A DNA stretch of 64,000 bases from Gammaproteobacteria bacterium (GTDB lineage Bacteria > Pseudomonadota > Gammaproteobacteria > Pseudomonadales > IMCC2047): contig JAJFKB010000014.1 of the NCBI GenBank assembly GCA_021773395.1, positions 248,001 through 312,000 on the forward strand. The letters run 5' to 3'. Shown here in pieces: positions 1-64,000 of the stretch. Below the pieces are notes generated by a model. It saw only the letters and a program-made list of their open reading frames with translations, searched no databases and was not told the origin of the DNA. A program made the position numbers and the translations under genes. Positions within the stretch are counted from its first letter, which is position 1. The number at the start of each line of letters is the position of its first letter.

Positions 1-2
1 CC

Positions 3-443
3 TGGAAATACAAGGATAAAACGGTACTGGCCTCACCAAATTTGAGTAACGGCCAGGTAAGTGTGATAGATATGGATAATTGGCAAACCATTGCGACCAT
101 TGAGACCGATGGGCCCGGCTTTTTTATGCGAAGTCATGCGCAAAACCCCTATGCATGGGTGGATGTGTTTTTTGGGCCAAACAAGGATAAAATGCATGTT
201 ATCGATAAGGCAAGTCTCAAAATAGTGAAAACCCTGCAGCCGGCACCAGGGAAAACCTCCGGTCATGTTGAGTTCACCAAAGACGGTCGTTATGCTTTAG
301 TTAGTATTTGGGATTTGGAAGGGGCGCTGATTATTTATGATGCCCACAGTTTGGAAGAGATTAAACGCCTCCCCATGAGTAAGCCTTCCGGCAAATACAA
401 TGTCTATAATAAGACACATTATGAAGAGGGAACCAGTCACTGA
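3..443 (+). CDS. nirN: NirN-like heme d1 protein, C-terminal part (5' end outside window)
   Basis: The gene is open from the left edge, so only the last 146 residues are seen. They match the C-terminal blades of the eight-bladed heme d1 propeller shared by NirS, NirN and NirF. There is an aromatic stretch FFMRSHAQNPYAWVDVFFG, a GHVEFTKDGRYALVSIWD blade and the terminal motif PSGKYNVYNK followed by GTSH. From memory of the family, the GTSH ending fits NirN (periplasmic dihydro-heme d1 dehydrogenase acting with NirF and NirS) better than NirF; this is family knowledge, not a search. NirN is commonly the last gene of a nir biogenesis operon, consistent with unrelated genes starting 97 bases later. 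nirS itself lies 17 kb downstream, so the nir genes are split. Confidence 0.8.
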   Translation, partial: WKYKDKTVLASPNLSNGQVSVIDMDNWQTIATIETDGPGFFMRSHAQNPYAWVDVFFGPNKDKMHVIDKASLKIVKTLQPAPGKTSGHVEFTKDGRYALVSIWDLEGALIIYDAHSLEEIKRLPMSKPSGKYNVYNKTHYEEGTSH

Positions 444-540
444 ATATGCCGGTCTGATTTTTTTAGCGGGAGAGTTGAAAGGATTATTGCTAATTAGTCT
501 CGTAGCGCGGCGCGAATGGCACAATAAAAAGGAGGTTGTT

Positions 541-1788
541 TTGCTCAGTACCTTGGTGAAGCTGATGGTATTTGTGTTGCTGTCCACTTCTGTTTTGGCA
601 GAAGAAGACGCAATGCTGCTCTTCAAACATTACCAGGATCGTATTTTTCAGATCCGATTGATCGATCTGCGAGCCGAAAAAAAGATCGGTCTGGGTAGCG
701 GTTTTTTAGCCTCACAGGATGGATTGGTCGCGACCAATTTTCATGTCATATCGAAGCTGGTTCATTTCCCAAAAAAATATCGTGCGGAATTGGTGAATTC
801 TGAGGGTGTGGTTCAACAGCTTCAGTTAGTCGATATAGATATCCTGAATGATCTGGCTTTACTTCAGGCAGCTGTGTCTGAGATGCGGCCGCTCGATATT
901 CCTGACAAACCATCGCAGCAGGGAGACACAATCTATTCGATTGGTAACCCCTATGATATTGGTTTTACCGTTGTTCCAGGTACCTTTAACGGGCTTGACG
1001 AGAACAGCTATTACCCGCGAATACATTTTTCTGGTTCAGTCAATCCAGGGATGAGTGGTGGGCCGGTTTTAAATCGTAATGGCGAAGTTGTGGGAATTAA
1101 TGTGTCTACTGCCGGAAATCAGATTAGTTTCCTTATTCCAGGCGAGCCACTGCGGGCCCTGCTTGATCGCCAGCACGACAAGGCAGTTCAGAAAGAGCAA
1201 TTTGGCACTCGAATTCGAAATCAACTTTTGCAAAATCAAAAACATCTGTTTAATGACCTGTTGTTGCAGGACTGGCCCACTGAAATACTTGGTGAAGCAC
1301 AGGTGCTGGGAGAAATGTCGCCGTTTGTTAAATGCTGGGGTGAATCCAACAAAGAGAAAGATCTCTATCGTAGTATTTCTACTTCTTGCAGAAGCAAGCA
1401 GTCCATCTATCTGGATGACCGGTTCAATACTGGTGTGATCAGTTACCAATTTTTGTGGCTGGAGGCAGGTGAGTTGAGTGATATGAGATTTCGCAGTTTT
1501 TATAGTTCGATATTCGGTAGGTTTTATCCGGACAATCGGGTGGATGAGGAAAATGTAGGTAACTTTGTTTGTGAAGAGCATTTTATTGAGGATAATAATA
1601 AAACCGACAAGTTAGTCATGTGTGCTCGCGCTTATCGGAAGTATACGGGGCTTTATGACCTTCTTTACCTCAGGGGAGCGGTCGATCAATCCAGTCAGGC
1701 TTTTATCAGTCACTTTACGCTGGCGGGAGTCGACCTTAAAAGTATGGAGGCTTTTTTAAGACGCTTCATGGAGGTGGTCAAACGATGA
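541..1788 (+). CDS. periplasmic trypsin-like (S1/HtrA-type) serine protease, no PDZ domain
   Basis: This is a 415-residue protein beginning at a TTG codon. A strong AAGGAGG ribosome site at 529-535 fixes that start, and a classic signal peptide follows (MLSTLVKLMVFVLLSTSVLA, cleavage before EED). The catalytic triad is visible: His68 in GLVATNFHVIS, Asp104 in DILNDLALLQ and Ser172 in NPGMSGGPVLN, the chymotrypsin-fold signature of HtrA/DegP proteases. Unlike DegP there is no recognisable PDZ domain. Residues 215-415 form an unassigned C-terminal half with several cysteines, which may be disulfide bonded in the periplasm. The stop codon overlaps the next gene's ATG (ATGA), so protease and FHA protein are translationally coupled. 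The substrate is unknown; the position after nirN could be chance. Confidence 0.85.
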   Translation: MLSTLVKLMVFVLLSTSVLAEEDAMLLFKHYQDRIFQIRLIDLRAEKKIGLGSGFLASQDGLVATNFHVISKLVHFPKKYRAELVNSEGVVQQLQLVDIDILNDLALLQAAVSEMRPLDIPDKPSQQGDTIYSIGNPYDIGFTVVPGTFNGLDENSYYPRIHFSGSVNPGMSGGPVLNRNGEVVGINVSTAGNQISFLIPGEPLRALLDRQHDKAVQKEQFGTRIRNQLLQNQKHLFNDLLLQDWPTEILGEAQVLGEMSPFVKCWGESNKEKDLYRSISTSCRSKQSIYLDDRFNTGVISYQFLWLEAGELSDMRFRSFYSSIFGRFYPDNRVDEENVGNFVCEEHFIEDNNKTDKLVMCARAYRKYTGLYDLLYLRGAVDQSSQAFISHFTLAGVDLKSMEAFLRRFMEVVKR

Positions 1789-2768
1789 CCATTGTTGAAG
1801 TGAGAGGGCGAGGCGGGCAATTAATTGAGCGTGTGCGCACAGATAGAGAAGTAATCACAGTCGGCAGAGCATTTGACAATGATGTAATTCTGGAAGATGC
1901 CTATGTTTCTGCACATCACCTGAGGTTAACGCTTCATGATAGAGGGTGGTTGGCGGAAGATCTGGGGAGCGCCAATGGTACGTATCACAAGAAACAGAGA
2001 GTCCGGGAAAAGGAGGGTCTGGACTCTGGTGACAGGCTGAGAGTGGGGCATACCTATTTGCACCTATACAGCGACGTACATTTAGTAAGTCCCGTTCTTA
2101 AAATTGATAGCGCCGAGGCTCGCCTGGTTAGTTTGGGCAGACCGTTGGTGTGGACTATGCTCATTGTGCTTACCTGCATGATGCTTGTTTTCGAAAGCTA
2201 TAGCCATTCATTTGCAGAGTATAAGCCACTCAAAATAGTACAGCCGGCCTTATGGAGTCTTTTGGGCGTTGTTCTACTGGCTGCGGTATGGGCTTTAGTC
2301 GGAAGGCTTGCACGGCATCGAGCTTATTTCTTTTGTCATCTTTCGATCTGGTACCTGTTTGGCTTGAGTTCATTTGTTTCACAGTTTGTTTCTGAAACAA
2401 TTGCCTACAACCTGAGTAGTGGGTTGCTCCAGGACGCACTGGTTAACGGCAGTAAATTTCTCTTGCTAGTGGCTGTGCTTTGGTCAAGCCTTACTCTGGC
2501 AACCAATTTGAAGGCTAAGCGTCGTTCCTGGTCTGCATTAGGTCTTGCGGGGGCTGTGTTGATTGTAGGCCTTGCCGGTGAGTTCAGATGGCAACAGGAT
2601 TTTACAGCCGCTCCCTCTTATTATGCGCACATAAAGAGTCCCAGCCTTCTTTGGGCTGAGGGAAAGCGGAGTGTAGAAATAGTTTCGCGCCTGCCCCAAC
2701 TGCTGGAACGGGCGACGGAGGAGTCTGAAAAGGTGGGCGACAGCCATAGAAATCAAATAACAGAATAA
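1785..2768 (+). CDS. FHA-domain membrane protein
   Basis: A 327-residue protein with an N-terminal forkhead-associated domain at residues about 5-95. The conserved FHA pieces are visible: VGRAFDNDVIL, SAHHLRL (the Ser-x-x-His signature) and DLGSANGTY. FHA domains bind phosphothreonine peptides. From about residue 118 onward there are five or six hydrophobic segments (for example WTMLIVLTCMMLVF and LLGVVLLAAVWALV), so the FHA domain should be cytoplasmic and tethered to the inner membrane. A charged tail follows. The gene overlaps the upstream serine protease by 4 nt. The pairing of a periplasmic protease with a membrane FHA sensor suggests a signalling or quality-control unit, but I do not recognise a named system. 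It ends facing cysG on the other strand. Confidence 0.8.
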   Translation: MTIVEVRGRGGQLIERVRTDREVITVGRAFDNDVILEDAYVSAHHLRLTLHDRGWLAEDLGSANGTYHKKQRVREKEGLDSGDRLRVGHTYLHLYSDVHLVSPVLKIDSAEARLVSLGRPLVWTMLIVLTCMMLVFESYSHSFAEYKPLKIVQPALWSLLGVVLLAAVWALVGRLARHRAYFFCHLSIWYLFGLSSFVSQFVSETIAYNLSSGLLQDALVNGSKFLLLVAVLWSSLTLATNLKAKRRSWSALGLAGAVLIVGLAGEFRWQQDFTAAPSYYAHIKSPSLLWAEGKRSVEIVSRLPQLLERATEESEKVGDSHRNQITE

Positions 2769-2845
2769 ATCACTTTAATAATAGCGTTACTGGTACCGGG
2801 AGTTTCCTGCTTGGTGGTCGCTCCCGGGTGCTGTCTCAAATTTGC

Positions 2846-4219
2846 TCAGTGGCCAAGTCGGGAGCGAAGGCGAACAACTTCGCCAATAATCAGAATGCTC
2901 GGTGTTTTGAATTTCTCTTCGATTACTTTTTGCGCTACATCAGTCAGGTTGCTGATAATTATCTGCTGTTCTGGCTGGGTAGCTTTGTAGATGACGGCAA
3001 CAGGGATATCAGGCTTCATGCCATGTGCAATCAGCTCTTTGGAGATGACTGGCAAACCGCCTAAGCCCATATAGATCACCAAGGTTTGATTATCTCTTGC
3101 AAGCGCTTTCCAATCGAGATTGACACTGTTGTCTTTCAGGTGGCCGGTCGCGAAGGTTACCGACTGTGCATAATCCCTGTGCGTGAGTGGGATGCCGCAG
3201 TAGTTTGAGGCGCCTGCGGCGGATGTAATGCCCGGCACCGCTTGAAATTGTATACCTGCTTTAATGAGTTCTTCGGCCTCTTCTCCACCTCTACCGAATA
3301 TATAGGGGTCGCCTCCTTTTAGCCTTAATACCCGCTTGCCTTCCGTTGCGAGTGATACTAGCAGATCGTTGATTTTGTCTTGGGGTACGCAATGGTTACT
3401 CGCTTGTTTTCCAACATAGAATTTATCGGCGTCGCGCCGGACTAGATTGAGAATATCTTTTGAAACGAGCCTGTCATAGACCACTACATCAGCTTTTTGC
3501 ATTAGGCGTAGTGCTCTGAAAGTTAGTAAATCAGCATCTCCGGGACCAGAACCAACCAGGAAAACTTCGCCCTTCGGTTTGGCGGCGTTTGTATTCTGAT
3601 CGAGCAGCGCTTTCAGTTCACTATCAGCCTTTTCATCTTCACCTGACAGCACTCGTTCTGCAATTGAACCTTCGAAGACCTGTTCCCAAAAGTTTTTCCT
3701 TGCGGTTCCCTCTGTGAGTTTTTCTTTGACCTGGGAACGGAACCGGTCGGCCAGGTTCGCCAGTCGGCCATAGCGATGCGGTATCATGGACTCAATTTTG
3801 CCGCGCAACAATCTTGCAAGTACCGGTGCTTTTCCGCCAGTACTGACAGCGATTGTAATAGGTGAGCGATCGATAATAGCCGGCATGATGAAACTGCATA
3901 GCTCAGGGTTATCAACAACGTTAACAAAAAGGTTTCGACGGCTGGCATCAGCATAGATGCGCTCATTAAGTGCGCGATCATCTGTTGCTGCAATAACGAG
4001 GGCTACATTTTGCATCATGGACTCTTCGTAGCCACACTCAAGCAATGTAAGCGAGTCATCCTTATGCGCTTTGATTTCCTCGCAGATTGTGGGTGCGACC
4101 AGGGTGACTTTTGCTCCTGCGTCCAACAGTATGTCAAGCTTTCGTGCCGCAACGTTTCCGCCGCCAACCAATAGACAACCTTTACCAGTCATTTTGGTAA
4201 ATATTGGTAAATGGTCCAT
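2846..4219 (-). CDS. cysG: siroheme synthase CysG (precorrin-2 dehydrogenase/ferrochelatase + uroporphyrinogen-III methyltransferase)
   Basis: At 457 residues this has the same length as enterobacterial CysG. The N-terminal third is the NAD-dependent precorrin-2 dehydrogenase/sirohydrochlorin ferrochelatase, with nucleotide-binding GKGCLLVGGGNVAARK and the NPELCSFIMPAIIDRSP and VSTGGKAPVLARLLR motifs. The C-terminal part, from about residue 215, is the SAM-dependent uroporphyrinogen-III methyltransferase, with VFLVGSGPGDADLLT, VVYDRLVS, RLKGGDPYIFGRGGEE and the PGITSAAG loop. It makes siroheme for sulfite and nitrite reductases. Here it also feeds heme d1 synthesis, since siroheme is the d1 precursor, which fits nirS and nirN nearby. 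It is probably the last gene of the leftward cytochrome c–DUF4202–cysG set. A perfect palindrome sits 20 bases upstream of its start. Confidence 0.95.
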   Translation of the reverse strand: MDHLPIFTKMTGKGCLLVGGGNVAARKLDILLDAGAKVTLVAPTICEEIKAHKDDSLTLLECGYEESMMQNVALVIAATDDRALNERIYADASRRNLFVNVVDNPELCSFIMPAIIDRSPITIAVSTGGKAPVLARLLRGKIESMIPHRYGRLANLADRFRSQVKEKLTEGTARKNFWEQVFEGSIAERVLSGEDEKADSELKALLDQNTNAAKPKGEVFLVGSGPGDADLLTFRALRLMQKADVVVYDRLVSKDILNLVRRDADKFYVGKQASNHCVPQDKINDLLVSLATEGKRVLRLKGGDPYIFGRGGEEAEELIKAGIQFQAVPGITSAAGASNYCGIPLTHRDYAQSVTFATGHLKDNSVNLDWKALARDNQTLVIYMGLGGLPVISKELIAHGMKPDIPVAVIYKATQPEQQIIISNLTDVAQKVIEEKFKTPSILIIGEVVRLRSRLGH

Positions 4220-4239
4220 AGGTAACTACCCCGAATTTC

Positions 4240-4263
4240 AGAAGATTAGAATACTAATCTTCT
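4240..4263. promoter_or_regulatory. perfect 10-bp palindrome upstream of cysG
   Basis: The arms AGAAGATTAG and CTAATCTTCT are exact complements separated by AATA, just upstream of the cysG start. No U-run follows on either strand, so a terminator is unlikely. It could be an operator or a leader hairpin. The AAGAT...ATCTT edges recall NsrR-type sites but the spacing is shorter, so no regulator is assigned. Confidence 0.5.
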
Positions 4264-4308
4264 CTATGGCTAAATATTGATATACGACAAATAATTTGAA
4301 GAATCCAT

Positions 4309-4899
4309 CTAATCCATGCAGGCTTGGTTTGTAGCCCTATGGATCAGTGACCTTTGCTCTTCAGAATAAGTCAATTCAAGCGCTAACTTTTGGCCCCTAT
4401 CGGACATTTTGCGCCAGGTTTTACGTAATACCTGGATTAATTTTTCCTGGCTGTGTTTCTCTTGCATTGGCGCAAGATAGTATTCAAGAAAGACGAGACA
4501 AGCAACATCTTCCAGTGTTTGCGTATGAAAATCTCTCGCTAAATCTTTCTTAGTGACTAACCTGCAGACCTGCTCCGCTTCCCGTTCAGAATATCCTGCA
4601 TCAAGCATAAGTGTTGAAAGGTTCTGTGCATGATAATTAGCCAGGGCTTTGCGCCATTGCAGATAGCCGCTTCTGTTTTCGGGGAAGCTTTTTCTGGGTA
4701 TTTTCCAGCGAGTGATGTGCTGACCGTAAACCGCTATCTTCAGAGTTTCCGGAGCGTCGGGGGCCATTGAAAGCAAACGCGCGAGCATTCGATGACTATA
4801 TAGCAACTCTTTGCCTATTTTTGTTCCGTTTATCTGTACCTTATTAGGATCTTGACTATTTAATCGATCAATTTCAGAAATCAATTTCTGGTAACGCAC
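4309..4899 (-). CDS. DUF4202 family protein
   Basis: A 196-residue soluble protein matching my knowledge of the DUF4202 family in length and in its motifs. These are YSHRMLARLLSMAPDAPETL, a histidine-rich AVYGQHITRWKIPRKSFPENR, LQWRKALANYHAQ and TLEDVACLVFLEYYLAPM followed by LRKTWRKMSDRG. The arrangement of His and Asp/Glu residues (SHRM, GQHITRW, LEDVACLVFLEYY) resembles a small HD-like helical hydrolase or metal-binding bundle, but that is inference and no activity is established. The start is GTG (MRYQK), 16 bases after the stop of the preceding gene in the same leftward run, and cysG follows 89 bases on. The family is often seen beside nitrogen-oxide or sulfur metabolism genes, as here. 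Confidence 0.8.
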   Translation of the reverse strand: MRYQKLISEIDRLNSQDPNKVQINGTKIGKELLYSHRMLARLLSMAPDAPETLKIAVYGQHITRWKIPRKSFPENRSGYLQWRKALANYHAQNLSTLMLDAGYSEREAEQVCRLVTKKDLARDFHTQTLEDVACLVFLEYYLAPMQEKHSQEKLIQVLRKTWRKMSDRGQKLALELTYSEEQRSLIHRATNQACMD

Positions 4900-4915
4900 G
4901 GGAACAACTTTTCCT

Positions 4916-5326
4916 TCAATTTAGGCAATGCTCCGATGTTAGCATTTTTTGCAGATCTATTAGTGAATTTTTTAAGCTAATTGATATTCCCATATCCTGA
5001 TTATGATCAGCTGGCCAGGCGGTTTGGATGATGGCTGTTTTTTTTACGATGCGCAGATAATCAGGGCAGGAGGAGTAGCGATTAGTTTTTTTGGTGTTGT
5101 GAATGAAAGCGCATTTCTGCAGTCTTGGCGTGAAAGGAGGGAAAATTTTTTCTACTTGGCCAGAGCGAATACTTTTGGATTCGTTGATGAGCTGTTGGAT
5201 TGATTTCTCTAGGCTGGCTAAAGTCTCCTTGCAATCCACCTGCCAGTGAGCTTCGAGTTCCAGTGAGCTGAACGGGAGTCTTTCATTAACGCTGCTTTCA
5301 GTATCCGCCGGATGTGCCGGCATCAC
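4916..5326 (-). CDS. small secreted-looking protein of unknown function with an unclear start
   Basis: I do not recognise this 136-residue protein. It has four cysteines (VDCKET, LQKCAFI, SSCPDY, EHCLN) and no CxxCH heme motif. The first usable start is GTG at 5326, immediately followed by ATG. However, the frame continues upstream without a stop as I-A-R-L-I-L-I-A-L-F-F-V before M-P-A-H-P-A-D, which reads exactly like a signal peptide ending in an A-x-A-like cleavage site. That stretch has no ATG, GTG or TTG before the in-frame TAA that ends the cytochrome c gene. The true start may be a rare ATA, ATT or GTC codon, or the original start was lost. It sits between a cytochrome c and DUF4202 in one leftward run, so a periplasmic role in the same pathway is likely. 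Confidence 0.55.
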   Translation of the reverse strand: MMPAHPADTESSVNERLPFSSLELEAHWQVDCKETLASLEKSIQQLINESKSIRSGQVEKIFPPFTPRLQKCAFIHNTKKTNRYSSCPDYLRIVKKTAIIQTAWPADHNQDMGISISLKNSLIDLQKMLTSEHCLN

Positions 5327-5365
5327 AAAAAACAGCGCGATTAGAATAAGCCTTGCTATGACGAC

Positions 5366-5668
5366 TTATAGGCCTGAAAAGTAAGCGGCCAGGTTGGCGA
5401 TATCATCGTCCGAAAGAGCCTTTGCCATTGGGGCCATCATCGGATCGTTACGGTTTCCGTCGCGAAATGCTTTGATTTGTTTGGCCAGGTAACCTGCTTT
5501 CTGTCCAGCAAGGTTAGGCCAAAGATCATTTGGACTCATGCCATTTGCACCGTGGCAGGCTGCGCAAGTCATTGATTTTGCTTTGCCTGCGGCTGCGTCA
5601 GCAGCATTAGCAGTTGATACGGCGCCAAGCATTGCAAGGCTACAAACAAGACTAAGTAAAAATTTCAT
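5366..5668 (-). CDS. small periplasmic monoheme cytochrome c (c4/c5-like class I)
   Basis: A 100-residue protein with a signal peptide (MKFLLSLVCSLAMLGAVSTANA), one heme-binding motif CAACH near residue 35 and a likely distal Met ligand in DPMMAPMA. The pattern NLAGQKAGYLAKQIKAFRDG followed by LSDDDIANLAAYFSGL is typical of single-domain cytochromes related to half of cytochrome c4. It is a plausible electron carrier to NirS or to the CuA-containing NOR-type oxidase encoded divergently. A NirC-like role is an alternative. The FNR-like box in the shared intergenic region may serve this gene too. Confidence 0.9.
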   Translation of the reverse strand: MKFLLSLVCSLAMLGAVSTANAADAAAGKAKSMTCAACHGANGMSPNDLWPNLAGQKAGYLAKQIKAFRDGNRNDPMMAPMAKALSDDDIANLAAYFSGL

Positions 5669-5761
5669 TGAGTTACTCCTAAGAATCTGTAAAATTTAGC
5701 GGGCTCATTGTACATAATAAAATGGCAAATCTACAAAAATATAATAGGTAATGTATTGATC

Positions 5762-5775
5762 ATGATTCAGATCAA
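5762..5775 (+). promoter_or_regulatory. FNR/DNR-type box upstream of the norSY-like cluster
   Basis: The 14-mer ATGAT-TCAG-ATCAA differs from the TTGAT-N4-ATCAA consensus by one base. Exactly 22 bases downstream is TAGAGT (5798-5803, 4 of 6 to TATAAT), the spacing of a class II activated promoter centred at -41.5. It lies between the divergent cytochrome c gene and the small protein that opens the cluster. Confidence 0.65.
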
Positions 5776-5858
5776 TTACTTCCATTTATAGAGTGGATAG
5801 AGTTGCAGCCTCAATAAAAGTTCTAAATTTTTAAACATTAATCACTAAGGAGTTAGGT

Positions 5859-6020
5859 ATGTCGCCGCATGACGTTCCGCCAGAAAATGAAGAAATTCCT
5901 TTCATGCAACGGTTGTTGGATAATCCCTTCATCCTGTTGTTTTTAGGTGTCGCAAGCCCAGCTGTGTTGTATTTGATTTGGGGTATCATGGAAATTGTTA
6001 GCATCCCTTTGGGTAAATAA
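5859..6020 (+). CDS. 53-aa single-span membrane protein, first gene of the norSY-like cluster
   Basis: A small ORF with a strong AAGGAG ribosome site at 5847-5852 and an ATG start. The protein begins with an acidic, proline-rich cytoplasmic stretch (MSPHDVPPENEEIPF). One hydrophobic helix follows (PFILLFLGVASPAVLYLIWGIMEIV). It ends 45 bases before the CuA subunit gene, which has its own strong ribosome site. Small single-helix accessory subunits are known in ba3-type and cbb3-type heme-copper oxidases, so it is probably a minor structural or assembly subunit of the NorSY-like enzyme. I know no gene name for it. Confidence 0.75.
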   Translation: MSPHDVPPENEEIPFMQRLLDNPFILLFLGVASPAVLYLIWGIMEIVSIPLGK

Positions 6021-6065
6021 CATTTCATCACAAAATAACAATATTCTAATTAGTAAGGAGAGCAT

Positions 6066-6605
6066 ATGAGTATCTCGCCTCCCTCAGATAAGGTTTGGTG
6101 GAAAGAGCCCATCGAGAAAACCGAACTTATCTGGATATCCATCGTGTTTGTCTGGGGTGTCTTTATGACATTTATGATGCCCTATTGGCACGTTGTAGGT
6201 GATCAAAACTTACCCAATGAAACTTATCGGGTAACCCCCGAGCAGTTTATGGCGAAAGCGCAAGGCATGGTTGACCAGTTCACTGTGGGTGAGCATGGCC
6301 CACAAAAAACGCCAATCGTACATCCGCCTGCAGGCAGCGACGTTTATCTGGTTGCACGTTTGTGGAGCTGGTGGCCAGTGCTGGAGCTTGAGAAAGGTCA
6401 AAGCTATCGTGTTCACCTTTCATCACTGGATTGGCAGCATGGCTTTTCTTTACAGCCAGCCAATATTAATATCCAGGTAGTACCGGATTATGAGTATGTA
6501 GTTAATCTGACGCCTGATGAATCGGGTGAATACTCGTTGATCTGCAATGAGTATTGCGGAATAGGCCATCACTTGATGATTGGCAAACTTCTAGTCGTTG
6601 AATAG
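6066..6605 (+). CDS. norS: CuA-containing subunit II of a NOR-type heme-copper oxidoreductase (NorS-like)
   Basis: A 179-residue subunit II with one N-terminal helix (LIWISIVFVWGVFMTFMMPYW) and a periplasmic cupredoxin domain. All CuA ligands are present: His in DWQHGFSLQP and the C-x-E-x-C-x-x-x-H-x-x-M motif in CNEYCGIGHHLMIGK. It would take electrons from cytochrome c on the periplasmic side and pass them to the heme centres of the next subunit. The order small ORF, subunit II, subunit I, SenC matches the norSY-senC clusters described in ammonia oxidisers and other proteobacteria (sNOR). That assignment rests on gene order and the unusual subunit I active site, so an unusual oxygen reductase remains possible. 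Confidence 0.8.
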   Translation: MSISPPSDKVWWKEPIEKTELIWISIVFVWGVFMTFMMPYWHVVGDQNLPNETYRVTPEQFMAKAQGMVDQFTVGEHGPQKTPIVHPPAGSDVYLVARLWSWWPVLELEKGQSYRVHLSSLDWQHGFSLQPANINIQVVPDYEYVVNLTPDESGEYSLICNEYCGIGHHLMIGKLLVVE

Positions 6606-6618
6606 GTAAGGGGACATC

Positions 6619-8310
6619 ATGAATACCAATTTCCGTGTGTGCCCAGAGACTGGGTTCCATGTTCATAAACCAGCAGAACTGCTGATGAAGGCAAATGCCG
6701 TCGCAGCGGTTGTATTTTTGCTCGTGGGCGGTACGTTCGGCCTGCTTGTAGGATTGACTCGTTGGCCGGCAGTTCACCTGTTGCCTGCAGATCAGTTCTA
6801 TCTTGTATTGACTGCTCATGGTCTTAATGTATTGATTTTCTGGATTATATTTTTTGAAATAGCACTTTTGTATTTTTGCTCGGCGGTGCTCCTTAAATGT
6901 CGACTGGCAACGCCCAAACTGGGCTGGGTCGCGTTTGCGTTGATGCTGATCGGAGCGTTGCTCAACAACTATATCGTGATGCAAGGTAACTCAAGCGTCA
7001 TGATGACCTCCTATACGCCAATGGGTGCAGACCCTCTGTTTTATCTGAGTCTGATTCTGTTTGCGGTGGGCGCGTTAATCGGGACCTTTATATTTTTCGG
7101 AACGCTGGCTATTGCAAAAGCAGAAAACACCTATGAGGGTTCGGTTCCGCTGGTCACCTTTGGTGCGACTGTCGCGGCTATTATTGCCGTGTTTACAATT
7201 GTCAGTGGTGCGATCATCCTGATTCCAACCTTCCTTTGGAGTGTTGGTCTGGTGGCGCATATTGATCCGTTGATGTATCGCATGATCTGGTGGGCATTTG
7301 GTCACTCGTCACAGCAAATTAACGTTTCGGCTCATATATCAATCTGGTATTTCATTGCAGCGGTTGTATTTGGTGCCAAGCCGCTCTCAGAAAAGGTAAG
7401 CCGTACAGCGTTCTTGATGTACATTCTGTTCCTGCAGCTGGCAAGTGTTCACCACCTGTTGGTGGATCCTGGACTCAGCTCTAACTACAAAATGTTCAAC
7501 ACCAGTTATGCGATGTACCTGGCGGTAATGGCCAGCATGGTGCATGGGTTAACTGTACCCGGTGCGATTGAAGCAGCGCAGCGTGCGCGCGGTTTCAACA
7601 AGGGTTTGTTTGAGTGGCTGACTAAAGCTCCTTGGGGCAATCCTGTATTCTCAGGCATGTTTATATCGCTGGTTGGCTTTGGCTTTTTGGGTGGTATTAC
7701 GGGTGTGGTTATGGGTGTTGAGCAGATCAATATTCTGATTCACAACACTGTGTATGTTCCCGGACACTTCCATGCCACAGTGGTGATTGGTACAACGTTG
7801 GCATTTATGGCGCTGACCTATTGGCTGGTACCCGTATTGTTCCGCCGTGACCTGGTTATGAAGGGTCTGGCAAAATGGCAGCCCTATATCTTTGGTTTAG
7901 GTATGACCGGTGTATCACTATTCCTGATGGGTGCAGGTACGCTGGGTGTGCCGCGCAGACACTGGGATATTGGTTTTGCCGGAACAGGGATGACTCATGA
8001 TTTTCCTGCGGCGGCCTATACAATGATGGCGCTTAACGGTATGTCAGTTGTGTTGGCTGTAGTCGGTGGAGCAGCATTCTGTATCATTATCGTTGCTTCA
8101 CTGCTGTTTGGCAGAAAGCTGGGTGAAGAGAAGTCTTCTCCTGCCCTGGCTGCTGAAATGGTTACCGATGACGAATATAAGACTCTTCACGCATCTGGAG
8201 GTATTACTGTGCCGGGTACGCTTTGTCTGACCTTTATATTCTTCGCATCGTTTGCAGCCTACTACTTCATCAACTGGAAGTATTTGTCTCAGACTTGGGG
8301 AATCAGCTAA
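6619..8310 (+). CDS. norY: heme-copper oxidoreductase subunit I of NOR type (NorY-like), active-site Tyr replaced by Gln
   Basis: A 563-residue membrane protein with about 12-14 helices. The metal ligands are all present: His67 (low-spin heme, LTAHGLN), His229 (CuB, FGHSS), His278-His279 (CuB, SVHHLL), His383 and His385 (high- and low-spin hemes, PGHFHATVV). In oxygen reductases the helix VI motif is GHPEVY, with a Tyr four residues after His cross-linked to it. Here the motif is GHSSQQ, so that position is Gln233. Loss of the Tyr and presence of a CuA partner are features of the non-canonical NO reductases (sNOR/eNOR type) rather than oxygen reductases. It probably reduces NO to N2O using cytochrome c electrons. 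A strong terminator follows the gene. Confidence 0.82.
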   Translation: MNTNFRVCPETGFHVHKPAELLMKANAVAAVVFLLVGGTFGLLVGLTRWPAVHLLPADQFYLVLTAHGLNVLIFWIIFFEIALLYFCSAVLLKCRLATPKLGWVAFALMLIGALLNNYIVMQGNSSVMMTSYTPMGADPLFYLSLILFAVGALIGTFIFFGTLAIAKAENTYEGSVPLVTFGATVAAIIAVFTIVSGAIILIPTFLWSVGLVAHIDPLMYRMIWWAFGHSSQQINVSAHISIWYFIAAVVFGAKPLSEKVSRTAFLMYILFLQLASVHHLLVDPGLSSNYKMFNTSYAMYLAVMASMVHGLTVPGAIEAAQRARGFNKGLFEWLTKAPWGNPVFSGMFISLVGFGFLGGITGVVMGVEQINILIHNTVYVPGHFHATVVIGTTLAFMALTYWLVPVLFRRDLVMKGLAKWQPYIFGLGMTGVSLFLMGAGTLGVPRRHWDIGFAGTGMTHDFPAAAYTMMALNGMSVVLAVVGGAAFCIIIVASLLFGRKLGEEKSSPALAAEMVTDDEYKTLHASGGITVPGTLCLTFIFFASFAAYYFINWKYLSQTWGIS

Positions 8311-8362
8311 GCATTCTCTTAGCAGTTCTGTTAAAAGCGGGCTTGAAATTTGAGCCTGGTCA

Positions 8363-8398
8363 AAATAAGCCCCTTGAGAGGGGCTTATTTTTTTATTT
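8363..8398 (+). terminator. intrinsic terminator after norY-like gene
   Basis: A perfect 12-bp stem (8363-8374 with 8379-8390, core AAGCCCC/GGGGCTT) with a TGAG loop runs into an A/T-rich tail dominated by T. It separates the two structural subunit genes from the senC-like gene, so downstream genes are attenuated or have their own promoter. Confidence 0.85.
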
Positions 8399-8469
8399 TT
8401 GCTTATGATATTGGTTTTATTAGGATATACTAAACAACCCTTTTCTGATTGAGTATTCACTGAGTTTTA

Positions 8470-9441
8470 ATGATTTATCAAGCCTTCTGGTGTGACCGCC
8501 TCGTCCCTATAATTATTACCTTATTTCTTATCATGCCGCTTTCGCTAACAAATGCGTCTATGGGAAAAATGGATGAAAAAATGCCTGGTTTGGGGGGTAT
8601 GCATGATAGCAAGAGGGATGTGGGTGCTTCGCATGAAAGTGGATCTGGTTCGATAGATCACAGTATAAAAAACGAAGCACATGGTGCTTCAATGCAGGAC
8701 CCGGATACCGATTTTGCAACCTTTGATCGGAATCAGGCTTATCAATATAGCCAGGCGGTAATAGGCAAGACTGTAGCAAACTATACATTCAGAGATTCTG
8801 ATAGCGTCAAAGTAGAGCTAAAGGATTTTGCCGGCCAACCGCTGCTGATAAGTTTAATATACACCAGTTGTTATCATATTTGTCCGACGACTACCCGTTA
8901 TTTGGCGAAGGTCGTGGCAGATGCCCGAAAAGCTATTCCTGGTAAAAAGTTCACACTGTTAACGATAGGCTTTGATACGCCCATCGATACGCCAGAAGCG
9001 ATGCAGGAATTTCGTAAAAAACAGGGGGGAGATAGCATTGCTGACTGGCATTTTCTCAGTGCGGATGAGTCGACAATTAAAGCCTTGGTCAAAGATTTAG
9101 GTTTTATTTACTACCCGTCGCCCCAGGGATTTAATCACTTGGTTCAGACAAGCGTACTGGATGAACAGAGAAAGATTTACCGTCAGGTCTATGGCATGAA
9201 GTTTGAAGTACCCATTTTGGTCGAACCATTGAAAGAGCTGCTTTATAATCGACCAACAGAGTCTCTGGCTCAATCTTTTACCGATAAAATTCGATTTTTT
9301 TGTACAGTTTATGACCCATCAAGTGAGAATTACCGCTTTGACTACTCTATTTTTATCGGAGTATTCATCGGAGCGATGAGCTGTCTGGTATTGGGCCTGC
9401 AGTTGATTAAAGAGTGGCGCAGATCAATTAAAGCATCCTAG
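8470..9441 (+). CDS. senC: SCO1/SenC-type copper chaperone with Met/His-rich linker and C-terminal anchor
   Basis: A 323-residue SCO1/SenC/PrrC family protein. It has an N-terminal signal or anchor (LVPIIITLFLIMPLSLTNAS). A Met/His-rich, low-complexity linker covers residues 31-75. The thioredoxin-fold copper site carries Cys134 and Cys138 in TSCYHICPTT and a distal His223 in GFNHLVQ. A second helix at the C-terminus (IFIGVFIGAMSCLVLGLQLI) is unusual, since most SCO proteins have only the N-terminal one. SCO proteins deliver copper to CuA, so the target here should be the NorS-like subunit encoded upstream. The methionines and histidines may form an extra copper-binding segment. It leads the second half of the cluster, after the terminator. 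Confidence 0.85.
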   Translation: MIYQAFWCDRLVPIIITLFLIMPLSLTNASMGKMDEKMPGLGGMHDSKRDVGASHESGSGSIDHSIKNEAHGASMQDPDTDFATFDRNQAYQYSQAVIGKTVANYTFRDSDSVKVELKDFAGQPLLISLIYTSCYHICPTTTRYLAKVVADARKAIPGKKFTLLTIGFDTPIDTPEAMQEFRKKQGGDSIADWHFLSADESTIKALVKDLGFIYYPSPQGFNHLVQTSVLDEQRKIYRQVYGMKFEVPILVEPLKELLYNRPTESLAQSFTDKIRFFCTVYDPSSENYRFDYSIFIGVFIGAMSCLVLGLQLIKEWRRSIKAS

Positions 9442-9450
9442 GAAGTCATC

Positions 9451-11022
9451 ATGAAATCCCCCATAGTATATATTCGACAAGCAGGGAAAATGTTGCTCAA
9501 TCCGGTTGAGTTATTGTTTTCAAAAATATTTACTGATCACGCCAACCCGTTTTTCCATTTGGGCACCCTTTCATTTTTCTTTTTCTGGATAGCTGCAGGA
9601 TCAGGGTTATATCTCTATGTATTTTTTGAAACAAGTGTCCACGGTGCCTATTCCTCCATTGAGTATTTGACGAATGAGCAATGGTATCTGGGCGGTATTA
9701 TGCGCAGCCTGCACCGATACTCATCTGCAGCGATGGTGGTTGCAGTGACACTACATATTCTTCGAGAGTTTGTGAAAGGTCGTTATCAGGGGGTACGAGT
9801 ATTTTCCTGGGTTTCTGGTGTGCCATTGCTGTGGTTGCTGTTTTTGTCGGCGATTGGTGGTTACTGGCTGGTTTGGGATGAGTTGGCGCAATATATTGCT
9901 TTGTTAAGCTCTGAACTTCTGGATTGGTTGCCTATCATGGTTGACCCTATGGCTCGTAACTTTCTGAATGAAGAAACGGTAAGTGATCGGTTATTTTCAC
10001 TGTTAGCATTTTTGCATATTGGATTCCCTCTGGCGTTGTTATTAGGGATGTTTATACATATTCAACGCATTAGTTATGCTAAAACGAATCCGCCAAAGCA
10101 ACTGGCTATCGGCGCCATGGCGGCGCTCATTTTGCTATCGCTGATTAATCCGGCAATGAGTCAGGCACCCGCGAACCTTGATCAATCAGTCACCAATGTT
10201 GGTCTGGACTGGTTTTATCTGAATGTTTTTCCATTGATCGAAATTTGGGGGCCGGGATGGGTTTGGGGTCTGCTTTGTGGTATTTCCGGGCTATTGGTGA
10301 TTTTACCCTGGCTGTCACCGCATAAACGCAAACCCATTGCGGTGGTAGATCCCCCCAACTGTAACGGCTGTGCATGGTGCTTTGCCGACTGCCCTTACAG
10401 TGCGATAGTCATGAAAGTACATGATTTTAAAAAGGGCCACAAGCAAGCGGTGGTTGATCCAGATCTGTGTATCGGTTGTGGAATATGCGCCGGGGCTTGT
10501 CCTTCATCGACACCCTTCCGCAGTGTGGATGAGTTGATTACAGGTATTGATATGCCTGACTTGCCAGTAAAAGAATTGTTAAAACTGACTGATAAGAAAG
10601 CTAAACAGCTTAAGGGTGATAAACCAAAGGTACTTATCTTCGGATGTAGATCTGGAGCGCCGACTGAGTCTCTTGAGCAAGATAACGTGGCAGGAATTCT
10701 ACTACCCTGTGTTGGTCAATTACCGCCATCCTTCGTGGATTACATCTTTAGAAACAAATTGGCCGATGGCGTTATGGTAACCGGCTGCTGCGAGGAGGAC
10801 TGTTATTACCGCCTCGGCAACACTTGGATGGAACAGCGTTTTGCCGCAGAGCGTTTTCCAAAACTACGCACATCCGGCGCCAAGCGCGATATTGCGGTGA
10901 TATGGGCAGGAGAGCAGGGCAATAAGCAATTGGCCGATAAGCTGGATACATATGTCAAGACGCTTGAGAATAAAGGCCATGAGGATGATGTGCGGTTCGT
11001 TAAGGGAGGACGTGATGCCTAA
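9451..11022 (+). CDS. fusion protein: cytochrome b (b6-like) + two [4Fe-4S] ferredoxin motifs + MvhD-like domain
   Basis: A 523-residue fusion. Residues 30-290 are a cytochrome b N-terminal domain with two bis-His heme sites, His88/His102 and His189/His203, each pair 14 residues apart on one helix. Residues 300-350 carry two C-x2-C-x2-C-x3-C motifs (Cys304/307/310/314 and 340/343/346/350) for two [4Fe-4S] clusters. Residues 393-465 resemble the MvhD/HdrA-linked iron-sulfur domain of methanogen hydrogenases, with FGCRSG, LPCVGQLPPSF and GCCEEDCYYRLGN. The protein looks like a one-piece conduit between quinol (cytochrome b) and soluble low-potential carriers. I know such fusions only as uncharacterised 'hydrogenase iron-sulfur subunit' proteins beside NOR-type oxidases. 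The last 8 nt overlap the next gene, so the two are coupled. Confidence 0.85.
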   Translation: MKSPIVYIRQAGKMLLNPVELLFSKIFTDHANPFFHLGTLSFFFFWIAAGSGLYLYVFFETSVHGAYSSIEYLTNEQWYLGGIMRSLHRYSSAAMVVAVTLHILREFVKGRYQGVRVFSWVSGVPLLWLLFLSAIGGYWLVWDELAQYIALLSSELLDWLPIMVDPMARNFLNEETVSDRLFSLLAFLHIGFPLALLLGMFIHIQRISYAKTNPPKQLAIGAMAALILLSLINPAMSQAPANLDQSVTNVGLDWFYLNVFPLIEIWGPGWVWGLLCGISGLLVILPWLSPHKRKPIAVVDPPNCNGCAWCFADCPYSAIVMKVHDFKKGHKQAVVDPDLCIGCGICAGACPSSTPFRSVDELITGIDMPDLPVKELLKLTDKKAKQLKGDKPKVLIFGCRSGAPTESLEQDNVAGILLPCVGQLPPSFVDYIFRNKLADGVMVTGCCEEDCYYRLGNTWMEQRFAAERFPKLRTSGAKRDIAVIWAGEQGNKQLADKLDTYVKTLENKGHEDDVRFVKGGRDA

Positions 11023-11509
11023 GTTACGCCTGATTGTTTATCAAATTGTTGCCTATGCCTTTTTTATGGGCTTTATTGCCTATTTTTCCTCTGCGCCTAT
11101 GTGGAAACATACTGATCCAGCCAATGCCACGGTTAAAGTCAGTATAAGACACCCAGGAAAAATAGTTGGAGAATGCCGGGATTTGAGTGAAGCAGAAATG
11201 GGTAATCTGTCGCCCAACATGAAGGTCTTGCAGGAATGTCCCAGAGAACGCTCGCCGGTTACATTAAATATTGAACTTGATGGTGAGACTTTCTTTGAGT
11301 CCATTGCACGTCCCTCTGGATTGCAAAAAGATGGTGTTTCCACCTTTTATGGTCGATTTAGTGTTCCAGCGGGGGAACATCAAATCAAAGCAATTCTCAA
11401 GGATGATGTACATGCTGGTAGTGCGGACTTTGAGGTTCTGAGGACTATCAATTTGAGCTCAAGACAGGTTTTGGTAATCGATTTCAAGGATGGGTTTATT
11501 TTTAAATAA
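11015..11509 (+). CDS. membrane-anchored protein of unknown function (FixH-like topology)
   Basis: A 164-residue protein starting at ATG 11015 after AAGGGAGGA; the start lies inside the end of the cytochrome b fusion gene. One N-terminal helix (IVYQIVAYAFFMGFIAYF) precedes a periplasmic domain of about 130 residues predicted to be beta-rich (VKVSIRHPGKIVGECRDLS, VTLNIELDGETFF, GRFSVPAGEHQIKAILKDD). Two cysteines, in GECRD and QECPRE, could form a disulfide or bind metal. The topology resembles FixH/CcoH assembly factors of cbb3 oxidases, but I see no diagnostic motif. Context says it helps assemble or is part of the NorSY-linked complex. Confidence 0.75.
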   Translation: MPKLRLIVYQIVAYAFFMGFIAYFSSAPMWKHTDPANATVKVSIRHPGKIVGECRDLSEAEMGNLSPNMKVLQECPRERSPVTLNIELDGETFFESIARPSGLQKDGVSTFYGRFSVPAGEHQIKAILKDDVHAGSADFEVLRTINLSSRQVLVIDFKDGFIFK

Positions 11510-11607
11510 GCTCCGCGATAATCTCCGCTCGATAAATTAGTCCCAATACTGCGCTGTAGAGCAGGGAAACCATATCTCTTATAGATACCATTTAAGGGTA
11601 GATTTTT

Positions 11608-12969
11608 ATGCAAGACCAGCCATTTACACTCACCATTCCTGACGACAGTCGTCGATTGCTCTCTGTTTCCTGGCTGTGGCTGTGCGTGCTGGCTTTATTT
11701 GGTGCAGGAATTTTTTCATTGTTGCTGGTGCTTTCCCGAACGCCCTATATTCAGGATGTGTTTCCCTGGGTTGATTTTTTTCATACTGCATTAGTGGTGC
11801 ATGTTGATCTTTCGGTGTTGGTCTGGGGGCTTGCTTTTGCTGGTGTGCTCTGGAGCTTGAATTCAAAACTACGATTTATGGGAGTTGCCTGGACTGCATT
11901 TGGATTAGCAGCGGTGGGTACGCTCATTATCGCTTTATCGCCCTTTACTGGCGCAGGGAATGCGTTGATGAGCAACTATATACCGGTGCTGCGTGATCCA
12001 GTGTTTTTTGCCGGTTTGCTGATTTTTGCACTCGGATTTACAGTTTTGGTATTTCATTGTATGAGTGCTTGTCCTCCCGTCGGGCCCTGGATGACCGGGG
12101 AGGCCTCGTTACGCTTTGGACTAAATGCGGCGGCTGTATCGGCGGCTGTAGCACTTTGCGTTTTCATCTGGACCTATATACAGCTTCCTCAATATCTTGC
12201 CGGACAGGCTTTTTATGAACGCCTTTTTTGGGGCGGTGGGCATGTTCTGCAGTTCACCTATACTATGTTGATGCTGGTGGCCTGGCTCTGGTTGTCTACC
12301 AGTGCCGGTATAAGGTTACCTATCAGTCCTCGGGTTGTATTATTAATTCTGTTTTTCGGCCTGTTCTGTGTATTCCTGGCACCGATCATTCAGTTGGCTT
12401 ATCCGGTCACCAGTGCAGAGAATATACTCCTGTTTACCTGGTTGATGAGTTATGGCGGGAGTTTGGCAACATTACCGCTTGGTGCGGCTATTTTAATGGC
12501 GTTAATGACTGACAAATCCCAAACCAATGAGCAGAAGTTAGCTCGTTATGCGTTGATTTGTTCTCTCCTGTTATTCGGCATTGGTGGTGTTATCGGGTTT
12601 ATGATTCAGGGTAGTAACGTTGTTATACCGGCCCATTACCACGGCAGCATTGTGGGCGTATCGCTGGCGCTGATGGGCCTGACCTACGACCTGCTACCAA
12701 AAATGGGATATGCGCTACGTGATATAAAAATAGCCAAGTGGCAACCCTGGACCTATGGCGGGGGACAGTTGATGCATATTATGGGACTGGTCTGGTCCGG
12801 TGGTTATGGTGTGCAGCGTAAAGTTGCCGGAGCGGAACAGCAACTGGACAGTATCGAACGTGTCGTAGGAATGGGGTTTATGGGTATGGGGGGCTTGGTT
12901 TCATCTGTTGGCGGCGTACTGTTTATTATCGTAGTTTTAAGGGCACTCTTGCGAAAAAGAGTACAGTAG
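11608..12969 (+). CDS. heme-copper-oxidase-like subunit I paralogue lacking the CuB His-His pair
   Basis: A 453-residue protein with about 12 helices and the fold signature of subunit I. Retained histidines are His65 (VVHVDLS, low-spin heme), His212 (GGGHVLQF, helix VI) and His343/His345 (PAHYHGS, heme ligands in helix X). The helix VII segment (IIQLAYPVTSAENILL), where the two adjacent CuB histidines should be, contains none. The Tyr position after His212 is also changed (Phe). It therefore probably binds two hemes but not a normal CuB, and may act as an electron-transfer or NO-sensing/binding subunit rather than a catalytic one. It is homologous to, but clearly different from, the NorY-like protein upstream. 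It has its own AAGGG ribosome site, 98 bases after the previous gene. Confidence 0.8.
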   Translation: MQDQPFTLTIPDDSRRLLSVSWLWLCVLALFGAGIFSLLLVLSRTPYIQDVFPWVDFFHTALVVHVDLSVLVWGLAFAGVLWSLNSKLRFMGVAWTAFGLAAVGTLIIALSPFTGAGNALMSNYIPVLRDPVFFAGLLIFALGFTVLVFHCMSACPPVGPWMTGEASLRFGLNAAAVSAAVALCVFIWTYIQLPQYLAGQAFYERLFWGGGHVLQFTYTMLMLVAWLWLSTSAGIRLPISPRVVLLILFFGLFCVFLAPIIQLAYPVTSAENILLFTWLMSYGGSLATLPLGAAILMALMTDKSQTNEQKLARYALICSLLLFGIGGVIGFMIQGSNVVIPAHYHGSIVGVSLALMGLTYDLLPKMGYALRDIKIAKWQPWTYGGGQLMHIMGLVWSGGYGVQRKVAGAEQQLDSIERVVGMGFMGMGGLVSSVGGVLFIIVVLRALLRKRVQ

Positions 12970-12988
12970 TTAACCTGGAGTTGGTAAG

Positions 12989-13171
12989 TTAGCTGGTCAT
13001 ATAGTAACTGAATAACTGAAAGGAAGTGACGGCGAGTATACTGATGATAACGAAGAAAATAACGCTACGGTATTTAAAGGGTTTGCCGTACCTGAATTCA
13101 GCTTGCACCAGTATAAAATCAGAAACGAAATAGAGCATGATTCCTGCTGCTGTGTATAAAATAAAGTCCAC
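12989..13171 (-). CDS. 60-aa two-helix membrane protein under an FNR-like promoter
   Basis: A small protein with two hydrophobic helices (FILYTAAGIMLYFVSDFILV and SVIFFVIISILAVTSFQLF) separated by a basic loop with FRYGKPFKYR. The GTG start is preceded by a GAGGA ribosome site at good spacing. Upstream on the same strand lies a perfect TATAAT (13207-13202) and, 23 bases before it, an FNR-like box. This promoter arrangement is the same as that of nirI and nirS and supports a real gene. No named family is recognised. It is convergent with the heme-copper paralogue gene. A role as a small regulatory or assembly protein of the anaerobic chain is inference. Confidence 0.65.
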   Translation of the reverse strand: MDFILYTAAGIMLYFVSDFILVQAEFRYGKPFKYRSVIFFVIISILAVTSFQLFSYYMTS

Positions 13172-13230
13172 TCAAATATCCTCAATTTACAAGATCGATG
13201 AATTATACTCTCCTCGATCGGTTTCGGTAG

Positions 13231-13244
13231 TTGTTTTAGATCAA
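13231..13244 (-). promoter_or_regulatory. FNR/DNR-like box for the 60-aa membrane protein gene
   Basis: Read on the minus strand the 14-mer is TTGAT-CTAA-AACAA, one mismatch from TTGAT-N4-ATCAA. A perfect TATAAT lies 23 bases further on that strand. The box touches the start codon of the divergent TlpA-like gene, so it is better placed to drive the minus-strand gene. Confidence 0.55.
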
Positions 13245-13756
13245 TGTTAGCTAAAGGTAATCTATTTAGTGTTTCTCTAATGCTGGCTGCAAGCTTTGCA
13301 CTGGGTGCGTGCAATGATCAGCGGTTTGCCTCGCAGCAAGCTCCGGATTTAGATCTTCCCGGTTTAATCGACCAACAGCCGTACAGTTTATCGAGGTATA
13401 AAGGACAGGTGGTTTACCTGACATTCTGGGCGTCCTGGTGTGCGCCATGCAGAAAAGAAATGCCGTTTCTGGTGGATATGTATAGGCGATATTCCGGTGA
13501 GGGGTTTGAAATTCTTGCAGTTAATGTGGATGTCGACCCTCAGGCAGGGCAAGATTTTATATTGCCCTTCAATGTGCCTTTCCCAGTATTGAGCGATAGC
13601 GAAAGTGAGGCACTTAAGGCATATAGGGTTGAGGGGATGCCAACGCACTTTATCATCGACCGCGAAGGAGCGATACGCTACTCTCATATGGGTTTTAAGG
13701 AAGAGGATAAAAAAGCGATATTAGAAAAAGTTGGGCAGCTTACTGAGAAAGAGTAG
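13244..13756 (+). CDS. TlpA/ResA-like thioredoxin-family lipoprotein
   Basis: A 170-residue protein with a lipoprotein signal peptide (SLMLAASFALGAC, lipobox LGAC) and a TlpA-like thioredoxin fold. The active site is WASWCAPCRKEMP. The cis-proline loop is VEGMPTHFIID, and the fold is preceded by APDLDLPGLIDQQPYSLSRYKGQ. Such proteins keep apocytochrome heme-binding cysteines or CuA cysteines reduced in the periplasm. Its place between the NOR-type cluster and heme A synthase genes suits a role in maturing CuA or c-type cytochromes. The start is the first ATG; no strong ribosome site is seen, and a later in-frame ATG (SLMLAAS) is possible. Confidence 0.85.
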   Translation: MLAKGNLFSVSLMLAASFALGACNDQRFASQQAPDLDLPGLIDQQPYSLSRYKGQVVYLTFWASWCAPCRKEMPFLVDMYRRYSGEGFEILAVNVDVDPQAGQDFILPFNVPFPVLSDSESEALKAYRVEGMPTHFIIDREGAIRYSHMGFKEEDKKAILEKVGQLTEKE

Positions 13757-13790
13757 CCCTTAGCAATTAAACTGATTTTATAGAGTGCAT

Positions 13791-14849
13791 ATGACAAATC
13801 ATCAATCTTCTAACTATAAGAGTATTATCATCTGGCTGTTAATAGTCTGTGCTTTTATTTTCGCAATGGTGGTTGTGGGTGGCGTAACCCGGTTAACCCA
13901 TTCGGGACTTTCTATGGTCGATTGGCGTCCCATCATGGGAGCAATACCCCCGCTAAGCGAGCAGGAATGGCTCCGTACATTTGAAATGTACAAGCAGTAC
14001 CCAGAGTATTTGAAGCTCAATCATGGCATGAGCCTCGGCGAGTTCAAAGGTATCTTTTATTGGGAATTCGGTCACCGGTTGTTGGGACGCACTATCGGGC
14101 TGGTATTTTTTATTCCATTTTTATATTTTTGGCTTCGTAAAAAACTTGATAGGCCTTTACTCAAGAAATTGGGTGTTGCCTTTTTAATTGGCGGACTACA
14201 AGGGCTTATGGGTTGGTACATGGTGATGAGCGGGCTGGTGGATATGCCCAGGGTAAGTCATTACCGGCTTGCGGCACATTTGAGTTTGGCTTTATTCCTG
14301 CTGGCGTATTTGTTCTGGATTATTTTGGGCCTTAAAAATAAGGCTCAGCCGTTGCGAGTTGGTGATGGAGAATGCCAAGGTGTAAGAGGGTTTGCCCTCA
14401 TTACGACCGGTCTGGTTAGCCTGCAGATTATTTATGGTGCCTTTACGGCGGGTTTAAGGGCGGGTTGGGGATATAACACTTTTCCGACCATGAATGGCGA
14501 GTGGATGCCGGATGCTGTGTCCGCCTTATCACCACTTTGGTTGAATCTGGTTGAAAATAATGCGGGGGTTCAGTTTGTTCATAGACTCTTGGGTACCTTA
14601 CTGCTGCTATCTGTAATCGGGTTGTGGAGCAATATTTTTAGAAAAACGTTTAGCGCAAGCCAGAAAACCAGTTTGAATTTACTGCTCTGCTCCTTAATCG
14701 CGCAATACGGATTAGGCGTTTATCTGTTGATTAAAGTAGTGCCCATAGCGGCGGCCTCCTTACACCAGGCAGTAGGGTGTCTGGTTTTACTGGCTGCTGT
14801 AAATGTTAATTTCCAATTTCGCGAGAAAAAAATTAACGGCTTTGCATAA
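13791..14849 (+). CDS. ctaA: heme A synthase, COX15/CtaA family (form without Cys pairs)
   Basis: A 352-residue, eight-helix protein of the COX15/CtaA family, which converts heme O to heme A. The signature GGVTRLTHSGLSMVDWRPIMG and the four expected heme-ligand histidines are present: His95 (EFGHRLLGR), His163 (AAHLSLAL), His264 (QFVHRLLGT) and His325 (ASLHQAVG). It lacks the extracellular Cys pairs, so it resembles the mitochondrial/alphaproteobacterial COX15 type. The upstream GTG at 13785 is an alternative start. Its stop directly abuts the stop of a second, divergent-type CtaA on the other strand. No heme O synthase (ctaB) is in the window. Confidence 0.85.
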   Translation: MTNHQSSNYKSIIIWLLIVCAFIFAMVVVGGVTRLTHSGLSMVDWRPIMGAIPPLSEQEWLRTFEMYKQYPEYLKLNHGMSLGEFKGIFYWEFGHRLLGRTIGLVFFIPFLYFWLRKKLDRPLLKKLGVAFLIGGLQGLMGWYMVMSGLVDMPRVSHYRLAAHLSLALFLLAYLFWIILGLKNKAQPLRVGDGECQGVRGFALITTGLVSLQIIYGAFTAGLRAGWGYNTFPTMNGEWMPDAVSALSPLWLNLVENNAGVQFVHRLLGTLLLLSVIGLWSNIFRKTFSASQKTSLNLLLCSLIAQYGLGVYLLIKVVPIAAASLHQAVGCLVLLAAVNVNFQFREKKINGFA

Positions 14850-15860
14850 TCAGGCCCGCTCTTTGCAAAGGTACATGAGCGCATTAACCAAGCTTAATAG
14901 CAAAAGTGCCGCGACTAGATTGTGGGCTGTAACGAAAACCAGAGGTAGCTGATAATAGATTGAAATTAAGCCAAGCAGCAGTTCGATTAACAGAAATGCT
15001 GCTATGGCCTTTGATGTTGTTGTTAATGCACCGCCGACCTTCATAAGCTTAAAAGCAAAAAAACCAAGAAAGAGCATGCACATGACTGATAAATATCGGT
15101 GCGTCATGTTGATCGTTTGTGCGAACTGGTCGGCGAGCAGAATTGAACCCTGCTGATCAAGGATAAGTTCGCGAGATAAGAAGAAGCTTTCCTTTAAATC
15201 AACGGCTGTTGGCCAAAGCTGGTCGCACAATAGTCTAGAGTTACAAGCGGTTGCCGCAAAATTTGCGCTAACCCAGGCGCCAGAGAGGATTTGTAATGAC
15301 AACAGTATTATCGCCGCGATAGCGAATATTTGCGTGGCTATATTTGTTTTGATTCTGTCTGGAATCAGACTGGATTGACCGAGCCACCATAGTGTCGCCA
15401 ACATAAACATGCCGCCGCCGAGATTTCCCAAGGTAATCCATGGAATAGTTCGAGAGGGTGTTTTATAACCCAAAAGGGCAAGGAAAATAGTTGTACCCAT
15501 TAGCAATATTGCTGCCAGCAGGCCGGGCTGCCCTCTAAATTTTCTTTTAATTGAAATTAAAAAAATCAGCAATATGGTTACACCCAGCGTGCTGGCTATA
15601 AAACGGTGGGCGACACGAGCGCCCTTGTGAGACATTTCGGCGCCTTCCTTGGTGAGTACAGTGATACCCTGTTTTTCAGCTTGTACGCCTATTTGACCGT
15701 AACAATCAGGCCAGGGAGAACAATTCAGGCCTGACTGTGAGAGTCGGATGTAGGCGCTTAAGACAACTGTGCATAGCGTCAATAGAAGAGAGATATAGAT
15801 TAGTGAAGTATATACTCCACTGCGGTTTTCTAAGTTGTTTGTCATTGACTTAGTCATCAT
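14850..15860 (-). CDS. second COX15/CtaA-family protein with Cys pairs and one expected heme His replaced by Asn
   Basis: A 336-residue CtaA-family membrane protein of the Cys-pair type: Cys47/Cys53 in NCSPWPDC and Cys206/Cys212 in CNSRLLCDQLWP. Ligand histidines are visible at His85 (RVAHRF), His254 (NMTHRYLS) and His313 (VTAHNLVA). The second ligand, expected in a HLLGG-like helix, appears as Asn146 in TLGNLGGGMFML by my alignment. If right, one heme site is altered and the protein may not be an ordinary heme A synthase. It converges on the other ctaA gene with no gap and diverges from nirI. Its function could be heme modification for the unusual heme-copper enzymes nearby. Confidence 0.8.
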   Translation of the reverse strand: MMTKSMTNNLENRSGVYTSLIYISLLLTLCTVVLSAYIRLSQSGLNCSPWPDCYGQIGVQAEKQGITVLTKEGAEMSHKGARVAHRFIASTLGVTILLIFLISIKRKFRGQPGLLAAILLMGTTIFLALLGYKTPSRTIPWITLGNLGGGMFMLATLWWLGQSSLIPDRIKTNIATQIFAIAAIILLSLQILSGAWVSANFAATACNSRLLCDQLWPTAVDLKESFFLSRELILDQQGSILLADQFAQTINMTHRYLSVMCMLFLGFFAFKLMKVGGALTTTSKAIAAFLLIELLLGLISIYYQLPLVFVTAHNLVAALLLLSLVNALMYLCKERA

Positions 15861-15904
15861 AATGGTTCGCGGCGCTATCGAGTAAACTATTTAAGGTGGC
15901 TTGT

Positions 15905-15918
15905 TTGATTCGTATCAA
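15905..15918 (+). promoter_or_regulatory. consensus FNR/DNR box with -10, nirI promoter
   Basis: TTGAT-TCGT-ATCAA is a perfect FNR-family palindrome. A perfect TATAAT (15940-15945) follows 21 bases later, the layout of a class II activated promoter, with transcription expected near 15952. The regulator would be Anr/FNR (oxygen) or Dnr/NNR (NO); these cannot be told apart from the site. Confidence 0.85.
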
Positions 15919-15984
15919 GGCCGAGATGATCCTCTCGCCTATAATTCGGTTTGTTAATTTCCAGGTGGAGTTTATCCTAACTAA

Positions 15985-17742
15985 ATGCAAATGCAATCTC
16001 GTCTACATGGGTTATTACCGTTCCTGCAACTAATGATATTGTTGTTGGGCCTGACAGTTTATGCCCAAGCCAGGGCAATTGGGATTACTGATGTTTCACT
16101 CCATCAGGCGGCAATACTAATGGAGGGCATAAACAAATTAGGAGAAATTGATAAGCAAACTCTAGCTCGTCCAGTCTATTCAGATGACCAATTGCTCGGT
16201 TATATTTTTCTGACCAACGAGGTTGCTCCGATACCGGCCTATTCCGGAAAACCTGTCGCTGTATTGGTTGGAGTGAACCTGCAGGCAAAGATTGAAGCTA
16301 TTCAAATCCTCGAACATGAAGAACCAATATTGGTTATTGGAGTGACCGACAAGGATTTGAATGGCTTTACACAGCAGTATCAGCGGCAATCTGTCTATTC
16401 AAAAGTCAGAATTGGCGCCCATAGCAGGGAAGGCTATATAGGAATAGACGGTATCTCGGGTGCAACAATCACTGCAATGGTGTTAAATCGTTCGATTATG
16501 CGGTCTGCACAACGCATTAGCCAATACTACGAGCTACCGAGAGTAAAAGCCAAAAGGGTAGCAGCGGGAAGAGCAACAGCTAAAGCTAAAGAGGTTGTTA
16601 CGTTAGCGGTCGCAGAAGTTAAGAAAAAGGAAACAGAATCCAAACTGCCCGTTATACAAAGTGAGTCAGAGGCTGAAATTGCGGATCAGCCTGCTATGGT
16701 GAAAACTGTATCCCCTGTTCCTGCCGAAGCTCTGAAACAGGATTCCCTACAGGAAAGTCAGGGAAATGACGCTGTAATCAAGAACAAAGCATTTGTGATT
16801 GAAGAGGCGCATTGGTTCAATATAGATGAAGTGTGGCATGAAAAGGGATTTGAATTGTCGGTAATCCTGGCAGCGTTGGCTGTACTCATATTCATTCTTT
16901 TCTTTCAGGATTGGCTGGTAGTTCGGACACGCCTGTTTAGGAGATTACGGCTCGCTTATCTGGTTTTTACGGTTTTATTCATTGGCTACTATTGCATGGC
17001 GCAATTATCCATCATGAATGTACTGGCCTTTATTCAACTGTTGAGTAATGAGTTTACCTGGGAAACACTCATGATCGACCCCCTGATATTTGTGCTTTGG
17101 GGATTTGTCGCGGTCAGTATTATTTTGTGGGGCAGAGGGGTTTATTGCGGCTGGTTGTGTCCTTTTGGGGCGATGCAGGAGCTGATTCATAAAGCAGCCA
17201 AGAGAGTTGGACTCAAATCTTACCAGTTCCCGCAAATGGTGCATGAGCGCCTGTGGGCTATAAAATATATCGTACTCATCTTGTTGGTGGGTGTTTCGCT
17301 GGAGTCACTGGCGACAGCTTCAGCCATTGCTGAAATAGAGCCGTTTAAAACCACCTTTGCATTAAAATTTCAGAGAGAGTGGTGGTTTGTTGCCTATGCG
17401 GTAATCCTGTTGGTGATCTCAGCGTTCAACAGTAAATTTTTCTGTAAGTACCTTTGTCCGCTTGGGGCAGGCCTTAGTTTTGCCACCCGTTTTCGGGTGT
17501 TCGACTGGCTACGCCGTAGAAAAGAATGCGGACGACCTTGCCAAACCTGTGCGGCTATATGTCAAATTTCGGCTATTAAACATACTGGAGAAATTATTGA
17601 TACCGAGTGTCACTATTGCCTTGAATGTCAGGTTGATTACTGGGATGATGGGATGTGTCCGCCGCTCATAGAAAAACGAAAAAAAAGAGAGCGCCGGTCG
17701 CATCGTTCACGTCAGAAAATTGCGGTGCAGCCATTAGATTAA
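15985..17742 (+). CDS. nirI: NirI: NosR-family membrane flavoprotein/polyferredoxin
   Basis: A 585-residue NosR/NirI protein. It has a signal segment and a periplasmic FMN-binding domain with the covalent-flavin Thr motif GISGATIT (Thr161/163). A low-complexity Lys/Ala/Glu linker covers about residues 185-260. Several helices follow, with the CGWLCPFGA and CKYLCPLGA motifs (CxxxCP). The C-terminal cytoplasmic cysteine clusters are CGRPCQTCAAIC and CHYCLECQ...C, for iron-sulfur centres. In Paracoccus NirI is needed for nirS expression or activation and sits next to nirS, as here; NosR itself is usually over 700 residues and next to nosZ. It probably passes electrons across the membrane for NirS maturation or expression. 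A consensus FNR-type promoter precedes it. Confidence 0.88.
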   Translation: MQMQSRLHGLLPFLQLMILLLGLTVYAQARAIGITDVSLHQAAILMEGINKLGEIDKQTLARPVYSDDQLLGYIFLTNEVAPIPAYSGKPVAVLVGVNLQAKIEAIQILEHEEPILVIGVTDKDLNGFTQQYQRQSVYSKVRIGAHSREGYIGIDGISGATITAMVLNRSIMRSAQRISQYYELPRVKAKRVAAGRATAKAKEVVTLAVAEVKKKETESKLPVIQSESEAEIADQPAMVKTVSPVPAEALKQDSLQESQGNDAVIKNKAFVIEEAHWFNIDEVWHEKGFELSVILAALAVLIFILFFQDWLVVRTRLFRRLRLAYLVFTVLFIGYYCMAQLSIMNVLAFIQLLSNEFTWETLMIDPLIFVLWGFVAVSIILWGRGVYCGWLCPFGAMQELIHKAAKRVGLKSYQFPQMVHERLWAIKYIVLILLVGVSLESLATASAIAEIEPFKTTFALKFQREWWFVAYAVILLVISAFNSKFFCKYLCPLGAGLSFATRFRVFDWLRRRKECGRPCQTCAAICQISAIKHTGEIIDTECHYCLECQVDYWDDGMCPPLIEKRKKRERRSHRSRQKIAVQPLD

Positions 17743-17832
17743 AAACAAAGATTAATACCATTTGAATCGAGCTGTTCCAGCGCGAGTTTAGAATACCAAA
17801 AACACTGTGATCGCTGAGTAAAATGTACATTG

Positions 17833-17846
17833 TTGATTTGAGTCAA
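17833..17846 (+). promoter_or_regulatory. FNR/DNR-type box and -10, nirS promoter
   Basis: TTGAT-TTGA-GTCAA has one mismatch to TTGAT-N4-ATCAA. TAGTCT at 17869-17874 lies 22 bases downstream, exactly where a class II -10 is expected. nirS therefore has its own promoter although nirI lies just upstream on the same strand. Confidence 0.75.
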
Positions 17847-17863
17847 TGACTTGTGCGCGGTGA

Positions 17864-19663
<1,800 letters not shown>

Positions 19664-19687
19664 TATCTAGTTAGAAAGTCTTAAAAG

Positions 19688-19722
19688 AGGCGGGCTGCCT
19701 AAAGTAGCCCGCCTTTTTTTTT
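19688..19722 (+). terminator. intrinsic terminator after nirS
   Basis: The stem AGGCGGGCT / AGCCCGCCT has a nine-base loop and is followed by a run of nine or more T. It closes the denitrification island. Confidence 0.9.
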
Positions 19723-19882
19723 GCTATTTGTGTATTTCAGGAAATATTTGGATTCTTGTCTTCTGCCAAAACAGACCATTCCTGATCGATAATGTAGTAA
19801 AATAATCGCGATATGCAGCCGGTGAATGGCGTTAGAGTTTCCCGCCGGTTTGATCTCTAAATAGTAAGGAGTTTAATTCCCA

Positions 19883-21397
19883 ATGACCCTGATTCGTCAA
19901 AATGACCTGATCGAAAGCGTTGCTGATGCACTGCAATACATTTCCTATTACCACCCGCTGGATTTCATTAAGGCGGTGCATGAAGCCTACCTGACAGAGG
20001 AGTCTCAGGCCGCGAAAGACGCAATGGCGCAAATATTAATTAATTCACGTATGTGCGCTGAAGGGAAAAGACCGATCTGCCAGGATACCGGAATTGTGTG
20101 TTTATTTATGAAAATCGGAATGGATGTGCAATGGGAAGAGGGCATGAGCGTTGCCGATATGGTCAACGAGGGAGTGCGAAGAGCTTATAGTTGTCCTGAT
20201 AATGTGCTCCGGGCTTCTATTTTAGAGGATCCGGCAGGCGCACGTAAAAATACCAAAGATAATACACCAGCGGTTATTCATTATGAGTTGGTGCCTGGCA
20301 ATAAGGTTGAGGTACAGCTGGCAGCAAAAGGGGGCGGTTCTGAAAATAAGTCCAAAATGGTCATGCTCAATCCAAGTGATAGTATCTTGGATTGGGTGGT
20401 TAAAACCGTTCCCACCATGGGCGCAGGCTGGTGTCCACCAGGTATGCTGGGGATCGGTATCGGCGGAACAGCTGAAAAGGCAGCATTGCTTGCCAAAGAG
20501 TCTCTGATGGACCCAATTGATATCCATGAATTACGTGAGAGGGGACCTCAAAATAGAGCGGAAGAGTTGCGTTTGGAAATTATGGATGCAGTTAATAACC
20601 TGGGAATCGGTGCCCAGGGGCTGGGAGGTTTAACCACAGTTCTGGACGTGAAAGTGAAGGACTATCCGACTCATGCGGCATCCTTGCCTTTGGTGATGAT
20701 TCCTAACTGTGCAGCAACTCGGCATACTCACTTTACCTTGGACGGTTCTGGTCCAGCACTGCAGGCGCTACCTGATCTGGGTGAATGGCCAGATGTTTCA
20801 TGGGACGTAGGTGATCAGGCGCGTCGTGTAAATCTGGATGGACTAACTCAAGATGATATTCAGGATTGGAAATGTGGTGAAACAGTTCTTCTGTCTGGAC
20901 ATATGTTAACTGGGCGTGATGCTGCTCATAAGCGAATGGTGGAAATGATGGCTCAGGGAGAGTCGCTACCTGTTGATCTCACTAATCGATTTATATACTA
21001 CGTCGGCCCGGTTGATCCGGTGCGTGATGAAGTGGTGGGCCCTGCGGGGCCGACGACGGCAACCCGTATGGACAAGTTCACTGATGTTATGCTGGAAAAG
21101 ACTGGATTGATAGGCATGATCGGTAAAGCGGAGCGAGGGGCTGCGGCAACAGAATCTATTAAAAACCATAAGTCAGTCTATCTGATGGCGGTGGGTGGTG
21201 CGGCATACCTGGTTTCCAAGGCAATCAAAAATGCCAAGGTGGTTGCTTTTCCAGAGCTGGGTATGGAAGCTATTTATGAATTTGAGGTGCAAGATATGCC
21301 TGTCACCGTTGCAGTTGATTCCACCGGTGAGTCGGTTCATCAAACTGGCCCAATACATTGGCAGAAAGTTATAGCAGAGAAATTAACCGTTCAATAG
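19883..21397 (+). CDS. fumA: class I fumarate hydratase ([4Fe-4S])
   Basis: A 504-residue class I fumarase that interconverts fumarate and L-malate in the TCA cycle. The N-terminal part has the iron-sulfur Cys motifs (KRPICQDTGIV, MIPNCAATRHTHF and AGWCPPGMLGIGIGG) and the C-terminal beta domain has the LSGHMLTGRDAAHKR and GPTTATRMDKF motifs. Length and order match FumA/FumB. The ribosome site GTAAGGAG precedes the ATG. It stands alone after the nirS terminator; the gene symbol is by family, since class I paralogues cannot be told apart here. Confidence 0.92.
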   Translation: MTLIRQNDLIESVADALQYISYYHPLDFIKAVHEAYLTEESQAAKDAMAQILINSRMCAEGKRPICQDTGIVCLFMKIGMDVQWEEGMSVADMVNEGVRRAYSCPDNVLRASILEDPAGARKNTKDNTPAVIHYELVPGNKVEVQLAAKGGGSENKSKMVMLNPSDSILDWVVKTVPTMGAGWCPPGMLGIGIGGTAEKAALLAKESLMDPIDIHELRERGPQNRAEELRLEIMDAVNNLGIGAQGLGGLTTVLDVKVKDYPTHAASLPLVMIPNCAATRHTHFTLDGSGPALQALPDLGEWPDVSWDVGDQARRVNLDGLTQDDIQDWKCGETVLLSGHMLTGRDAAHKRMVEMMAQGESLPVDLTNRFIYYVGPVDPVRDEVVGPAGPTTATRMDKFTDVMLEKTGLIGMIGKAERGAAATESIKNHKSVYLMAVGGAAYLVSKAIKNAKVVAFPELGMEAIYEFEVQDMPVTVAVDSTGESVHQTGPIHWQKVIAEKLTVQ

Positions 21398-21433
21398 TTG
21401 GTTTTTACTAAATATCGTTGAGAGTACAGATGC

Positions 21434-21826
21434 TTGGAAAAAGGCTTTGTAGACGAAGTGATTGATCTCCACCGTTTTTTTGAGGTCTGGCTTTCGGGAC
21501 AGGTCGCTCAAACGCTTGAGGTATTTGAGCGGCTGAATAGGGCGCTGGATGACAAGTTTTTTATGATCAGTCCTAGTGGTGGATCGACAGAGAAAGCGGG
21601 GCTGTGCAAACAGCTGTGGCAGGCCCACGGGGCTATCCCGGAGCCTTTTAATATTGAAATAAGAAATGCTCGATGCCGCATACTATCCGATACCCTTGTT
21701 ATGGTTAATTATGAGGAGTGGCAATTTGGTAGCGATACGACTAGCAGGATCAGCAGTGCGCTGATCGAGAAAAATATAGATCGTTATGTATGGTTACAGG
21801 TGCATGAGACATGGATCAAAAGTTAG
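21434..21826 (+). CDS. small NTF2-like (DUF4440-type) protein
   Basis: A 130-residue soluble protein starting from TTG (an ATG four bases earlier is in another frame). It opens with a helix (VIDLHRFFEVWLSGQ), continues with LEVFERLNRALDDKFFMISPSGG and ends in strands ILSDTLVMVNYEEWQFG and DRYVWLQVHETW. This pattern fits the SnoaL/DUF4440 cone-shaped fold used in small-ligand binding or isomerisation. No catalytic residues can be assigned. It sits between fumarase and srkA on the same strand without an obvious operon link. Confidence 0.65.
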   Translation: MEKGFVDEVIDLHRFFEVWLSGQVAQTLEVFERLNRALDDKFFMISPSGGSTEKAGLCKQLWQAHGAIPEPFNIEIRNARCRILSDTLVMVNYEEWQFGSDTTSRISSALIEKNIDRYVWLQVHETWIKS

Positions 21827-21940
21827 TACTGACGAGTGGCGCCGCAGCGCGCAGATAGGATTTTTGACAGAAAAGGGTAGTCAATGAATAGCATAATCAG
21901 CGAGTTGCAGCTCGATTTCACCGCCAACAGTTGTCGTTAG

Positions 21941-22930
21941 ATGCCAACTGAGCCACAGCACCCTTTTGAGGAGCTGACACCGGATTTTTTGCTGGATGCC
22001 ATTGAAAGCCAGGGGTACCTTTGTGACGGACGTCTTTTTCCGCTCAACAGTTACGAGAATAGAGTTTATCAGGTAGGTATCGACGACCAGACTCCATTGA
22101 TCGCTAAGTTTTATCGACCGATGCGCTGGAGCGATGAGCAAATTGCCGAAGAACATCGATTTTGTTTTCAGTTGGCCGATCAGGAATTGCCAGTGGTGGC
22201 GCCCCTGATGAATAGCGACGGTTTAAGCCTGTCAGAATATAAAGGATTTCGTTTTTCTCTTTTCCCGCGTAAAGGCGGACGCGCGCCGGAATTCGATAAT
22301 CTTGATAATCTGCTGATTTTGGGACGACTATTGGGAAGGATCCATTTAATCGGTGCCAGTGAGCCATTTCAACATCGGCCGACATTGGATATTGAGAGTT
22401 ATGGCTATAACAGTGCGCAGCTAATTAGTGAGCGATTTATACCGGCAGAGTTGAAAACGGCCTATGATAGTTTAACAGAAGATTTGTTGAGCCTGATTGA
22501 GCAAATATTTAGTTCGGTCACTGATGTTAGTTACATACGGATTCACGGTGATTGCCATGCGGGAAATATTCTGTGGCGAGATGATAACCCGCATTTTGTG
22601 GACTTTGACGATGCGCGAATGGCACCGGCAGTTCAGGATCTATGGATGTTGTTATCAGGGGATCGCGCGCGCCGAACCGCACAGCTTTCGGAGATTGTTG
22701 AAGGTTATAGTGAATTCTATGACTTTCATCCCAAAGAGTTACGTCTGGTGGAGGCACTTAGAACGTTGAGGATTATGCATTACGCGGCTTGGCTGGCCAG
22801 AAGATGGGCTGATCCAGCCTTTCCCATGCATTTTCCATGGTTTAATACAGTGCGCTATTGGAGCGAACATGTTCTGGAGCTGCGAGAGCAGTATTCTGCA
22901 CTGCAGGAACCGCCACTTGAGATTAGCTGA
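21941..22930 (+). CDS. srkA: stress response kinase A (YihE/RdoA family)
   Basis: A 329-residue protein of the aminoglycoside-phosphotransferase-like Ser/Thr kinase fold. The ATP-lysine region is TPLIAKFYRP, the catalytic loop is IRIHGDCHAGNILW and the Mg-binding loop is PHFVDFDDARMAP. The opening SYENRVYQVGI is typical of SrkA/YihE, which counteracts stress-induced cell death in E. coli. Length (328 in E. coli) and motifs match well. Confidence 0.9.
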   Translation: MPTEPQHPFEELTPDFLLDAIESQGYLCDGRLFPLNSYENRVYQVGIDDQTPLIAKFYRPMRWSDEQIAEEHRFCFQLADQELPVVAPLMNSDGLSLSEYKGFRFSLFPRKGGRAPEFDNLDNLLILGRLLGRIHLIGASEPFQHRPTLDIESYGYNSAQLISERFIPAELKTAYDSLTEDLLSLIEQIFSSVTDVSYIRIHGDCHAGNILWRDDNPHFVDFDDARMAPAVQDLWMLLSGDRARRTAQLSEIVEGYSEFYDFHPKELRLVEALRTLRIMHYAAWLARRWADPAFPMHFPWFNTVRYWSEHVLELREQYSALQEPPLEIS

Positions 22931-23009
22931 AGGCCATTGGTAATTGACTGCACTATTGTCTGCTAGGGATTGGGTAGGCCCAAGCTCTAATAGAAATATA
23001 CGAACTCTT

Positions 23010-23075
23010 CCACTTCAGCTCCCACCCAGAGAAACGTATTACACCTTTCTCCCGCATTGGGAAGGGCTGAAGTGG
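23010..23075. repeat. inverted repeat between srkA and the TonB receptor gene
   Basis: CCACTTCAGC (23010-23019) is repeated in inverted form as GCTGAAGTGG (23066-23075) around a 46-base loop containing CTCCCACCC and a CTCCCGCATTGGGAAGG hairpin. It lies between two convergent genes and could be a structured 3' end or remnant repeat. No clear T-run follows. Confidence 0.4.
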
Positions 23076-23095
23076 AGGTTCCCAGCCGAACACTT

Positions 23096-25186
23096 TTACC
23101 AGGTCAATTTAGCTTCCAGGTATATATTTCTGCCCGCACCATAAAGTCTATCTCCCAGTGCTATATCGCTGCTGTTATTGCGGTTATATCCAGCTAAATG
23201 ATCCTGGTGTTTTTTATCAAGGAGATTTTGCACGCCGAGGCCAATTTCTATGTTATCGGCTACTTGAAAATAGCTATCCAGATTGACGAGTCCATAGCCA
23301 GAAGTTTTCTGCTCGTTGTTAAAAGCAGATACCTTATCCTGTTTTGCGTAGATTACAGACTCGATTTTGATACCAAACCGATCGGCCTCATAGCTCAGTG
23401 TCAGACTGTGGTTGAGCGGTGCGACCCGGTATAAATCATCATTTTCGTCACTGCGTTTTCCTCGTACATAACTCAATACGCCGTCCAAACGCCAGTGATC
23501 ATTCACCTGATAGCCCCAGCCGGCATCAAGTCCGTATAATTTTGCATCGATATTATTAAACTGCAGGGCAGGGTTGCCGCTCATCATGGTAGCAACCATA
23601 TTGGAAAGCATATCGGTGCTCGGTGTGCCCTGAATATAGTCCTGGATATCTTTATAAAAGAGTTCCGGTGTAAAGTAGAGGTTATCTGTCTGCCAGGCCA
23701 AGCCGACATTCAATTCATAGGCTACTTCGCTATCCAGGTCCAGATTGCCGGTATAGCTGAGTCCATCAGCCAAGCCACCTGCGGACGGAAGTGGTAGCCA
23801 AAGGAATCTCTCCTGATATGTGGGTGCGCGCGTTTTCCGGGCCAAACCAATGTGCGCAACCGTGTGTTCGTTGATAGGGCGAGAGGCCTTAAGCACGAGC
23901 TCAAAATTATCATATTGCTCGTCGAGATCTGCTTGATTGAATCGGTTGGCAAGATTCCCGGCGTTTACACCCATCATACCCATCAATCCGGACGCAGACA
24001 CGTCATTGCTATCCATTGTAATAAGATTATAGCGAACCCCGGTTTCCAGCTGATAATCTCCCAAATCCCCCTTCCATTGCGCGAATAAACCATAACTATT
24101 GCGCTCGGAATAGTTGAAGTTTTTGATCAAAAACATGGCGCTGTTAGGGTTGGATATATCGGCATCGTGAACCACTTCATTGGCATCGATTCCCAATGTG
24201 AATTCACCTTCAGCAGCTGGTATTTCAGCCTGCAGTCCGTAAGCCAGATTTCTGCCAATTGCCCGGGTGGCACGAAACATCATCGGGGATGCAAGTGTCC
24301 GCATTGCAAAGTTGTTCATCACATGATCGACATGGCCGTATGCGATATGAGCCTTTAGGCTGATATCGTTAACAAGGGTATTAACACTTAAACCGGCTAA
24401 ATTGCTCTCAATATAGTCGACATCCATAGGCAAAGCCGGTGTGCCTGTGTCTTTTGTATCCAATCGCCCGACAAAGGCTTCAATCTCCGTATTCCCTGTG
24501 CGAAAGCCGTAGCTGATATCATAGCGCTCGCGCTGATATTCGGTACCTTCTATGTCAGTATTATCACCTGCTTCGGTGTCATTACCCTTGTCGTAGCTGG
24601 CTAATAGCGACAGCTTATGTGTCTGATTGGCTAGTTGTCCAACGAGGGCATGATTAACGCCTTCGCTACCAGTGTTGTATCGGGTAAATAGCCCTCCGTT
24701 TGCTGAAAATGTCTCATCGTCGGTAAACTGGCCACGATTGAGATTGGCTGTGATTTGGCCGCCCAGCGTTTCCTGGCCAGAGGCGACAGACGCGATACCA
24801 CGACTTATTACGATATTTTCCAGCAGCAAAGGTGGTGTATAGGATAGAGGTGAGTCCATGGCGTTCGGTCCACCGGTGAGGGCAGGGCTATTATCCAAAT
24901 GTACGTTTACCCGGTCACCATAAAGGCCTCGATATTGTGCGATGCCGGTAATAGCGCCATTGCTGTTTACGTTGGCACCAGGTATCGATGGAAGCAGCTT
25001 GGCACTGTCTGTCGCAGAACGCTCACTGGCTGAAATGGTAGTGGATTTGTCGAAAGTAACCAGTTCGCCTCGTACGACGATCTCTTCAATATACTCGCTA
25101 TGATCAGCAAAACTGGACTGAATGAATGCAAGCCCAAGCAGGCCTATACCTCTGATGGTAGTTGTAGTAACAAAGCTCAAAATCAT
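23096..25186 (-). CDS. TonB-dependent outer-membrane receptor, Met-rich, copper type (OprC/NosA-like)
   Basis: A 696-residue receptor. I take the ATG at 25186, which gives a signal peptide (MILSFVTTTTIRGIGLLGLAFIQSSFA). The longer frame, reaching 25513, would run through the divergent phhB gene. A TonB box-like EIVVRGE is followed by the plug domain with QYRGLYGDRVNVHLDNSPA, GGPNAMDSPLSYTP and LLENIVISRGIASVASG, then a 22-strand barrel ending in W. The plug wording and clusters of methionines (SPMMF, GLMGMMG, MVATMMSGNP) match copper receptors of the OprC/NosA type. Copper supply would support CuA and CuB sites in the nearby respiratory enzymes. The substrate is inferred, not proven. Confidence 0.85.
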   Translation of the reverse strand: MILSFVTTTTIRGIGLLGLAFIQSSFADHSEYIEEIVVRGELVTFDKSTTISASERSATDSAKLLPSIPGANVNSNGAITGIAQYRGLYGDRVNVHLDNSPALTGGPNAMDSPLSYTPPLLLENIVISRGIASVASGQETLGGQITANLNRGQFTDDETFSANGGLFTRYNTGSEGVNHALVGQLANQTHKLSLLASYDKGNDTEAGDNTDIEGTEYQRERYDISYGFRTGNTEIEAFVGRLDTKDTGTPALPMDVDYIESNLAGLSVNTLVNDISLKAHIAYGHVDHVMNNFAMRTLASPMMFRATRAIGRNLAYGLQAEIPAAEGEFTLGIDANEVVHDADISNPNSAMFLIKNFNYSERNSYGLFAQWKGDLGDYQLETGVRYNLITMDSNDVSASGLMGMMGVNAGNLANRFNQADLDEQYDNFELVLKASRPINEHTVAHIGLARKTRAPTYQERFLWLPLPSAGGLADGLSYTGNLDLDSEVAYELNVGLAWQTDNLYFTPELFYKDIQDYIQGTPSTDMLSNMVATMMSGNPALQFNNIDAKLYGLDAGWGYQVNDHWRLDGVLSYVRGKRSDENDDLYRVAPLNHSLTLSYEADRFGIKIESVIYAKQDKVSAFNNEQKTSGYGLVNLDSYFQVADNIEIGLGVQNLLDKKHQDHLAGYNRNNSSDIALGDRLYGAGRNIYLEAKLTW

Positions 25187-25316
25187 ACCTCTATAACACT
25201 CTGCAATACAATCAGGTATTGCTTGAAGACAGCGGCTATTATACGTTAGCTTGGTGGTTACAGGGGTGTGACAAATTGTCGCACCGGGTGGTTCAGTTGG
25301 CTTTTTTGGAGGTGCT

Positions 25317-25661
25317 ATGAGAGAACTAGGCGAAATGAGATGTGAGGTCTGTCGCAGCGGTGCTCCGAGTGCAAGTAGTGAAGCGATAAGACAATGGTTG
25401 ACAGAAATACCAAACTGGACGGTGGTCGATTGTGATGGTACGAAGCAATTAACTCGAGAGTACCGGTTTGATAATTTTGTTGATGCACTGAGGTTTACTA
25501 ACCTGGTTGGCAAGATCGCTGAAATGGAAGATCACCACCCCAGCCTGTTAACGGAATGGGGTAAGGTTAGATTGACTTGGTGGACGCATAAGATCAAAGG
25601 GTTGCACCAGAATGACTTTGTGATGGCGGCGAAATCAGATCAGCTGTATTTATCTTTGTAA
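25317..25661 (+). CDS. phhB: pterin-4a-carbinolamine dehydratase
   Basis: A 114-residue PCD/DCoH-family protein that regenerates tetrahydropterin after aromatic hydroxylation. Motifs are IPNWTVVD, REYRFDNFVDALRFTNLVGKI, EMEDHHPSLLTEWGKVRLTWWTHKIKGL and NDFVMAAK. The catalytic His pair (DHHP) and Trp/His residues are present. No phhA lies next to it; the neighbour is the divergent TonB receptor. Confidence 0.93.
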   Translation: MRELGEMRCEVCRSGAPSASSEAIRQWLTEIPNWTVVDCDGTKQLTREYRFDNFVDALRFTNLVGKIAEMEDHHPSLLTEWGKVRLTWWTHKIKGLHQNDFVMAAKSDQLYLSL

Positions 25662-25843
25662 TAAAGATGCCTGCTCAATAGCCATTGTTTTGGCGTACCT
25701 CTGAACGATTATTAATTCTACTTGGATAAAAATCGGTAGCAATTATGTACTCGGGGGGGCTAAAACATTGCTTTAACTCTGCATTAATATCCATTAGAAT
25801 GACACAAATATTCCGCAGCGCAAAATAATGAAGGGTGAAACTC

Positions 25844-26662
25844 ATGCGTCGTGTCATTTTTAATCAAAAAGGTGGTGTTGGCAAATCCAGTATTACGGCG
25901 AATTTAGCCGCTATCAGTGCCAGCCAAGGTATGAAAACACTGGTTATTGATCTGGATACACAGGCAAACTGTACACATTATCTGTTGGGTAAACCGGAAG
26001 TTGAATTGGAAAATACCGTGGCAGATCTTTTTGAACAAACGGTATCTTTTAATCTGTTTGCCAAAGAACCTTTTGATTTTGTTCATGAAACGCCGTACCC
26101 AAATCTGTTTATTATTCCTTCAAGCCCGAAGCTGGAGCACTTGGAAAGTAAGCTGGAATCGCGCTACAAAATTTATAAATTGCGAGATGCACTGGAACAG
26201 TTGGAACAGGACTTTGAGCAGATCTATATTGATACTCCGCCGGCACTGAATTTTTATACGCGTTCAGCGCTAATTGCCGTACAAAGGTGTTTGGTTCCCT
26301 TTGATTGTGATGATTTTTCGAGACAGGCGCTTTACACATTATTTGGTACGATCCAGGAGATTAAGGAAGATCATAATGAAGAGCTGTTTGTTGAAGGGAT
26401 TGTCGCCAACCAGTTTCAGCCGCGTGCTCGATTACCGAAACAATTGCTTGATGAATTAATAGCAGAAGGATTGCCTCTGCTCTCAGTTCATCTGTCCGCT
26501 TCGGTTAAGATGAGAGAGTCACATCAGCAATCTAAGCCTTTGATACATATGGCTGCATCACATAAATTGACACAGCAGTTTGTCGACCTGCACAGGGAGA
26601 TTAACGAGAAAAAAAGAGGGGCGAAAAAGAAGGCGGCTTGTTCAAAAGCCAAAATAGCCTAG
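25844..26662 (+). CDS. orphan ParA/MinD-family P-loop ATPase
   Basis: A 272-residue ParA-type ATPase with the deviant Walker A motif NQKGGVGKSSI, an AQANCTHYLLG switch and a Walker B region QIYIDTPPALNF. ATG 25844 is preferred over GTG 25835 because AAGGG lies eight bases upstream of it. The C-terminus is very basic (KKRGAKKKAACSKAKIA), which would suit nonspecific DNA binding. No parB or parS-like partner is visible, so it is probably not the chromosomal ParA. Similar orphan ATPases position other cellular cargo. The next gene, a YqcC-family protein, begins within 20 bases. Confidence 0.85.
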   Translation: MRRVIFNQKGGVGKSSITANLAAISASQGMKTLVIDLDTQANCTHYLLGKPEVELENTVADLFEQTVSFNLFAKEPFDFVHETPYPNLFIIPSSPKLEHLESKLESRYKIYKLRDALEQLEQDFEQIYIDTPPALNFYTRSALIAVQRCLVPFDCDDFSRQALYTLFGTIQEIKEDHNEELFVEGIVANQFQPRARLPKQLLDELIAEGLPLLSVHLSASVKMRESHQQSKPLIHMAASHKLTQQFVDLHREINEKKRGAKKKAACSKAKIA

Positions 26663-26680
26663 GTGTTGGGAGTCTCTTGC

Positions 26681-27019
26681 TTGAAAAATTATTCAGAGTT
26701 AGCTGAAATTTTGTTGACGCTGGAATCGGTTATGCGTGAACAGGGGCTTTGGCGAGATCAAATACCTACCGGAGATGCTTTGGCAAGTCAGCAGCCTTTC
26801 TGTATTGATACCCTGACTTTTCCAGAGTGGCTGCAGTTTATTTTTAGCGTAAGAGTTAAATATATTATTGAGAAACAGGAACCGATTCCTCGGGCAAGTG
26901 GTATTGTTCCAATGGCCGAGGAATACTTCAGAAGTACCACTCATTCGAGTGAGCGAATTATCAATTTACTGCGTGATTTTGACGGTCTTATTCAGGAGCG
27001 CGATAAGGTATTAGTTTAA
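26681..27019 (+). CDS. yqcC: YqcC family protein
   Basis: A 112-residue helical protein of the YqcC (DUF446) family, recognised by LWRDQIPTGDALASQQPFCIDTLTFPEWLQFIFSVR split over its middle and by GIVPMAEEYFRS. The TTG at 26681 is chosen because GGGAG is eight bases upstream; the GTG at 26663 directly follows the parA stop and has no site. The function of the family is unknown. It is probably co-transcribed with the ParA-like gene. Confidence 0.85.
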   Translation: MKNYSELAEILLTLESVMREQGLWRDQIPTGDALASQQPFCIDTLTFPEWLQFIFSVRVKYIIEKQEPIPRASGIVPMAEEYFRSTTHSSERIINLLRDFDGLIQERDKVLV

Positions 27020-27154
27020 TCAGGGGCTCCTTGAATAATCAGGGGTTGCTTAAATATTGCCGAAGTCGTGCGAGTGAAAATATCGGGCAACTTTTCTATT
27101 TCGGTCTAGACTTACTCAGAGGTTAGCTCGACATTAACAGGAGTCCTAAGGGAT

Positions 27155-27174
27155 TCACAGTAACTCACAGTAAC
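27155..27174 (+). repeat. 10-bp tandem duplication upstream of the GGDEF gene
   Basis: TCACAGTAAC occurs twice in direct succession, followed by TC, 18 bases before the start of the diguanylate cyclase gene. It may be a simple slippage event or part of a leader; no regulator is suggested. Confidence 0.5.
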
Positions 27175-27191
27175 TCCAGGGCCGCTCTAAA

Positions 27192-28415
27192 TTGCGTGTA
27201 ATCAGTCTTAAATCCGGAACAGGTTATCTCGCACCGTTCCTGCTGCTCATTATTGGTGTCTTTGCGGCACCGTCTCTGACGCCAAAGATCCTGGAATATC
27301 GAGTAATTCTGACTTTACTTCCTTATGTATTGTTAATATTTGTCACGCTGCTGGCCCTGCACTTTAATGTGGGTCGGATGCTGGTGATGACAGTTGTCCT
27401 GCTATTTTGCTATTGGCTGCTTCAAGGAACCTGGAACAGGGGGGCTGCGTCGCAGCTGGTACGGCTACTATCTATACTTTTGCCCATAAATTTTGCAATC
27501 ATTGCCCTGTGTCCCGATCGAGGCGTACGATCGATGTTGAGTTACGCCTTGACGAGCCTGGTGGTTTTAGAAGTTGCCTTGGCAATTGGGCTAATAAATA
27601 GTCTGGAGCACCCCTTTTGGCAACTTTATCAGCTGTCCTTGATGGATTTTCTCTACACGCCAGCGGTAGCGTTATCGCAATTCACAGTTTTAACTACAGC
27701 TGTAGCAGGATTGGTGATCCTGACGAGTTGGTTGTTTACGCGAAACTCGTTTAATTTATTGTTGCTACTGGCATTGCTTGCGATGGCCTTGGTTTTGAAT
27801 CAGGCAGATGTGTTTGCGCAACGATTAATTAATTTCAGTATTCTCAGCGTAGCCATGCTCACCAGCCTGTTGTTTTATTCCCATAACATGGCTTATCGTG
27901 ACGAGCTGACGGGCCTTAGAGGGCGTCGTGCTTTGAACGAGTACCTTTCCAGAATGGGTCGCCATTATGTAATTGCGATGCTGGATGTCGATCGATTTAA
28001 AAAGTTCAATGATACCTATGGCCATGATATGGGTGACCATGTGCTTAGAATGGTGGGGGCGCAGTTGGCCAATGTTTCCGGTGGCGGGAAAGCCTTCCGC
28101 TATGGTGGTGAAGAGTTTGCCATTGTTTTTAACAGAAAACAGTTGGCACAGGTAAAGCCACACCTGGAAGTAGTGCGGGAAATGATTGCAGATTATCCTA
28201 TGAAGATTCGCTCACAAAGCCGGCCAAAAGACAAAAAAGAGGGGAGAAAACTACGTAGCAAAGATGAATTGGATAAAGAGGTCCGCGTCACTGTTAGCAT
28301 TGGAGCTGCTGAGCGATTGGTTCCATTGAAGCTTCCCGAGCAGGTAATTAAGGCAGCGGATCAGGCTTTGTACCAAGCCAAACGAAAAGGCCGAAATAGA
28401 GTTTGTGTTAATTAG
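27192..28415 (+). CDS. membrane diguanylate cyclase (GGDEF)
   Basis: A 407-residue protein starting at TTG, with about seven hydrophobic helices in residues 10-235 and a C-terminal GGDEF domain (RDELTGLRGRRALNEYL, MLDVDRFKKFNDTYGHDMGD, FRYGGEEF). The active-site GGEEF is intact, so it should make cyclic di-GMP. The RxxD inhibitory site normally five residues upstream is absent (the region reads ANVSGGGKAF). A basic insertion (about RSQSRPKDKKEGRKLRSKDE) interrupts the later part of the domain before VSIGAAERL. The membrane part matches no named sensor family I can identify. A pilus ATPase follows. Confidence 0.88.
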   Translation: MRVISLKSGTGYLAPFLLLIIGVFAAPSLTPKILEYRVILTLLPYVLLIFVTLLALHFNVGRMLVMTVVLLFCYWLLQGTWNRGAASQLVRLLSILLPINFAIIALCPDRGVRSMLSYALTSLVVLEVALAIGLINSLEHPFWQLYQLSLMDFLYTPAVALSQFTVLTTAVAGLVILTSWLFTRNSFNLLLLLALLAMALVLNQADVFAQRLINFSILSVAMLTSLLFYSHNMAYRDELTGLRGRRALNEYLSRMGRHYVIAMLDVDRFKKFNDTYGHDMGDHVLRMVGAQLANVSGGGKAFRYGGEEFAIVFNRKQLAQVKPHLEVVREMIADYPMKIRSQSRPKDKKEGRKLRSKDELDKEVRVTVSIGAAERLVPLKLPEQVIKAADQALYQAKRKGRNRVCVN

Positions 28416-28496
28416 CGGGATAAAAATTTATGGCAGGTTCTTTAGCACTTTTTGCTACCCCGACTATACTGAAATGGATCCCTTTTATCCAAATTT

Positions 28497-28521
28497 GTTG
28501 ATTGTTGATTGTTGATTGTTG
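28497..28521 (+). repeat. 7-bp tandem repeat (GTTGATT) before the pilus ATPase gene
   Basis: GTTGATT is repeated about three and a half times just upstream of the ribosome site of the pilU-like gene. Such short tandem tracts can change copy number and alter promoter or leader spacing; no evidence of actual variation can be seen from one sequence. Confidence 0.6.
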
Positions 28522-28533
28522 CTGGAAGCCTCT

Positions 28534-29832
28534 ATGTCTGAAATAAAAAACTATCTAAAAATTCTCGTCGATCGCGATGGTTCTGATCTGTATTTAAGCA
28601 CTGGTGCACCTCCCAGTATAAAATGTTTAGGTAAGATGGTACGGATAGCGGATTCACCAATGCCGCTCGATAAAGTAAGACAGATTGCCTATGAGGTCAT
28701 GAACGAGGAGCAGATTTGTGATTTTGAACGAAAGCCGGAAATGAATCTCGCGATTTCTGAAGAAAATCTGGGACGATTCCGAGTCAATATTTTTAAGCAA
28801 CGAAATGAAGTTTCAATGGTAATTCGTTGTATTAAAACACAAATACCAAGTTTTACAGAGTTGGGGTTACCACCACAGTTACCAAAATTGGTGATGCAAA
28901 AGCACGGACTGGTTCTATTTGTTGGTGGTACTGGTTCTGGTAAATCCACTTCGTTGGCCTCACTGATTGATCATAGAAACAGCAATAGTGCCGGCCATAT
29001 AATCACTATTGAAGATCCAGTAGAGTTTGTACACAGGCATAAGAAAAGTATCGTCAACCAGAGGGAGGTTGGTGTGGATACTGACTGTTATGAGGATGCG
29101 TTGCAGAATACCCTTAGACAGGCGCCCGATGTAATTCTCATTGGTGAGATTCGAAGTCGTGAGACGATGGAGCATGCCCTGGCTTTTGCAGAAACCGGCC
29201 ACCTGTGTCTTTCTACGCTTCATGCCAATAACGCTAACCAGGCACTGGATCGCATTATCAATTTCTTTCCAGAGGAACGGCATAATCAACTGTTGTTGGA
29301 CCTATCTCTGAATCTGCGAGGCATCGTATCGCAACGATTGGTTTCAACAGTAGATCACAAACGAACGGTTGCGGTTGAAATATTACTTGGAACACCTCGC
29401 GTTAAGGATTTAGTTAAGAAGGGAGATATTGACGAAATCAAGGAAGTGATGGAGAAATCAAACGAGCAGGGTATGCGTACTTTTGATCAGGCGCTCATGC
29501 AACTTTGCGTTGATGGAAAGATAAGCATGGAAGAGGCGCTGCGTAACGCAGACTCAGCCAATAACCTGCGGCTACAGATTACACTTCACGAAAAAGCGGG
29601 TGGGGCACCCGTGAGCCGTAAAATTGAACCGGTAAGCCCGGAAACCAATCAAGAGGCTATCAAGAAGCCTCTGCAGGAACAGAATGGAGCGAAGCCGTCA
29701 GATAGCGTGAAGGAAGAGTTAAGGCGCCTGAAACGCCAGGCGATGGGCAAGCCGGTTGAAGAAAAGAAGGAAGATAGGCCACAGCCACCATCCGACTTTA
29801 CCTTGCAGCCGTTAACCGGTGAGGAACGATAG
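28534..29832 (+). CDS. pilU: PilT/PilU-family type IV pilus retraction ATPase
   Basis: A 432-residue ATPase of the PilT/PilU family. The Walker A is GGTGSGKST, Walker B is DVILIGEIRSRET and the His box is TGHLCLSTLHANN, with the Asp-box region at IITIEDPVEFVH. A C-terminal extension of about 85 residues, rich in Lys, Pro and Glu, lies beyond the usual PilT end. PilU assists PilT in retracting type IV pili for twitching and surface sensing. The start is ATG after GGAAG. PilU rather than PilT is inferred from divergence in the N-terminal part and the absence of pilT beside it. Confidence 0.85.
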   Translation: MSEIKNYLKILVDRDGSDLYLSTGAPPSIKCLGKMVRIADSPMPLDKVRQIAYEVMNEEQICDFERKPEMNLAISEENLGRFRVNIFKQRNEVSMVIRCIKTQIPSFTELGLPPQLPKLVMQKHGLVLFVGGTGSGKSTSLASLIDHRNSNSAGHIITIEDPVEFVHRHKKSIVNQREVGVDTDCYEDALQNTLRQAPDVILIGEIRSRETMEHALAFAETGHLCLSTLHANNANQALDRIINFFPEERHNQLLLDLSLNLRGIVSQRLVSTVDHKRTVAVEILLGTPRVKDLVKKGDIDEIKEVMEKSNEQGMRTFDQALMQLCVDGKISMEEALRNADSANNLRLQITLHEKAGGAPVSRKIEPVSPETNQEAIKKPLQEQNGAKPSDSVKEELRRLKRQAMGKPVEEKKEDRPQPPSDFTLQPLTGEER

Positions 29833-29839
29833 TCTGAGA

Positions 29840-30026
29840 GAGACCTCTGCATAACTACTCCGTTAGGCAATACTGTGTTAAAAACCGGCTCAAAATGCTC
29901 ATTTATAAGCATAAACTCGGCTTTGGCTTCCTGCGTCACTCTAACTCCTGCATCCATGCAGTCGTCCGCTTTTTCGCCGATTTTTGCCTTGTCTTGCCGT
30001 CGCTCGCTACATTATGCAAAGGTCTC
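29840..30026. mobile_element. 187-bp MITE-like inverted-repeat element, copy 1
   Basis: The ends are GAGACCTCTGCATAA and TTATGCAAAGGTCTC, inverted repeats of about 15 bases with one mismatch. A second copy of the same 187-bp length with about 85-90% identity by eye lies at 61020-61206 in opposite orientation. There is no transposase gene. TGAG occurs on both sides (29835-29838 and 30027-30030) and may be a target duplication. It fills most of the gap between the pilU-like gene and sbcB. Confidence 0.8.
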
Positions 30027-30146
30027 TGAGAAATTAATTCAAGCGTTTTCTTTTCTGATAAGGACAAGTAGAGGTTATAGTCTGTTGCTATTGCCTCCAC
30101 CAGCCAATCACCTACAATACCAATAAAAATGTCACTAGGGAGAGAC

Positions 30147-31571
30147 ATGTCCTTTTATTGGTATGACTTTGAAACTTTTGGAGCAGATCCTTTTCGTGAT
30201 AGGCCGGCACAATTTGCTGGTATACGGACAGATGAAAATTTTAATCCCATCGGCGATCCGCTGGTTATTTACTGTAAGCCGGCGAATGACTTTCTGCCGC
30301 AACCTGATGCCTGCTTGATTACCGGAATAACTCCACAGATTGCCCAGCAAAAAGGTGTTTGTGAAGCAGAGTTTATTCGCCAGATTCACCGTGAGTTTTC
30401 TGAACCTAATACCTGTGTTGTAGGTTATAACTCAATTCGATTTGACGATGAAGTCACCCGTCACTGCCTCTACCGTAACTTTTATGACCCCTATGCGAGA
30501 GAATGGCAGAATGGGAATTCACGCTGGGATATTATTGATATGGTGCGTCTTACCCGCACTGTCAGACCCGAGGGCATACTCTGGCCGAATCATGAAGATG
30601 GGCGCCCCAGCTTTAAATTGGAGCAGCTATCGGTAGCGAACGCTATTGAGCATGCAGCAGCACACGATGCGCTGTCGGATGTGTGGGCTACTATAGGTCT
30701 GGCCAAACTGATTCGTGAAAAGCAGCCCAAGCTGTATGAGTATGTTTGCCAAAACCGCAACAAGATGAAATTAGAACGGCAACTTGATTTGCGTGAAAAA
30801 AAACCGGTGCTGCATATTTCAGCCAAGTATTCGGCGGATCAGGGTTGCGGTGCTGTCGTCGTTCCGCTGGCTAGAGACAAAGTTAATAAAAACGCCATCT
30901 ATGTGTATGATTTGAATGTTGATCCCACCGCTTTGTTGACGCTGGATCCAGAACAGATCAGAGAAAGAATTTTTACCCCTACCGATCAGCTGCCGGAAGG
31001 CGTTGAGCGAATACCGCTGAAAGCGATTCATATCAACAAATGCCCAGTGGTGGTTCCCGTCAGCCTCATTTCTGATGCAGTTGCCGAGCGTCTGGCTATG
31101 GATGTAGAAACCTGTATGGGCAATCTACAGAAGATCAAGCAAAGCACAGTTCTTGAACAAAAGGTAATGGAAGTATTTAACCGTCCTTTTCAGGAGCAGT
31201 CTGACCCAGATCTGATGCTGTATAGCGGTGGATTTTTCAGTACCCAGGATCGACAGCTCATGGAGCGTATTAAATGTTTATCTCCGGACCAGTTGAGGTC
31301 CTTTAGCGAACCTGCCCAGGATCAGCGTATTCCTGAAATGCTGTTCCGCTATCGAGCGCGAAATTTCCCAGAGACCCTGGATCTGCAAGAACAGAAAAAT
31401 TGGAATGAATATCGGATGACACGTATTACGCAAACCGATGGAGGAGCGAGTATTGCACTGGGTGAATATCACGCCAGAATTGAAGTGCTAAGGGAAATTC
31501 ACGCCAATGATCAGGGCAAGCTCAACCTGCTTGATCAACTTGAGCATTATGAGCAGCAGTTATTGGTTTAA
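30147..31571 (+). CDS. sbcB: exodeoxyribonuclease I
   Basis: A 474-residue single-strand 3'-5' exonuclease of the DEDDh superfamily. The motifs are WYDFETFGADP (Asp/Glu), VGYNSIRFDDEVTRH, the Exo I spacer WPNHEDGRPSFKLEQLS and AAAHDALSDVWAT. The SH3-like and C-terminal regions follow as in E. coli SbcB (475 residues). ATG 30147 is preferred because GGGAGAG lies just before it; ATG 30129 is in frame upstream. It acts in recombination and mismatch repair. Confidence 0.95.
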   Translation: MSFYWYDFETFGADPFRDRPAQFAGIRTDENFNPIGDPLVIYCKPANDFLPQPDACLITGITPQIAQQKGVCEAEFIRQIHREFSEPNTCVVGYNSIRFDDEVTRHCLYRNFYDPYAREWQNGNSRWDIIDMVRLTRTVRPEGILWPNHEDGRPSFKLEQLSVANAIEHAAAHDALSDVWATIGLAKLIREKQPKLYEYVCQNRNKMKLERQLDLREKKPVLHISAKYSADQGCGAVVVPLARDKVNKNAIYVYDLNVDPTALLTLDPEQIRERIFTPTDQLPEGVERIPLKAIHINKCPVVVPVSLISDAVAERLAMDVETCMGNLQKIKQSTVLEQKVMEVFNRPFQEQSDPDLMLYSGGFFSTQDRQLMERIKCLSPDQLRSFSEPAQDQRIPEMLFRYRARNFPETLDLQEQKNWNEYRMTRITQTDGGASIALGEYHARIEVLREIHANDQGKLNLLDQLEHYEQQLLV

Positions 31572-31785
31572 TGCCGGTCGCTATATCGGGGGGAGGAAAT
31601 GCCGAATCTAAGGCATCTGTGGCTCCAGTATTACCTTTACCTTTGCCGTTGCCACGCTCAACTCAGAGATCCCCCTCTAACCTTATGCCCATATCTTTAC
31701 TCGCTATAAAGCGGGCTGGTGCTCAATTTGTGATTCTCTGCCTCAACTTCCGAAAGGAAGAGCGGAGAGGGGAGCTAATCAGGCT

Positions 31786-34665
31786 TTAAAAATAGCTGTT
31801 TGGTAGATCACGACGAGCCTTTATCACGGTGGCCTTGTCGACCGTATCGACAGACAAAGGAAAACGTTCACCATTAGCAAGGATAGTGAGCTTGCGTTTG
31901 CCGTGGCCCAACAGTTCATTGGCAAATGCCTGTCTAAGCTCATCGAGTGAGTATGCCTCAACCGCACTGGCCAAGCGTTCGCGTCGATTAAACGCAGCGT
32001 TGCTTCTGTCGATCTCGTGCCAGAAACGGTTGGATCGCTGAGACAGTCGTGTTTCCTTTTCCAGAATTGTCGATCGGAGTGCTTGAATATGAGTGTTGAA
32101 CTCCTGCTCGGTCATCTGTTTGAGCTGTTCGTTAAAGCCCTTTAGAAAGGTGTTGGTATGTTCCGCCAGCTCAATCGCTGAGGTGTTGGGCGATTGTATA
32201 ACCAGTGAAAGCGCTGGGACATCCATCAGGTTCATGGGTGTTGAAAAGACAATATAGCCTCGTTGCTGCTGGGTTCGCAGCATTTCGTAAAAAGGTGCTG
32301 AAAGTAGCTGGTTATAAAGGGCATAACGCGCAGCAGTTTCGATCTCCTTGTTTTCACCCTGATAATAAACAGTCAGTGCCGAGTCGGGATGAGGCACCTC
32401 AAAGGGCGCAATCAGCGAAGCGGATTTTGGTAGTTTGATCACTGGCTGGTGGGCCACCATTTTTGTGTGACTGTTGGTGAGAAAGTACTGTGCCAGCATG
32501 CCGGCCATCTCTTTGGCTTCGCGAAGATCAAGATTTCCATTGGCGAGAGCCACCAACTCGATAGTATTCAAATAGTTTGCGGTAAATGCCCTAAGGTCGT
32601 CAGCCTGTATTGATTCAAGCGCTGAGAGCAGTTGCTGCTCTGTCCAGCTGGATTCAAGGAGTAATTTGGAGATTTTGTCTAACGCCTGATTATAGGGACG
32701 TTCCTTTTGCTGGTTACGCAACTTCCTCTCAATCTCATCCTTAAAAACGGCAAATTTCTCATCCTGTACGCGAGGATTTTTTAACGCTTTACTGATCTCG
32801 TCCAGCATTCGAATCTGACGGTCATGATAACCGGAAATCTTTACGGTCATTCCTCTCACATGTTTGTAGAGGTTGTAATTCAGTCCGGCCAGGTAAGCGG
32901 GGTAGCTAAATTCACTGAGCTGATCATTAACGGTTTTTACGTAAAGATCTGTTAACAGTGCATGTCTGGCCGTATCGTTCGCTATCGGCGAGCGGATCGC
33001 AAAATAGAAATCGGCGCGAGGCGTTTTAAACTCTGTATCCAGCCGATGCCAAAGTTCGAGCCCCGCCTCAAAGGCTACGCGTTTAGGTATTTTTGAACCG
33101 TTGGCCGCACTGTTAATCGCTAAGTTGTCAGGGATAAAGGGGTTGGCAGGGGGCAGCGCCAGTACAGATTCAGGCAGGGGATGTACCCAGCCTGTAATCT
33201 GCTCCGAAGAAATAGGGGATACCTGATAGGGCGTATTAAACCATTGAGTTGTCTGGTTGGTCTCCAGCCCTTTTGCGATCAAGGTCAACAGCATGTTCTC
33301 CGGTTGCAGTCGATCGATTATCTGTCGCAGTAGCTGAGCATCGTAATCTTCCAAGAGATATTGCGCACGCAACACATCCTTAATAGGGTAGTGGTGCATC
33401 TGCCGAGCCAGTGAAGTTGCATCATGCACCGCGCTATTTTTCTCCTTAAATTCAAATTCGATTTCAGAGAGTTTTCGCTGCTCATCAAATCGCCATTGAT
33501 CGATTCCTTGCTGTTTGACCAAATTAATTTGATTGAACAGTGCCTGAATCACCGCATCTCGATTCTGCATTCCATCCTGGGTTAAGCCGATCGTGATCTG
33601 AAAAGTGGCTGAGTCAGTGGCACTGTGTCCTACCCCGGCACTTAGAAACTCTGCCCAACCCTCTTGTTTAAGGTAAGAAAGCAGGCTCCCTTTGCCCTCG
33701 TGACCGAGCAAGTTGGCCAGATAATGAGTGGGCTTGCTTCGATAAAAGGGATAAAGCCCAGGCAGAGGGAATTGCAAGGTGAGCCTGCGGATATCTTTGA
33801 TCGGCTCGATATGCAGAGAAAGTGGCAGTTGACCGGCATTGAACAGCGGTTCATCGATCTCAAGGGGGCGTGTATCGTGGCTGGGGATCGTGCGGAACAA
33901 TTCCGTTGCCAGATCTCTAAGTGAGTCAATTGACTGCGGGCCGACCACCACCAGAGTCATCAGATTGGCACTGTAATGCTGACGATAGAAGTCGACCAGG
34001 TCGGCACGTAAAGAGTTGCCTTCGCGATCCTCCAGCGTAGCAAGGCTGCCAACGGAAAACCGGGAAAAAGGGTGGGATGGGTTGATGATTGACTTTAACA
34101 CGTCGTACTGGCGTCGCCCGTCATCTTTGAGTTTCGACTGGTATTCCGAGTCGACGGCATGCTTTTCCCGCTCCACGTATTCGCTATTAAACAAAGGCTT
34201 GATAAAGAACTGGGCGAAGCGATCCAATGCTGGCTGCAGCGAATCCTTTTCAACCTCAAAGAAATAGTTAGTATGTTCAAAGGCAGTATAAGCATTGTGC
34301 GATCCGCCATGCTCACTGATAAATTTTTGATAGGCCCCGGGTTCCGGATACTTTTCCGTACCCAGAAACAACATATGCTCTAAAAAGTGCGTTAAACCCT
34401 GCCGATCAGCAGGATCACTGCTGCTGCCGATGTTAACATCCAGCGCTGCCGCGGCTTTATCTGTTTCCGGGTCAGAAATAACCAGTACTTTAAGCTGGTT
34501 TGGGAGAATAAAACTCTGATATTGCCGATTATCATTGGTGCTTTGAATGGGTGACGCGGCGTCACTCTCACGTTCACCCTCAGGAAGAGAGCCACAGCTG
34601 ACTAAGCTGATTGCAAATAGTGTTAGAAGTAGAAAAACGCTGGCATGGGTAGTGGTTTTGCGCAC
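31786..34665 (-). CDS. ptrA: pitrilysin/insulinase-family M16 zinc protease, lipoprotein
   Basis: A 959-residue M16 protease matching protease III/pitrilysin in size. The inverted zinc motif HFLEH (His93, Glu96, His97) lies in GLTHFLEHMLFLGTEKYPEPG, with the distal Glu in HAVDSEYQSKLKDDGRR. Two M16 halves follow (N-terminal active and C-terminal inactive). The signal peptide ends in a lipobox (LVSC, Cys24), so unlike E. coli PtrA, which is soluble periplasmic, this one should be lipid anchored. It degrades small peptides in the periplasm. It converges on sbcB over a 214-base gap in which I see no gene. Confidence 0.9.
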   Translation of the reverse strand: MRKTTTHASVFLLLTLFAISLVSCGSLPEGERESDAASPIQSTNDNRQYQSFILPNQLKVLVISDPETDKAAAALDVNIGSSSDPADRQGLTHFLEHMLFLGTEKYPEPGAYQKFISEHGGSHNAYTAFEHTNYFFEVEKDSLQPALDRFAQFFIKPLFNSEYVEREKHAVDSEYQSKLKDDGRRQYDVLKSIINPSHPFSRFSVGSLATLEDREGNSLRADLVDFYRQHYSANLMTLVVVGPQSIDSLRDLATELFRTIPSHDTRPLEIDEPLFNAGQLPLSLHIEPIKDIRRLTLQFPLPGLYPFYRSKPTHYLANLLGHEGKGSLLSYLKQEGWAEFLSAGVGHSATDSATFQITIGLTQDGMQNRDAVIQALFNQINLVKQQGIDQWRFDEQRKLSEIEFEFKEKNSAVHDATSLARQMHHYPIKDVLRAQYLLEDYDAQLLRQIIDRLQPENMLLTLIAKGLETNQTTQWFNTPYQVSPISSEQITGWVHPLPESVLALPPANPFIPDNLAINSAANGSKIPKRVAFEAGLELWHRLDTEFKTPRADFYFAIRSPIANDTARHALLTDLYVKTVNDQLSEFSYPAYLAGLNYNLYKHVRGMTVKISGYHDRQIRMLDEISKALKNPRVQDEKFAVFKDEIERKLRNQQKERPYNQALDKISKLLLESSWTEQQLLSALESIQADDLRAFTANYLNTIELVALANGNLDLREAKEMAGMLAQYFLTNSHTKMVAHQPVIKLPKSASLIAPFEVPHPDSALTVYYQGENKEIETAARYALYNQLLSAPFYEMLRTQQQRGYIVFSTPMNLMDVPALSLVIQSPNTSAIELAEHTNTFLKGFNEQLKQMTEQEFNTHIQALRSTILEKETRLSQRSNRFWHEIDRSNAAFNRRERLASAVEAYSLDELRQAFANELLGHGKRKLTILANGERFPLSVDTVDKATVIKARRDLPNSYF

Positions 34666-34879
34666 TCGATAAATCCTTTCAGTTTAAACGACATCTTGTA
34701 AATGCTGACAGGCCTATGACCTGAAGCGATAGTTTAGGTTCAGTAATGGCCCTGTCAATGATTGGATTTATTTATAAGCATGGATTTGGTTAATGAGAAC
34801 ATTAATAGTGAAGGGTGTTGCCTGATTCCGATGAATCCAGCATGCTATTAAGGAACAACCTGATTAAGAGTAGGCCGAG

Positions 34880-35299
34880 ATGAAAACCAATAAACTGGAT
34901 CACCTGTGTATCGCTGTTAAAAGTATTGAACAGGCGCGGACGGTGTGGGAGCCGGTATTAGGGAAGAGTGAACCGGATGATACTTACGTTGATGAGCCGG
35001 AAAAAATCAAAGTTGCTCGTTATTGGGTAGGCGAGGTGGGATTTGAGCTGATAGAGGCGACTTCACCTGACAGTGAGGTAGCCAAATATATTGATCAAAA
35101 AGGCGAAGGTGTGATGCTGGTCAGTTTTAACGTGGATAATACGCGAGAGGCTATCGGTGAACTAGAGAGTCAAAACTATCCCATTGTGGGCGGAGCAAGG
35201 CCTTTTAGGGATTGCGAGTTTGCATTTGTGCATCCCAGAAAGATGAATGGCGTGCTGCTTGAGCTTATTGATTATAAATGGAAGGAGTTTGAGGGCTAG
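34880..35299 (+). CDS. VOC-superfamily protein, methylmalonyl-CoA epimerase-like
   Basis: A 139-residue glyoxalase/VOC protein made of two beta-alpha-beta-beta-beta modules: KLDHLCIAVKSIEQARTVWE, then EVGFELIEATSPDSEVAKYI, GVMLVSFNVDN and KMNGVLLELIDY. Metal-ligand candidates are His (LDHLCIA), Glu (FELIEA) and Glu (LLELIDY). The pattern is that of methylmalonyl-CoA/ethylmalonyl-CoA epimerases, but no mutase or propionyl-CoA carboxylase lies nearby, so the substrate is uncertain. Confidence 0.8.
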   Translation: MKTNKLDHLCIAVKSIEQARTVWEPVLGKSEPDDTYVDEPEKIKVARYWVGEVGFELIEATSPDSEVAKYIDQKGEGVMLVSFNVDNTREAIGELESQNYPIVGGARPFRDCEFAFVHPRKMNGVLLELIDYKWKEFEG

Positions 35300-35450
35300 G
35301 GTTTTGTATAGCCAGCAAAGACCACCAGCGCAGGTTTAATTTACAACAATTTACCCACTTTGGTTGTAGTCAAGTTTCAGTTGGTCTGTAACACAATTAT
35401 AATACCCGAACGTTAAAATTTACGTTTTCCCCTTTTAGATAGGGATGTTT

Positions 35451-36311
35451 ATGCTTTTTGGATTACTGGCAAAATTACCTTTGGGGCTGCTGTACGCACT
35501 GGCACGGCTAATCTATTTTATAACCTATTACGTGGTGCGTTACCGTCGCGGCCTGGTTTTTGAGCACTTGCGTACAGCTTTTCCTGAGCGCAGTGAAGCT
35601 GAGTTAAGGACGTTGGCTAAAAACTACTACCTCAATCTGGCGGACGTGCTGGTTGAGGTGATTAGAGCGAACGAAATATCGCCAGCCGAGTTGGACCAGC
35701 GGGTAAGCCATAAGAATTTTGAATTACTTGATGAGTTGGTTGCACAGGGAAGGTCCATTATTTTTCTGTCCGCACATTCAGGTAACTGGGAATGGTTGCA
35801 GCTGTCAGTTGGTTTACGTTTGCCAATACCTATGGATGGCGTCTATAAGCCTTTGCACAACAAGGCGATGGATCGGTTTATTTTTGGTATGCGCACCCGG
35901 TTTGGTTCCAGTTTGATAGATGTTGATAATTTTATGGCGGAGGTGGTGAAAAACAAGCGGCAACAAAGGGCTTATGCGGTTTTGGCTGACCAAAAACCCA
36001 AAGGCTCGGGGCGGTTTCATACGACTCAGTTTCTCAACCGGGAAACCCGGTTTTTCATCGGGCCGGAAAAGATTGCGCAGTTTGCCAAAGCAGCCGTTGT
36101 TTTTGTGCGTATGACCCGTAAAAGCCGAGGCTATTACGAGGCAGAGTATGAGTTGATTGCTGAACCTCCTTATATGAAGGATGATAAAAATTACCCCATC
36201 ACCGAGCTCTATGCCAGAGCCGTCGAATCACATATAAATGCTAACCCTGATAGTTGGCTTTGGTCGAACCGTCGTTGGCGCGTCAGGAATCACAATAAAA
36301 AAGTTGCATGA
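35451..36311 (+). CDS. lpxL: LpxL/HtrB-family lipid A acyltransferase
   Basis: A 286-residue inner-membrane acyltransferase with an N-terminal helix (LLAKLPLGLLYALARLIYFITYYV) and the catalytic HX4E motif in SAHSGNWEWLQLS. Further family motifs are VYKPLHNKAMDRF, LADQKPKGSG and WLWSNRRWRVR. It adds a secondary acyl chain to lipid A (lauroyl or similar). I choose the second ATG because AGGG is six bases upstream of it. It stands alone on the plus strand. Confidence 0.88.
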   Translation: MLFGLLAKLPLGLLYALARLIYFITYYVVRYRRGLVFEHLRTAFPERSEAELRTLAKNYYLNLADVLVEVIRANEISPAELDQRVSHKNFELLDELVAQGRSIIFLSAHSGNWEWLQLSVGLRLPIPMDGVYKPLHNKAMDRFIFGMRTRFGSSLIDVDNFMAEVVKNKRQQRAYAVLADQKPKGSGRFHTTQFLNRETRFFIGPEKIAQFAKAAVVFVRMTRKSRGYYEAEYELIAEPPYMKDDKNYPITELYARAVESHINANPDSWLWSNRRWRVRNHNKKVA

Positions 36312-36317
36312 TCTTTC

Positions 36318-36345
36318 CTTGAAATTCTATTAATAGCCCATAAAT
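36318..36345 (+). promoter_or_regulatory. sigma-32 (heat-shock) promoter of the hsp20 gene
   Basis: A consensus -35 element CTTGAAA (36318-36324) is separated by 12 bases from CCCATAAAT (36337-36345), close to the sigma-32 -10 CCCATnT. It lies about 115 bases upstream of the hsp20 start and just past the lpxL stop. Confidence 0.85.
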
Positions 36346-36460
36346 AAGAGTTACGGGTGCTCGATGAGGCCTGAAACTGAAGCTCCAAGAGGGGTTTCTT
36401 TGTTAATCGCCCGATCTTTGGATGGGCAAAACATATTGCTTAAATTTAGAGGATATGAAC
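36346..36460 (+). promoter_or_regulatory. hsp20 leader, possible ROSE-type RNA thermometer
   Basis: The leader predicted from the sigma-32 promoter is about 105-110 nt long. Near its 3' end TTGCT (36436-36440) faces AGAGGA (36448-36453) across a short A/T-rich loop. This is the UUGCU/anti-Shine-Dalgarno arrangement of ROSE elements found before ibpA genes. Earlier stems are plausible (for example GGGGTTT with downstream partners) but not folded here. Inference from position and motif. Confidence 0.45.
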
Positions 36461-36925
36461 ATGGCAAGATTAGACTTATCACCCTTATTCCGTTCATCTG
36501 TTGGTTTTGACCATCTGGCATCTATGCTGGATAGCGCCAATCGCATCGAACAACCGGCTTATCCACCCTATAACATAGAGCGCGTCAGCGATGATAAATA
36601 TTGCATTTCGATGGCGGTGGCCGGATTTGATTCCTCGGAGCTACATATAGAATCCGAGCGCAATACGCTAAAAGTCAGTGGTGTAAAAGAGAGCGCAGAA
36701 GAAAATCGTGAATATCTGCATCGTGGTATCGCTGCACGCAACTTTGAGCGTAAATTTCAGTTGGCAGATCATGTAAAAGTGATTGGAGCCAATCTTGAAA
36801 ACGGGTTGTTATACATCGATCTGGAGCGTGAAATACCAGAAGCGATGAAACCCAGGAAAATTGAAATTTCAGGCGGTTCGCAAAAAAGCATAATTGAAGG
36901 GCCTCGATCCGAATCCGCGGCTTAA
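36461..36925 (+). CDS. ibpA: small heat-shock protein Hsp20 (IbpA family)
   Basis: A 154-residue Hsp20 with the alpha-crystallin domain in its middle. Family motifs are DLSPLFRSSVGFDHLASMLD at the N-terminus, YPPYNIERVSDDKYCISMAVAGF split over 40 residues, HRGIAARNFERKFQLADHV and NGLLYIDLEREIPE. It holds unfolded proteins for DnaK/ClpB. The start has AGAGGA seven bases upstream; an ATG two codons earlier is possible. Expression should be heat induced from the sigma-32 promoter upstream. A terminator follows. Confidence 0.92.
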   Translation: MARLDLSPLFRSSVGFDHLASMLDSANRIEQPAYPPYNIERVSDDKYCISMAVAGFDSSELHIESERNTLKVSGVKESAEENREYLHRGIAARNFERKFQLADHVKVIGANLENGLLYIDLEREIPEAMKPRKIEISGGSQKSIIEGPRSESAA

Positions 36926-36955
36926 ACCAGGTTAACACCCCTTTCTTCATCTTTT

Positions 36956-36982
36956 AAGGAGGCAGTATTGCCTCCTTTTTTA
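36956..36982 (+). terminator. intrinsic terminator after hsp20
   Basis: AAGGAGGCA / TGCCTCCTT (nine perfect pairs, GTAT loop) followed by a run of T. Confidence 0.9.
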
Positions 36983-37022
36983 TACAACTTTTTATACAGC
37001 ACGTAACGCTAGGGACTGATTA

Positions 37023-37928
37023 ATGTCGTCTAAACCCTTAATGAAGCTGGCACCTTTGGTCTTTGTTGTGCTTTGGTCGACGGGTTTTATAGGTTCGAAA
37101 TATGCGGTCCCCTATGCCGAGCCCTTTACGATTTTGGCGCTAAGAATGTACATCAGCCTGCTGATGTTTTTACTCTTAATAGCGCACTATCGCACAAAAT
37201 GGCCTGGCTGGCGCGGTGCCAAGCACTCTATGGTGGTTGGAGCGATGGTTCATGGGGCTTACCTGGGTGGCGTGTTTGCAGCGATTAAGGCTGGAATGCC
37301 AGCCGGTATAGCTTCGTTGTTAGTGGGGCTGCAGCCAATTCTTACGGCTTTGTTTCTTTGGCTCGGCTGGGGGCAGCGTATTAGCGTTACCCAGATCTTG
37401 GGATTGCTAATGGGACTCGCAGGTGTGTTCCTGGTTTTAATCTATGGTAAGCCGGGTGCGGCTGACCTCTATTTTTCGACGGATGCCTTGTTGTTTTCAT
37501 TAATGGCTCTGTTAGGGATCACCTGCGGTACTCTCTATCAAAAGCACTTTTGTCAGGACGTCGAGTTGCTAACAGGGACTTTTTATCAGTACCTGTCGAC
37601 GGCACTTATCATGACACTTGCAGCGCTGGTTTTTGAAACTCGCGAGATAGATTGGCAATTACCGTTTGTACTTGCGGTACTGTGGCTGGTTTTCGGATTA
37701 TCCTTGACGGCTATTTTGTTGTTAATGCGACTCATCAAGGAGGGAGAAGCGACTAAGGTGGCCAGCTACTTTTACCTGACACCAGCGGTGACAGCGCTGA
37801 TGGCCTGGGGGTTATTTGGAGAGACAGTCAATGAGACTGGAATGATCGGTATTGGTTTGACCGCTTGCGGTGTATATCTGGTGATTCGAAATCCTGCGCT
37901 CCTGTTTCGACGAACTGAGAGAAGGTGA
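37023..37928 (+). CDS. EamA/DMT-superfamily transporter (RhaT/YdcZ-type)
   Basis: A 301-residue membrane protein with ten predicted helices arranged as two EamA repeats. The first repeat has LAPLVFVVLWSTGFIGSKYAVPYAEP split by a loop and GMPAGIASLLVGLQPILTAL; the second has GEATKVASYFYLTPAVTALMAW and GETVNETGMIGIGLTACGVYLV. Such proteins usually export amino acids or other metabolites; no substrate can be assigned. Confidence 0.88.
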   Translation: MSSKPLMKLAPLVFVVLWSTGFIGSKYAVPYAEPFTILALRMYISLLMFLLLIAHYRTKWPGWRGAKHSMVVGAMVHGAYLGGVFAAIKAGMPAGIASLLVGLQPILTALFLWLGWGQRISVTQILGLLMGLAGVFLVLIYGKPGAADLYFSTDALLFSLMALLGITCGTLYQKHFCQDVELLTGTFYQYLSTALIMTLAALVFETREIDWQLPFVLAVLWLVFGLSLTAILLLMRLIKEGEATKVASYFYLTPAVTALMAWGLFGETVNETGMIGIGLTACGVYLVIRNPALLFRRTERR

Positions 37929-38085
37929 GTTCGGAGCTTGTCCATTAAAGGATTTTTTGACTCAGATTGGGTATTACTGAAATAGTGAGCCCGAAGGTAT
38001 GTCTGTCGCGATGAGAAATGTTAATCTTTACGTTCAGGTTGAATAGAAGAAGTTCACGGCTATCGTTCATATGGGAACAGTTAGT

Positions 38086-38120
38086 ATTTATGTTCTATTC
38101 AGTAGCATTTATGTTCTATC
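38086..38120 (+). promoter_or_regulatory. 21-bp-phased direct repeat upstream of the FmdE-like gene
   Basis: ATTTATGTTCTAT occurs at 38086-38098 and again at 38107-38119, a spacing of 21 bases (two helical turns), ending 16 bases before the gene. Phased direct repeats like this are typical of binding sites for a regulator bound on one DNA face. No regulator is recognised. Confidence 0.5.
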
Positions 38121-38135
38121 AAGAGATATTGAAGT

Positions 38136-38744
38136 ATGAATTACCCCGGTTTTTTTGATCAGGCACCGACCATCGTTGTTCAGGATCCGCTCGCCAAGTT
38201 TTTGGGAGCGGCTGAAGGTGGAAAATTTGAATATCGTTATATCGACGTTGTTAAGACTGCGGGACATTCATGTCCGACGGTGGCTTCGGCCTTTTTGATG
38301 ACAGCCAAGGCATTGCAGGCACTTTATCCTGATGGCGTACCTGAAAGGGGTGGTGTTAAAGTTTCCTTTCGTCAGGATAAGGTCAGTGGTGTGACAGGAG
38401 TAATCGCCAATGTGGTTTGTTTTATTACTGGCGCGACTCAGGACACAGGGTTTAAGGGTATTGGCGGGCGCTTTGATCGTCGTGATCTGTTGTTTTTTAA
38501 TAGTGAAATAGAAGATGAAATTCGATTTGAGCGCGTCGACACGGGAGCTAGCGTCAGTGTTTCCTCACGGCTTGAAAGTATTCCAGCAGATCCTCGCATG
38601 AGGGACTTGCTAGGGAAATGTCTGGCAGGCGATGCGGGACAACAGGAAGAGTATGAGTTTGGTAAGTTATGGCAGGAGCGTGTCAGAGCTATTTTGCTTG
38701 ATTTTCGGGATGATCCTCAGATGATCCAGGTGCATAAGCAATAG
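38136..38744 (+). CDS. FmdE-like protein of unknown function
   Basis: A 202-residue soluble protein. The key motif VKTAGHSCPTVASAFLMTAKAL resembles the GHxCPG...A motif of FmdE, the accessory protein of formylmethanofuran dehydrogenase operons. Other conserved-looking parts are RGGVKVSFRQDKVSGVTGVIANVV, TGFKGIGGRFDRRDLLFF and LWQERVRAIL. The His-Cys pair could bind a metal. Bacterial relatives are known to me mainly as uncharacterised proteins, often near denitrification or molybdenum genes. The gene stands alone, with a phased repeat upstream and a bidirectional terminator downstream. Confidence 0.65.
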   Translation: MNYPGFFDQAPTIVVQDPLAKFLGAAEGGKFEYRYIDVVKTAGHSCPTVASAFLMTAKALQALYPDGVPERGGVKVSFRQDKVSGVTGVIANVVCFITGATQDTGFKGIGGRFDRRDLLFFNSEIEDEIRFERVDTGASVSVSSRLESIPADPRMRDLLGKCLAGDAGQQEEYEFGKLWQERVRAILLDFRDDPQMIQVHKQ

Positions 38745-38750
38745 AGATGA

Positions 38751-38783
38751 GCGGATGGCAGGGTTAACTGCCGTCCGCTTTTG
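38751..38783. terminator. bidirectional intrinsic terminator
   Basis: GCGGATGGCAG / CTGCCGTCCGC (11 pairs including one G-T) with a six-base loop. T-rich tails are present on the plus strand (TTTTGCCTTT). It lies between the convergent FmdE-like and carbonic anhydrase genes. Confidence 0.8.
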
Positions 38784-38786
38784 CCT

Positions 38787-39368
38787 TTAAACCGGAACTT
38801 TTAAATCTTTTATCAAGCCATCCGCAATACTGTATATCCAGCCGTGAATCTTGAGTTTCTGCTTTCTTTTTAAAGCCTGCTGGACGATGGTTGTCTGGGA
38901 CACGTTTTTGGCCTGCTCAATGACATTTAGTTCGCACAGCAGATTGCTTTGTTCCTTTTCCGAGAGTCCGCTAAACTGCTCCTGGTGCCGTTGATGAATA
39001 TCTTTAATATTCTGTAACCAGTTATCGATAATGCCGAGTTGCTGATTCGCAAGCGCCGCTTCAACACCACCGCATCCGTAATGACCGCATACAATCACGT
39101 GTTCAACCTGTAATACATCGACGGCATATTGCAGTACTGACAACAGATTAAAATCCGTATGGACCACAAGATTGGCAACATTACGGTGCACGAATACCTG
39201 CCCTGGCTGCATGCCGACAATTTCGTTAGCGGGTACGCGGCTATCGGAGCAGCCAATCCATAGATAATCCGGGTTCTGCTGCATTGAAAGATTGGGGAAA
39301 TAGTCAGGATCATTTTGCTTGATTCGGTTTGCCCACTTCAGATTATTGGACAGCAAGTCTTCAATCAT
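38787..39368 (-). CDS. can: beta-class carbonic anhydrase
   Basis: A 193-residue beta carbonic anhydrase. Zinc ligands are Cys and Asp/Arg of GCSDSRVPA and His/Cys of CGHYGCGGVEAAL. Surrounding motifs (GMQPGQVFVHRNVANLV, LQYAVDVLQVEHVIV) match E. coli Can. It supplies bicarbonate for biosynthesis. An ATTGATC...GATCAAT palindrome lies 18 bases upstream of its start. Confidence 0.94.
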   Translation of the reverse strand: MIEDLLSNNLKWANRIKQNDPDYFPNLSMQQNPDYLWIGCSDSRVPANEIVGMQPGQVFVHRNVANLVVHTDFNLLSVLQYAVDVLQVEHVIVCGHYGCGGVEAALANQQLGIIDNWLQNIKDIHQRHQEQFSGLSEKEQSNLLCELNVIEQAKNVSQTTIVQQALKRKQKLKIHGWIYSIADGLIKDLKVPV

Positions 39369-39385
39369 TGTTTTACCGCGTGATT

Positions 39386-39405
39386 ATTGATCTCGTGTGA
39401 TCAAT
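39386..39405. promoter_or_regulatory. palindrome upstream of can
   Basis: ATTGATC and GATCAAT are exact complements around TCGTGT, ending 18 bases before the carbonic anhydrase start. It looks like a dimeric-regulator operator. The half sites resemble FNR halves, but the spacer is eight bases instead of four, so FNR binding is not expected. Confidence 0.45.
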
Positions 39406-39440
39406 TGTGGGAAATAAAGAGCTTTTACCAGAAACACAAT

Positions 39441-39540
39441 TTCACAGGAAAAACGCTATGTACGCGTTGAAACTGCTGATTACTCTAACAATAGCCCGGT
39501 GCGGGGATACTTTATCCTTAACCCCTGTGAATTTCAACGC
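39441..39540. other. intergenic segment with crossing inverted repeats (possible pseudoknot)
   Basis: TTCACAGG (39441-39448) pairs with CCTGTGAA (39524-39531), and GCGTTGAAA (39464-39472) pairs with TTTCAACGC (39532-39540). The two pairings cross each other. Between them lies a GGATA-CTT-TATCC hairpin. The segment lies in the gene-free gap between the CPXCG gene and can. It may be a structured RNA or an old mobile-element site; no family is recognised. Confidence 0.4.
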
Positions 39541-39593
39541 ACGGTTAATGTGATTTTACGTACCGCCAGGCAGCGATTAAATGAAGGTCGAGT

Positions 39594-39788
39594 TCATTCG
39601 TCATCACGTTGCAGTAGTAATCTGTCTAACTGCCCCTGGCCATCGCTGTAAATAGTCAATTTTATCGGACGACAACACACCGAACAATCTTCATAGTAGC
39701 TTTGATCGTCTCCTGATAGATCGAGAACCAATGATATGGGTTCGCCGCAGTAGGGGCAGGAATAAAAGCATTCATCAAGCAGCATCAA
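39594..39788 (-). CDS. CPXCG-motif cysteine-rich zinc-binding small protein
   Basis: A 64-residue protein with two Cys pairs: CPYCGEP near the N-terminus and DCSVCCRPI in the middle. These suit a zinc ribbon. The acidic middle (DLSGDDQSYYEDC) and length match the widespread gammaproteobacterial CPXCG family, whose function is unknown. It precedes can on the same strand with a 225-base gap. Confidence 0.85.
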   Translation of the reverse strand: MMLLDECFYSCPYCGEPISLVLDLSGDDQSYYEDCSVCCRPIKLTIYSDGQGQLDRLLLQRDDE

Positions 39789-39955
39789 TTCACCTTTAGA
39801 ATATTAGTCTCAAATAATTCAATGGCAGGCCGATAATACGGAAACAGCGTTTCGTTTCTGTTGTCTTAAGTAAAGATAATGAGTTGATTTTATTGTAATT
39901 TAAAACTATACATAATGGATTGTACTAAAAAGAGGTTGTAGCCAGGAGAATAAGA

Positions 39956-40279
39956 ATGGTTGATCTTATTCCGGTTGGAAGCGTTAATCGACAGGTTAAC
40001 GAAAACAATTCGAGCAAACCTGCACAAAATGTGCAGGAAACAGCTCGCTCTAAAGCACTGGCCGATCAGGAAAATCCGGCGAAGGTGGAGCGCAGGCGTA
40101 CCGGTAACAGGCGAAGAAATGCTACAGACCGCCGCTTGTTGAGTAAAGCAGCGCGCCAAACAGCGCTAGACCGCCGTAAAAAACCGGACAGACGGGTGGT
40201 GCGGGCAACAAAAACGGAAGAAAAAAATAAGCGTCCATCAATTATGCGAAAAGGTCGTATTATTGATGAACATGTGTAA
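39956..40279 (+). CDS. small basic, probably disordered protein of unknown function
   Basis: A 107-residue protein preceded by a good AGGAGAA ribosome site. It is very rich in Arg and Lys, with several repeated RR-containing blocks (KVERRRTGNRRRNATDRR, LDRRKKPDRRVVR). It has no predicted helix bundle or membrane span and no cysteine. The pattern suggests nucleic-acid binding or a ribosome- or RNA-associated role. The Arg-rich region also reads in other frames, but the ribosome site and isolation support this frame. Not recognised. Confidence 0.55.
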   Translation: MVDLIPVGSVNRQVNENNSSKPAQNVQETARSKALADQENPAKVERRRTGNRRRNATDRRLLSKAARQTALDRRKKPDRRVVRATKTEEKNKRPSIMRKGRIIDEHV

Positions 40280-40315
40280 CGATCGACCAACTCTGCTGAA
40301 ACAATCACAAATGAA

Positions 40316-41095
40316 TTACCGGGATTTTAGAGTGAATTCGTCGGCATCCAGGAAAGCGGGAAATTTTTTCCGGTAATCCAGCAGTGCGTCATAACTCAGC
40401 GTTTCGCTGCAGCATTGTCTGCTTTTTTCCATGTCTAGAAGGCGGTTGCCCTGAGCATCTATCAGCATGCTGTTTCCATCGTAGGGTATGCCATTACCAT
40501 CAACGCCGGATCGGTTGACACCGATGACAAAACAGAGATTTTCAATAGCTCTTGCCTGTAGCAATGCTTGCCAATGCAACTTTCTCGCGGCGGGCCAGTT
40601 TGCAATATAAATCAGCAGGTCATAATCATTGTTGTTACGACTCCATACGGGAAAGCGAAGGTCATAACAGATCATAGGACAAATTCGCCATCCCCGATAT
40701 TCAACGATCAGCTTACGATCGCCCGCGCTGTAGTGTTTTTGTTCGTCTGCCATGCGGAATAAATGACGCTTGTCATACTGTTGGTAGTCTCCGCTAGGCG
40801 GCATAAATATCAATCGATTAAAAAACTGAGATTTTTCACCCACGATAAAACTGCCAGTGATGGCCGCATCTTTTTGCTGAGCCAGGTCGTGCATCCATTG
40901 CAGGGTCGGACCACGGGTGTCCTCGAATACCGATTGAGGCTCCATGGTAAACCCGGTCGTAAACATCTCTGGAAGAATAATCAGATCCGTGGGAGTTTTA
41001 ATTTGGTCTATCTGCTGCTGGAATTGTGCTCTGTTTTGCTTGGGCTGCAACCATTCAAGCGGATGTTGTATCAATGTAATAGCTAAATCGCGCAT
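40316..41095 (-). CDS. yafV: omega-amidase, nitrilase superfamily (YafV/NIT2-like)
   Basis: A 259-residue carbon-nitrogen hydrolase with the Glu-Lys-Cys triad: Glu in ILPEMFTTGF, Lys in YDKRHLF and Cys in PMICYDLRFPVW. Omega-amidases hydrolyse 2-oxoglutaramate or 2-oxosuccinamate made by transamination of Gln or Asn. Its start overlaps the end of the aminotransferase gene by 13 nt, so the two are coupled and probably form one pathway (transaminate, then deamidate). Confidence 0.9.
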   Translation of the reverse strand: MRDLAITLIQHPLEWLQPKQNRAQFQQQIDQIKTPTDLIILPEMFTTGFTMEPQSVFEDTRGPTLQWMHDLAQQKDAAITGSFIVGEKSQFFNRLIFMPPSGDYQQYDKRHLFRMADEQKHYSAGDRKLIVEYRGWRICPMICYDLRFPVWSRNNNDYDLLIYIANWPAARKLHWQALLQARAIENLCFVIGVNRSGVDGNGIPYDGNSMLIDAQGNRLLDMEKSRQCCSETLSYDALLDYRKKFPAFLDADEFTLKSR

Positions 41096-42234
41096 AGCTT
41101 TTCTGCGGCTTTCATTAGAGTCGAGTTTTCTTTGCAGAAACAGAAACGAATTAAATGAGAATCAGGCGGGGTCTCATAAAATACGGATATGGGGATGGCT
41201 GCGACACCGACTGTGCGGGTTAGATATTCTACAAACGCAGTGTCGGGCAGGTCGCTGATTTCCCGATAATCTGCCAATTGGAAATAGGTCCCGGAAGATG
41301 CACTTACTCTGAATTTTGATGAGGCTATTTTGCTTACGAACAGATCTCTTTTTTCCTGGTAGAAATGGGGAAGTTCCAGACAGTGCTCCGGGTATTGTTC
41401 CATAAAGTCTGCCAGCGCATGTTGCACGGGGGTTACACCCACGAAAGATACGAACTGATGGGCTTTGCGAAATTCAGATGTAAGCGGTTGCGGTGCGATG
41501 CAATAGCCTGTCTTCCAGCCAGTTACATGATAGGTTTTGCCGAAAGACGACACCACAAAAGCCCGCTTGGCCAATTCCGGGAAGCTCAATATAGATAGGT
41601 GGGGTCGATTGTCATATACCAGGTGTTCATACACCTCATCGGATAGCAGCAGAATATCCGTGTTTTCTATGATCCTGGAGAGCTGCTTTATATCGTCCTC
41701 ACTCCATACCGTGCCAGTAGGGTTATGTGGGTTATTAATGATAATCATGCGGGTTTTAGCGGTGATGCTATCGGATACCCGTTGCCAGTCAGTCTTAAAA
41801 TCAGGTGGCAGCAGGGGGATATGAATCGCCTTTGCTCCGCATAGTTGGATCGATGGTTCGTAGCTGTCATAGGCTGGATCGAAAACAATGACTTCATCAC
41901 CCGGATGAACCGATGCCTGGATGGCACAGAAAATCGCTTCCGTGGCACCAGGAACAACGGTGATATTTTCTTCGGGACAGGCATTATGGTTATAAAAGGC
42001 TTTTACTTTAACTGCGACCTGTTCACGTAACTTAAGTATTCCGGCGAGCGGTGAGTACTGGTTATAGCCATCATTGATATAGCGACATAGCGCCTCTTTT
42101 AGAGGAGCGGGGCCGTCAAAATCAGGATAGCCCTGTGATAAATTGATGGCGTTATGCTCTGACGCCATGCGTGACATTACAGTAAATATGGTGGTGCCTA
42201 CATGGGGTAGTTTGCTGCGTAATCGGATGTTCAT
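41083..42234 (-). CDS. ybdL: PLP-dependent aminotransferase, methionine/glutamine transaminase type (YbdL-like)
   Basis: A 383-residue fold-type I aminotransferase. The PLP lysine lies in VVSSFGKTYHVTGWKTGY and the cofactor Asp/Tyr in LLLSDEVYEHLVYD; other motifs are INLSQGYPDFDGP, NNPHNPTGTVW and SHLIRFCFCK. The combination matches YbdL/KAT-type enzymes that transaminate methionine, glutamine or aromatic acids. Together with the overlapping omega-amidase it would use glutamine as donor and pull the reaction by deamidating the keto product, as in methionine salvage. Confidence 0.88.
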   Translation of the reverse strand: MNIRLRSKLPHVGTTIFTVMSRMASEHNAINLSQGYPDFDGPAPLKEALCRYINDGYNQYSPLAGILKLREQVAVKVKAFYNHNACPEENITVVPGATEAIFCAIQASVHPGDEVIVFDPAYDSYEPSIQLCGAKAIHIPLLPPDFKTDWQRVSDSITAKTRMIIINNPHNPTGTVWSEDDIKQLSRIIENTDILLLSDEVYEHLVYDNRPHLSILSFPELAKRAFVVSSFGKTYHVTGWKTGYCIAPQPLTSEFRKAHQFVSFVGVTPVQHALADFMEQYPEHCLELPHFYQEKRDLFVSKIASSKFRVSASSGTYFQLADYREISDLPDTAFVEYLTRTVGVAAIPISVFYETPPDSHLIRFCFCKENSTLMKAAEKLCAI

Positions 42235-42450
42235 TTAAATAGCCGGTTCCTCAATCAATTTATAGTTAAAAACAGTAAGAATTAACTCACGGGCACTGTT
42301 GAGCTTGATGGGTTAGTCCTGCCATTTAATTACAATTTTGCATAAAGGGAAACCACAAAGGTGGCATAAATTTAGGCTATGTGCTGTTAGTTTATTGCAA
42401 TCTCGGGTAAAATCTTTCTCCTTTTTTTGCGGCGCAAAGGTAAAAGTTTC

Positions 42451-43620
42451 ATGTATAAAATTCAAACGCTTAACAACATTTCAATTAAAGGGTTGGAGCG
42501 CTTTACTCGTGACAAATATGAGGTGGCAAGTGAGATCGGTCATCCTGATGCGATGATGTTGCGAAGTCACAAGCTGACTGAACAGGAGATTCCCGCTTCT
42601 GTTAAAGCAATTGGACGAGCTGGAGCCGGCGTCAATAACATACCTGTGTCTCGCATGACAGAATTGGGTATTCCGGTTTTTAATTCGCCGGGCGCCAATG
42701 CTAATGCGGTAAAGGAATTAGTGATGGCCGCACTTTTATTAGGCTCCAGAGGCGTGCTTCAGGGTATTGATTATGTAAGAAGCTTGACCGACATGAGTGA
42801 TGCTAAAGCCATGAGCAAGCTGCTTGAGAAGGAGAAAAAACGTTTTCGAGGGCAAGAACTGGCTGGCAAAACCTTAGGTGTAATTGGCTTGGGTTCGATC
42901 GGTTCCCGCGTGGCCAGAATGGCATTGGAAATGGGTATGGATGTGTTGGGTTATGATCCCGCACTTTCGGTAGATGCGGCATGGCGCTTGCCCAGTGAAG
43001 TTAAAAAAATGGAGAACCTTCAGTCGCTAATGGCCAAATCAGATTTTGTAACTTTGCATCTGCCCGCGATTGAAACAACCTATCATTTGATTAATGCTGA
43101 GTTACTCACGGCGATGAAGCCCGATGCCTGTCTGGTTAATTTTGCCCGGGAAGAAATTGTGGATTCCGAAGCCGTTGCTGATGCATTACAGAGCAACAAT
43201 CTGCGTTTATTTGTTACGGATTTCCCTTCACCGGTACTCATTGCCAGCGATAAGGTAATTCTCATGCCGCACTTGGGTGCCAGCACTCAGGAAGCGGAAG
43301 ACAACTGTGCTGTCATGGTTGCCAATCAATTAATGGATTTTCTGGAAAACGGCAACATTGTTAATTCAGTCAATTTTCCGGGACTGACGTTGGAAAGAAC
43401 TACCGAATGTCGTCTTGCGCTGGTCAATAAAAATGTTCCGAAAATGCTGGGCCGAGTGCTCTCTGTGTTGGCGGACTCGGAGATCAATGTTGTGGATATG
43501 CTTAATAAAAGCCGAGATGATATTGCCTACAATTTAATCGACGTGGAAACACCAGTATCCGCTGAAATTTTGGGTAAACTTCAGGAGATCGAAGGCGTTA
43601 TTAGTGTGCGCGTGCTTTAG
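42451..43620 (+). CDS. serA: D-3-phosphoglycerate dehydrogenase (short form, ACT domain)
   Basis: A 389-residue phosphoglycerate dehydrogenase. The Rossmann fingerprint is LGVIGLGSIGSRVARMALEMGMDVLGYDP split over the NAD site; catalytic regions are AGAGVNNIP and PHLGASTQEAEDNC. A C-terminal ACT domain (LSVLADSEINVVDMLNKSRDDIAYNLIDVE) would bind serine for feedback control. The ATG at 42451 is preferred over the upstream extension because of AAAGG and family start MYKIQTLN. It begins the serine pathway; serC follows. Confidence 0.92.
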   Translation: MYKIQTLNNISIKGLERFTRDKYEVASEIGHPDAMMLRSHKLTEQEIPASVKAIGRAGAGVNNIPVSRMTELGIPVFNSPGANANAVKELVMAALLLGSRGVLQGIDYVRSLTDMSDAKAMSKLLEKEKKRFRGQELAGKTLGVIGLGSIGSRVARMALEMGMDVLGYDPALSVDAAWRLPSEVKKMENLQSLMAKSDFVTLHLPAIETTYHLINAELLTAMKPDACLVNFAREEIVDSEAVADALQSNNLRLFVTDFPSPVLIASDKVILMPHLGASTQEAEDNCAVMVANQLMDFLENGNIVNSVNFPGLTLERTTECRLALVNKNVPKMLGRVLSVLADSEINVVDMLNKSRDDIAYNLIDVETPVSAEILGKLQEIEGVISVRVL

Positions 43621-43713
43621 GCCAATATTGTTTCATGATTTTTGAAAATATTGATCGTGCATAGTGTGTAGTTATCAATAGCTTAATTAGCAATTAATCA
43701 GGTGTTAAAACGT

Positions 43714-44805
43714 ATGAGTTCACGTATTTATAATTTTGGTGCTGGTCCTGCCATGTTGCCGACAGAAGTAATGATAAAGGCGCAACAGGAGTTTCTGGAT
43801 TATAAAGGAATGGGCGCTTCCGTCATGGAAATAAGCCATCGTTCAAAGGATTTTGATGCCATCGTAGATCGCTGTGATGAGCTGATCCGGGAATTGAGTG
43901 GATTGCCCGATAACTATAAAATTCTGTATGTGCATGGCGGCGCGCGAATGCAGTTTTCCGCTATGCCGATGAATCTGTTAGGCCGCTCCGCAAAGCGCAA
44001 GTCGCTATATTTTGAAACCGGGAATTTTGCAAAACTGGCAAGAAAGGAAGCGGAACGTTATGGTGAAGTTGAAATCGTAGCAAACGGTGAAGCGACGAAT
44101 TTTGATCGTATCCCGGATGTCAGTGGCATTGAGTTTGACCAACAGGCAGCTTATGCACACCTTACCAGTAATAATACTATCTATGGTACTCGCTGGAATG
44201 AATACCCTGATACGGGTGAAGTGCCGCTGATTGCTGATATGACTTCCGATATTTTTTCTCGGGAAGTCGATTATAGTCAATTCGGCGCTGTTTATGCCGG
44301 TTTCCAGAAGAATCTCGGTCCATCTGGTGTTGCACTGGTTTTGATGCGCGAAGATTTGATTGGTAATGCGATGCCTGAAACACCAACACTGCTGGATTAT
44401 AAGGTCTATGCTGATAATCATTCGATGGCGAATACAATCAATACCTTTGCCATCTATATGCTAATGCTGGTGTTGGAGTGGAAAAAAGAACAGGGCGGCA
44501 TCGTCGCCTTGCAGAAGCGTAATGAAGAAAAAGCACAGATTCTGTACCGGTTAATTGATGGGTCTGATTTCTATCTGGGTGCTGCACAGCCCGAATCCAG
44601 GTCAGTCATGAATGTGACTTTTAATCTGGCCAATACCGAACTGGCCGGTAAATTTCTGGAAGAGGCTTTGCAAAATGATCTCTACGCTCTGAAAGGGCAT
44701 AGAGCGGTGGGTGGTATTCGTGCCTCTATCTACAATGCGATGCCGGTTGCGGGTGTCGAGGCTTTAGCAAGCTTTATGCAGGAATTTGAGCGCAGCAACG
44801 GCTAG
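43714..44805 (+). CDS. serC: phosphoserine aminotransferase
   Basis: A 363-residue SerC. It starts MSSRIYNFGAGPAMLPTEV, has MEISHRSKDF, the substrate region LYVHGGARMQFSAMPMN and the PLP lysine in YAGFQKNLGPSGVALV. It ends in KGHRAVGGIRASIYNAMP. It converts 3-phosphohydroxypyruvate to phosphoserine, the step after SerA, and is probably co-transcribed with serA across a 93-base gap. The GTG at 43702 is an alternative start. Confidence 0.96.
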   Translation: MSSRIYNFGAGPAMLPTEVMIKAQQEFLDYKGMGASVMEISHRSKDFDAIVDRCDELIRELSGLPDNYKILYVHGGARMQFSAMPMNLLGRSAKRKSLYFETGNFAKLARKEAERYGEVEIVANGEATNFDRIPDVSGIEFDQQAAYAHLTSNNTIYGTRWNEYPDTGEVPLIADMTSDIFSREVDYSQFGAVYAGFQKNLGPSGVALVLMREDLIGNAMPETPTLLDYKVYADNHSMANTINTFAIYMLMLVLEWKKEQGGIVALQKRNEEKAQILYRLIDGSDFYLGAAQPESRSVMNVTFNLANTELAGKFLEEALQNDLYALKGHRAVGGIRASIYNAMPVAGVEALASFMQEFERSNG

Positions 44806-44879
44806 TATAATCTGGCCGTTGCTCTCGCAGCGGCCATCTCTATCCCTATCCTCAGACTATCCTTCCTGGTTAAGGATAT

Positions 44880-45227
44880 TCAACCAGAAATCAGGTCCAG
44901 CGCTATCTGACTATAGTAATAAAATGCTAGCACAATGCAGATCAGATCGATAATGCTGAGCGAGAGCTGAAACAACGCGTATAAAAGCCCGTGATCCTGG
45001 ACGTCGTAACGCAGGTCATAGATATCCAGCACCAGATGTTGGAAACTATAGTGGTTGCCCGTAGAAAAGTTGTTCAAAGTAAAATAGAAAATCATCTGCC
45101 AAATAATAAAAATAAAGAATATCGCATCAACGACCGGAAGAAACAGGCTATGAAAACCGTTGCCGTGGTTTAGGTCGGTATGGTGTAGTGCAAGTGCCCC
45201 AAGAAGATAGAAACAGGTTTTTATCAT
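44880..45227 (-). CDS. small integral membrane protein of unknown function
   Basis: A 115-residue protein with two or three hydrophobic helices (LFLPVVDAIFFIFIIWQMIFYFTL, LLYALFQLSLSIIDLICIVLAFYYYS) and a polar His/Asp-containing loop. The hydrophobic pattern is well organised and the gene fills the gap between serC and lemA on the opposite strand. The ribosome site is weak. I do not recognise the family. Confidence 0.55.
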   Translation of the reverse strand: MIKTCFYLLGALALHHTDLNHGNGFHSLFLPVVDAIFFIFIIWQMIFYFTLNNFSTGNHYSFQHLVLDIYDLRYDVQDHGLLYALFQLSLSIIDLICIVLAFYYYSQIALDLISG

Positions 45228-45391
45228 AAGCTGGATTACATTGATGGCTTGAATTATGCTTTATGGGTCAGATTATAGTGTGTATATCGATAAAAGAAAT
45301 TGGACAGAGCCGCTAATTAAGCCAAACTTTGTAATAATCATCTTGCCGCTGAGGCTAAGTCTCATGGGTTTAACACTTGAAGGGACATCTT

Positions 45392-45988
45392 ATGGACGTT
45401 AAATTAATCATTGTTTTGGTCGTTGTCGCAGTACTGCTGTTTTACATTGTCGGTATATATAACCGGCTGGTTGCCCTTAGAAATCGTTATCAGAATGGCT
45501 TTTCGCAAATTGAAGTGCAGCTAAAGCGTCGCTATGATTTGATACCGAACCTGGTGGAGACCGCTAAGGCTTATATTAAACATGAGCGAGAAACTCTGGA
45601 AGCGGTAATATCAGCCAGGAATCAGGCGCTGGCCGGATTGAAGGCCGCGGCAGCTGATCCTTCGAGTGCGGCTGCAATGGGCCAGCTGGCCGGGGCCGAG
45701 GGAGCTCTAGCTGGAGCATTGGGTCGTTTGAACGTGGTGATGGAAGCGTATCCCGAGCTAAAAGCCAACGAAAACATGATGCAACTTTCAGAAGAGCTCA
45801 CAAGTACGGAAAATCGTGTGGCTTTTTCACGGCAGGCGTTTAACGATGCGGTCACCGAATATAACACTTACCGCCAGAGTTTTCCGCCCGTGATACTGGC
45901 ACCCAGCTTCGGTCATAAAAAGGATGCCACTTTGCTTGAGTTTGATGATAGCGAAGAGATTCAGAAGGTTCCTGAAGTGACGTTTTAA
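45392..45988 (+). CDS. lemA: LemA family protein
   Basis: A 198-residue LemA protein: one N-terminal membrane helix (LIIVLVVVAVLLFYIVGIYN) and a long helical cytoplasmic or periplasmic domain with NRLVALRNRYQNGFSQIEVQ, LKRRYDLIPNLVETAKAY and FSRQAFNDAVTEYNTYRQSFP. The start has GAAGGGA at good spacing. It is followed after 19 bases by an M48 peptidase gene, a pairing seen in many bacteria (LemA with HtpX-like protease). Function of LemA is unknown; envelope quality control is likely. Confidence 0.92.
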   Translation: MDVKLIIVLVVVAVLLFYIVGIYNRLVALRNRYQNGFSQIEVQLKRRYDLIPNLVETAKAYIKHERETLEAVISARNQALAGLKAAAADPSSAAAMGQLAGAEGALAGALGRLNVVMEAYPELKANENMMQLSEELTSTENRVAFSRQAFNDAVTEYNTYRQSFPPVILAPSFGHKKDATLLEFDDSEEIQKVPEVTF

Positions 45989-46007
45989 CCCTGTCTGTTA
46001 ACCACGG

Positions 46008-47960
46008 ATGAATTTCTTTCAGCACCAGGATCAGGCGCGCAAGCGAACCGGCTTGTTAGTGTTGCTTTTTGCTCTTGCGGTAGCCAGTCTCATCGCATTG
46101 ACCAATATACTGGTGCTGGTCTTCGCCCTTTATGCAAGCAATGGCGATCTGTCAGAATCGTTGGTTAACACGGAAGTGGTCGCGCTGGATAGTTTGCTTA
46201 GTGTCAGCTTGGGCGTACTTTCCATCATTTTGCTAGCCAGTCTATTTAAGTTAATACAGCTTTCCCGTGGTGGTCGCGCGGTTGCAGAGGCGCTGAGTGG
46301 AAAAAAGATCAATCCGAATACCGATGATCCGGATGAGCGTCGTGTGCGCAATGTGGTGGAGGAGATGGCTATTGCGGCCGGAATACCGGTGCCGCCGGTT
46401 TACCTGTTTGAAGAGCAGGGAATTAATGCTTTTGCAGCTGGGTATCAGACCGGAGACGCAGTGATCGGCGTATCTCGTGGTTGTGTTAACCTGCTTGACA
46501 GGGATGAATTGCAAGGTGTAATTGCACATGAATTCAGCCATATTCTTCACGGTGATATGCGTCTCAATATTCGTTTAATGGGGGTGTTACACGGTATCCT
46601 GGTAATTGGTATTATCGGATACTATTTGTTACGGGTAGTCTCGCGTGTTGGTTATCGCCGTCGCTCAGGCAGAAATGATCTCGCACTTCCTCTGCTACTC
46701 TTGGGAGGGGGGTTGGCTATTATCGGTTATGCGGGTACTTTTTTCGGCAATCTCATTAAAGCTGCTGTCAGCAGGCAACGAGAATACCTGGCTGACGCGT
46801 CTGCCGTCAGATATACGCGTAACCCTGCGGGTATTGGTGGTGCGCTGAAAAAAATTGGCGGGTTCGTTAAAGGCTCTCATCTGGAACATCCAAAAGCCGC
46901 TGAAATGAGCCATCTATTTTTTGCTCAGGCGATCAGCCATTTTTTAGGTAGCTTGATGGCGACTCATCCACCATTGAGTGAGCGCATTAAACGAATTGAT
47001 CCGAACTGGAATGGGCAGTATCCGCATGTTGCTCAACAACCGCCAAAGACAATTTTTATGCGCGAAGTTGGGCAGCCAGGGGTTAGTCCGAATGTCGCTA
47101 GTAGGATGTCGGCGTCAATTATTCCGGAACAGCCTAAAGTTGAAGATGTGCTTTTGGCTTCTGTGGGGGAGCTGGCTGCAGATCAACTGTCTTACGCCAG
47201 TAATCTGTTAACAAGTATACCTGAGACGGTCATGGACGCAGCGCACGATCCTTTTAGTGCGCGAGCTATGATTTATTGCCTGCTGCTTGATAGGCGGCCG
47301 GCGGTTGAGCTAAAACAGTGGCAGCAGCTCGAGAGTACGGCGGATGCCAGGGTGTTTGCGGAAATGCGTCGATTAAATAGGCCAGAGATTCGAACGCCCA
47401 GGTTTCGTTTGCCGATATTGGAGCTGTGTTTGCCAGCATTGGCAGAGCTGAGCGATGAGCATTATCAGATATTTAAAACTAACCTGATCCATTTGATTAA
47501 AGCGGATCAGGCAGTAGAGTTATTTGAATGGGCGGTATATCGAATTATTATTCAATATATTGAGCCTGATCATGGTCTGATTTTTAGTAAACGGCAAATC
47601 AAGTCATTAAAATCTGTGGGCAAAGCAACTGAACTGCTGCTGTCTGCGTTGGCGGCTGCTGGCGCAGATAGCCCGGATAAAGCTATTGAGAGTTTTAGTA
47701 GGGCAAAGGAGATGCTAGGTCTGCGGCGAATACAGTTTGTTTCTTATGGTGAATATGGATTACGGGATTTATCACGAGCATTGGCGATATTGAACCGATT
47801 GCGGCCCCTGGTTAAACCTAAGTTGCTAAAAGCCCTGTGCCTGTGTGTGAACTATGATGGACAGGTTAAACCAATAGAAATGGAACTTCTCCGGGCGATC
47901 TCTGTTTCTCTGGATTGTCCAATGCCCCCCGTTGTTGAAGCTGGAGTTATTTTCACGTAG
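46008..47960 (+). CDS. M48-family (HtpX-like) membrane zinc metalloprotease with long C-terminal domain
   Basis: A 650-residue protein with two N-terminal helices, the zinc motif HEFSH (His174, Glu175, His178) in VIAHEFSHILHGDM and a third ligand Glu in QREYLADASAV. More membrane helices follow the motif, as in HtpX. Residues from about 350 form an additional helical domain with no clear family in my reading; ordinary HtpX is about 290 residues. It lies in an operon with lemA. It probably degrades or trims envelope proteins. Confidence 0.9.
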   Translation: MNFFQHQDQARKRTGLLVLLFALAVASLIALTNILVLVFALYASNGDLSESLVNTEVVALDSLLSVSLGVLSIILLASLFKLIQLSRGGRAVAEALSGKKINPNTDDPDERRVRNVVEEMAIAAGIPVPPVYLFEEQGINAFAAGYQTGDAVIGVSRGCVNLLDRDELQGVIAHEFSHILHGDMRLNIRLMGVLHGILVIGIIGYYLLRVVSRVGYRRRSGRNDLALPLLLLGGGLAIIGYAGTFFGNLIKAAVSRQREYLADASAVRYTRNPAGIGGALKKIGGFVKGSHLEHPKAAEMSHLFFAQAISHFLGSLMATHPPLSERIKRIDPNWNGQYPHVAQQPPKTIFMREVGQPGVSPNVASRMSASIIPEQPKVEDVLLASVGELAADQLSYASNLLTSIPETVMDAAHDPFSARAMIYCLLLDRRPAVELKQWQQLESTADARVFAEMRRLNRPEIRTPRFRLPILELCLPALAELSDEHYQIFKTNLIHLIKADQAVELFEWAVYRIIIQYIEPDHGLIFSKRQIKSLKSVGKATELLLSALAAAGADSPDKAIESFSRAKEMLGLRRIQFVSYGEYGLRDLSRALAILNRLRPLVKPKLLKALCLCVNYDGQVKPIEMELLRAISVSLDCPMPPVVEAGVIFT

Positions 47961-48119
47961 TCACCGATTTATTTCATGGTATTTAAATCAATTAGTTAAA
48001 GAATGAAGTTGAAGAATTTGTAATCTTGACTAGTCTGTAATCAACATAAAATAAAAAAATAACAACAATAATTACTTTTAAACCCGAGCGGTAAAAATAT
48101 TGGAATGAGGCAAATGAGA

Positions 48120-49352
48120 ATGATTAAGCGCTCTGCGGCCATTTGTGCCGGAAGTTTGCTGATGCTTTCAAGTCAGGCTATAGCAGTCAATGATAAGGCG
48201 TTGGATCTACTTAAAAAGGGGTATGCTGAGTGTAAATCAGCTCATATATTAAGACGGCAGGACTTTGATCAGGCCAAGGAAACTTACAATACGTTTCTCG
48301 AACTAAGGGATCAAGCGGCGGCTATTGACGCAGGTATCCTGGAAAGTGCCAATCCGGAAGTTACTCGAATTATCGGTTATTGTGACACCGTGGGGGTTGA
48401 TATACGAAGGACAGAGGCGTTACCTGTTTTTCAGGAAGGTGTTGCCGCCTGTGACAAATCTGCTGAACATCTACGTAATAATGAAACTGAGGAAGCAAGA
48501 AGTGAATTCACCAACTATCTCGAGCTAAAAGCCAGCGCCGAAGATCTCAGTAAGGCGATAGTTGATGTATTTTCAGTTAAAGCTGAAATTCGTCGTTGTG
48601 ATCGCGTTATATCTGAAATTGAAGTTGCCGAAGCAAAGTTGGATGAGCTCAAAGGTACACTAGAGGAAAGCCTAGAATATTTGGGGGAATCCCTGAGCAT
48701 GTGTCAGACTCTGACCGGTAAAGAGGTGAAAGGTCTCGAATTGGAAAAGATGAAACAGGGATTGGAGGCGTTTACGAATCACAAAGATTCTCTGCCCAAT
48801 CAAAATCTGCTTCAGCAGGAAGAGGTGGCAAACCTTCCCATTACCCAAAAAATTGAAATTTTAAACAAGAAAATTGAAGCTTGTACTGTCACCGCAAGAG
48901 CAAATATCAAGGTTAAGGAAAAGGAACTGATTGCGGCTGAAGAAGAGCGCAAAAGATTAGAGGAACTGGCGAAGTTAGAGCAGAAAAAGCTACTGGAACA
49001 GGAGGGCGAAACAGATAATGCTGGTGAACCCTTGGTCGAAGAAACCCCGGAGCAAAAACAGGAGCGTATGTCTCGTAATTTTGAGTTTTACAAACTGGTG
49101 AAGCGGGTGAACCCTGAATTTCCAAGTCGCGCCCTGCGCACGGGTAGAGAAGGGTATGTTGTGATTGAATATAATGTTAATCCGAAAGGAAAGGTAGTAA
49201 ACCCTACGGTTATTGAATCCAGCCCCAAGCATCTGTTCGAAAAAGCGGCTCTCAGCGCTATTAGAAAGTGGCAGTATGAGGCCCAGTTTGAAGATGATGA
49301 ACCGGATATGGCGTTGGCGCGAACCCGTATGAGCTTTTCCCTATCTAATTGA
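48120..49352 (+). CDS. secreted helical protein with C-terminal TonB domain
   Basis: A 410-residue protein with a signal peptide (MIKRSAAICAGSLLMLSSQAIA). A long, Cys-containing helical region of repeats covers residues about 25-320: KGYAECKSAHILRRQDF, FQEGVAACDKSAEHLRNNE and repeated ARSEFTNYLELKASAEDLS/AKETYNTFLELRDQAAAID. Its acidic/Lys coiled-coil tail leads into a TonB C-terminal domain (FPSRALRTGREGYVVIEYNV and ALSAIRKWQYEA). It lacks the N-terminal membrane anchor and proline-rich span of true TonB, so it is a periplasmic TonB-CTD protein. The next gene is a short paralogue of just this domain. Start choice among ATGs at 48105, 48114 and 48120 is uncertain. Confidence 0.8.
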   Translation: MIKRSAAICAGSLLMLSSQAIAVNDKALDLLKKGYAECKSAHILRRQDFDQAKETYNTFLELRDQAAAIDAGILESANPEVTRIIGYCDTVGVDIRRTEALPVFQEGVAACDKSAEHLRNNETEEARSEFTNYLELKASAEDLSKAIVDVFSVKAEIRRCDRVISEIEVAEAKLDELKGTLEESLEYLGESLSMCQTLTGKEVKGLELEKMKQGLEAFTNHKDSLPNQNLLQQEEVANLPITQKIEILNKKIEACTVTARANIKVKEKELIAAEEERKRLEELAKLEQKKLLEQEGETDNAGEPLVEETPEQKQERMSRNFEFYKLVKRVNPEFPSRALRTGREGYVVIEYNVNPKGKVVNPTVIESSPKHLFEKAALSAIRKWQYEAQFEDDEPDMALARTRMSFSLSN

Positions 49353-49410
49353 TGTCTGGTCTTGGTAAGCCGGAATGCCATCAGTAAGTGAGTGACAAAA
49401 TATAACTAAA

Positions 49411-49440
49411 AAGGCGGGCATAGGTAGCCCGTCTTTTTTA
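49411..49440 (+). terminator. intrinsic terminator after the long TonB-domain gene
   Basis: GGCGGGC / GCCCGTC with one G-T pair and a seven-base loop, followed by a run of six T. Confidence 0.8.
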
Positions 49441-49884
49441 TACAGAGAAAATTTTATTTATCTTTTATTAATCATTTGGTTGCGGATTTTAGCTCACCTA
49501 ATAGATTAGGTGATGCCCTTGGTTTTTTGTAGTGAAGTCAATTTTTTATTATGGGGGGGAATAGTTATGCCTGGCTTTGCTATACCCAATGACAGATAAG
49601 CCTGGTAACTTATTGAAAAATAAATAGCTGCATGAGCGTTGATTGTTTGTGCTACCAACAAGGCGATGCATCTTTATGCCATCACCAATTTACGATCAGC
49701 ACCACAATTCACCTGATCGATGTTTTTTGGTAAAAATGTAGAGTCTTAATTTGAACATTTATCAATCTTTACTATGCTTTAACTTAGGGATTGCATTAAA
49801 CAGCTACTGATAGTTGCGGATAAAAATTAAACAAACAGAACCATGGAGAGGCGATCACTTCAAGAGAAAAATGAGAGGTTAAAT
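49441..49884. other. gene-free spacer with a perfect palindrome
   Basis: About 440 bases between the two TonB-domain genes hold no ORF I can support. The one clear element is TCACCTAAT-AG-ATTAGGTGA at 49494-49513, nine perfect pairs with a two-base centre, followed by T-rich sequence. It may be an operator or a hairpin. The final 50 bases contain the leader of the short paralogue. Confidence 0.5.
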
Positions 49885-50256
49885 ATGAAAAAATATTCTT
49901 TATCCCTGTGTGTGACCAGCCTGTTAGTGTGTTTGCTTGGTTTTAGTGGTATCGCACAATCCTCTGATCAGATGGCTGAAAATTTCAAATATTACACCCT
50001 AGAGAAAAGAGTGAATCCTGATTACCCCAGTCGAGCATTAAGAACTGGCCGTGAAGGGTATGTTGTGATCGAGTTTAACGTAACTCCCGATGGTGAGGTT
50101 GTGAACGCCGTGGTCATCGAGGCTAGCCCTAAAAATCTGTTTGAAAGATCTGCGTTGAAAGCTGTTAAACAGTGGCAATATAAAGCTGATTTTGCCGGTG
50201 CCACACCTGATTCAGCACTGGCGCGCACGAAATTGCAATTTGCGCTATCGAACTGA
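49885..50256 (+). CDS. short secreted TonB C-terminal-domain protein
   Basis: A 123-residue protein: signal peptide (MKKYSLSLCVTSLLVCLLGFSGIAQS) followed directly by a TonB C-terminal domain with NFKYYTLEKRVNPDYPSRAL, RTGREGYVVIEFNVTPDGEVV and ALKAVKQWQYKADF. The domain is strikingly close to the end of the previous gene's protein, so the two are paralogues by duplication. The start is ATG after GAGAGG. Without a membrane anchor it cannot energise receptors alone; it may scaffold or compete for TonB boxes or serve another periplasmic interaction. Confidence 0.85.
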   Translation: MKKYSLSLCVTSLLVCLLGFSGIAQSSDQMAENFKYYTLEKRVNPDYPSRALRTGREGYVVIEFNVTPDGEVVNAVVIEASPKNLFERSALKAVKQWQYKADFAGATPDSALARTKLQFALSN

Positions 50257-50321
50257 GTTTTTGCTTAAAACGTTCATTCTGTGGCAAGCGGCTGAAGCTA
50301 ATGCTTGCCACAGATTCCAGA

Positions 50322-51095
50322 CTAGTTTTCTTCCCGCGTAAATACCCATTCGCCATTGCCTGACAAGGCGTCATTGAAACAGTAGCCCGCCGAATTGAAG
50401 GCTTGTAACTGTTTTGCCTGCATTATTCTGTTTTGGATGATGTAATTAGCCATTAAGCCCCTGGCTTTTTTTGCATAAAAGCTAATAACTTTATACTTTC
50501 CGTTTTTCGCATCTTTAAATACCGGGGTGATAATTTTACTATTTAACTGCTTTGGCTTTACGGCTCTAAAATACTCATTTGAAGCGAGGTTTATAACGAC
50601 CCCGTCGCCACTTGAATCATTATCGAGATTCAGCGCATTGGAAATTTTGTCACCCCAAAACTCATAGAGATTTTTCCCTTGGCTGTTTTTTAAAGGGGTA
50701 CCCATTTCCAGTCTATATGGCTGGATCAGATCCAGAGGTTTCAGGATTCCGTAAAGGCCAGAAAGAATTCGTAAACGTTGTTGCGCAAACTGACAGTCGG
50801 CTTCGCTGAATTGATTGGCCTGCATACCGGTATAGACATCGCCACGAAAGGCAAAGACGGCCTGCTTGGCATTATCGGTTGTAAAGGGCCGGCACCAGGT
50901 TTCAAAGCGGGTGCTGTTCAGCGCTGCTATCTTTTCACTAACCCCCATGAATTCGGCTAGCTTGTCTGGAGAAAATTTACGCAAAACTGCAATAAGCTCT
51001 GCTGATTCATTTAAAAACGCTGGAGTCGAAAACGAAGAGGTTTGAGCCGGTGTGCTAAAATCCAGGGTTTTTGCTGGAGACAGAATGACAAGCAT
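50322..51095 (-). CDS. yaaA: peroxide stress protein YaaA
   Basis: A 257-residue YaaA/DUF328 protein beginning MLVILSPAKTLDF, the family signature, and containing LSGLYGILKPLDLIQPYRLEMG, NLASNEYFRAVK and FYAKKARGLMANYI. It limits free iron during hydrogen peroxide stress and has a DNA-binding fold. I use the ATG at 51095, matching the family start, rather than the longer frame. Confidence 0.95.
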   Translation of the reverse strand: MLVILSPAKTLDFSTPAQTSSFSTPAFLNESAELIAVLRKFSPDKLAEFMGVSEKIAALNSTRFETWCRPFTTDNAKQAVFAFRGDVYTGMQANQFSEADCQFAQQRLRILSGLYGILKPLDLIQPYRLEMGTPLKNSQGKNLYEFWGDKISNALNLDNDSSGDGVVINLASNEYFRAVKPKQLNSKIITPVFKDAKNGKYKVISFYAKKARGLMANYIIQNRIMQAKQLQAFNSAGYCFNDALSGNGEWVFTREEN

Positions 51096-51387
51096 GGTGA
51101 TTCCACTAATAGACAATAAATGAGAAGAAGAACCATTCTAATATAAAACAGCGCTTTTGGTTAAGCCGAAATCCCTTCTTTTAACTAACCAGGCAAACTC
51201 CTTGAATATTCCCCTAGGTCATTTGGCTTCCGGAGCGTTGGTAGATTAATGTGGCGTTGTGCTGTTATGTCCAGCTTTACAAACAGAGCTTGCTTAACCT
51301 TTACGAAACATTTACGTCTGCACGAAACATGTGAGCCAGGGAATGATTTCTGATAGGCTGCCCAAAAAAGGATAGAAATACACGTAT

Positions 51388-53310
51388 ATGTCAGAAAAAC
51401 AGCATTTGCCAGATAAGCAGGAAGCGGAAAACTCTCAGAGTCAGTTTTGTTTGCTTACCCAAAGACGGTTCTTGCCGTTTTTCGGTGTGCAGTTTCTTGG
51501 CGCATTTAACGATAATATTTTTAAAAACGCTCTGCTGCTGCTTATCGCTTACCAGGCAACCGTCTATTCACAGGTTAGTACGGATATTTTAAATAATATG
51601 GCAGCGGGCTTGTTTATTTTGCCCTTTTTCCTGTTTTCGGCATTGGCAGGGCAATTAGCTGATAAATACGAAAAAGCGCTGCTCATTCGTGTGCTTAAGC
51701 TGACTGAATTAATTGCAATGCTCGGTGCTTCGTTGGCATTTTTTTATCAAAGTCTATGGGGACTGTTAGCGGTGCTGTTTTTCATGGGAATGCAATCAGC
51801 CTTCTTTGGCCCGGTAAAGTATTCAATTATTCCGCAGTACTTGAGCGAGGATGAGCTGGTTTCGGGAAATGCTTTCGTGGAGATGGGTACTTTTCTTGCA
51901 ATCCTTCTGGGAACGGCGGGAGCGGGGGTTATGATGCAATGGTCGGCTCCTGAAACCGGAATATCAATTGCCGTTTGTTCCCTGGCGCTGCTCGGTTTGA
52001 TGGTTAGTTTCTGGATTCCACGCGCACGAGCTGTCGCACCCGAGATGAAAATAAGGTTGAACCCCGTCAGCGAAACTGCTGAAATTTTACGCTACGCTTA
52101 TACTAATCGAACAGTTTTTCTTGCCATATTAGGTATCTCCTGGTTCTGGTTTTTGGGAGCGTCCTACCTGACCCAGCTACCCAATTATAGTATTGAGGTG
52201 CTGTTCTCCCGGGAAAGCGTGGTCACTTTACTACTCTGTGTTTTTTCTCTTGGAATTGGTGTTGGTTCACTGCTTTGTGACAAGCTGTCGGGTCATAAAA
52301 TAGAGATTGGTATTGTGCCATTGGGGTCGCTGGGGCTCAGTGTTTTTGGCCTGGATCTTTATTTTGCCAGTAATTTTTCTAACCCCGGTGAGCTGAGAAC
52401 GCTGGTGGAGTTTTGGCGGCTGGATGGGGCACTGCGAATACTGATAGATATGGCAATGATAGGAATTTTTGGAGGCTTTTTTATCGTGCCACTCTATGCC
52501 ATGGTGCAGCAACGAACGTCGGAAAATTATAGAGCGCGAGTGATTGCGGCTAACAATGTGTTAAATGCGCTGTTAATGGTACTTGCTGCGCTGGTAGCTA
52601 TTTTATTGATTGGACTGGCAGGCTTGGCGAAAGAGCAATATTTTGCGGTATTGGCACTGATGAATGCTGCGGTGGCTCTTTTTATCTACAGCGAAGTTCC
52701 AGAGTTCGGAATGCGTTTTTTGGTTTGGTTGCTGGGGCACTCAATATACCGGGTCAAGCACCAGGGACTGGAAAATATTCCAGAACGGGGCGCTGCAATC
52801 ATTGTCTGCAATCATATAAGTTATGTCGATGCTTTGCTGCTGGCCGGAGCGGTGCGACGTCCTATTCGGTTTGTGATGCACCGAAGTATTTATCAAATAC
52901 CCATTTTAAATTTTGTGTTTCGTGCTGGACGGGCGATACCTATCTGTTCCCGTCAGGATGATCCTGTGGTTTATGAGCAAGCGTTTGCCAGTATTGAGGA
53001 AGGTTTGAAGCAGGGTGAGTTGCTTGGTATCTTCCCAGAGGGTAAGTTATCAACCGATGGAAAAATGAGTGAATTCAAGTCGGGAATTGAGAAGATTATA
53101 GCGACTAGTCCGGTACCAGTTATACCGATGGCATTGCGTGGATTATGGGGCAGCTTTTTCAGTCATCAGGGGCGCGGAGCATTTTTAACCGGACCTAAGA
53201 AGCTTTGGGCTAAAATTGATGTGATCGCGGGGGTTCCGGTAGCACCCGACAATGTATCAGCACAGAGTTTGTTTCGAGCGGTATCGGAACTACTAAGAGA
53301 TGGCTGTTAG
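51388..53310 (+). CDS. fusion of MFS lysophospholipid transporter (LplT-like) and PlsC-type acyltransferase
   Basis: A 640-residue protein. Residues 20-430 form a 12-helix MFS module with LplT-like FGVQFLGAFNDNIFKNALLLL at the start and GMQSAFFGPVKYSIIPQYL. Residues 440-640 are a glycerophospholipid acyltransferase with the NHISYVDALLL (HX4D) and FPEGKLS motifs. In E. coli, LplT flips lysophospholipid inwards and Aas reacylates it; here the carrier and acyltransferase are fused while the AMP-ligase part of Aas is missing. It should therefore recycle lysophosphatidylethanolamine using acyl-ACP or acyl-CoA from elsewhere. Confidence 0.88.
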   Translation: MSEKQHLPDKQEAENSQSQFCLLTQRRFLPFFGVQFLGAFNDNIFKNALLLLIAYQATVYSQVSTDILNNMAAGLFILPFFLFSALAGQLADKYEKALLIRVLKLTELIAMLGASLAFFYQSLWGLLAVLFFMGMQSAFFGPVKYSIIPQYLSEDELVSGNAFVEMGTFLAILLGTAGAGVMMQWSAPETGISIAVCSLALLGLMVSFWIPRARAVAPEMKIRLNPVSETAEILRYAYTNRTVFLAILGISWFWFLGASYLTQLPNYSIEVLFSRESVVTLLLCVFSLGIGVGSLLCDKLSGHKIEIGIVPLGSLGLSVFGLDLYFASNFSNPGELRTLVEFWRLDGALRILIDMAMIGIFGGFFIVPLYAMVQQRTSENYRARVIAANNVLNALLMVLAALVAILLIGLAGLAKEQYFAVLALMNAAVALFIYSEVPEFGMRFLVWLLGHSIYRVKHQGLENIPERGAAIIVCNHISYVDALLLAGAVRRPIRFVMHRSIYQIPILNFVFRAGRAIPICSRQDDPVVYEQAFASIEEGLKQGELLGIFPEGKLSTDGKMSEFKSGIEKIIATSPVPVIPMALRGLWGSFFSHQGRGAFLTGPKKLWAKIDVIAGVPVAPDNVSAQSLFRAVSELLRDGC

Positions 53311-53340
53311 CACTTAAACTATGGGTAGGGGAGCAAAAGC

Positions 53341-53655
53341 ATGTTTCAAATTACACTTTACGTGCCCGAAAGCCACCTGGATTCGGTAAAGTCTGCGCTC
53401 TTTGAGGCAGGAGCAGGACGTATCGGAGCCTACGATTGCTGTGCGTGGCAGTGTAAAGGAGAGGGTCAATTTAGACCGTTGGCAGGCAGCAAACCCTTTC
53501 TTGGGGAGCTGGATAAAATTGAATCGGTCATCGAATATAAAGTGGAGCTGGTCTGTGAAGATATATTGATTGAGTCGGCAATTAAGGCAATGCTCGACGC
53601 TCACCCCTACGAAGAGCCTGCCTATTCGGTATGGTCATTATATAGCGTTTTGTAG
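53341..53655 (+). CDS. YqfO/NIF3-related small protein
   Basis: A 104-residue protein like the stand-alone YqfO domain inserted in NIF3-family proteins. Recognisable parts are FYVPESHLDSV-type opening, AGAGRIGAYDCCAW, GQFRPLAGSKPF and HPYEEPAYSVWSL at the end. The fold is related to CutA/PII. A GGGGAG ribosome site lies before the ATG. Function unknown; the gene is convergent with the NUDIX gene. Confidence 0.85.
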   Translation: MFQITLYVPESHLDSVKSALFEAGAGRIGAYDCCAWQCKGEGQFRPLAGSKPFLGELDKIESVIEYKVELVCEDILIESAIKAMLDAHPYEEPAYSVWSLYSVL

Positions 53656-53661
53656 TATTGA

Positions 53662-54204
53662 TTACTTTCTAAGCGGGCGGGTTATATCGTGCATACGAAC
53701 GTCATAGCTACCCTTCTGACGATCCGAAAAAAAGAATTCCAGTGTTTTTTTCATCACAGGAAAGGCGAGCTCATCCCAGGGAATGGTACTTTCTTCAAAC
53801 AGCCCAACTTCAAGGCTTTCCTCTCCAGCACCAAAATCCAGATCTAATAAATCTGCCCGGAAAATCATATATACCTGATTAATGTGAGGGAGGTTGAATA
53901 GGGTGTAAATGCCATGGACATTGACCCGCGCCAGTGCCTCTTCCCAGGTTTCTCGAATAGCAGCTTCTTCACTGGTTTCTCCGTTCTCCATGAAGCCGGC
54001 GGGCAGGGTCCAGAGGCCGTAACGAGGTTCTATTGCTCTTTTGCACAACAGAACCTTGTCATCATAAACCGGCAGACATCCGGCGATAATCCGCGGATTC
54101 TGATAATGAATCGTATCACAATCATCGCAGACAAAACGCGGTCGGTTGTCACCAGCCGGAATCTTCTCGATGACCGAATTCCCACAGTTGCTACAAAATT
54201 TCAT
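53662..54204 (-). CDS. NUDIX hydrolase with N-terminal zinc ribbon
   Basis: A 180-residue protein. A zinc ribbon (CSNCGNS and CDDCDT) precedes the NUDIX box GFMENGETSEEAAIRETWEEA, which keeps the Glu residues but has Leu where the final Gly is usual. The layout resembles NudC-like zinc-ribbon NUDIX enzymes, but it lacks the long N-terminal domain of NADH pyrophosphatase. Substrate unknown. Confidence 0.88.
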   Translation of the reverse strand: MKFCSNCGNSVIEKIPAGDNRPRFVCDDCDTIHYQNPRIIAGCLPVYDDKVLLCKRAIEPRYGLWTLPAGFMENGETSEEAAIRETWEEALARVNVHGIYTLFNLPHINQVYMIFRADLLDLDFGAGEESLEVGLFEESTIPWDELAFPVMKKTLEFFFSDRQKGSYDVRMHDITRPLRK

Positions 54205-54314
54205 AGTGATGAGTCTAAACTAAAACGGGACAGATTATAAATTGAAATTTGAAGAGCAGAGATGCCCCATCTTGCCGATGAGGCATGCGCTTCAGACAGG
54301 GGTAGAGTGCGCGG

Positions 54315-54938
54315 TTAATTAGTGAATACCGGATCAAATCCCACGGCCCAGATAATGACAGTTGAAATAATCAAAACAATCGCAATAACCAGAGCGAAAG
54401 TTAAAATGGCACTGGCAAACATCACTCCTCTTTCTTTCGGGATTTGAAAAACAATCGGCACGCCCTTATACAACAGATAAGCGGCATAGGATGAGGCGAT
54501 GACCAGCGTAATGAGGCCTACCCAAATTACAGGATAAACACCAACAATACTCAGAACTAACAGCGGCGTCGACACATATACGGCCAGTGCCGAGCCGGAT
54601 AATTCATGTTCTTCAAGATCCGTATAGGTATTGCGCATCCAGTCAATAGCGATTCCGGTGACGTAGATGCCAGCCACAATTGCTAGATAGGCTACAATAC
54701 AAAGCGGGATTGTGCTTTCGACTGTTAATTTAGTGACGTTTCCATCGCCGATCCGCCACCCGGTTTGTGTTGCACCAATATATCCTGAGATCGGAGGTAT
54801 CGCCGCCAAAATTAAGATATAGAGCAAATAAGGTTTTGAGCCAGCTTTATGTTCGTTTTTGATTTGTTCCCATTCTTTGACGGGGTGTGAAAAAAGACCC
54901 CATATTCGATTAATTAACACGGCATATCTCCTGTTCAT
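54315..54938 (-). CDS. YIP1 family membrane protein
   Basis: A 207-residue protein with five helices of the YIP1/DUF1282 family: LINRIWGLFSHPVKEWEQIK at the N-terminus, then AAIPPISGYIGATQTGW, VAGIYVTGIAIDWM, GVYPVIWVGLITLVIASSYAAYLLYKG and a final helix. Function is unknown in bacteria. It lies between the NUDIX and CorB-type genes on the same strand. Confidence 0.85.
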   Translation of the reverse strand: MNRRYAVLINRIWGLFSHPVKEWEQIKNEHKAGSKPYLLYILILAAIPPISGYIGATQTGWRIGDGNVTKLTVESTIPLCIVAYLAIVAGIYVTGIAIDWMRNTYTDLEEHELSGSALAVYVSTPLLVLSIVGVYPVIWVGLITLVIASSYAAYLLYKGVPIVFQIPKERGVMFASAILTFALVIAIVLIISTVIIWAVGFDPVFTN

Positions 54939-55022
54939 TCGTCACACTTTAAAGTGTTGTTGTTATATCACTGGGCGATTTTTAGAAGCAACCATAAAGC
55001 ATCGGTGTATTTATGGATTTTT

Positions 55023-56288
55023 CTAGTGCTTCTTTCCAGCCTTTCTCACCTGGGCTGTTTTAATAATATTGCCCTTGGTGTGGATCGTTTCAATATAATA
55101 GTCGCCTATACGAAATGCAACATTTGCATCAGGTATTGATTCCAGAGCCTCAATGATTAAACCATTAAGGGTTTTTGGGCCTTTAGTAGGGAGGTGCCAT
55201 CCCTGTGCTTTATTGATGTCCCGGATATTTGCACTGCCTTCGATGATAAACGACCCATCCTGCTGTGGGTGAATATCTCTGCTGTTTGTGGCCGCATCAG
55301 TGGTGAACTCTCCGACGATTTCCTCAAGAATATCCTCAAGTGTGGCAATTCCCTGAACATCACCATATTCGTCGACCACGGCGCCAATTCGACGTTTATT
55401 TTTCTGGAAATTTAACAGCTGTACATTCAGTGGAGTACTTTCCGGGATGAAATAGGGTTCTTGAGAAGCCTGCAAAATGGCGGCTTTTGTAATTTCAGTA
55501 TCAGTTAGGAAGCGCACCGCATTGCGCAAATGCAGGAAACCTGAAATCTGGCTGATATCCTCTTTGTATACCGGCAGCCAAGTGTGCTGGCTGATTTTTA
55601 TTTGCTCGATAATAGCTCCAATATCATCATCAATATCAATGCCGGAAATCTCATTTCGTGGCACCATAATATCTTCAACCGTTACTTTCTCCAGATCCAG
55701 AATTCCCAGTAGCATGTTCTGGTGGCGTTGCGGTATCAGCAGGCTTGCTTCATTCACTAGCGTGCGCAACTCTTCCCGTGTGATGTGTTCGGCGGTGTCG
55801 CTCTTGATGCGTACGCCGAATATGCGCAATAGTTGGTTGGCGATAAAGTTAACCAGCCATACCAGCGGATAAAGAATAAAGAGCAGTGGCCGTAGAACAA
55901 AGGAAGCAGGGAAGGCAATGCGTTCCGGATGCATGATGGCAAGCGTTTTCGGTGCTACCTCGGAAAAAACGAGTATCACCAGGGTTAGCATGCCTGTTGC
56001 AGCGGCGATGCCGGCACTACCCCATACTCTGATTGCTATCACGGTGGTAATGGCAGATGCGGCGATATTGACAAAATTGTTGCCGATTAAAATTACACCG
56101 ATTAAACGGTCAGGCCGGGACAACAGTTTGCTCGCCATCACAGCGCCGCGATGTTTATGTTTAGCGAGGTGACGCAATCTGTAACGGTTAAGCGCCATCA
56201 TCCCCGTTTCAGAACTAGAAAAAAAACCTGAGAGAAGAATAAGGAATGCTAATACTGAAAACAGTATGCTAAGAGGGATTTCGTCCAA
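55023..56288 (-). CDS. corB: CNNM/CorB-type membrane protein with CBS pair
   Basis: A 421-residue CNNM-family protein: four helices (LSILFSVLAFLILLSGFFSSSETGMMALN start, GVILIGNNFVNIAASAITTVIAI), two CBS domains around VEDIMVPRNEISGIDIDDD and AILQASQEPYFIPEST, then the CorC/HlyC domain with AVVDEYGDVQGIATLEDILEEIVGEF. The family mediates or regulates magnesium (and cobalt) efflux. Its place upstream of the ccsA-like gene and ffh is a common gammaproteobacterial arrangement. Confidence 0.9.
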   Translation of the reverse strand: MDEIPLSILFSVLAFLILLSGFFSSSETGMMALNRYRLRHLAKHKHRGAVMASKLLSRPDRLIGVILIGNNFVNIAASAITTVIAIRVWGSAGIAAATGMLTLVILVFSEVAPKTLAIMHPERIAFPASFVLRPLLFILYPLVWLVNFIANQLLRIFGVRIKSDTAEHITREELRTLVNEASLLIPQRHQNMLLGILDLEKVTVEDIMVPRNEISGIDIDDDIGAIIEQIKISQHTWLPVYKEDISQISGFLHLRNAVRFLTDTEITKAAILQASQEPYFIPESTPLNVQLLNFQKNKRRIGAVVDEYGDVQGIATLEDILEEIVGEFTTDAATNSRDIHPQQDGSFIIEGSANIRDINKAQGWHLPTKGPKTLNGLIIEALESIPDANVAFRIGDYYIETIHTKGNIIKTAQVRKAGKKH

Positions 56289-56394
56289 CTAGCGAAGGGC
56301 CTTTATTGTTATCGAACAGTCTTTTTATGCTGTTCTAGAATTAATGTCAAGAATATCGAGCTATTTAAGTTTAGCTAAACCAAATTGATCATCC

Positions 56395-57192
56395 TTACAC
56401 CAGGATAACTTCTAATACCAACTTTGTACCAAAGTAAGCCATCATCAGCAAAAGATAGCCGCTCAAGATCCAACGAATGGCAATACTGCCTCTCCAGCCC
56501 AAACGGTATCGTCCGATCAAAAGTAGTGAAAAAATGGCCCAGGCTATGATCGAAAGTAGCGTTTTATGCACTAAATGTTGTGCAAACAGATCCTCGATAA
56601 AAAGTGCTCCAGAAATAATGGCAGCGGACAAAAGGATTACGCCTACCCAAATCAGCTCGAACAGAAGTTGCTCCATAATCTGTAGCGGTGGTAATTGCAT
56701 CACAAAGCCATTGACGCGCTGATGTCGCAATTGCAGATCCTGCCACGCCAACAAAACGGCTTGTACAGCAGCAATGGTTAAAACGCTGTAGGCAAACAGG
56801 GAAAGTATAATGTGGCTGGTGCTATACAGGCTTAAATGAATGACGGGTTCCTTGGTGCCATGCGAAATAATGGCAGAGACGAGACCCAGTGCTGCAATGG
56901 GGTAGATACCAATTAACAGATTCTCTAACGGTTTTCTAATACTGCTGGCAAGTAACAGGCCAGCGACCAGCCATCCGATAAGAGAGGATATTTTGAAGAA
57001 ACCTAAGTGGAGGCCCTGTTCGGTTATAACGGTCCCACTGAAGCTTAGCGTATGAAATGCTAGTGCGGCAGCGCCTAGTAGTAATACCCTGCTGCGCTGG
57101 CTATTATCGCGTCTCACGAGACTGAAATACTGCAATAGTGTGCCACCGATATAACAAATGATGGCAATAGTTCCCATTATGCTAGAAGTCAT
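56395..57192 (-). CDS. ypjD: CcsA/HemX-like cytochrome c assembly family membrane protein (YpjD)
   Basis: A 265-residue protein with eight helices and the CcsA/CcmC-family pattern, including the conserved SLYSTSHIILSLFAYSVLTIAAVQA and HKTLLSIIAWAIFSLLLIGRYRLGWRG segments with histidines suitable for heme. The WWD motif of true heme-handling proteins is not evident. Divergent from ffh, as in other gammaproteobacteria. Function in cytochrome maturation is presumed from family only. Confidence 0.88.
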   Translation of the reverse strand: MTSSIMGTIAIICYIGGTLLQYFSLVRRDNSQRSRVLLLGAAALAFHTLSFSGTVITEQGLHLGFFKISSLIGWLVAGLLLASSIRKPLENLLIGIYPIAALGLVSAIISHGTKEPVIHLSLYSTSHIILSLFAYSVLTIAAVQAVLLAWQDLQLRHQRVNGFVMQLPPLQIMEQLLFELIWVGVILLSAAIISGALFIEDLFAQHLVHKTLLSIIAWAIFSLLLIGRYRLGWRGSIAIRWILSGYLLLMMAYFGTKLVLEVILV

Positions 57193-57402
57193 TGAAATGT
57201 GTTTTTATTGTCCATGAATCATTTATTTTAGAGGGATGAATGTATTGCATTTCCTGTTAAAATGCCACATTAAATCGACGTAAGTCAGCGGAACTACCCG
57301 TAAGTCAATCAAGGGCTAACTGCTGAATCACTCTGGTTTGGTAAATGAGATATTAATAGTTAGGGCAAATATTGCTCATCAGGAAAGGAAGAGAGCCTCT
57401 CT

Positions 57403-58770
57403 ATGTTTGATAGTTTAACCAGTCGCTTAACCCAAGCACTTAAGCAGGTTAGCGGAAAAGCAAAACTCAGTGAAGACAACATAAAAGATACATTGCGTGA
57501 AGTACGCATGGCACTGTTGGAAGCGGATGTTGCGCTGTCCGTCGTTAAATCTTTTATAGAGCGTATCAAGGAACGTGCCGTTGGGCAGGAGGTTGCCAAA
57601 AGCCTGACGCCGGGGCAAGCGTTTATAAAGATCGTTCAGAGTGAGTTGGAGAAGGTGATGGGAGAGTTCTGTGAAGAGCTGAATCTCGCCGCCCAACCCC
57701 CTGCAGTTATTCTGGTTGCAGGCTTACAGGGAGCAGGTAAAACCACTTCAATAGCTAAGCTTGCACGATGGCTAAAAGAGCGTAAGAACAAGAAGGTGAC
57801 CGTAGTCAGTGCCGATATCTATAGACCGGCAGCTATTAAACAATTGGAGACATTGGCTAATGAGGTGGGTGCTGATTTTTTCCCCAGTTCTGTTGAACAA
57901 ATTCCGGTTGATATTGCACGCAATGCGATAGCGCACGCCAAGCAAAGATTTTCCGATGTCGTTATAATCGATACAGCAGGTCGTCTGCATGTTGATGCAG
58001 ATATGATGGACGAGATTAAAGCCCTGCATGCAGCGATAAATCCAATAGAGACGCTCTTTGTTGTAGACGCTATGACTGGGCAGGATGCAGCGAATACCGC
58101 CAAGGCGTTCAACGAAGCATTACCCTTAAGCGGTGTTATTCTCACAAAAGCCGATGGTGATTCACGCGGTGGCGCCGCGCTTTCCGTGCGCCATATCACA
58201 GGTAAACCGATTAAATTTATTGGTGTCGGTGAAAAAACCGATGCACTGGAGCCTTTCTACCCGGATCGACTGGCATCGCGTATCCTGGATATGGGCGATG
58301 TGCTGAGCCTGATCGAGGAAGCTGAGCGCAAGATCGATAAAAAGAAGGCCGACAAGTTTGTTAAAAAGGTCAAAAAAGGTAAGAAGTTTGATCTCAATGA
58401 TTTTCGCGATCAACTGGAGCAGATGCGTAATATGGGTGGTATCGGCAGTTTGATGGATAAATTGCCGGGAATGGGTCAAATGTCCGGCATGGTGGAGAAG
58501 CAGGTCAATGACAAATCCTTAGGTCAAATGGAGGCGATGATTTGCTCGATGACGCCCCGTGAAAGACGCTATCCAGATGCCATTAATAACTCGCGTAAAC
58601 GCCGTATTACAGCGGGTTCAGGCACCCAGATTCAAGATTTGAATCGTCTACTCAAGCAACACAAGCAAATGCAAAAGATGATGAAGAAGTTCTCTAAAAA
58701 AGGGGGGATGGCTAATATGATGCGTGGTATGAGCAACATGATGCCCCCAAGCGGAGGATTTCCACGCTGA
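57403..58770 (+). CDS. ffh: signal recognition particle protein Ffh (SRP54)
   Basis: A 455-residue SRP GTPase. N domain, then G domain with the P-loop GLQGAGKTTSIAK, DTAGRLHVD and TKADGDSRGG, and an M domain rich in methionines (QMRNMGGIGSLMDKLPGM, MQKMMKKFSKKGGMANMM) that binds 4.5S RNA and signal sequences. It targets membrane proteins to FtsY/Sec. It lies upstream of the rpsP operon, the usual location. Confidence 0.97.
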   Translation: MFDSLTSRLTQALKQVSGKAKLSEDNIKDTLREVRMALLEADVALSVVKSFIERIKERAVGQEVAKSLTPGQAFIKIVQSELEKVMGEFCEELNLAAQPPAVILVAGLQGAGKTTSIAKLARWLKERKNKKVTVVSADIYRPAAIKQLETLANEVGADFFPSSVEQIPVDIARNAIAHAKQRFSDVVIIDTAGRLHVDADMMDEIKALHAAINPIETLFVVDAMTGQDAANTAKAFNEALPLSGVILTKADGDSRGGAALSVRHITGKPIKFIGVGEKTDALEPFYPDRLASRILDMGDVLSLIEEAERKIDKKKADKFVKKVKKGKKFDLNDFRDQLEQMRNMGGIGSLMDKLPGMGQMSGMVEKQVNDKSLGQMEAMICSMTPRERRYPDAINNSRKRRITAGSGTQIQDLNRLLKQHKQMQKMMKKFSKKGGMANMMRGMSNMMPPSGGFPR

Positions 58771-58919
58771 TTGCTTTGCATTTGGGCTGTCTAAATAAAC
58801 AGATAAGTGCTTGGCATGGCAGTTATTTTTAGCGTAGAATACGCGCCTTTTTTAGGGCTTTGCCCTTTTATTAATCGTGGGTGATCTTGAAACCCACCTG
58901 GATCAGAGGATACAACATA

Positions 58920-59165
58920 ATGGTAGTTATTAGATTGTCTCGTGGTGGCGCTAAAAAGCGTCCATTTTACCACCTCACTGTTGCGGATCGACGCAACGCT
59001 CGTGACGGGCGCTATATTGAACGTGTTGGATTCTTTAATCCAGTTGCGAAGGGTCAGGAAGAGCGTTTACGTATTGATCAGGAACGCATTGCCTACTGGT
59101 TAGGCAAAGGCGCACAGCCGTCAGCTCGTGTAGTCACTTTGTTAAAGGAAACTACCGAAGCCTGA
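58920..59165 (+). CDS. rpsP: 30S ribosomal protein S16
   Basis: An 81-residue S16 starting [17 protein letters not shown], with [22 protein letters not shown] precedes the ATG. First gene of the rpsP-rimM-trmD-rplS operon. Confidence 0.98.
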
Positions 59166-59187
59166 TAGCGGGAAACATCCCCAGGAT

Positions 59188-59727
59188 ATGTCGCAAGCAG
59201 AATTTATAGTGCTGGGGAGAGTTACCTCGGTTTATGGCATTAAAGGCTGGGTTAAGGTTGTGTCCGAAACCGAGCCTGTGCAAGGTATCCTCGACTACAA
59301 ATTCTGGTTTATTAAAACCAAAAACCGTGACTGGTCCCCTGTAAATTTGATTGCCAGCAAAAAGCATGGCAAAGGTTTGGTGGTTCAGTTTGAGGGCAGT
59401 ACTGATCGCGATATAGCGATGAATTATTGCGGCGCGAGTATAGGGGTCACTAAAAGCAGTTTGCCTTCACTGGGCGAAGGTGATTTTTACTGGCACCAGT
59501 TGGAAGGCCTCAAGGTGTATGCAGAAAGCGAGTCGGGATCAGAGCTATTGCTGGGAAGGGTGGATCATTTGATGTCAACAGGTTCAAATGATGTACTAGT
59601 GGTGAAAAGTTGTGATGGTAGTATCGATAAGCGGGAGCGTTTACTGCCGTATTTGCTGGATCAGTTTGTTAAATCAGTTGATCTGGATAAAGGTGAGATC
59701 AGGGTCGACTGGGATCCGGAGTTTTAG
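59188..59727 (+). CDS. rimM: ribosome maturation factor RimM
   Basis: A 179-residue RimM: N-terminal barrel ([19 protein letters not shown]) and a C-terminal PRC-barrel ([51 protein letters not shown]). It helps 30S assembly with S19. Second gene of the operon, ending two bases before trmD. Confidence 0.96.
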
Positions 59728-59729
59728 CC

Positions 59730-60473
59730 ATGAAGGTAGGGGTCGTCAGCTTGTTTCCCGAAATGTTTCGGGCTATCACTGACTACGGAATTACTGGAAG
59801 GGCAGTAACCAAGGGTTTGCTTGAGCTGCAATATTGGAACCCAAGGGATTTTACTCAGGATAAACATCAGACGGTAGACGATCGACCTTATGGTGGTGGG
59901 CCTGGGATGCTGATGAAGGTTCAGCCCCTCAGGGATGCTATAACTGCAGCAAAGCGATCATTAGGTGGTCAGGCTAAAGTGGCTTATTTGTCTCCACAGG
60001 GCCGCACCCTGGATCAAAAGGCGGTAAAGGAGCTATCAAGTCGCGAGAGTTTGATTCTCGTGGCAGGTCGATACGAGGGCGTTGATGAGCGGGTTATTGC
60101 CAGTGACGTCGATGAAGAGTGGTCTGTAGGCGACTATGTACTCAGTGGTGGTGAGCTTGGTGCAATGGTGATGGTGGATGCGATTACTCGCTGGCTGCCG
60201 GGAGCGCTTGGCCATGAAGATTCGGCACAGCAGGATTCGTTTATTGCGGGATTGTTGGATTTTCCGCACTATACAAGGCCGGAAAAGCTGCTTGGGCAAA
60301 ATGTGCCGGATGTTCTACTTAGTGGGCATCATGAAGAGATTCGCCTTTGGCGTTTAAAGCAATCATTGGGGCGTACCTGGTTAAGGCGACCTGATTTGTT
60401 AGAAAATATAGAATTGGATAGTGAGCAGGAAAAACTGCTCGCTGAATTTAAACAAGAGTTTCAGGCCAGATAA
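59730..60473 (+). CDS. trmD: tRNA (guanine-N1)-methyltransferase TrmD
   Basis: A 247-residue SPOUT methyltransferase that makes m1G37. Motifs are [33 protein letters not shown], the knot region [37 protein letters not shown] and [12 protein letters not shown]. It starts two bases after the rimM stop, so it is tightly coupled. Confidence 0.98.
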
Positions 60474-60507
60474 TGGCCAAACATTTGGTTTTTTAGGAGC
60501 TAGAGCA

Positions 60508-60864
60508 ATGAGCGGAAAAAATACAATTATCCAAGCGCTGGAAAATGAGCAAATAGACAAGGAGATCCCCGTATTTGGGCCTGGTGATACCATCGTCGTA
60601 CAGGTTCGAGTTAAGGAAGGTACTCGAGAGCGTTTACAGGCCTTTGAAGGTGTTGTACTGGGTAAGCGTAATCGTGGACTGAATTCCGCTTTTACCGTGC
60701 GCAAAATTTCCCATGGTGTGGGTGTGGAGCGTACTTTCCAAACCTATAGTAGGCTGGTGGAAAGCATTAAGGTGAAACGTCGTGGCGATGTGCGTCAGGC
60801 CAAGTTGTACTACTTGAGAGAGTTGTCTGGTAGAGCTGCGCGTATTAAGGAAAAAATCCAGTAG
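60508..60864 (+). CDS. rplS: 50S ribosomal protein L19
   Basis: A 118-residue L19 with [48 protein letters not shown] and a basic C-terminus. TAGGAG precedes the ATG at 60508. Last gene of the operon; a long hairpin follows. Confidence 0.98.
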
Positions 60865-60960
60865 CAGCAAGTTTAGAATTTGTTGTTACAGCAGGCCTTA
60901 GTATTTGCAGCGTTTGCGTGAATCATTAGATTCAGGAACGGTTGTGCTGGGTTGAGCAAA

Positions 60961-60999
60961 ATATAGAGAAAGGGCGGTTATACCGCCCTTTCTCTATAT
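60961..60999. terminator. 18-bp perfect hairpin after the rplS operon
   Basis: The stem of 18 perfect base pairs (60961-60978 with 60982-60999; core AAAGGGCGGT / ACCGCCCTTT) has a three-base loop. T-rich sequence is inside the right arm (CCCTTTCT), so it could end transcription from both sides. It lies 97 bases after rplS and 20 bases before a MITE-like element. Confidence 0.75.
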
Positions 61000-61019
61000 A
61001 GGCTATTATTAATTAGCTT

Positions 61020-61206
61020 GAGATCTTTGCATAATGTAGCGAGCGACGGCAAGATGAGGCAAAATTCGGCGAAAAAGCGGACGACTGCATGGATGCATGG
61101 GTTAGAGCGAAGCAGGAAGCCAAAGCCGAGTTTATACTTATAAATGAGCATGTTGAGCCGGGTTTTAACATAGTATTGCCTAGCGTAGTGGTTATGCAAA
61201 GGTCTC
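61020..61206. mobile_element. 187-bp MITE-like inverted-repeat element, copy 2
   Basis: The ends are GAGATCTTTGCATAA and TTATGCAAAGGTCTC. This is the reverse-oriented homologue of the element at 29840-30026, of identical length. There is no ORF of its own that could be a transposase. With the hairpin it fills the 450-base gap between rplS and dsbC. Confidence 0.8.
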
Positions 61207-61314
61207 AGCCTGTATAAAAAGAAATATCAATTAGGACGCGACAGGATATTTGAACCAAAACGCGATAAGTGCTTCTAAAGCGAGAGCCCGATTTGTATGG
61301 CATGGAGTCAAAAT

Positions 61315-62043
61315 ATGCGATTTTTATTAGTGGGATTGTTAGGTTGGTTAATTTTTTTGGCAGTTAGCGTGCAGGCCGATCAGCCGATCAGTACAGAGCA
61401 AAAAATAACTGAAAAGATACAGGCAGCGGTTCCTAAGCTGCCCATCGTTGCGGTTAAACCCAGCCCGATGAAGGGTTTTTACGAAGTTGAGTTGGCCAAT
61501 GGTGAACGTGTTTTTGCTTCAGAAGATGGCACCCACTTTGTCGCAGGGGATCTGTTTCAGGTGTTGGATGAAGGTCTGGTGAACCTCACTGAACAAAGTC
61601 GTGATGCCGGACGTGCAGAGAAAATGTCATCGATCAAAGATGAGCAGTTGATTGTATTTACGCCAAAGATTAAAAAGGCATCAATCGCAGTGTTTACCGA
61701 TGTGGACTGCGGGTACTGTCGTAAACTGCATCAGGAAATGGATGGCTATTTGGCGCGCGGTATTGAGATAAAGTATCTTGCATTTCCGCGAGCAGGCATT
61801 GGCTCTAATTCCTATAAAAAGATCGTATCTGCCTGGTGCGCAGATGATCGCCAAGAAGCGATTACGCGTCTTAAAAATGGTGAAGAGATAGAAGCAAAAG
61901 ATTGTGAAAACCCCGTTGCGGAACATTATAGTCTGGGTAGTGAAATGGGTGTTCGCGGCACACCGGCTTTAGTGCTGGAGTCTGGTCAGTTGGTGCCAGG
62001 ATTTATTGAGCCGGATCGCCTTGCTGCGCTATTAGGCCTGTAG
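61315..62043 (+). CDS. dsbC: thiol:disulfide interchange protein DsbC
   Basis: A 242-residue periplasmic disulfide isomerase. Signal peptide MRFLLVGLLGWLIFLAVSVQA; an N-terminal dimerisation domain; a thioredoxin domain with the active site DVDCGYCRKLH (Cys132, Cys135) and a second Cys pair in SAWCADD and AKDCENP; the cis-Pro loop is VRGTPALVL. ATG 61315 is preferred because GGAG is eight bases upstream. It shuffles wrong disulfides, of use to periplasmic cytochromes and reductases. Confidence 0.93.
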   Translation: MRFLLVGLLGWLIFLAVSVQADQPISTEQKITEKIQAAVPKLPIVAVKPSPMKGFYEVELANGERVFASEDGTHFVAGDLFQVLDEGLVNLTEQSRDAGRAEKMSSIKDEQLIVFTPKIKKASIAVFTDVDCGYCRKLHQEMDGYLARGIEIKYLAFPRAGIGSNSYKKIVSAWCADDRQEAITRLKNGEEIEAKDCENPVAEHYSLGSEMGVRGTPALVLESGQLVPGFIEPDRLAALLGL

Positions 62044-62080
62044 ATGGTTTGAAATCATAACGTCAATCTTAACGCAACCT

Positions 62081-62115
62081 GGGGACGATCAACTGCGTCT
62101 CCTTTTTGGTTTTTT
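62081..62115 (+). terminator. intrinsic terminator after dsbC
   Basis: GGGGACG / CGTCTCC (one wobble pair) with an eight-base loop, followed by T-rich sequence (TTTTTGG then seven T). Confidence 0.7.
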
Positions 62116-62291
62116 TCTTTGAGTTAGTGGTCGGGCCTCAAAAATTTGAGTCACTATTGGGTACTGCTCCAGACAGACTCTCAAGCTAATTAAAAAGTAA
62201 TATGGATCGCTATTATATTCGTAACTGGCTTTGTGTTTGCAGGTCAGCTCCTCTACAATAAGCGCCTTTTAACTTCTCCCAGAATATCAGC

Positions 62292-63491
62292 GTGAAAAAA
62301 GAATTTAGTCGTATAGATCGTCTACCCCCTTATGTGTTTAACATCGTCGGTGAACTCAGGCAGCAGGCGCGTGCGCGTGGTGAAGATATCATCGATTTCA
62401 GCATGGGTAATCCTGACCAGCCGACACCCAAGCATATTGTCGATAAGCTTGTGGAAACGGTTAGGCGTGCAGATACGCACCGCTATTCACAGTCCAAGGG
62501 CATTCCCCGATTGCGACGGGCTATCTGTAATTGGTACAAGCAAAGGTATCAAGTAGAGTTAGACCCTGAAACCGAGGCCATTGTGACCATAGGTTCCAAA
62601 GAGGGGCTGGCTCACCTCGCATTAGCTACCATGTCACCGGGCGACGCGATCCTGGTACCCAACCCCTCTTACCCAATACATCCTTATGGTTTTGTGATCG
62701 CGGGGGCTGATATTCGGCATGTGCCGTTAACTCCCGATGTTGATTTCTTTACTGAGTTGGAAAATGCGATCAAGACTTCTTGGCCCAAGCCGAAGATGTT
62801 GGTATTAAACTTTCCTGGAAACCCAACAACTCAGTGCGTCGAACTGGAATTTTTTGAAAAAGTCGTCGAAATTGCGAGAGAGCATCAGATATGGGTGATA
62901 CAGGACTTGGCGTACGCGGATATAGTCTTTGATGGCTATCAGGCGCCTTCAATTTTGCAAGTTCCTGGTGCCAAAGAGATTGCAGTAGAGTTTTTCTCCT
63001 TGTCCAAGAGTTATAATATGCCGGGCTGGCGCGTAGGATTTTGTTGTGGAAACCCCACTCTTATCCAGGCTCTGGGCCGCATTAAATCTTATATGGATTA
63101 TGGGACGTTTACCCCCATCCAGGTTGCGGCTATTTCGGCTTTGGAAGGGGATCAATCCTGTGTCGAACAAATTCGTTTGCAATACAAATCCCGTCGCGAT
63201 GTGCTTTGTGATGGGTTAAACAGTATTGGCTGGCAGGTTAGCAAGCCTAAAGCCACCATGTTTGTATGGGCACGTATACCCGAAGCATATCGCGAAGCGG
63301 GTTCCCTGGAGTTCAGCAAGCGTTTATTGCAGGATGCCAAAGTAGCCGTTTCTCCCGGTGTTGGGTTTGGTGAATATGGCGACGATCATGTGCGTTTTGC
63401 ACTGATCGAAAATGAGCATCGTACCCGGCAGGCGCTGCGAGGTATCAAACGCATGTTTAAAAATGACGGGTTTTATACGGGTGACCAGTAG
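62292..63491 (+). CDS. alaC: alanine transaminase AlaC-like
   Basis: A 399-residue class I aminotransferase. The start is GTG ([17 protein letters not shown]). Family motifs are [42 protein letters not shown] and the PLP lysine in [22 protein letters not shown]. AlaC makes alanine from pyruvate and glutamate. hom follows, an order seen in other gammaproteobacteria. Confidence 0.93.
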
Positions 63492-63569
63492 TAAATAATA
63501 GGCATGCTTTTTATGTGGAAGCGTCGATTTTTCTGAAAGAACTGGTAGCTAATAAATGAGGAAATTTCT

Positions 63570-64000
63570 TTGGAACCGGTAAATATTGGGATCTGCGGAC
63601 TAGGTACGGTCGGAGGTGGCACCTTCGATGTGCTTAACAGAAATGCAAAGGAAATTACACGACGAGCGGGAAGGGAAATAAGGGTTTCCCATATAGGTAG
63701 TCGCAGCCCAAAAACTGATTACGACCTGCAACAGGTGTGTGTGCTGGCAGACGTGTTTGATGTCGCCACGGCACCTGAGGTGGATATCGTTGTTGAATTG
63801 ATCGGAGGCTGTGATGTTGCGCTCGACCTGATATTGACGGCGATCGAGCAGGGTAAACATGTTGTTACCGCAAATAAAGCCTTGATTGCAGAGCACGGGA
63901 ACGAGATATTTGCGGCCGCGCAGGAAAAGGGTGTGATGGTGGCTTTTGAGGCAGCAGTTGCCGGTGGCATACCTATTATTAAGACAATACGTGAGGGCCT
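63570..64000 (+). CDS. hom: homoserine dehydrogenase, N-terminal part (runs off window)
   Basis: The frame is open to the right edge, giving about 143 residues. It begins with TTG after ATGAGGA and encodes MEPVNIGICGLGTVGGGT, a Rossmann fold, followed by ELIGGCDVALDLILTAIEQGKHVVTANKALIAEHGNE split over the NAD(P) site and EAAVAGGIPIIKTIREG. These are the family motifs of Hom (homoserine from aspartate semialdehyde in threonine/methionine synthesis). The TTG start should be checked against homologues. Confidence 0.92.
   Translation, partial: MEPVNIGICGLGTVGGGTFDVLNRNAKEITRRAGREIRVSHIGSRSPKTDYDLQQVCVLADVFDVATAPEVDIVVELIGGCDVALDLILTAIEQGKHVVTANKALIAEHGNEIFAAAQEKGVMVAFEAAVAGGIPIIKTIREG

Follow-up and report, generated by a model that had tools for sequence, protein, structure and literature searches.

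A cytochrome b-ferredoxin-MvhD fusion protein as a regular companion of eNOR in Proteobacteria

A membrane protein in which a bc1-type cytochrome b is joined to two [4Fe-4S] motifs and an MvhD domain (hereafter FUS) is a very regular companion of eNOR, an unusual nitric oxide reductase, in Proteobacteria. We propose, with a probability of roughly 0.4, that FUS may act as a transmembrane electron carrier dedicated to proteobacterial eNOR, supplying NO reduction. In FUS, a cytochrome b of the bc1 type bears another kind of cytoplasmic arm, and we infer the dedicated role for it.

The fusion protein and its operon

FUS (523 aa) is encoded at positions 9451..11022 on the + strand of the window (the whole stretch of 64,000 nucleotides that was analysed); this frame is open over all 523 aa, while the - strand in the same register contains many stops. 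The fusion is confirmed to be one protein made of three parts, all on the + strand: a cytochrome b part (9532..10326, residues 28-292) with six TM helices equivalent to bc1 helices A-F, two [4Fe-4S] ferredoxin motifs on the predicted cytoplasmic side (10339..10512, residues 297-354) and an FlpD/MvhD domain with four conserved Cys (10627..10968, residues 393-506). In Pfam, FUS matches Cytochrome_B at 24-207 (2.3e-19), Fer4_7 at 303-352 (7.8e-10) and FlpD/MvhD (PF02662) at 411-506 (6.9e-10; 39.4 bits vs a curated cut-off of 22.3). A sequence-only reading of this DNA had described a three-part fusion with two bis-His hemes, eight ferredoxin Cys and the MvhD Cys pattern, on all of which Pfam and the alignment agree, and it would have fallen had the profile search returned no MvhD match. 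The domain was found, but the extent given for it (393-465) was too short, as it runs from ~393 to 506 in the predicted structure.

The heme ligands form two bis-His pairs (H88/H102 and H189/H203), in which H88/H189 serve one heme and H102/H203 the other; by homology, we take these to be the P-side bL and the N-side bH, respectively. On the P-side, FUS carries the quinone-site-like motifs GYWLVWD (137-143) and D253-W254, of which W139, W142, D143 and D253-W254 are invariant (66/66 rows), and D253-W254 aligns with the PVWY motif (PEWY position) of a bc1-like cytochrome b. Conservation was read from a one-genome-per-species scan with cytochrome b motifs that yielded at least 588 stretches and at least 467 relatives, the best 80 loci being read; two loci from the window's own genome (L001, L003) and L004-L007, which repeat L008, L044, L017 and L023, were left out of the row counts. 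In the resulting 86-row alignment (the window, plasmid locus L002 and rows out of the best 80 loci of at least 467 relatives), the MvhD cysteines C399, C420, C446 and C451, presumably the ligands of a [2Fe-2S] cluster, were each found in 83/86 rows, and the full ligand set (4 His and 12 Cys, 16 residues) was kept in 80/86. Among the incomplete rows, L032 is cut by a contig end, L029 has one His that was not read, L063 is a full FUS without C451, L046 and L076 are FNR-type paralogs and L012 is a bc1-like cytochrome b.

Structure prediction gave an AlphaFold model of the fusion with a pLDDT of 91.7 and a pTM of 0.89, and fold searches with FUS returned lists filled by cytochrome b chains, with the bc1 fold matched. 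Two bis-His sites in a four-helix core, together with the fold, place FUS with the bc1/b6f-type cytochromes b, and the quinone-site-like fold agrees with the quinol-type cytochrome b that had been proposed. The N-terminus, the BC and DE loops and the post-F segment are basic, and the AB, CD and EF loops acidic; by homology and loop charge, the 2x[4Fe-4S]-MvhD arm is thus predicted to lie in the cytoplasm. The proposed connection from the membrane to a soluble carrier in the cytoplasm is supported. FUS shares helices A-F, the two bis-His hemes and the fold with bc1/b6f cytochrome b, but it lacks helices G-H and an adjoining Rieske or c1/f protein, and adds a cytoplasmic Fe-S arm.

Upstream of FUS, the + strand encodes a cupredoxin, eNOR subunit II (6066..6605; CuA ligand set H125 C160 E162 C164 H168 M171), the COX1-family eNOR subunit I (6619..8310; HSSQQ, HH and HFH motifs) and an SCO1/SenC copper chaperone (8470..9441). 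Downstream, on the same strand, follow a small membrane protein that has a single helix and, at its C-terminus, a beta-rich domain (11015..11509; the ORF opens at 10952 and the ATG at 11015 was taken as its start), the COX1-like protein COX1b, an optional neighbour (11608..12969), a TlpA/ResA-type thioredoxin-like protein (13244..13756) and the heme A synthase CtaA (13785..14849). A-type oxygen reductases have HPEVY where subunit I of the window shows HSSQQ, which puts Gln at the catalytic-Tyr site. In the part of PMC8756737 available to us, a table of residues at this position assigns Gln to eNOR and Asn to sNOR; by this residue the neighbouring enzyme is eNOR, with NO reductase activity predicted. 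The earlier assignment to NorSY, an sNOR, is ruled out by the same Gln, and the tie of FUS to an NO-reductase operon is supported. Among the best 80 of at least 467 relatives, HxxQQ is present in 64/66 subunit I rows (the others being L024, a cut row, and L049, a distant oxidase with HPAVY), and the CuA ligands of subunit II are kept in at least 95% of 63 rows.

Several further features of the region were recorded. COX1b (11608-12969) conserves heme-ligand-type histidines (H65, H343, H345) and H212, without the HH copper pair. Next to the eNOR operon, two CtaA/Cox15 paralogs are arranged tail to tail (13785-15860), hinting at dedicated heme synthesis, and a NosR/NirI-like protein (FMN_bind, Fer4_5) is followed by the cd1 nitrite reductase NirS (15985-19663). 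No donor dehydrogenase was seen inside the operon.

Co-occurrence of FUS and eNOR

All of the loci read (80/80, the best 80 of at least 467 relatives) contain a FUS match above 400 bits, so that the fusion is not rare; their titles are alpha-, beta- and gammaproteobacterial, Magnetococcales and similar proteobacterial. Gene order was scored over the loci with enough flank among these best 80 of at least 467. Of the 56 loci testable for it, 51 have subunit I no more than 6 kb upstream of FUS; subunit II is upstream in 51/56, SCO lies within 3.5 kb upstream in 56/61, the small membrane protein follows FUS within 1.5 kb or is fused to it in 67/70, and COX1b is near FUS in 22/52. In L029, subunit I was missed and subunit II is present; in L036, a stretch that recurs as L108 of genome G212, eNOR is ~16 kb off; in L046, eNOR is present but more than 6 kb upstream owing to an extra gene; and L072 has no subunit I in its stretch. 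In L049 (1191-10043, a betaproteobacterial MAG), FUS, COX1b and a CtaA-like gene follow another oxidase with HPAVY, 23-27% identical to that of the window operon; this is the sole locus read in which FUS adjoins a non-eNOR heme-copper enzyme. In most proteobacterial loci tested (best 80 of at least 467), FUS is coded inside the operon of eNOR, a heme-copper NO reductase of the ba3-a1 type. An SCO gene is noted in an eNOR operon in the available text of PMC6431628 (section 8), and no cytochrome b fusion with eNOR is described in the accessible portions of the open-access literature searched, a scope that does not take in the primary eNOR study.

The association was also observed genome by genome. 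Of the 369 genomes in a class sample, 34 have FUS, 34 have eNOR subunit I and 33 have both; the survey that had been suggested for norSY thus did reveal a regular partner, which is eNOR instead. The one genome with FUS and without eNOR (G269) has a full FUS and is 77% complete, and in the one with eNOR and without FUS (G318) a contig ends less than 30 bases from subunit I. In the phylum sample, FUS was present in 34/398 genomes, and eNOR in 28 of 33 of these (window's genome, G000, excluded); the FUS genomes without eNOR are G525, G540, G626 and G677 (69-82% complete) and G547 (96% complete, in 730 contigs, with 6% contamination). None of four added FUS-free control genomes had eNOR, the eNOR-without-FUS direction being covered by the class sample. 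FUS and subunit I are kilobases apart on one contig in G212, G475 and G493, and in G457 FUS is internal to its contig and near NirS, eNOR being on a different contig; G273, G266 and G175, where the two genes lie on separate contigs near their ends, were excluded as evidence of separation.

Plasmids of Thermus thermophilus and Thermomicrobium roseum (L131-L133) carry COX1 homologues of 44-45% identity, with HGAQQ in subunit I and a CuA-type subunit II, and no annotated gene within 8-9 kb of this eNOR is FUS. FUS therefore seems to be a trait of proteobacterial eNOR, and eNOR chemistry seems independent of it. The eNOR-type COX1 of L131-L133 is annotated as a cbb3- or ba3-type oxidase. In the plasmid collection, 28 records match query P0001 and one covers at least 80% of it. 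Four genomes of a single family, all small and incomplete, have tandem double FUS genes (L137 1949-5113, L138 2368-5885, L139 3582-6998 and L140 353-3705). Two copies of FUS are also present in the cultivated denitrifier Thioalkalivibrio denitrificans ALJD (L057).

The small partner protein and a possible role in assembly

The small protein downstream of FUS has one TM helix and a beta-rich domain, in which C75 and C96 are invariant and H67 nearly so over 27 rows (residue numbers count from 10952, where the ORF opens). In 4/80 loci (L017, L020, L036 and L075; best 80 of at least 467 relatives), it is fused to the C-terminus of FUS. In the model of the L036 fusion (pLDDT 89.1), residues 521-539 form a helix, after which comes a confidently predicted beta domain; this domain would be periplasmic if the MvhD domain is cytoplasmic. 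In Pfam, 11 families each match 1/27 members (best E 0.009) and none matches the window's own protein, and comparison with the genome's own CcoG by hhalign gave a probability of 1%, with no credible similarity; a relationship to FixH or FixG_C is unsupported by either method.

The partner and the gene order bear on an alternative role, drawn by analogy, in which FUS and the small Cys-bearing protein would be a maturation reductase, sending cytoplasmic electrons to the periplasm for the making of eNOR and not for its turnover. Copper, or the thiols of SCO and subunit II, would be kept reduced during CuA building, which would make FUS a heme-bearing counterpart of CcoG or DsbD. The SCO gene, frequent as it is upstream of FUS, sits between subunit I and FUS, which gives the locus the look of an assembly block rather than that of a structural subunit, and CtaA-type genes are found in many loci (among the best 80 of at least 467 relatives). 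On the Defluviimonas plasmid (L002), a heme O synthase gene lies between subunit I and SCO; the eNOR operon of this plasmid also has a hemerythrin gene after the small membrane protein (11080-11484). The fusions of FUS to the small protein and its two invariant Cys also fit this alternative.

To our knowledge, CcoG has no heme. Precedents are CcoG, a cupric reductase with two [4Fe-4S] clusters that is coded beside the cbb3 oxidase (PMC7558416, in the part available), and CrpH, a proposed copper reductase (from the accessible part of PMC13038864). The analogy with CcoG/FixG is one of working alike, both being membrane proteins that contain two [4Fe-4S] clusters and whose genes adjoin those of a heme-copper enzyme, but Fer4_18 and FixG_C are absent from FUS in Pfam, and its partner has no detectable FixG_C homology or credible similarity to CcoG or a Pfam family. 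Moreover, the genome already has a CcoG beside cbb3, and a maturation reductase has no need for a quinone-site-like motif. We consider a role confined to maturation doubtful; the Qo-like motifs and the conservation of the whole chain favour electron supply to NO reduction.

Electron flow and the proposed role

The direction of electron flow was approached through paralogs in which the same cytochrome b bears another cytoplasmic arm. In L046, L076, L105 and L136, it is joined to a plant-type [2Fe-2S] domain, FAD_binding_6 and NAD_binding_1, and in L104 to the set of flavodoxin, FAD_binding_1 and NAD_binding_1 domains that P450 reductase has (arms assigned by Pfam for L046, L105 and L104 and by similarity for L076 and L136). 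Two of these genes lie at 6483-8426 of L046 ([2Fe-2S]-FNR) and 3672-6212 of L104 (diflavin). The L046, L076, L136 and L104 paralogs share a gene cluster with FUS and eNOR, L105 lies elsewhere in G137, and every swapped-arm paralog found comes from a genome or locus with eNOR. A search of the class sample with P0001 at E 1e-20, expected to reveal the cytochrome part in other class genomes too, had G269 as its sole match without a subunit I match. In a tree left unrooted (the bc1 outgroup branch was too long), a single clade (99/99) unites the [2Fe-2S]-FNR forms with the contig-cut L107 row, and the L104 diflavin type, whose letter make-up is odd, sits among the MvhD-type rows (98/97, 98/91) away from it, which implies at least two module changes. 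Like NOX and ferric reductases, the paralogs combine six TM helices and two hemes b with an NAD(P)H-FAD module in the cytoplasm, but the cytochrome part of the paralogs is of bc1/b6 type and not of NOX type. FNR-type and diflavin reductases normally oxidise NAD(P)H, and this is our main argument for cytoplasm-to-membrane flow, rather than for a flow from quinol to a low-potential acceptor; the direction in the paralogs need not apply to FUS.

The sequence-only reading had linked MvhD domains to electron bifurcation. FUS 297-510 does match HdrA2 572-773 (Fer4 and MvhD; 7e-19), at 67 bits vs a cut-off of 1100, and PDB chains of MvhD (MvhD/VhuD) match FUS within 410-477; FUS nevertheless lacks the bifurcating flavin domain of the HdrA2/MvhD systems and is fused to a membrane cytochrome. 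None of 14 matches to HdrA (NF040770) in the window's genome is above the cut-off, the best being FUS itself (68 of 1100 bits) and the others at most 39 bits (1/14 control genomes has one above the cut-off), and FUS holds the only FlpD domain of that genome. Flavin-based bifurcation with Hdr partners is not supported by these two results. A quinone-based form could also be envisaged, in which quinol is oxidised at the P-side, electrons run via the hemes and Fe-S clusters towards an acceptor in the cytoplasm and the high-potential electron goes to eNOR. Helices A-F, the invariant P-side residues, D253-W254 at the PEWY position and the bc1 fold all suit such a scheme, as does the combination of Fer4 and MvhD seen in HdrA2. 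It appears improbable, given that no Rieske or c1 protein was found among the 19 neighbouring window ORFs, that the genome has no HdrA above the cut-off, that the paralog arms are NAD(P)H-type reductases and that heme b potentials are too high for making low-potential electrons without strong coupling.

In the window's genus, FUS may be the sole cytochrome b. It is the only Cytochrome_B match both in G000 (98.9% complete), where cytochrome c1 has no match, and in the sister genome G001 (83%), and a bc1-type Cytochrome_B match was present in ten other genomes tested. Pfam found no Rieske or cytochrome c1/f beside FUS in those 19 ORFs. For alternative complex III in G000, the NrfD_2 search gave no match in any control. 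G000 has genes for caa3-type and cbb3-type oxidases, CcoG adjoining the latter. One might thus picture FUS as a substitute for complex III that oxidises quinol at its Qo-like motifs and passes electrons directly to the CuA of eNOR, with the arm being regulatory or a side outlet. We hold this to be very unlikely: a periplasmic domain of the c-type or Rieske kind is missing from FUS, the arm is not idle, since nearly all full rows preserve its 12 Cys, and cytochrome c1 is kept in 33/35 eNOR/FUS genomes, so that eNOR could take electrons from cytochrome c as usual.

In the electron-supply role that we prefer, a soluble donor (ferredoxin or a dehydrogenase) would deliver electrons at the MvhD [2Fe-2S] centre, from where their path would run over both [4Fe-4S] clusters and then over heme bH and heme bL in turn. 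The exit on the periplasmic side might be a quinone at the Qo-like pocket or the small Cys-bearing partner, and the electrons would finally reach eNOR, supporting NO reduction independently of complex III. Co-occurrence, gene order, the exchanged arms, the loop charges and the single cytochrome b found in two genomes of the window's genus speak for this role. Against it stand the cytochrome c1 of 33/35 eNOR/FUS genomes, the Thermus and Thermomicrobium eNOR without FUS nearby, the other oxidase beside FUS in L049, the SCO gene between subunit I and FUS, an operon in which no donor dehydrogenase was seen, the five FUS genomes of the phylum sample that showed no eNOR and the MvhD Cys missing from L063. 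The sequence-only interpretation as a whole is partly supported.

eNOR, modelled with a proton channel in the available part of PMC8756737, has rarely been studied and is present in many uncultured Proteobacteria (among the best 80 of at least 467 relatives). Altogether, we tentatively suggest that proteobacterial eNOR may come with a plug-in transmembrane reductase of its own, namely a cytochrome of the bc1 type with an arm swapped between MvhD/ferredoxin, NADH-type FNR and diflavin forms, through which NO respiration or eNOR assembly would be fed from the cytoplasm, with a bypass of complex III possible. If so, a regular partner with an exchangeable redox arm would alter the view of how eNOR is supplied with electrons or assembled, FUS would be a genomic marker for functional eNOR, and an MvhD domain would be at work outside the methanogen-type bifurcation complexes.
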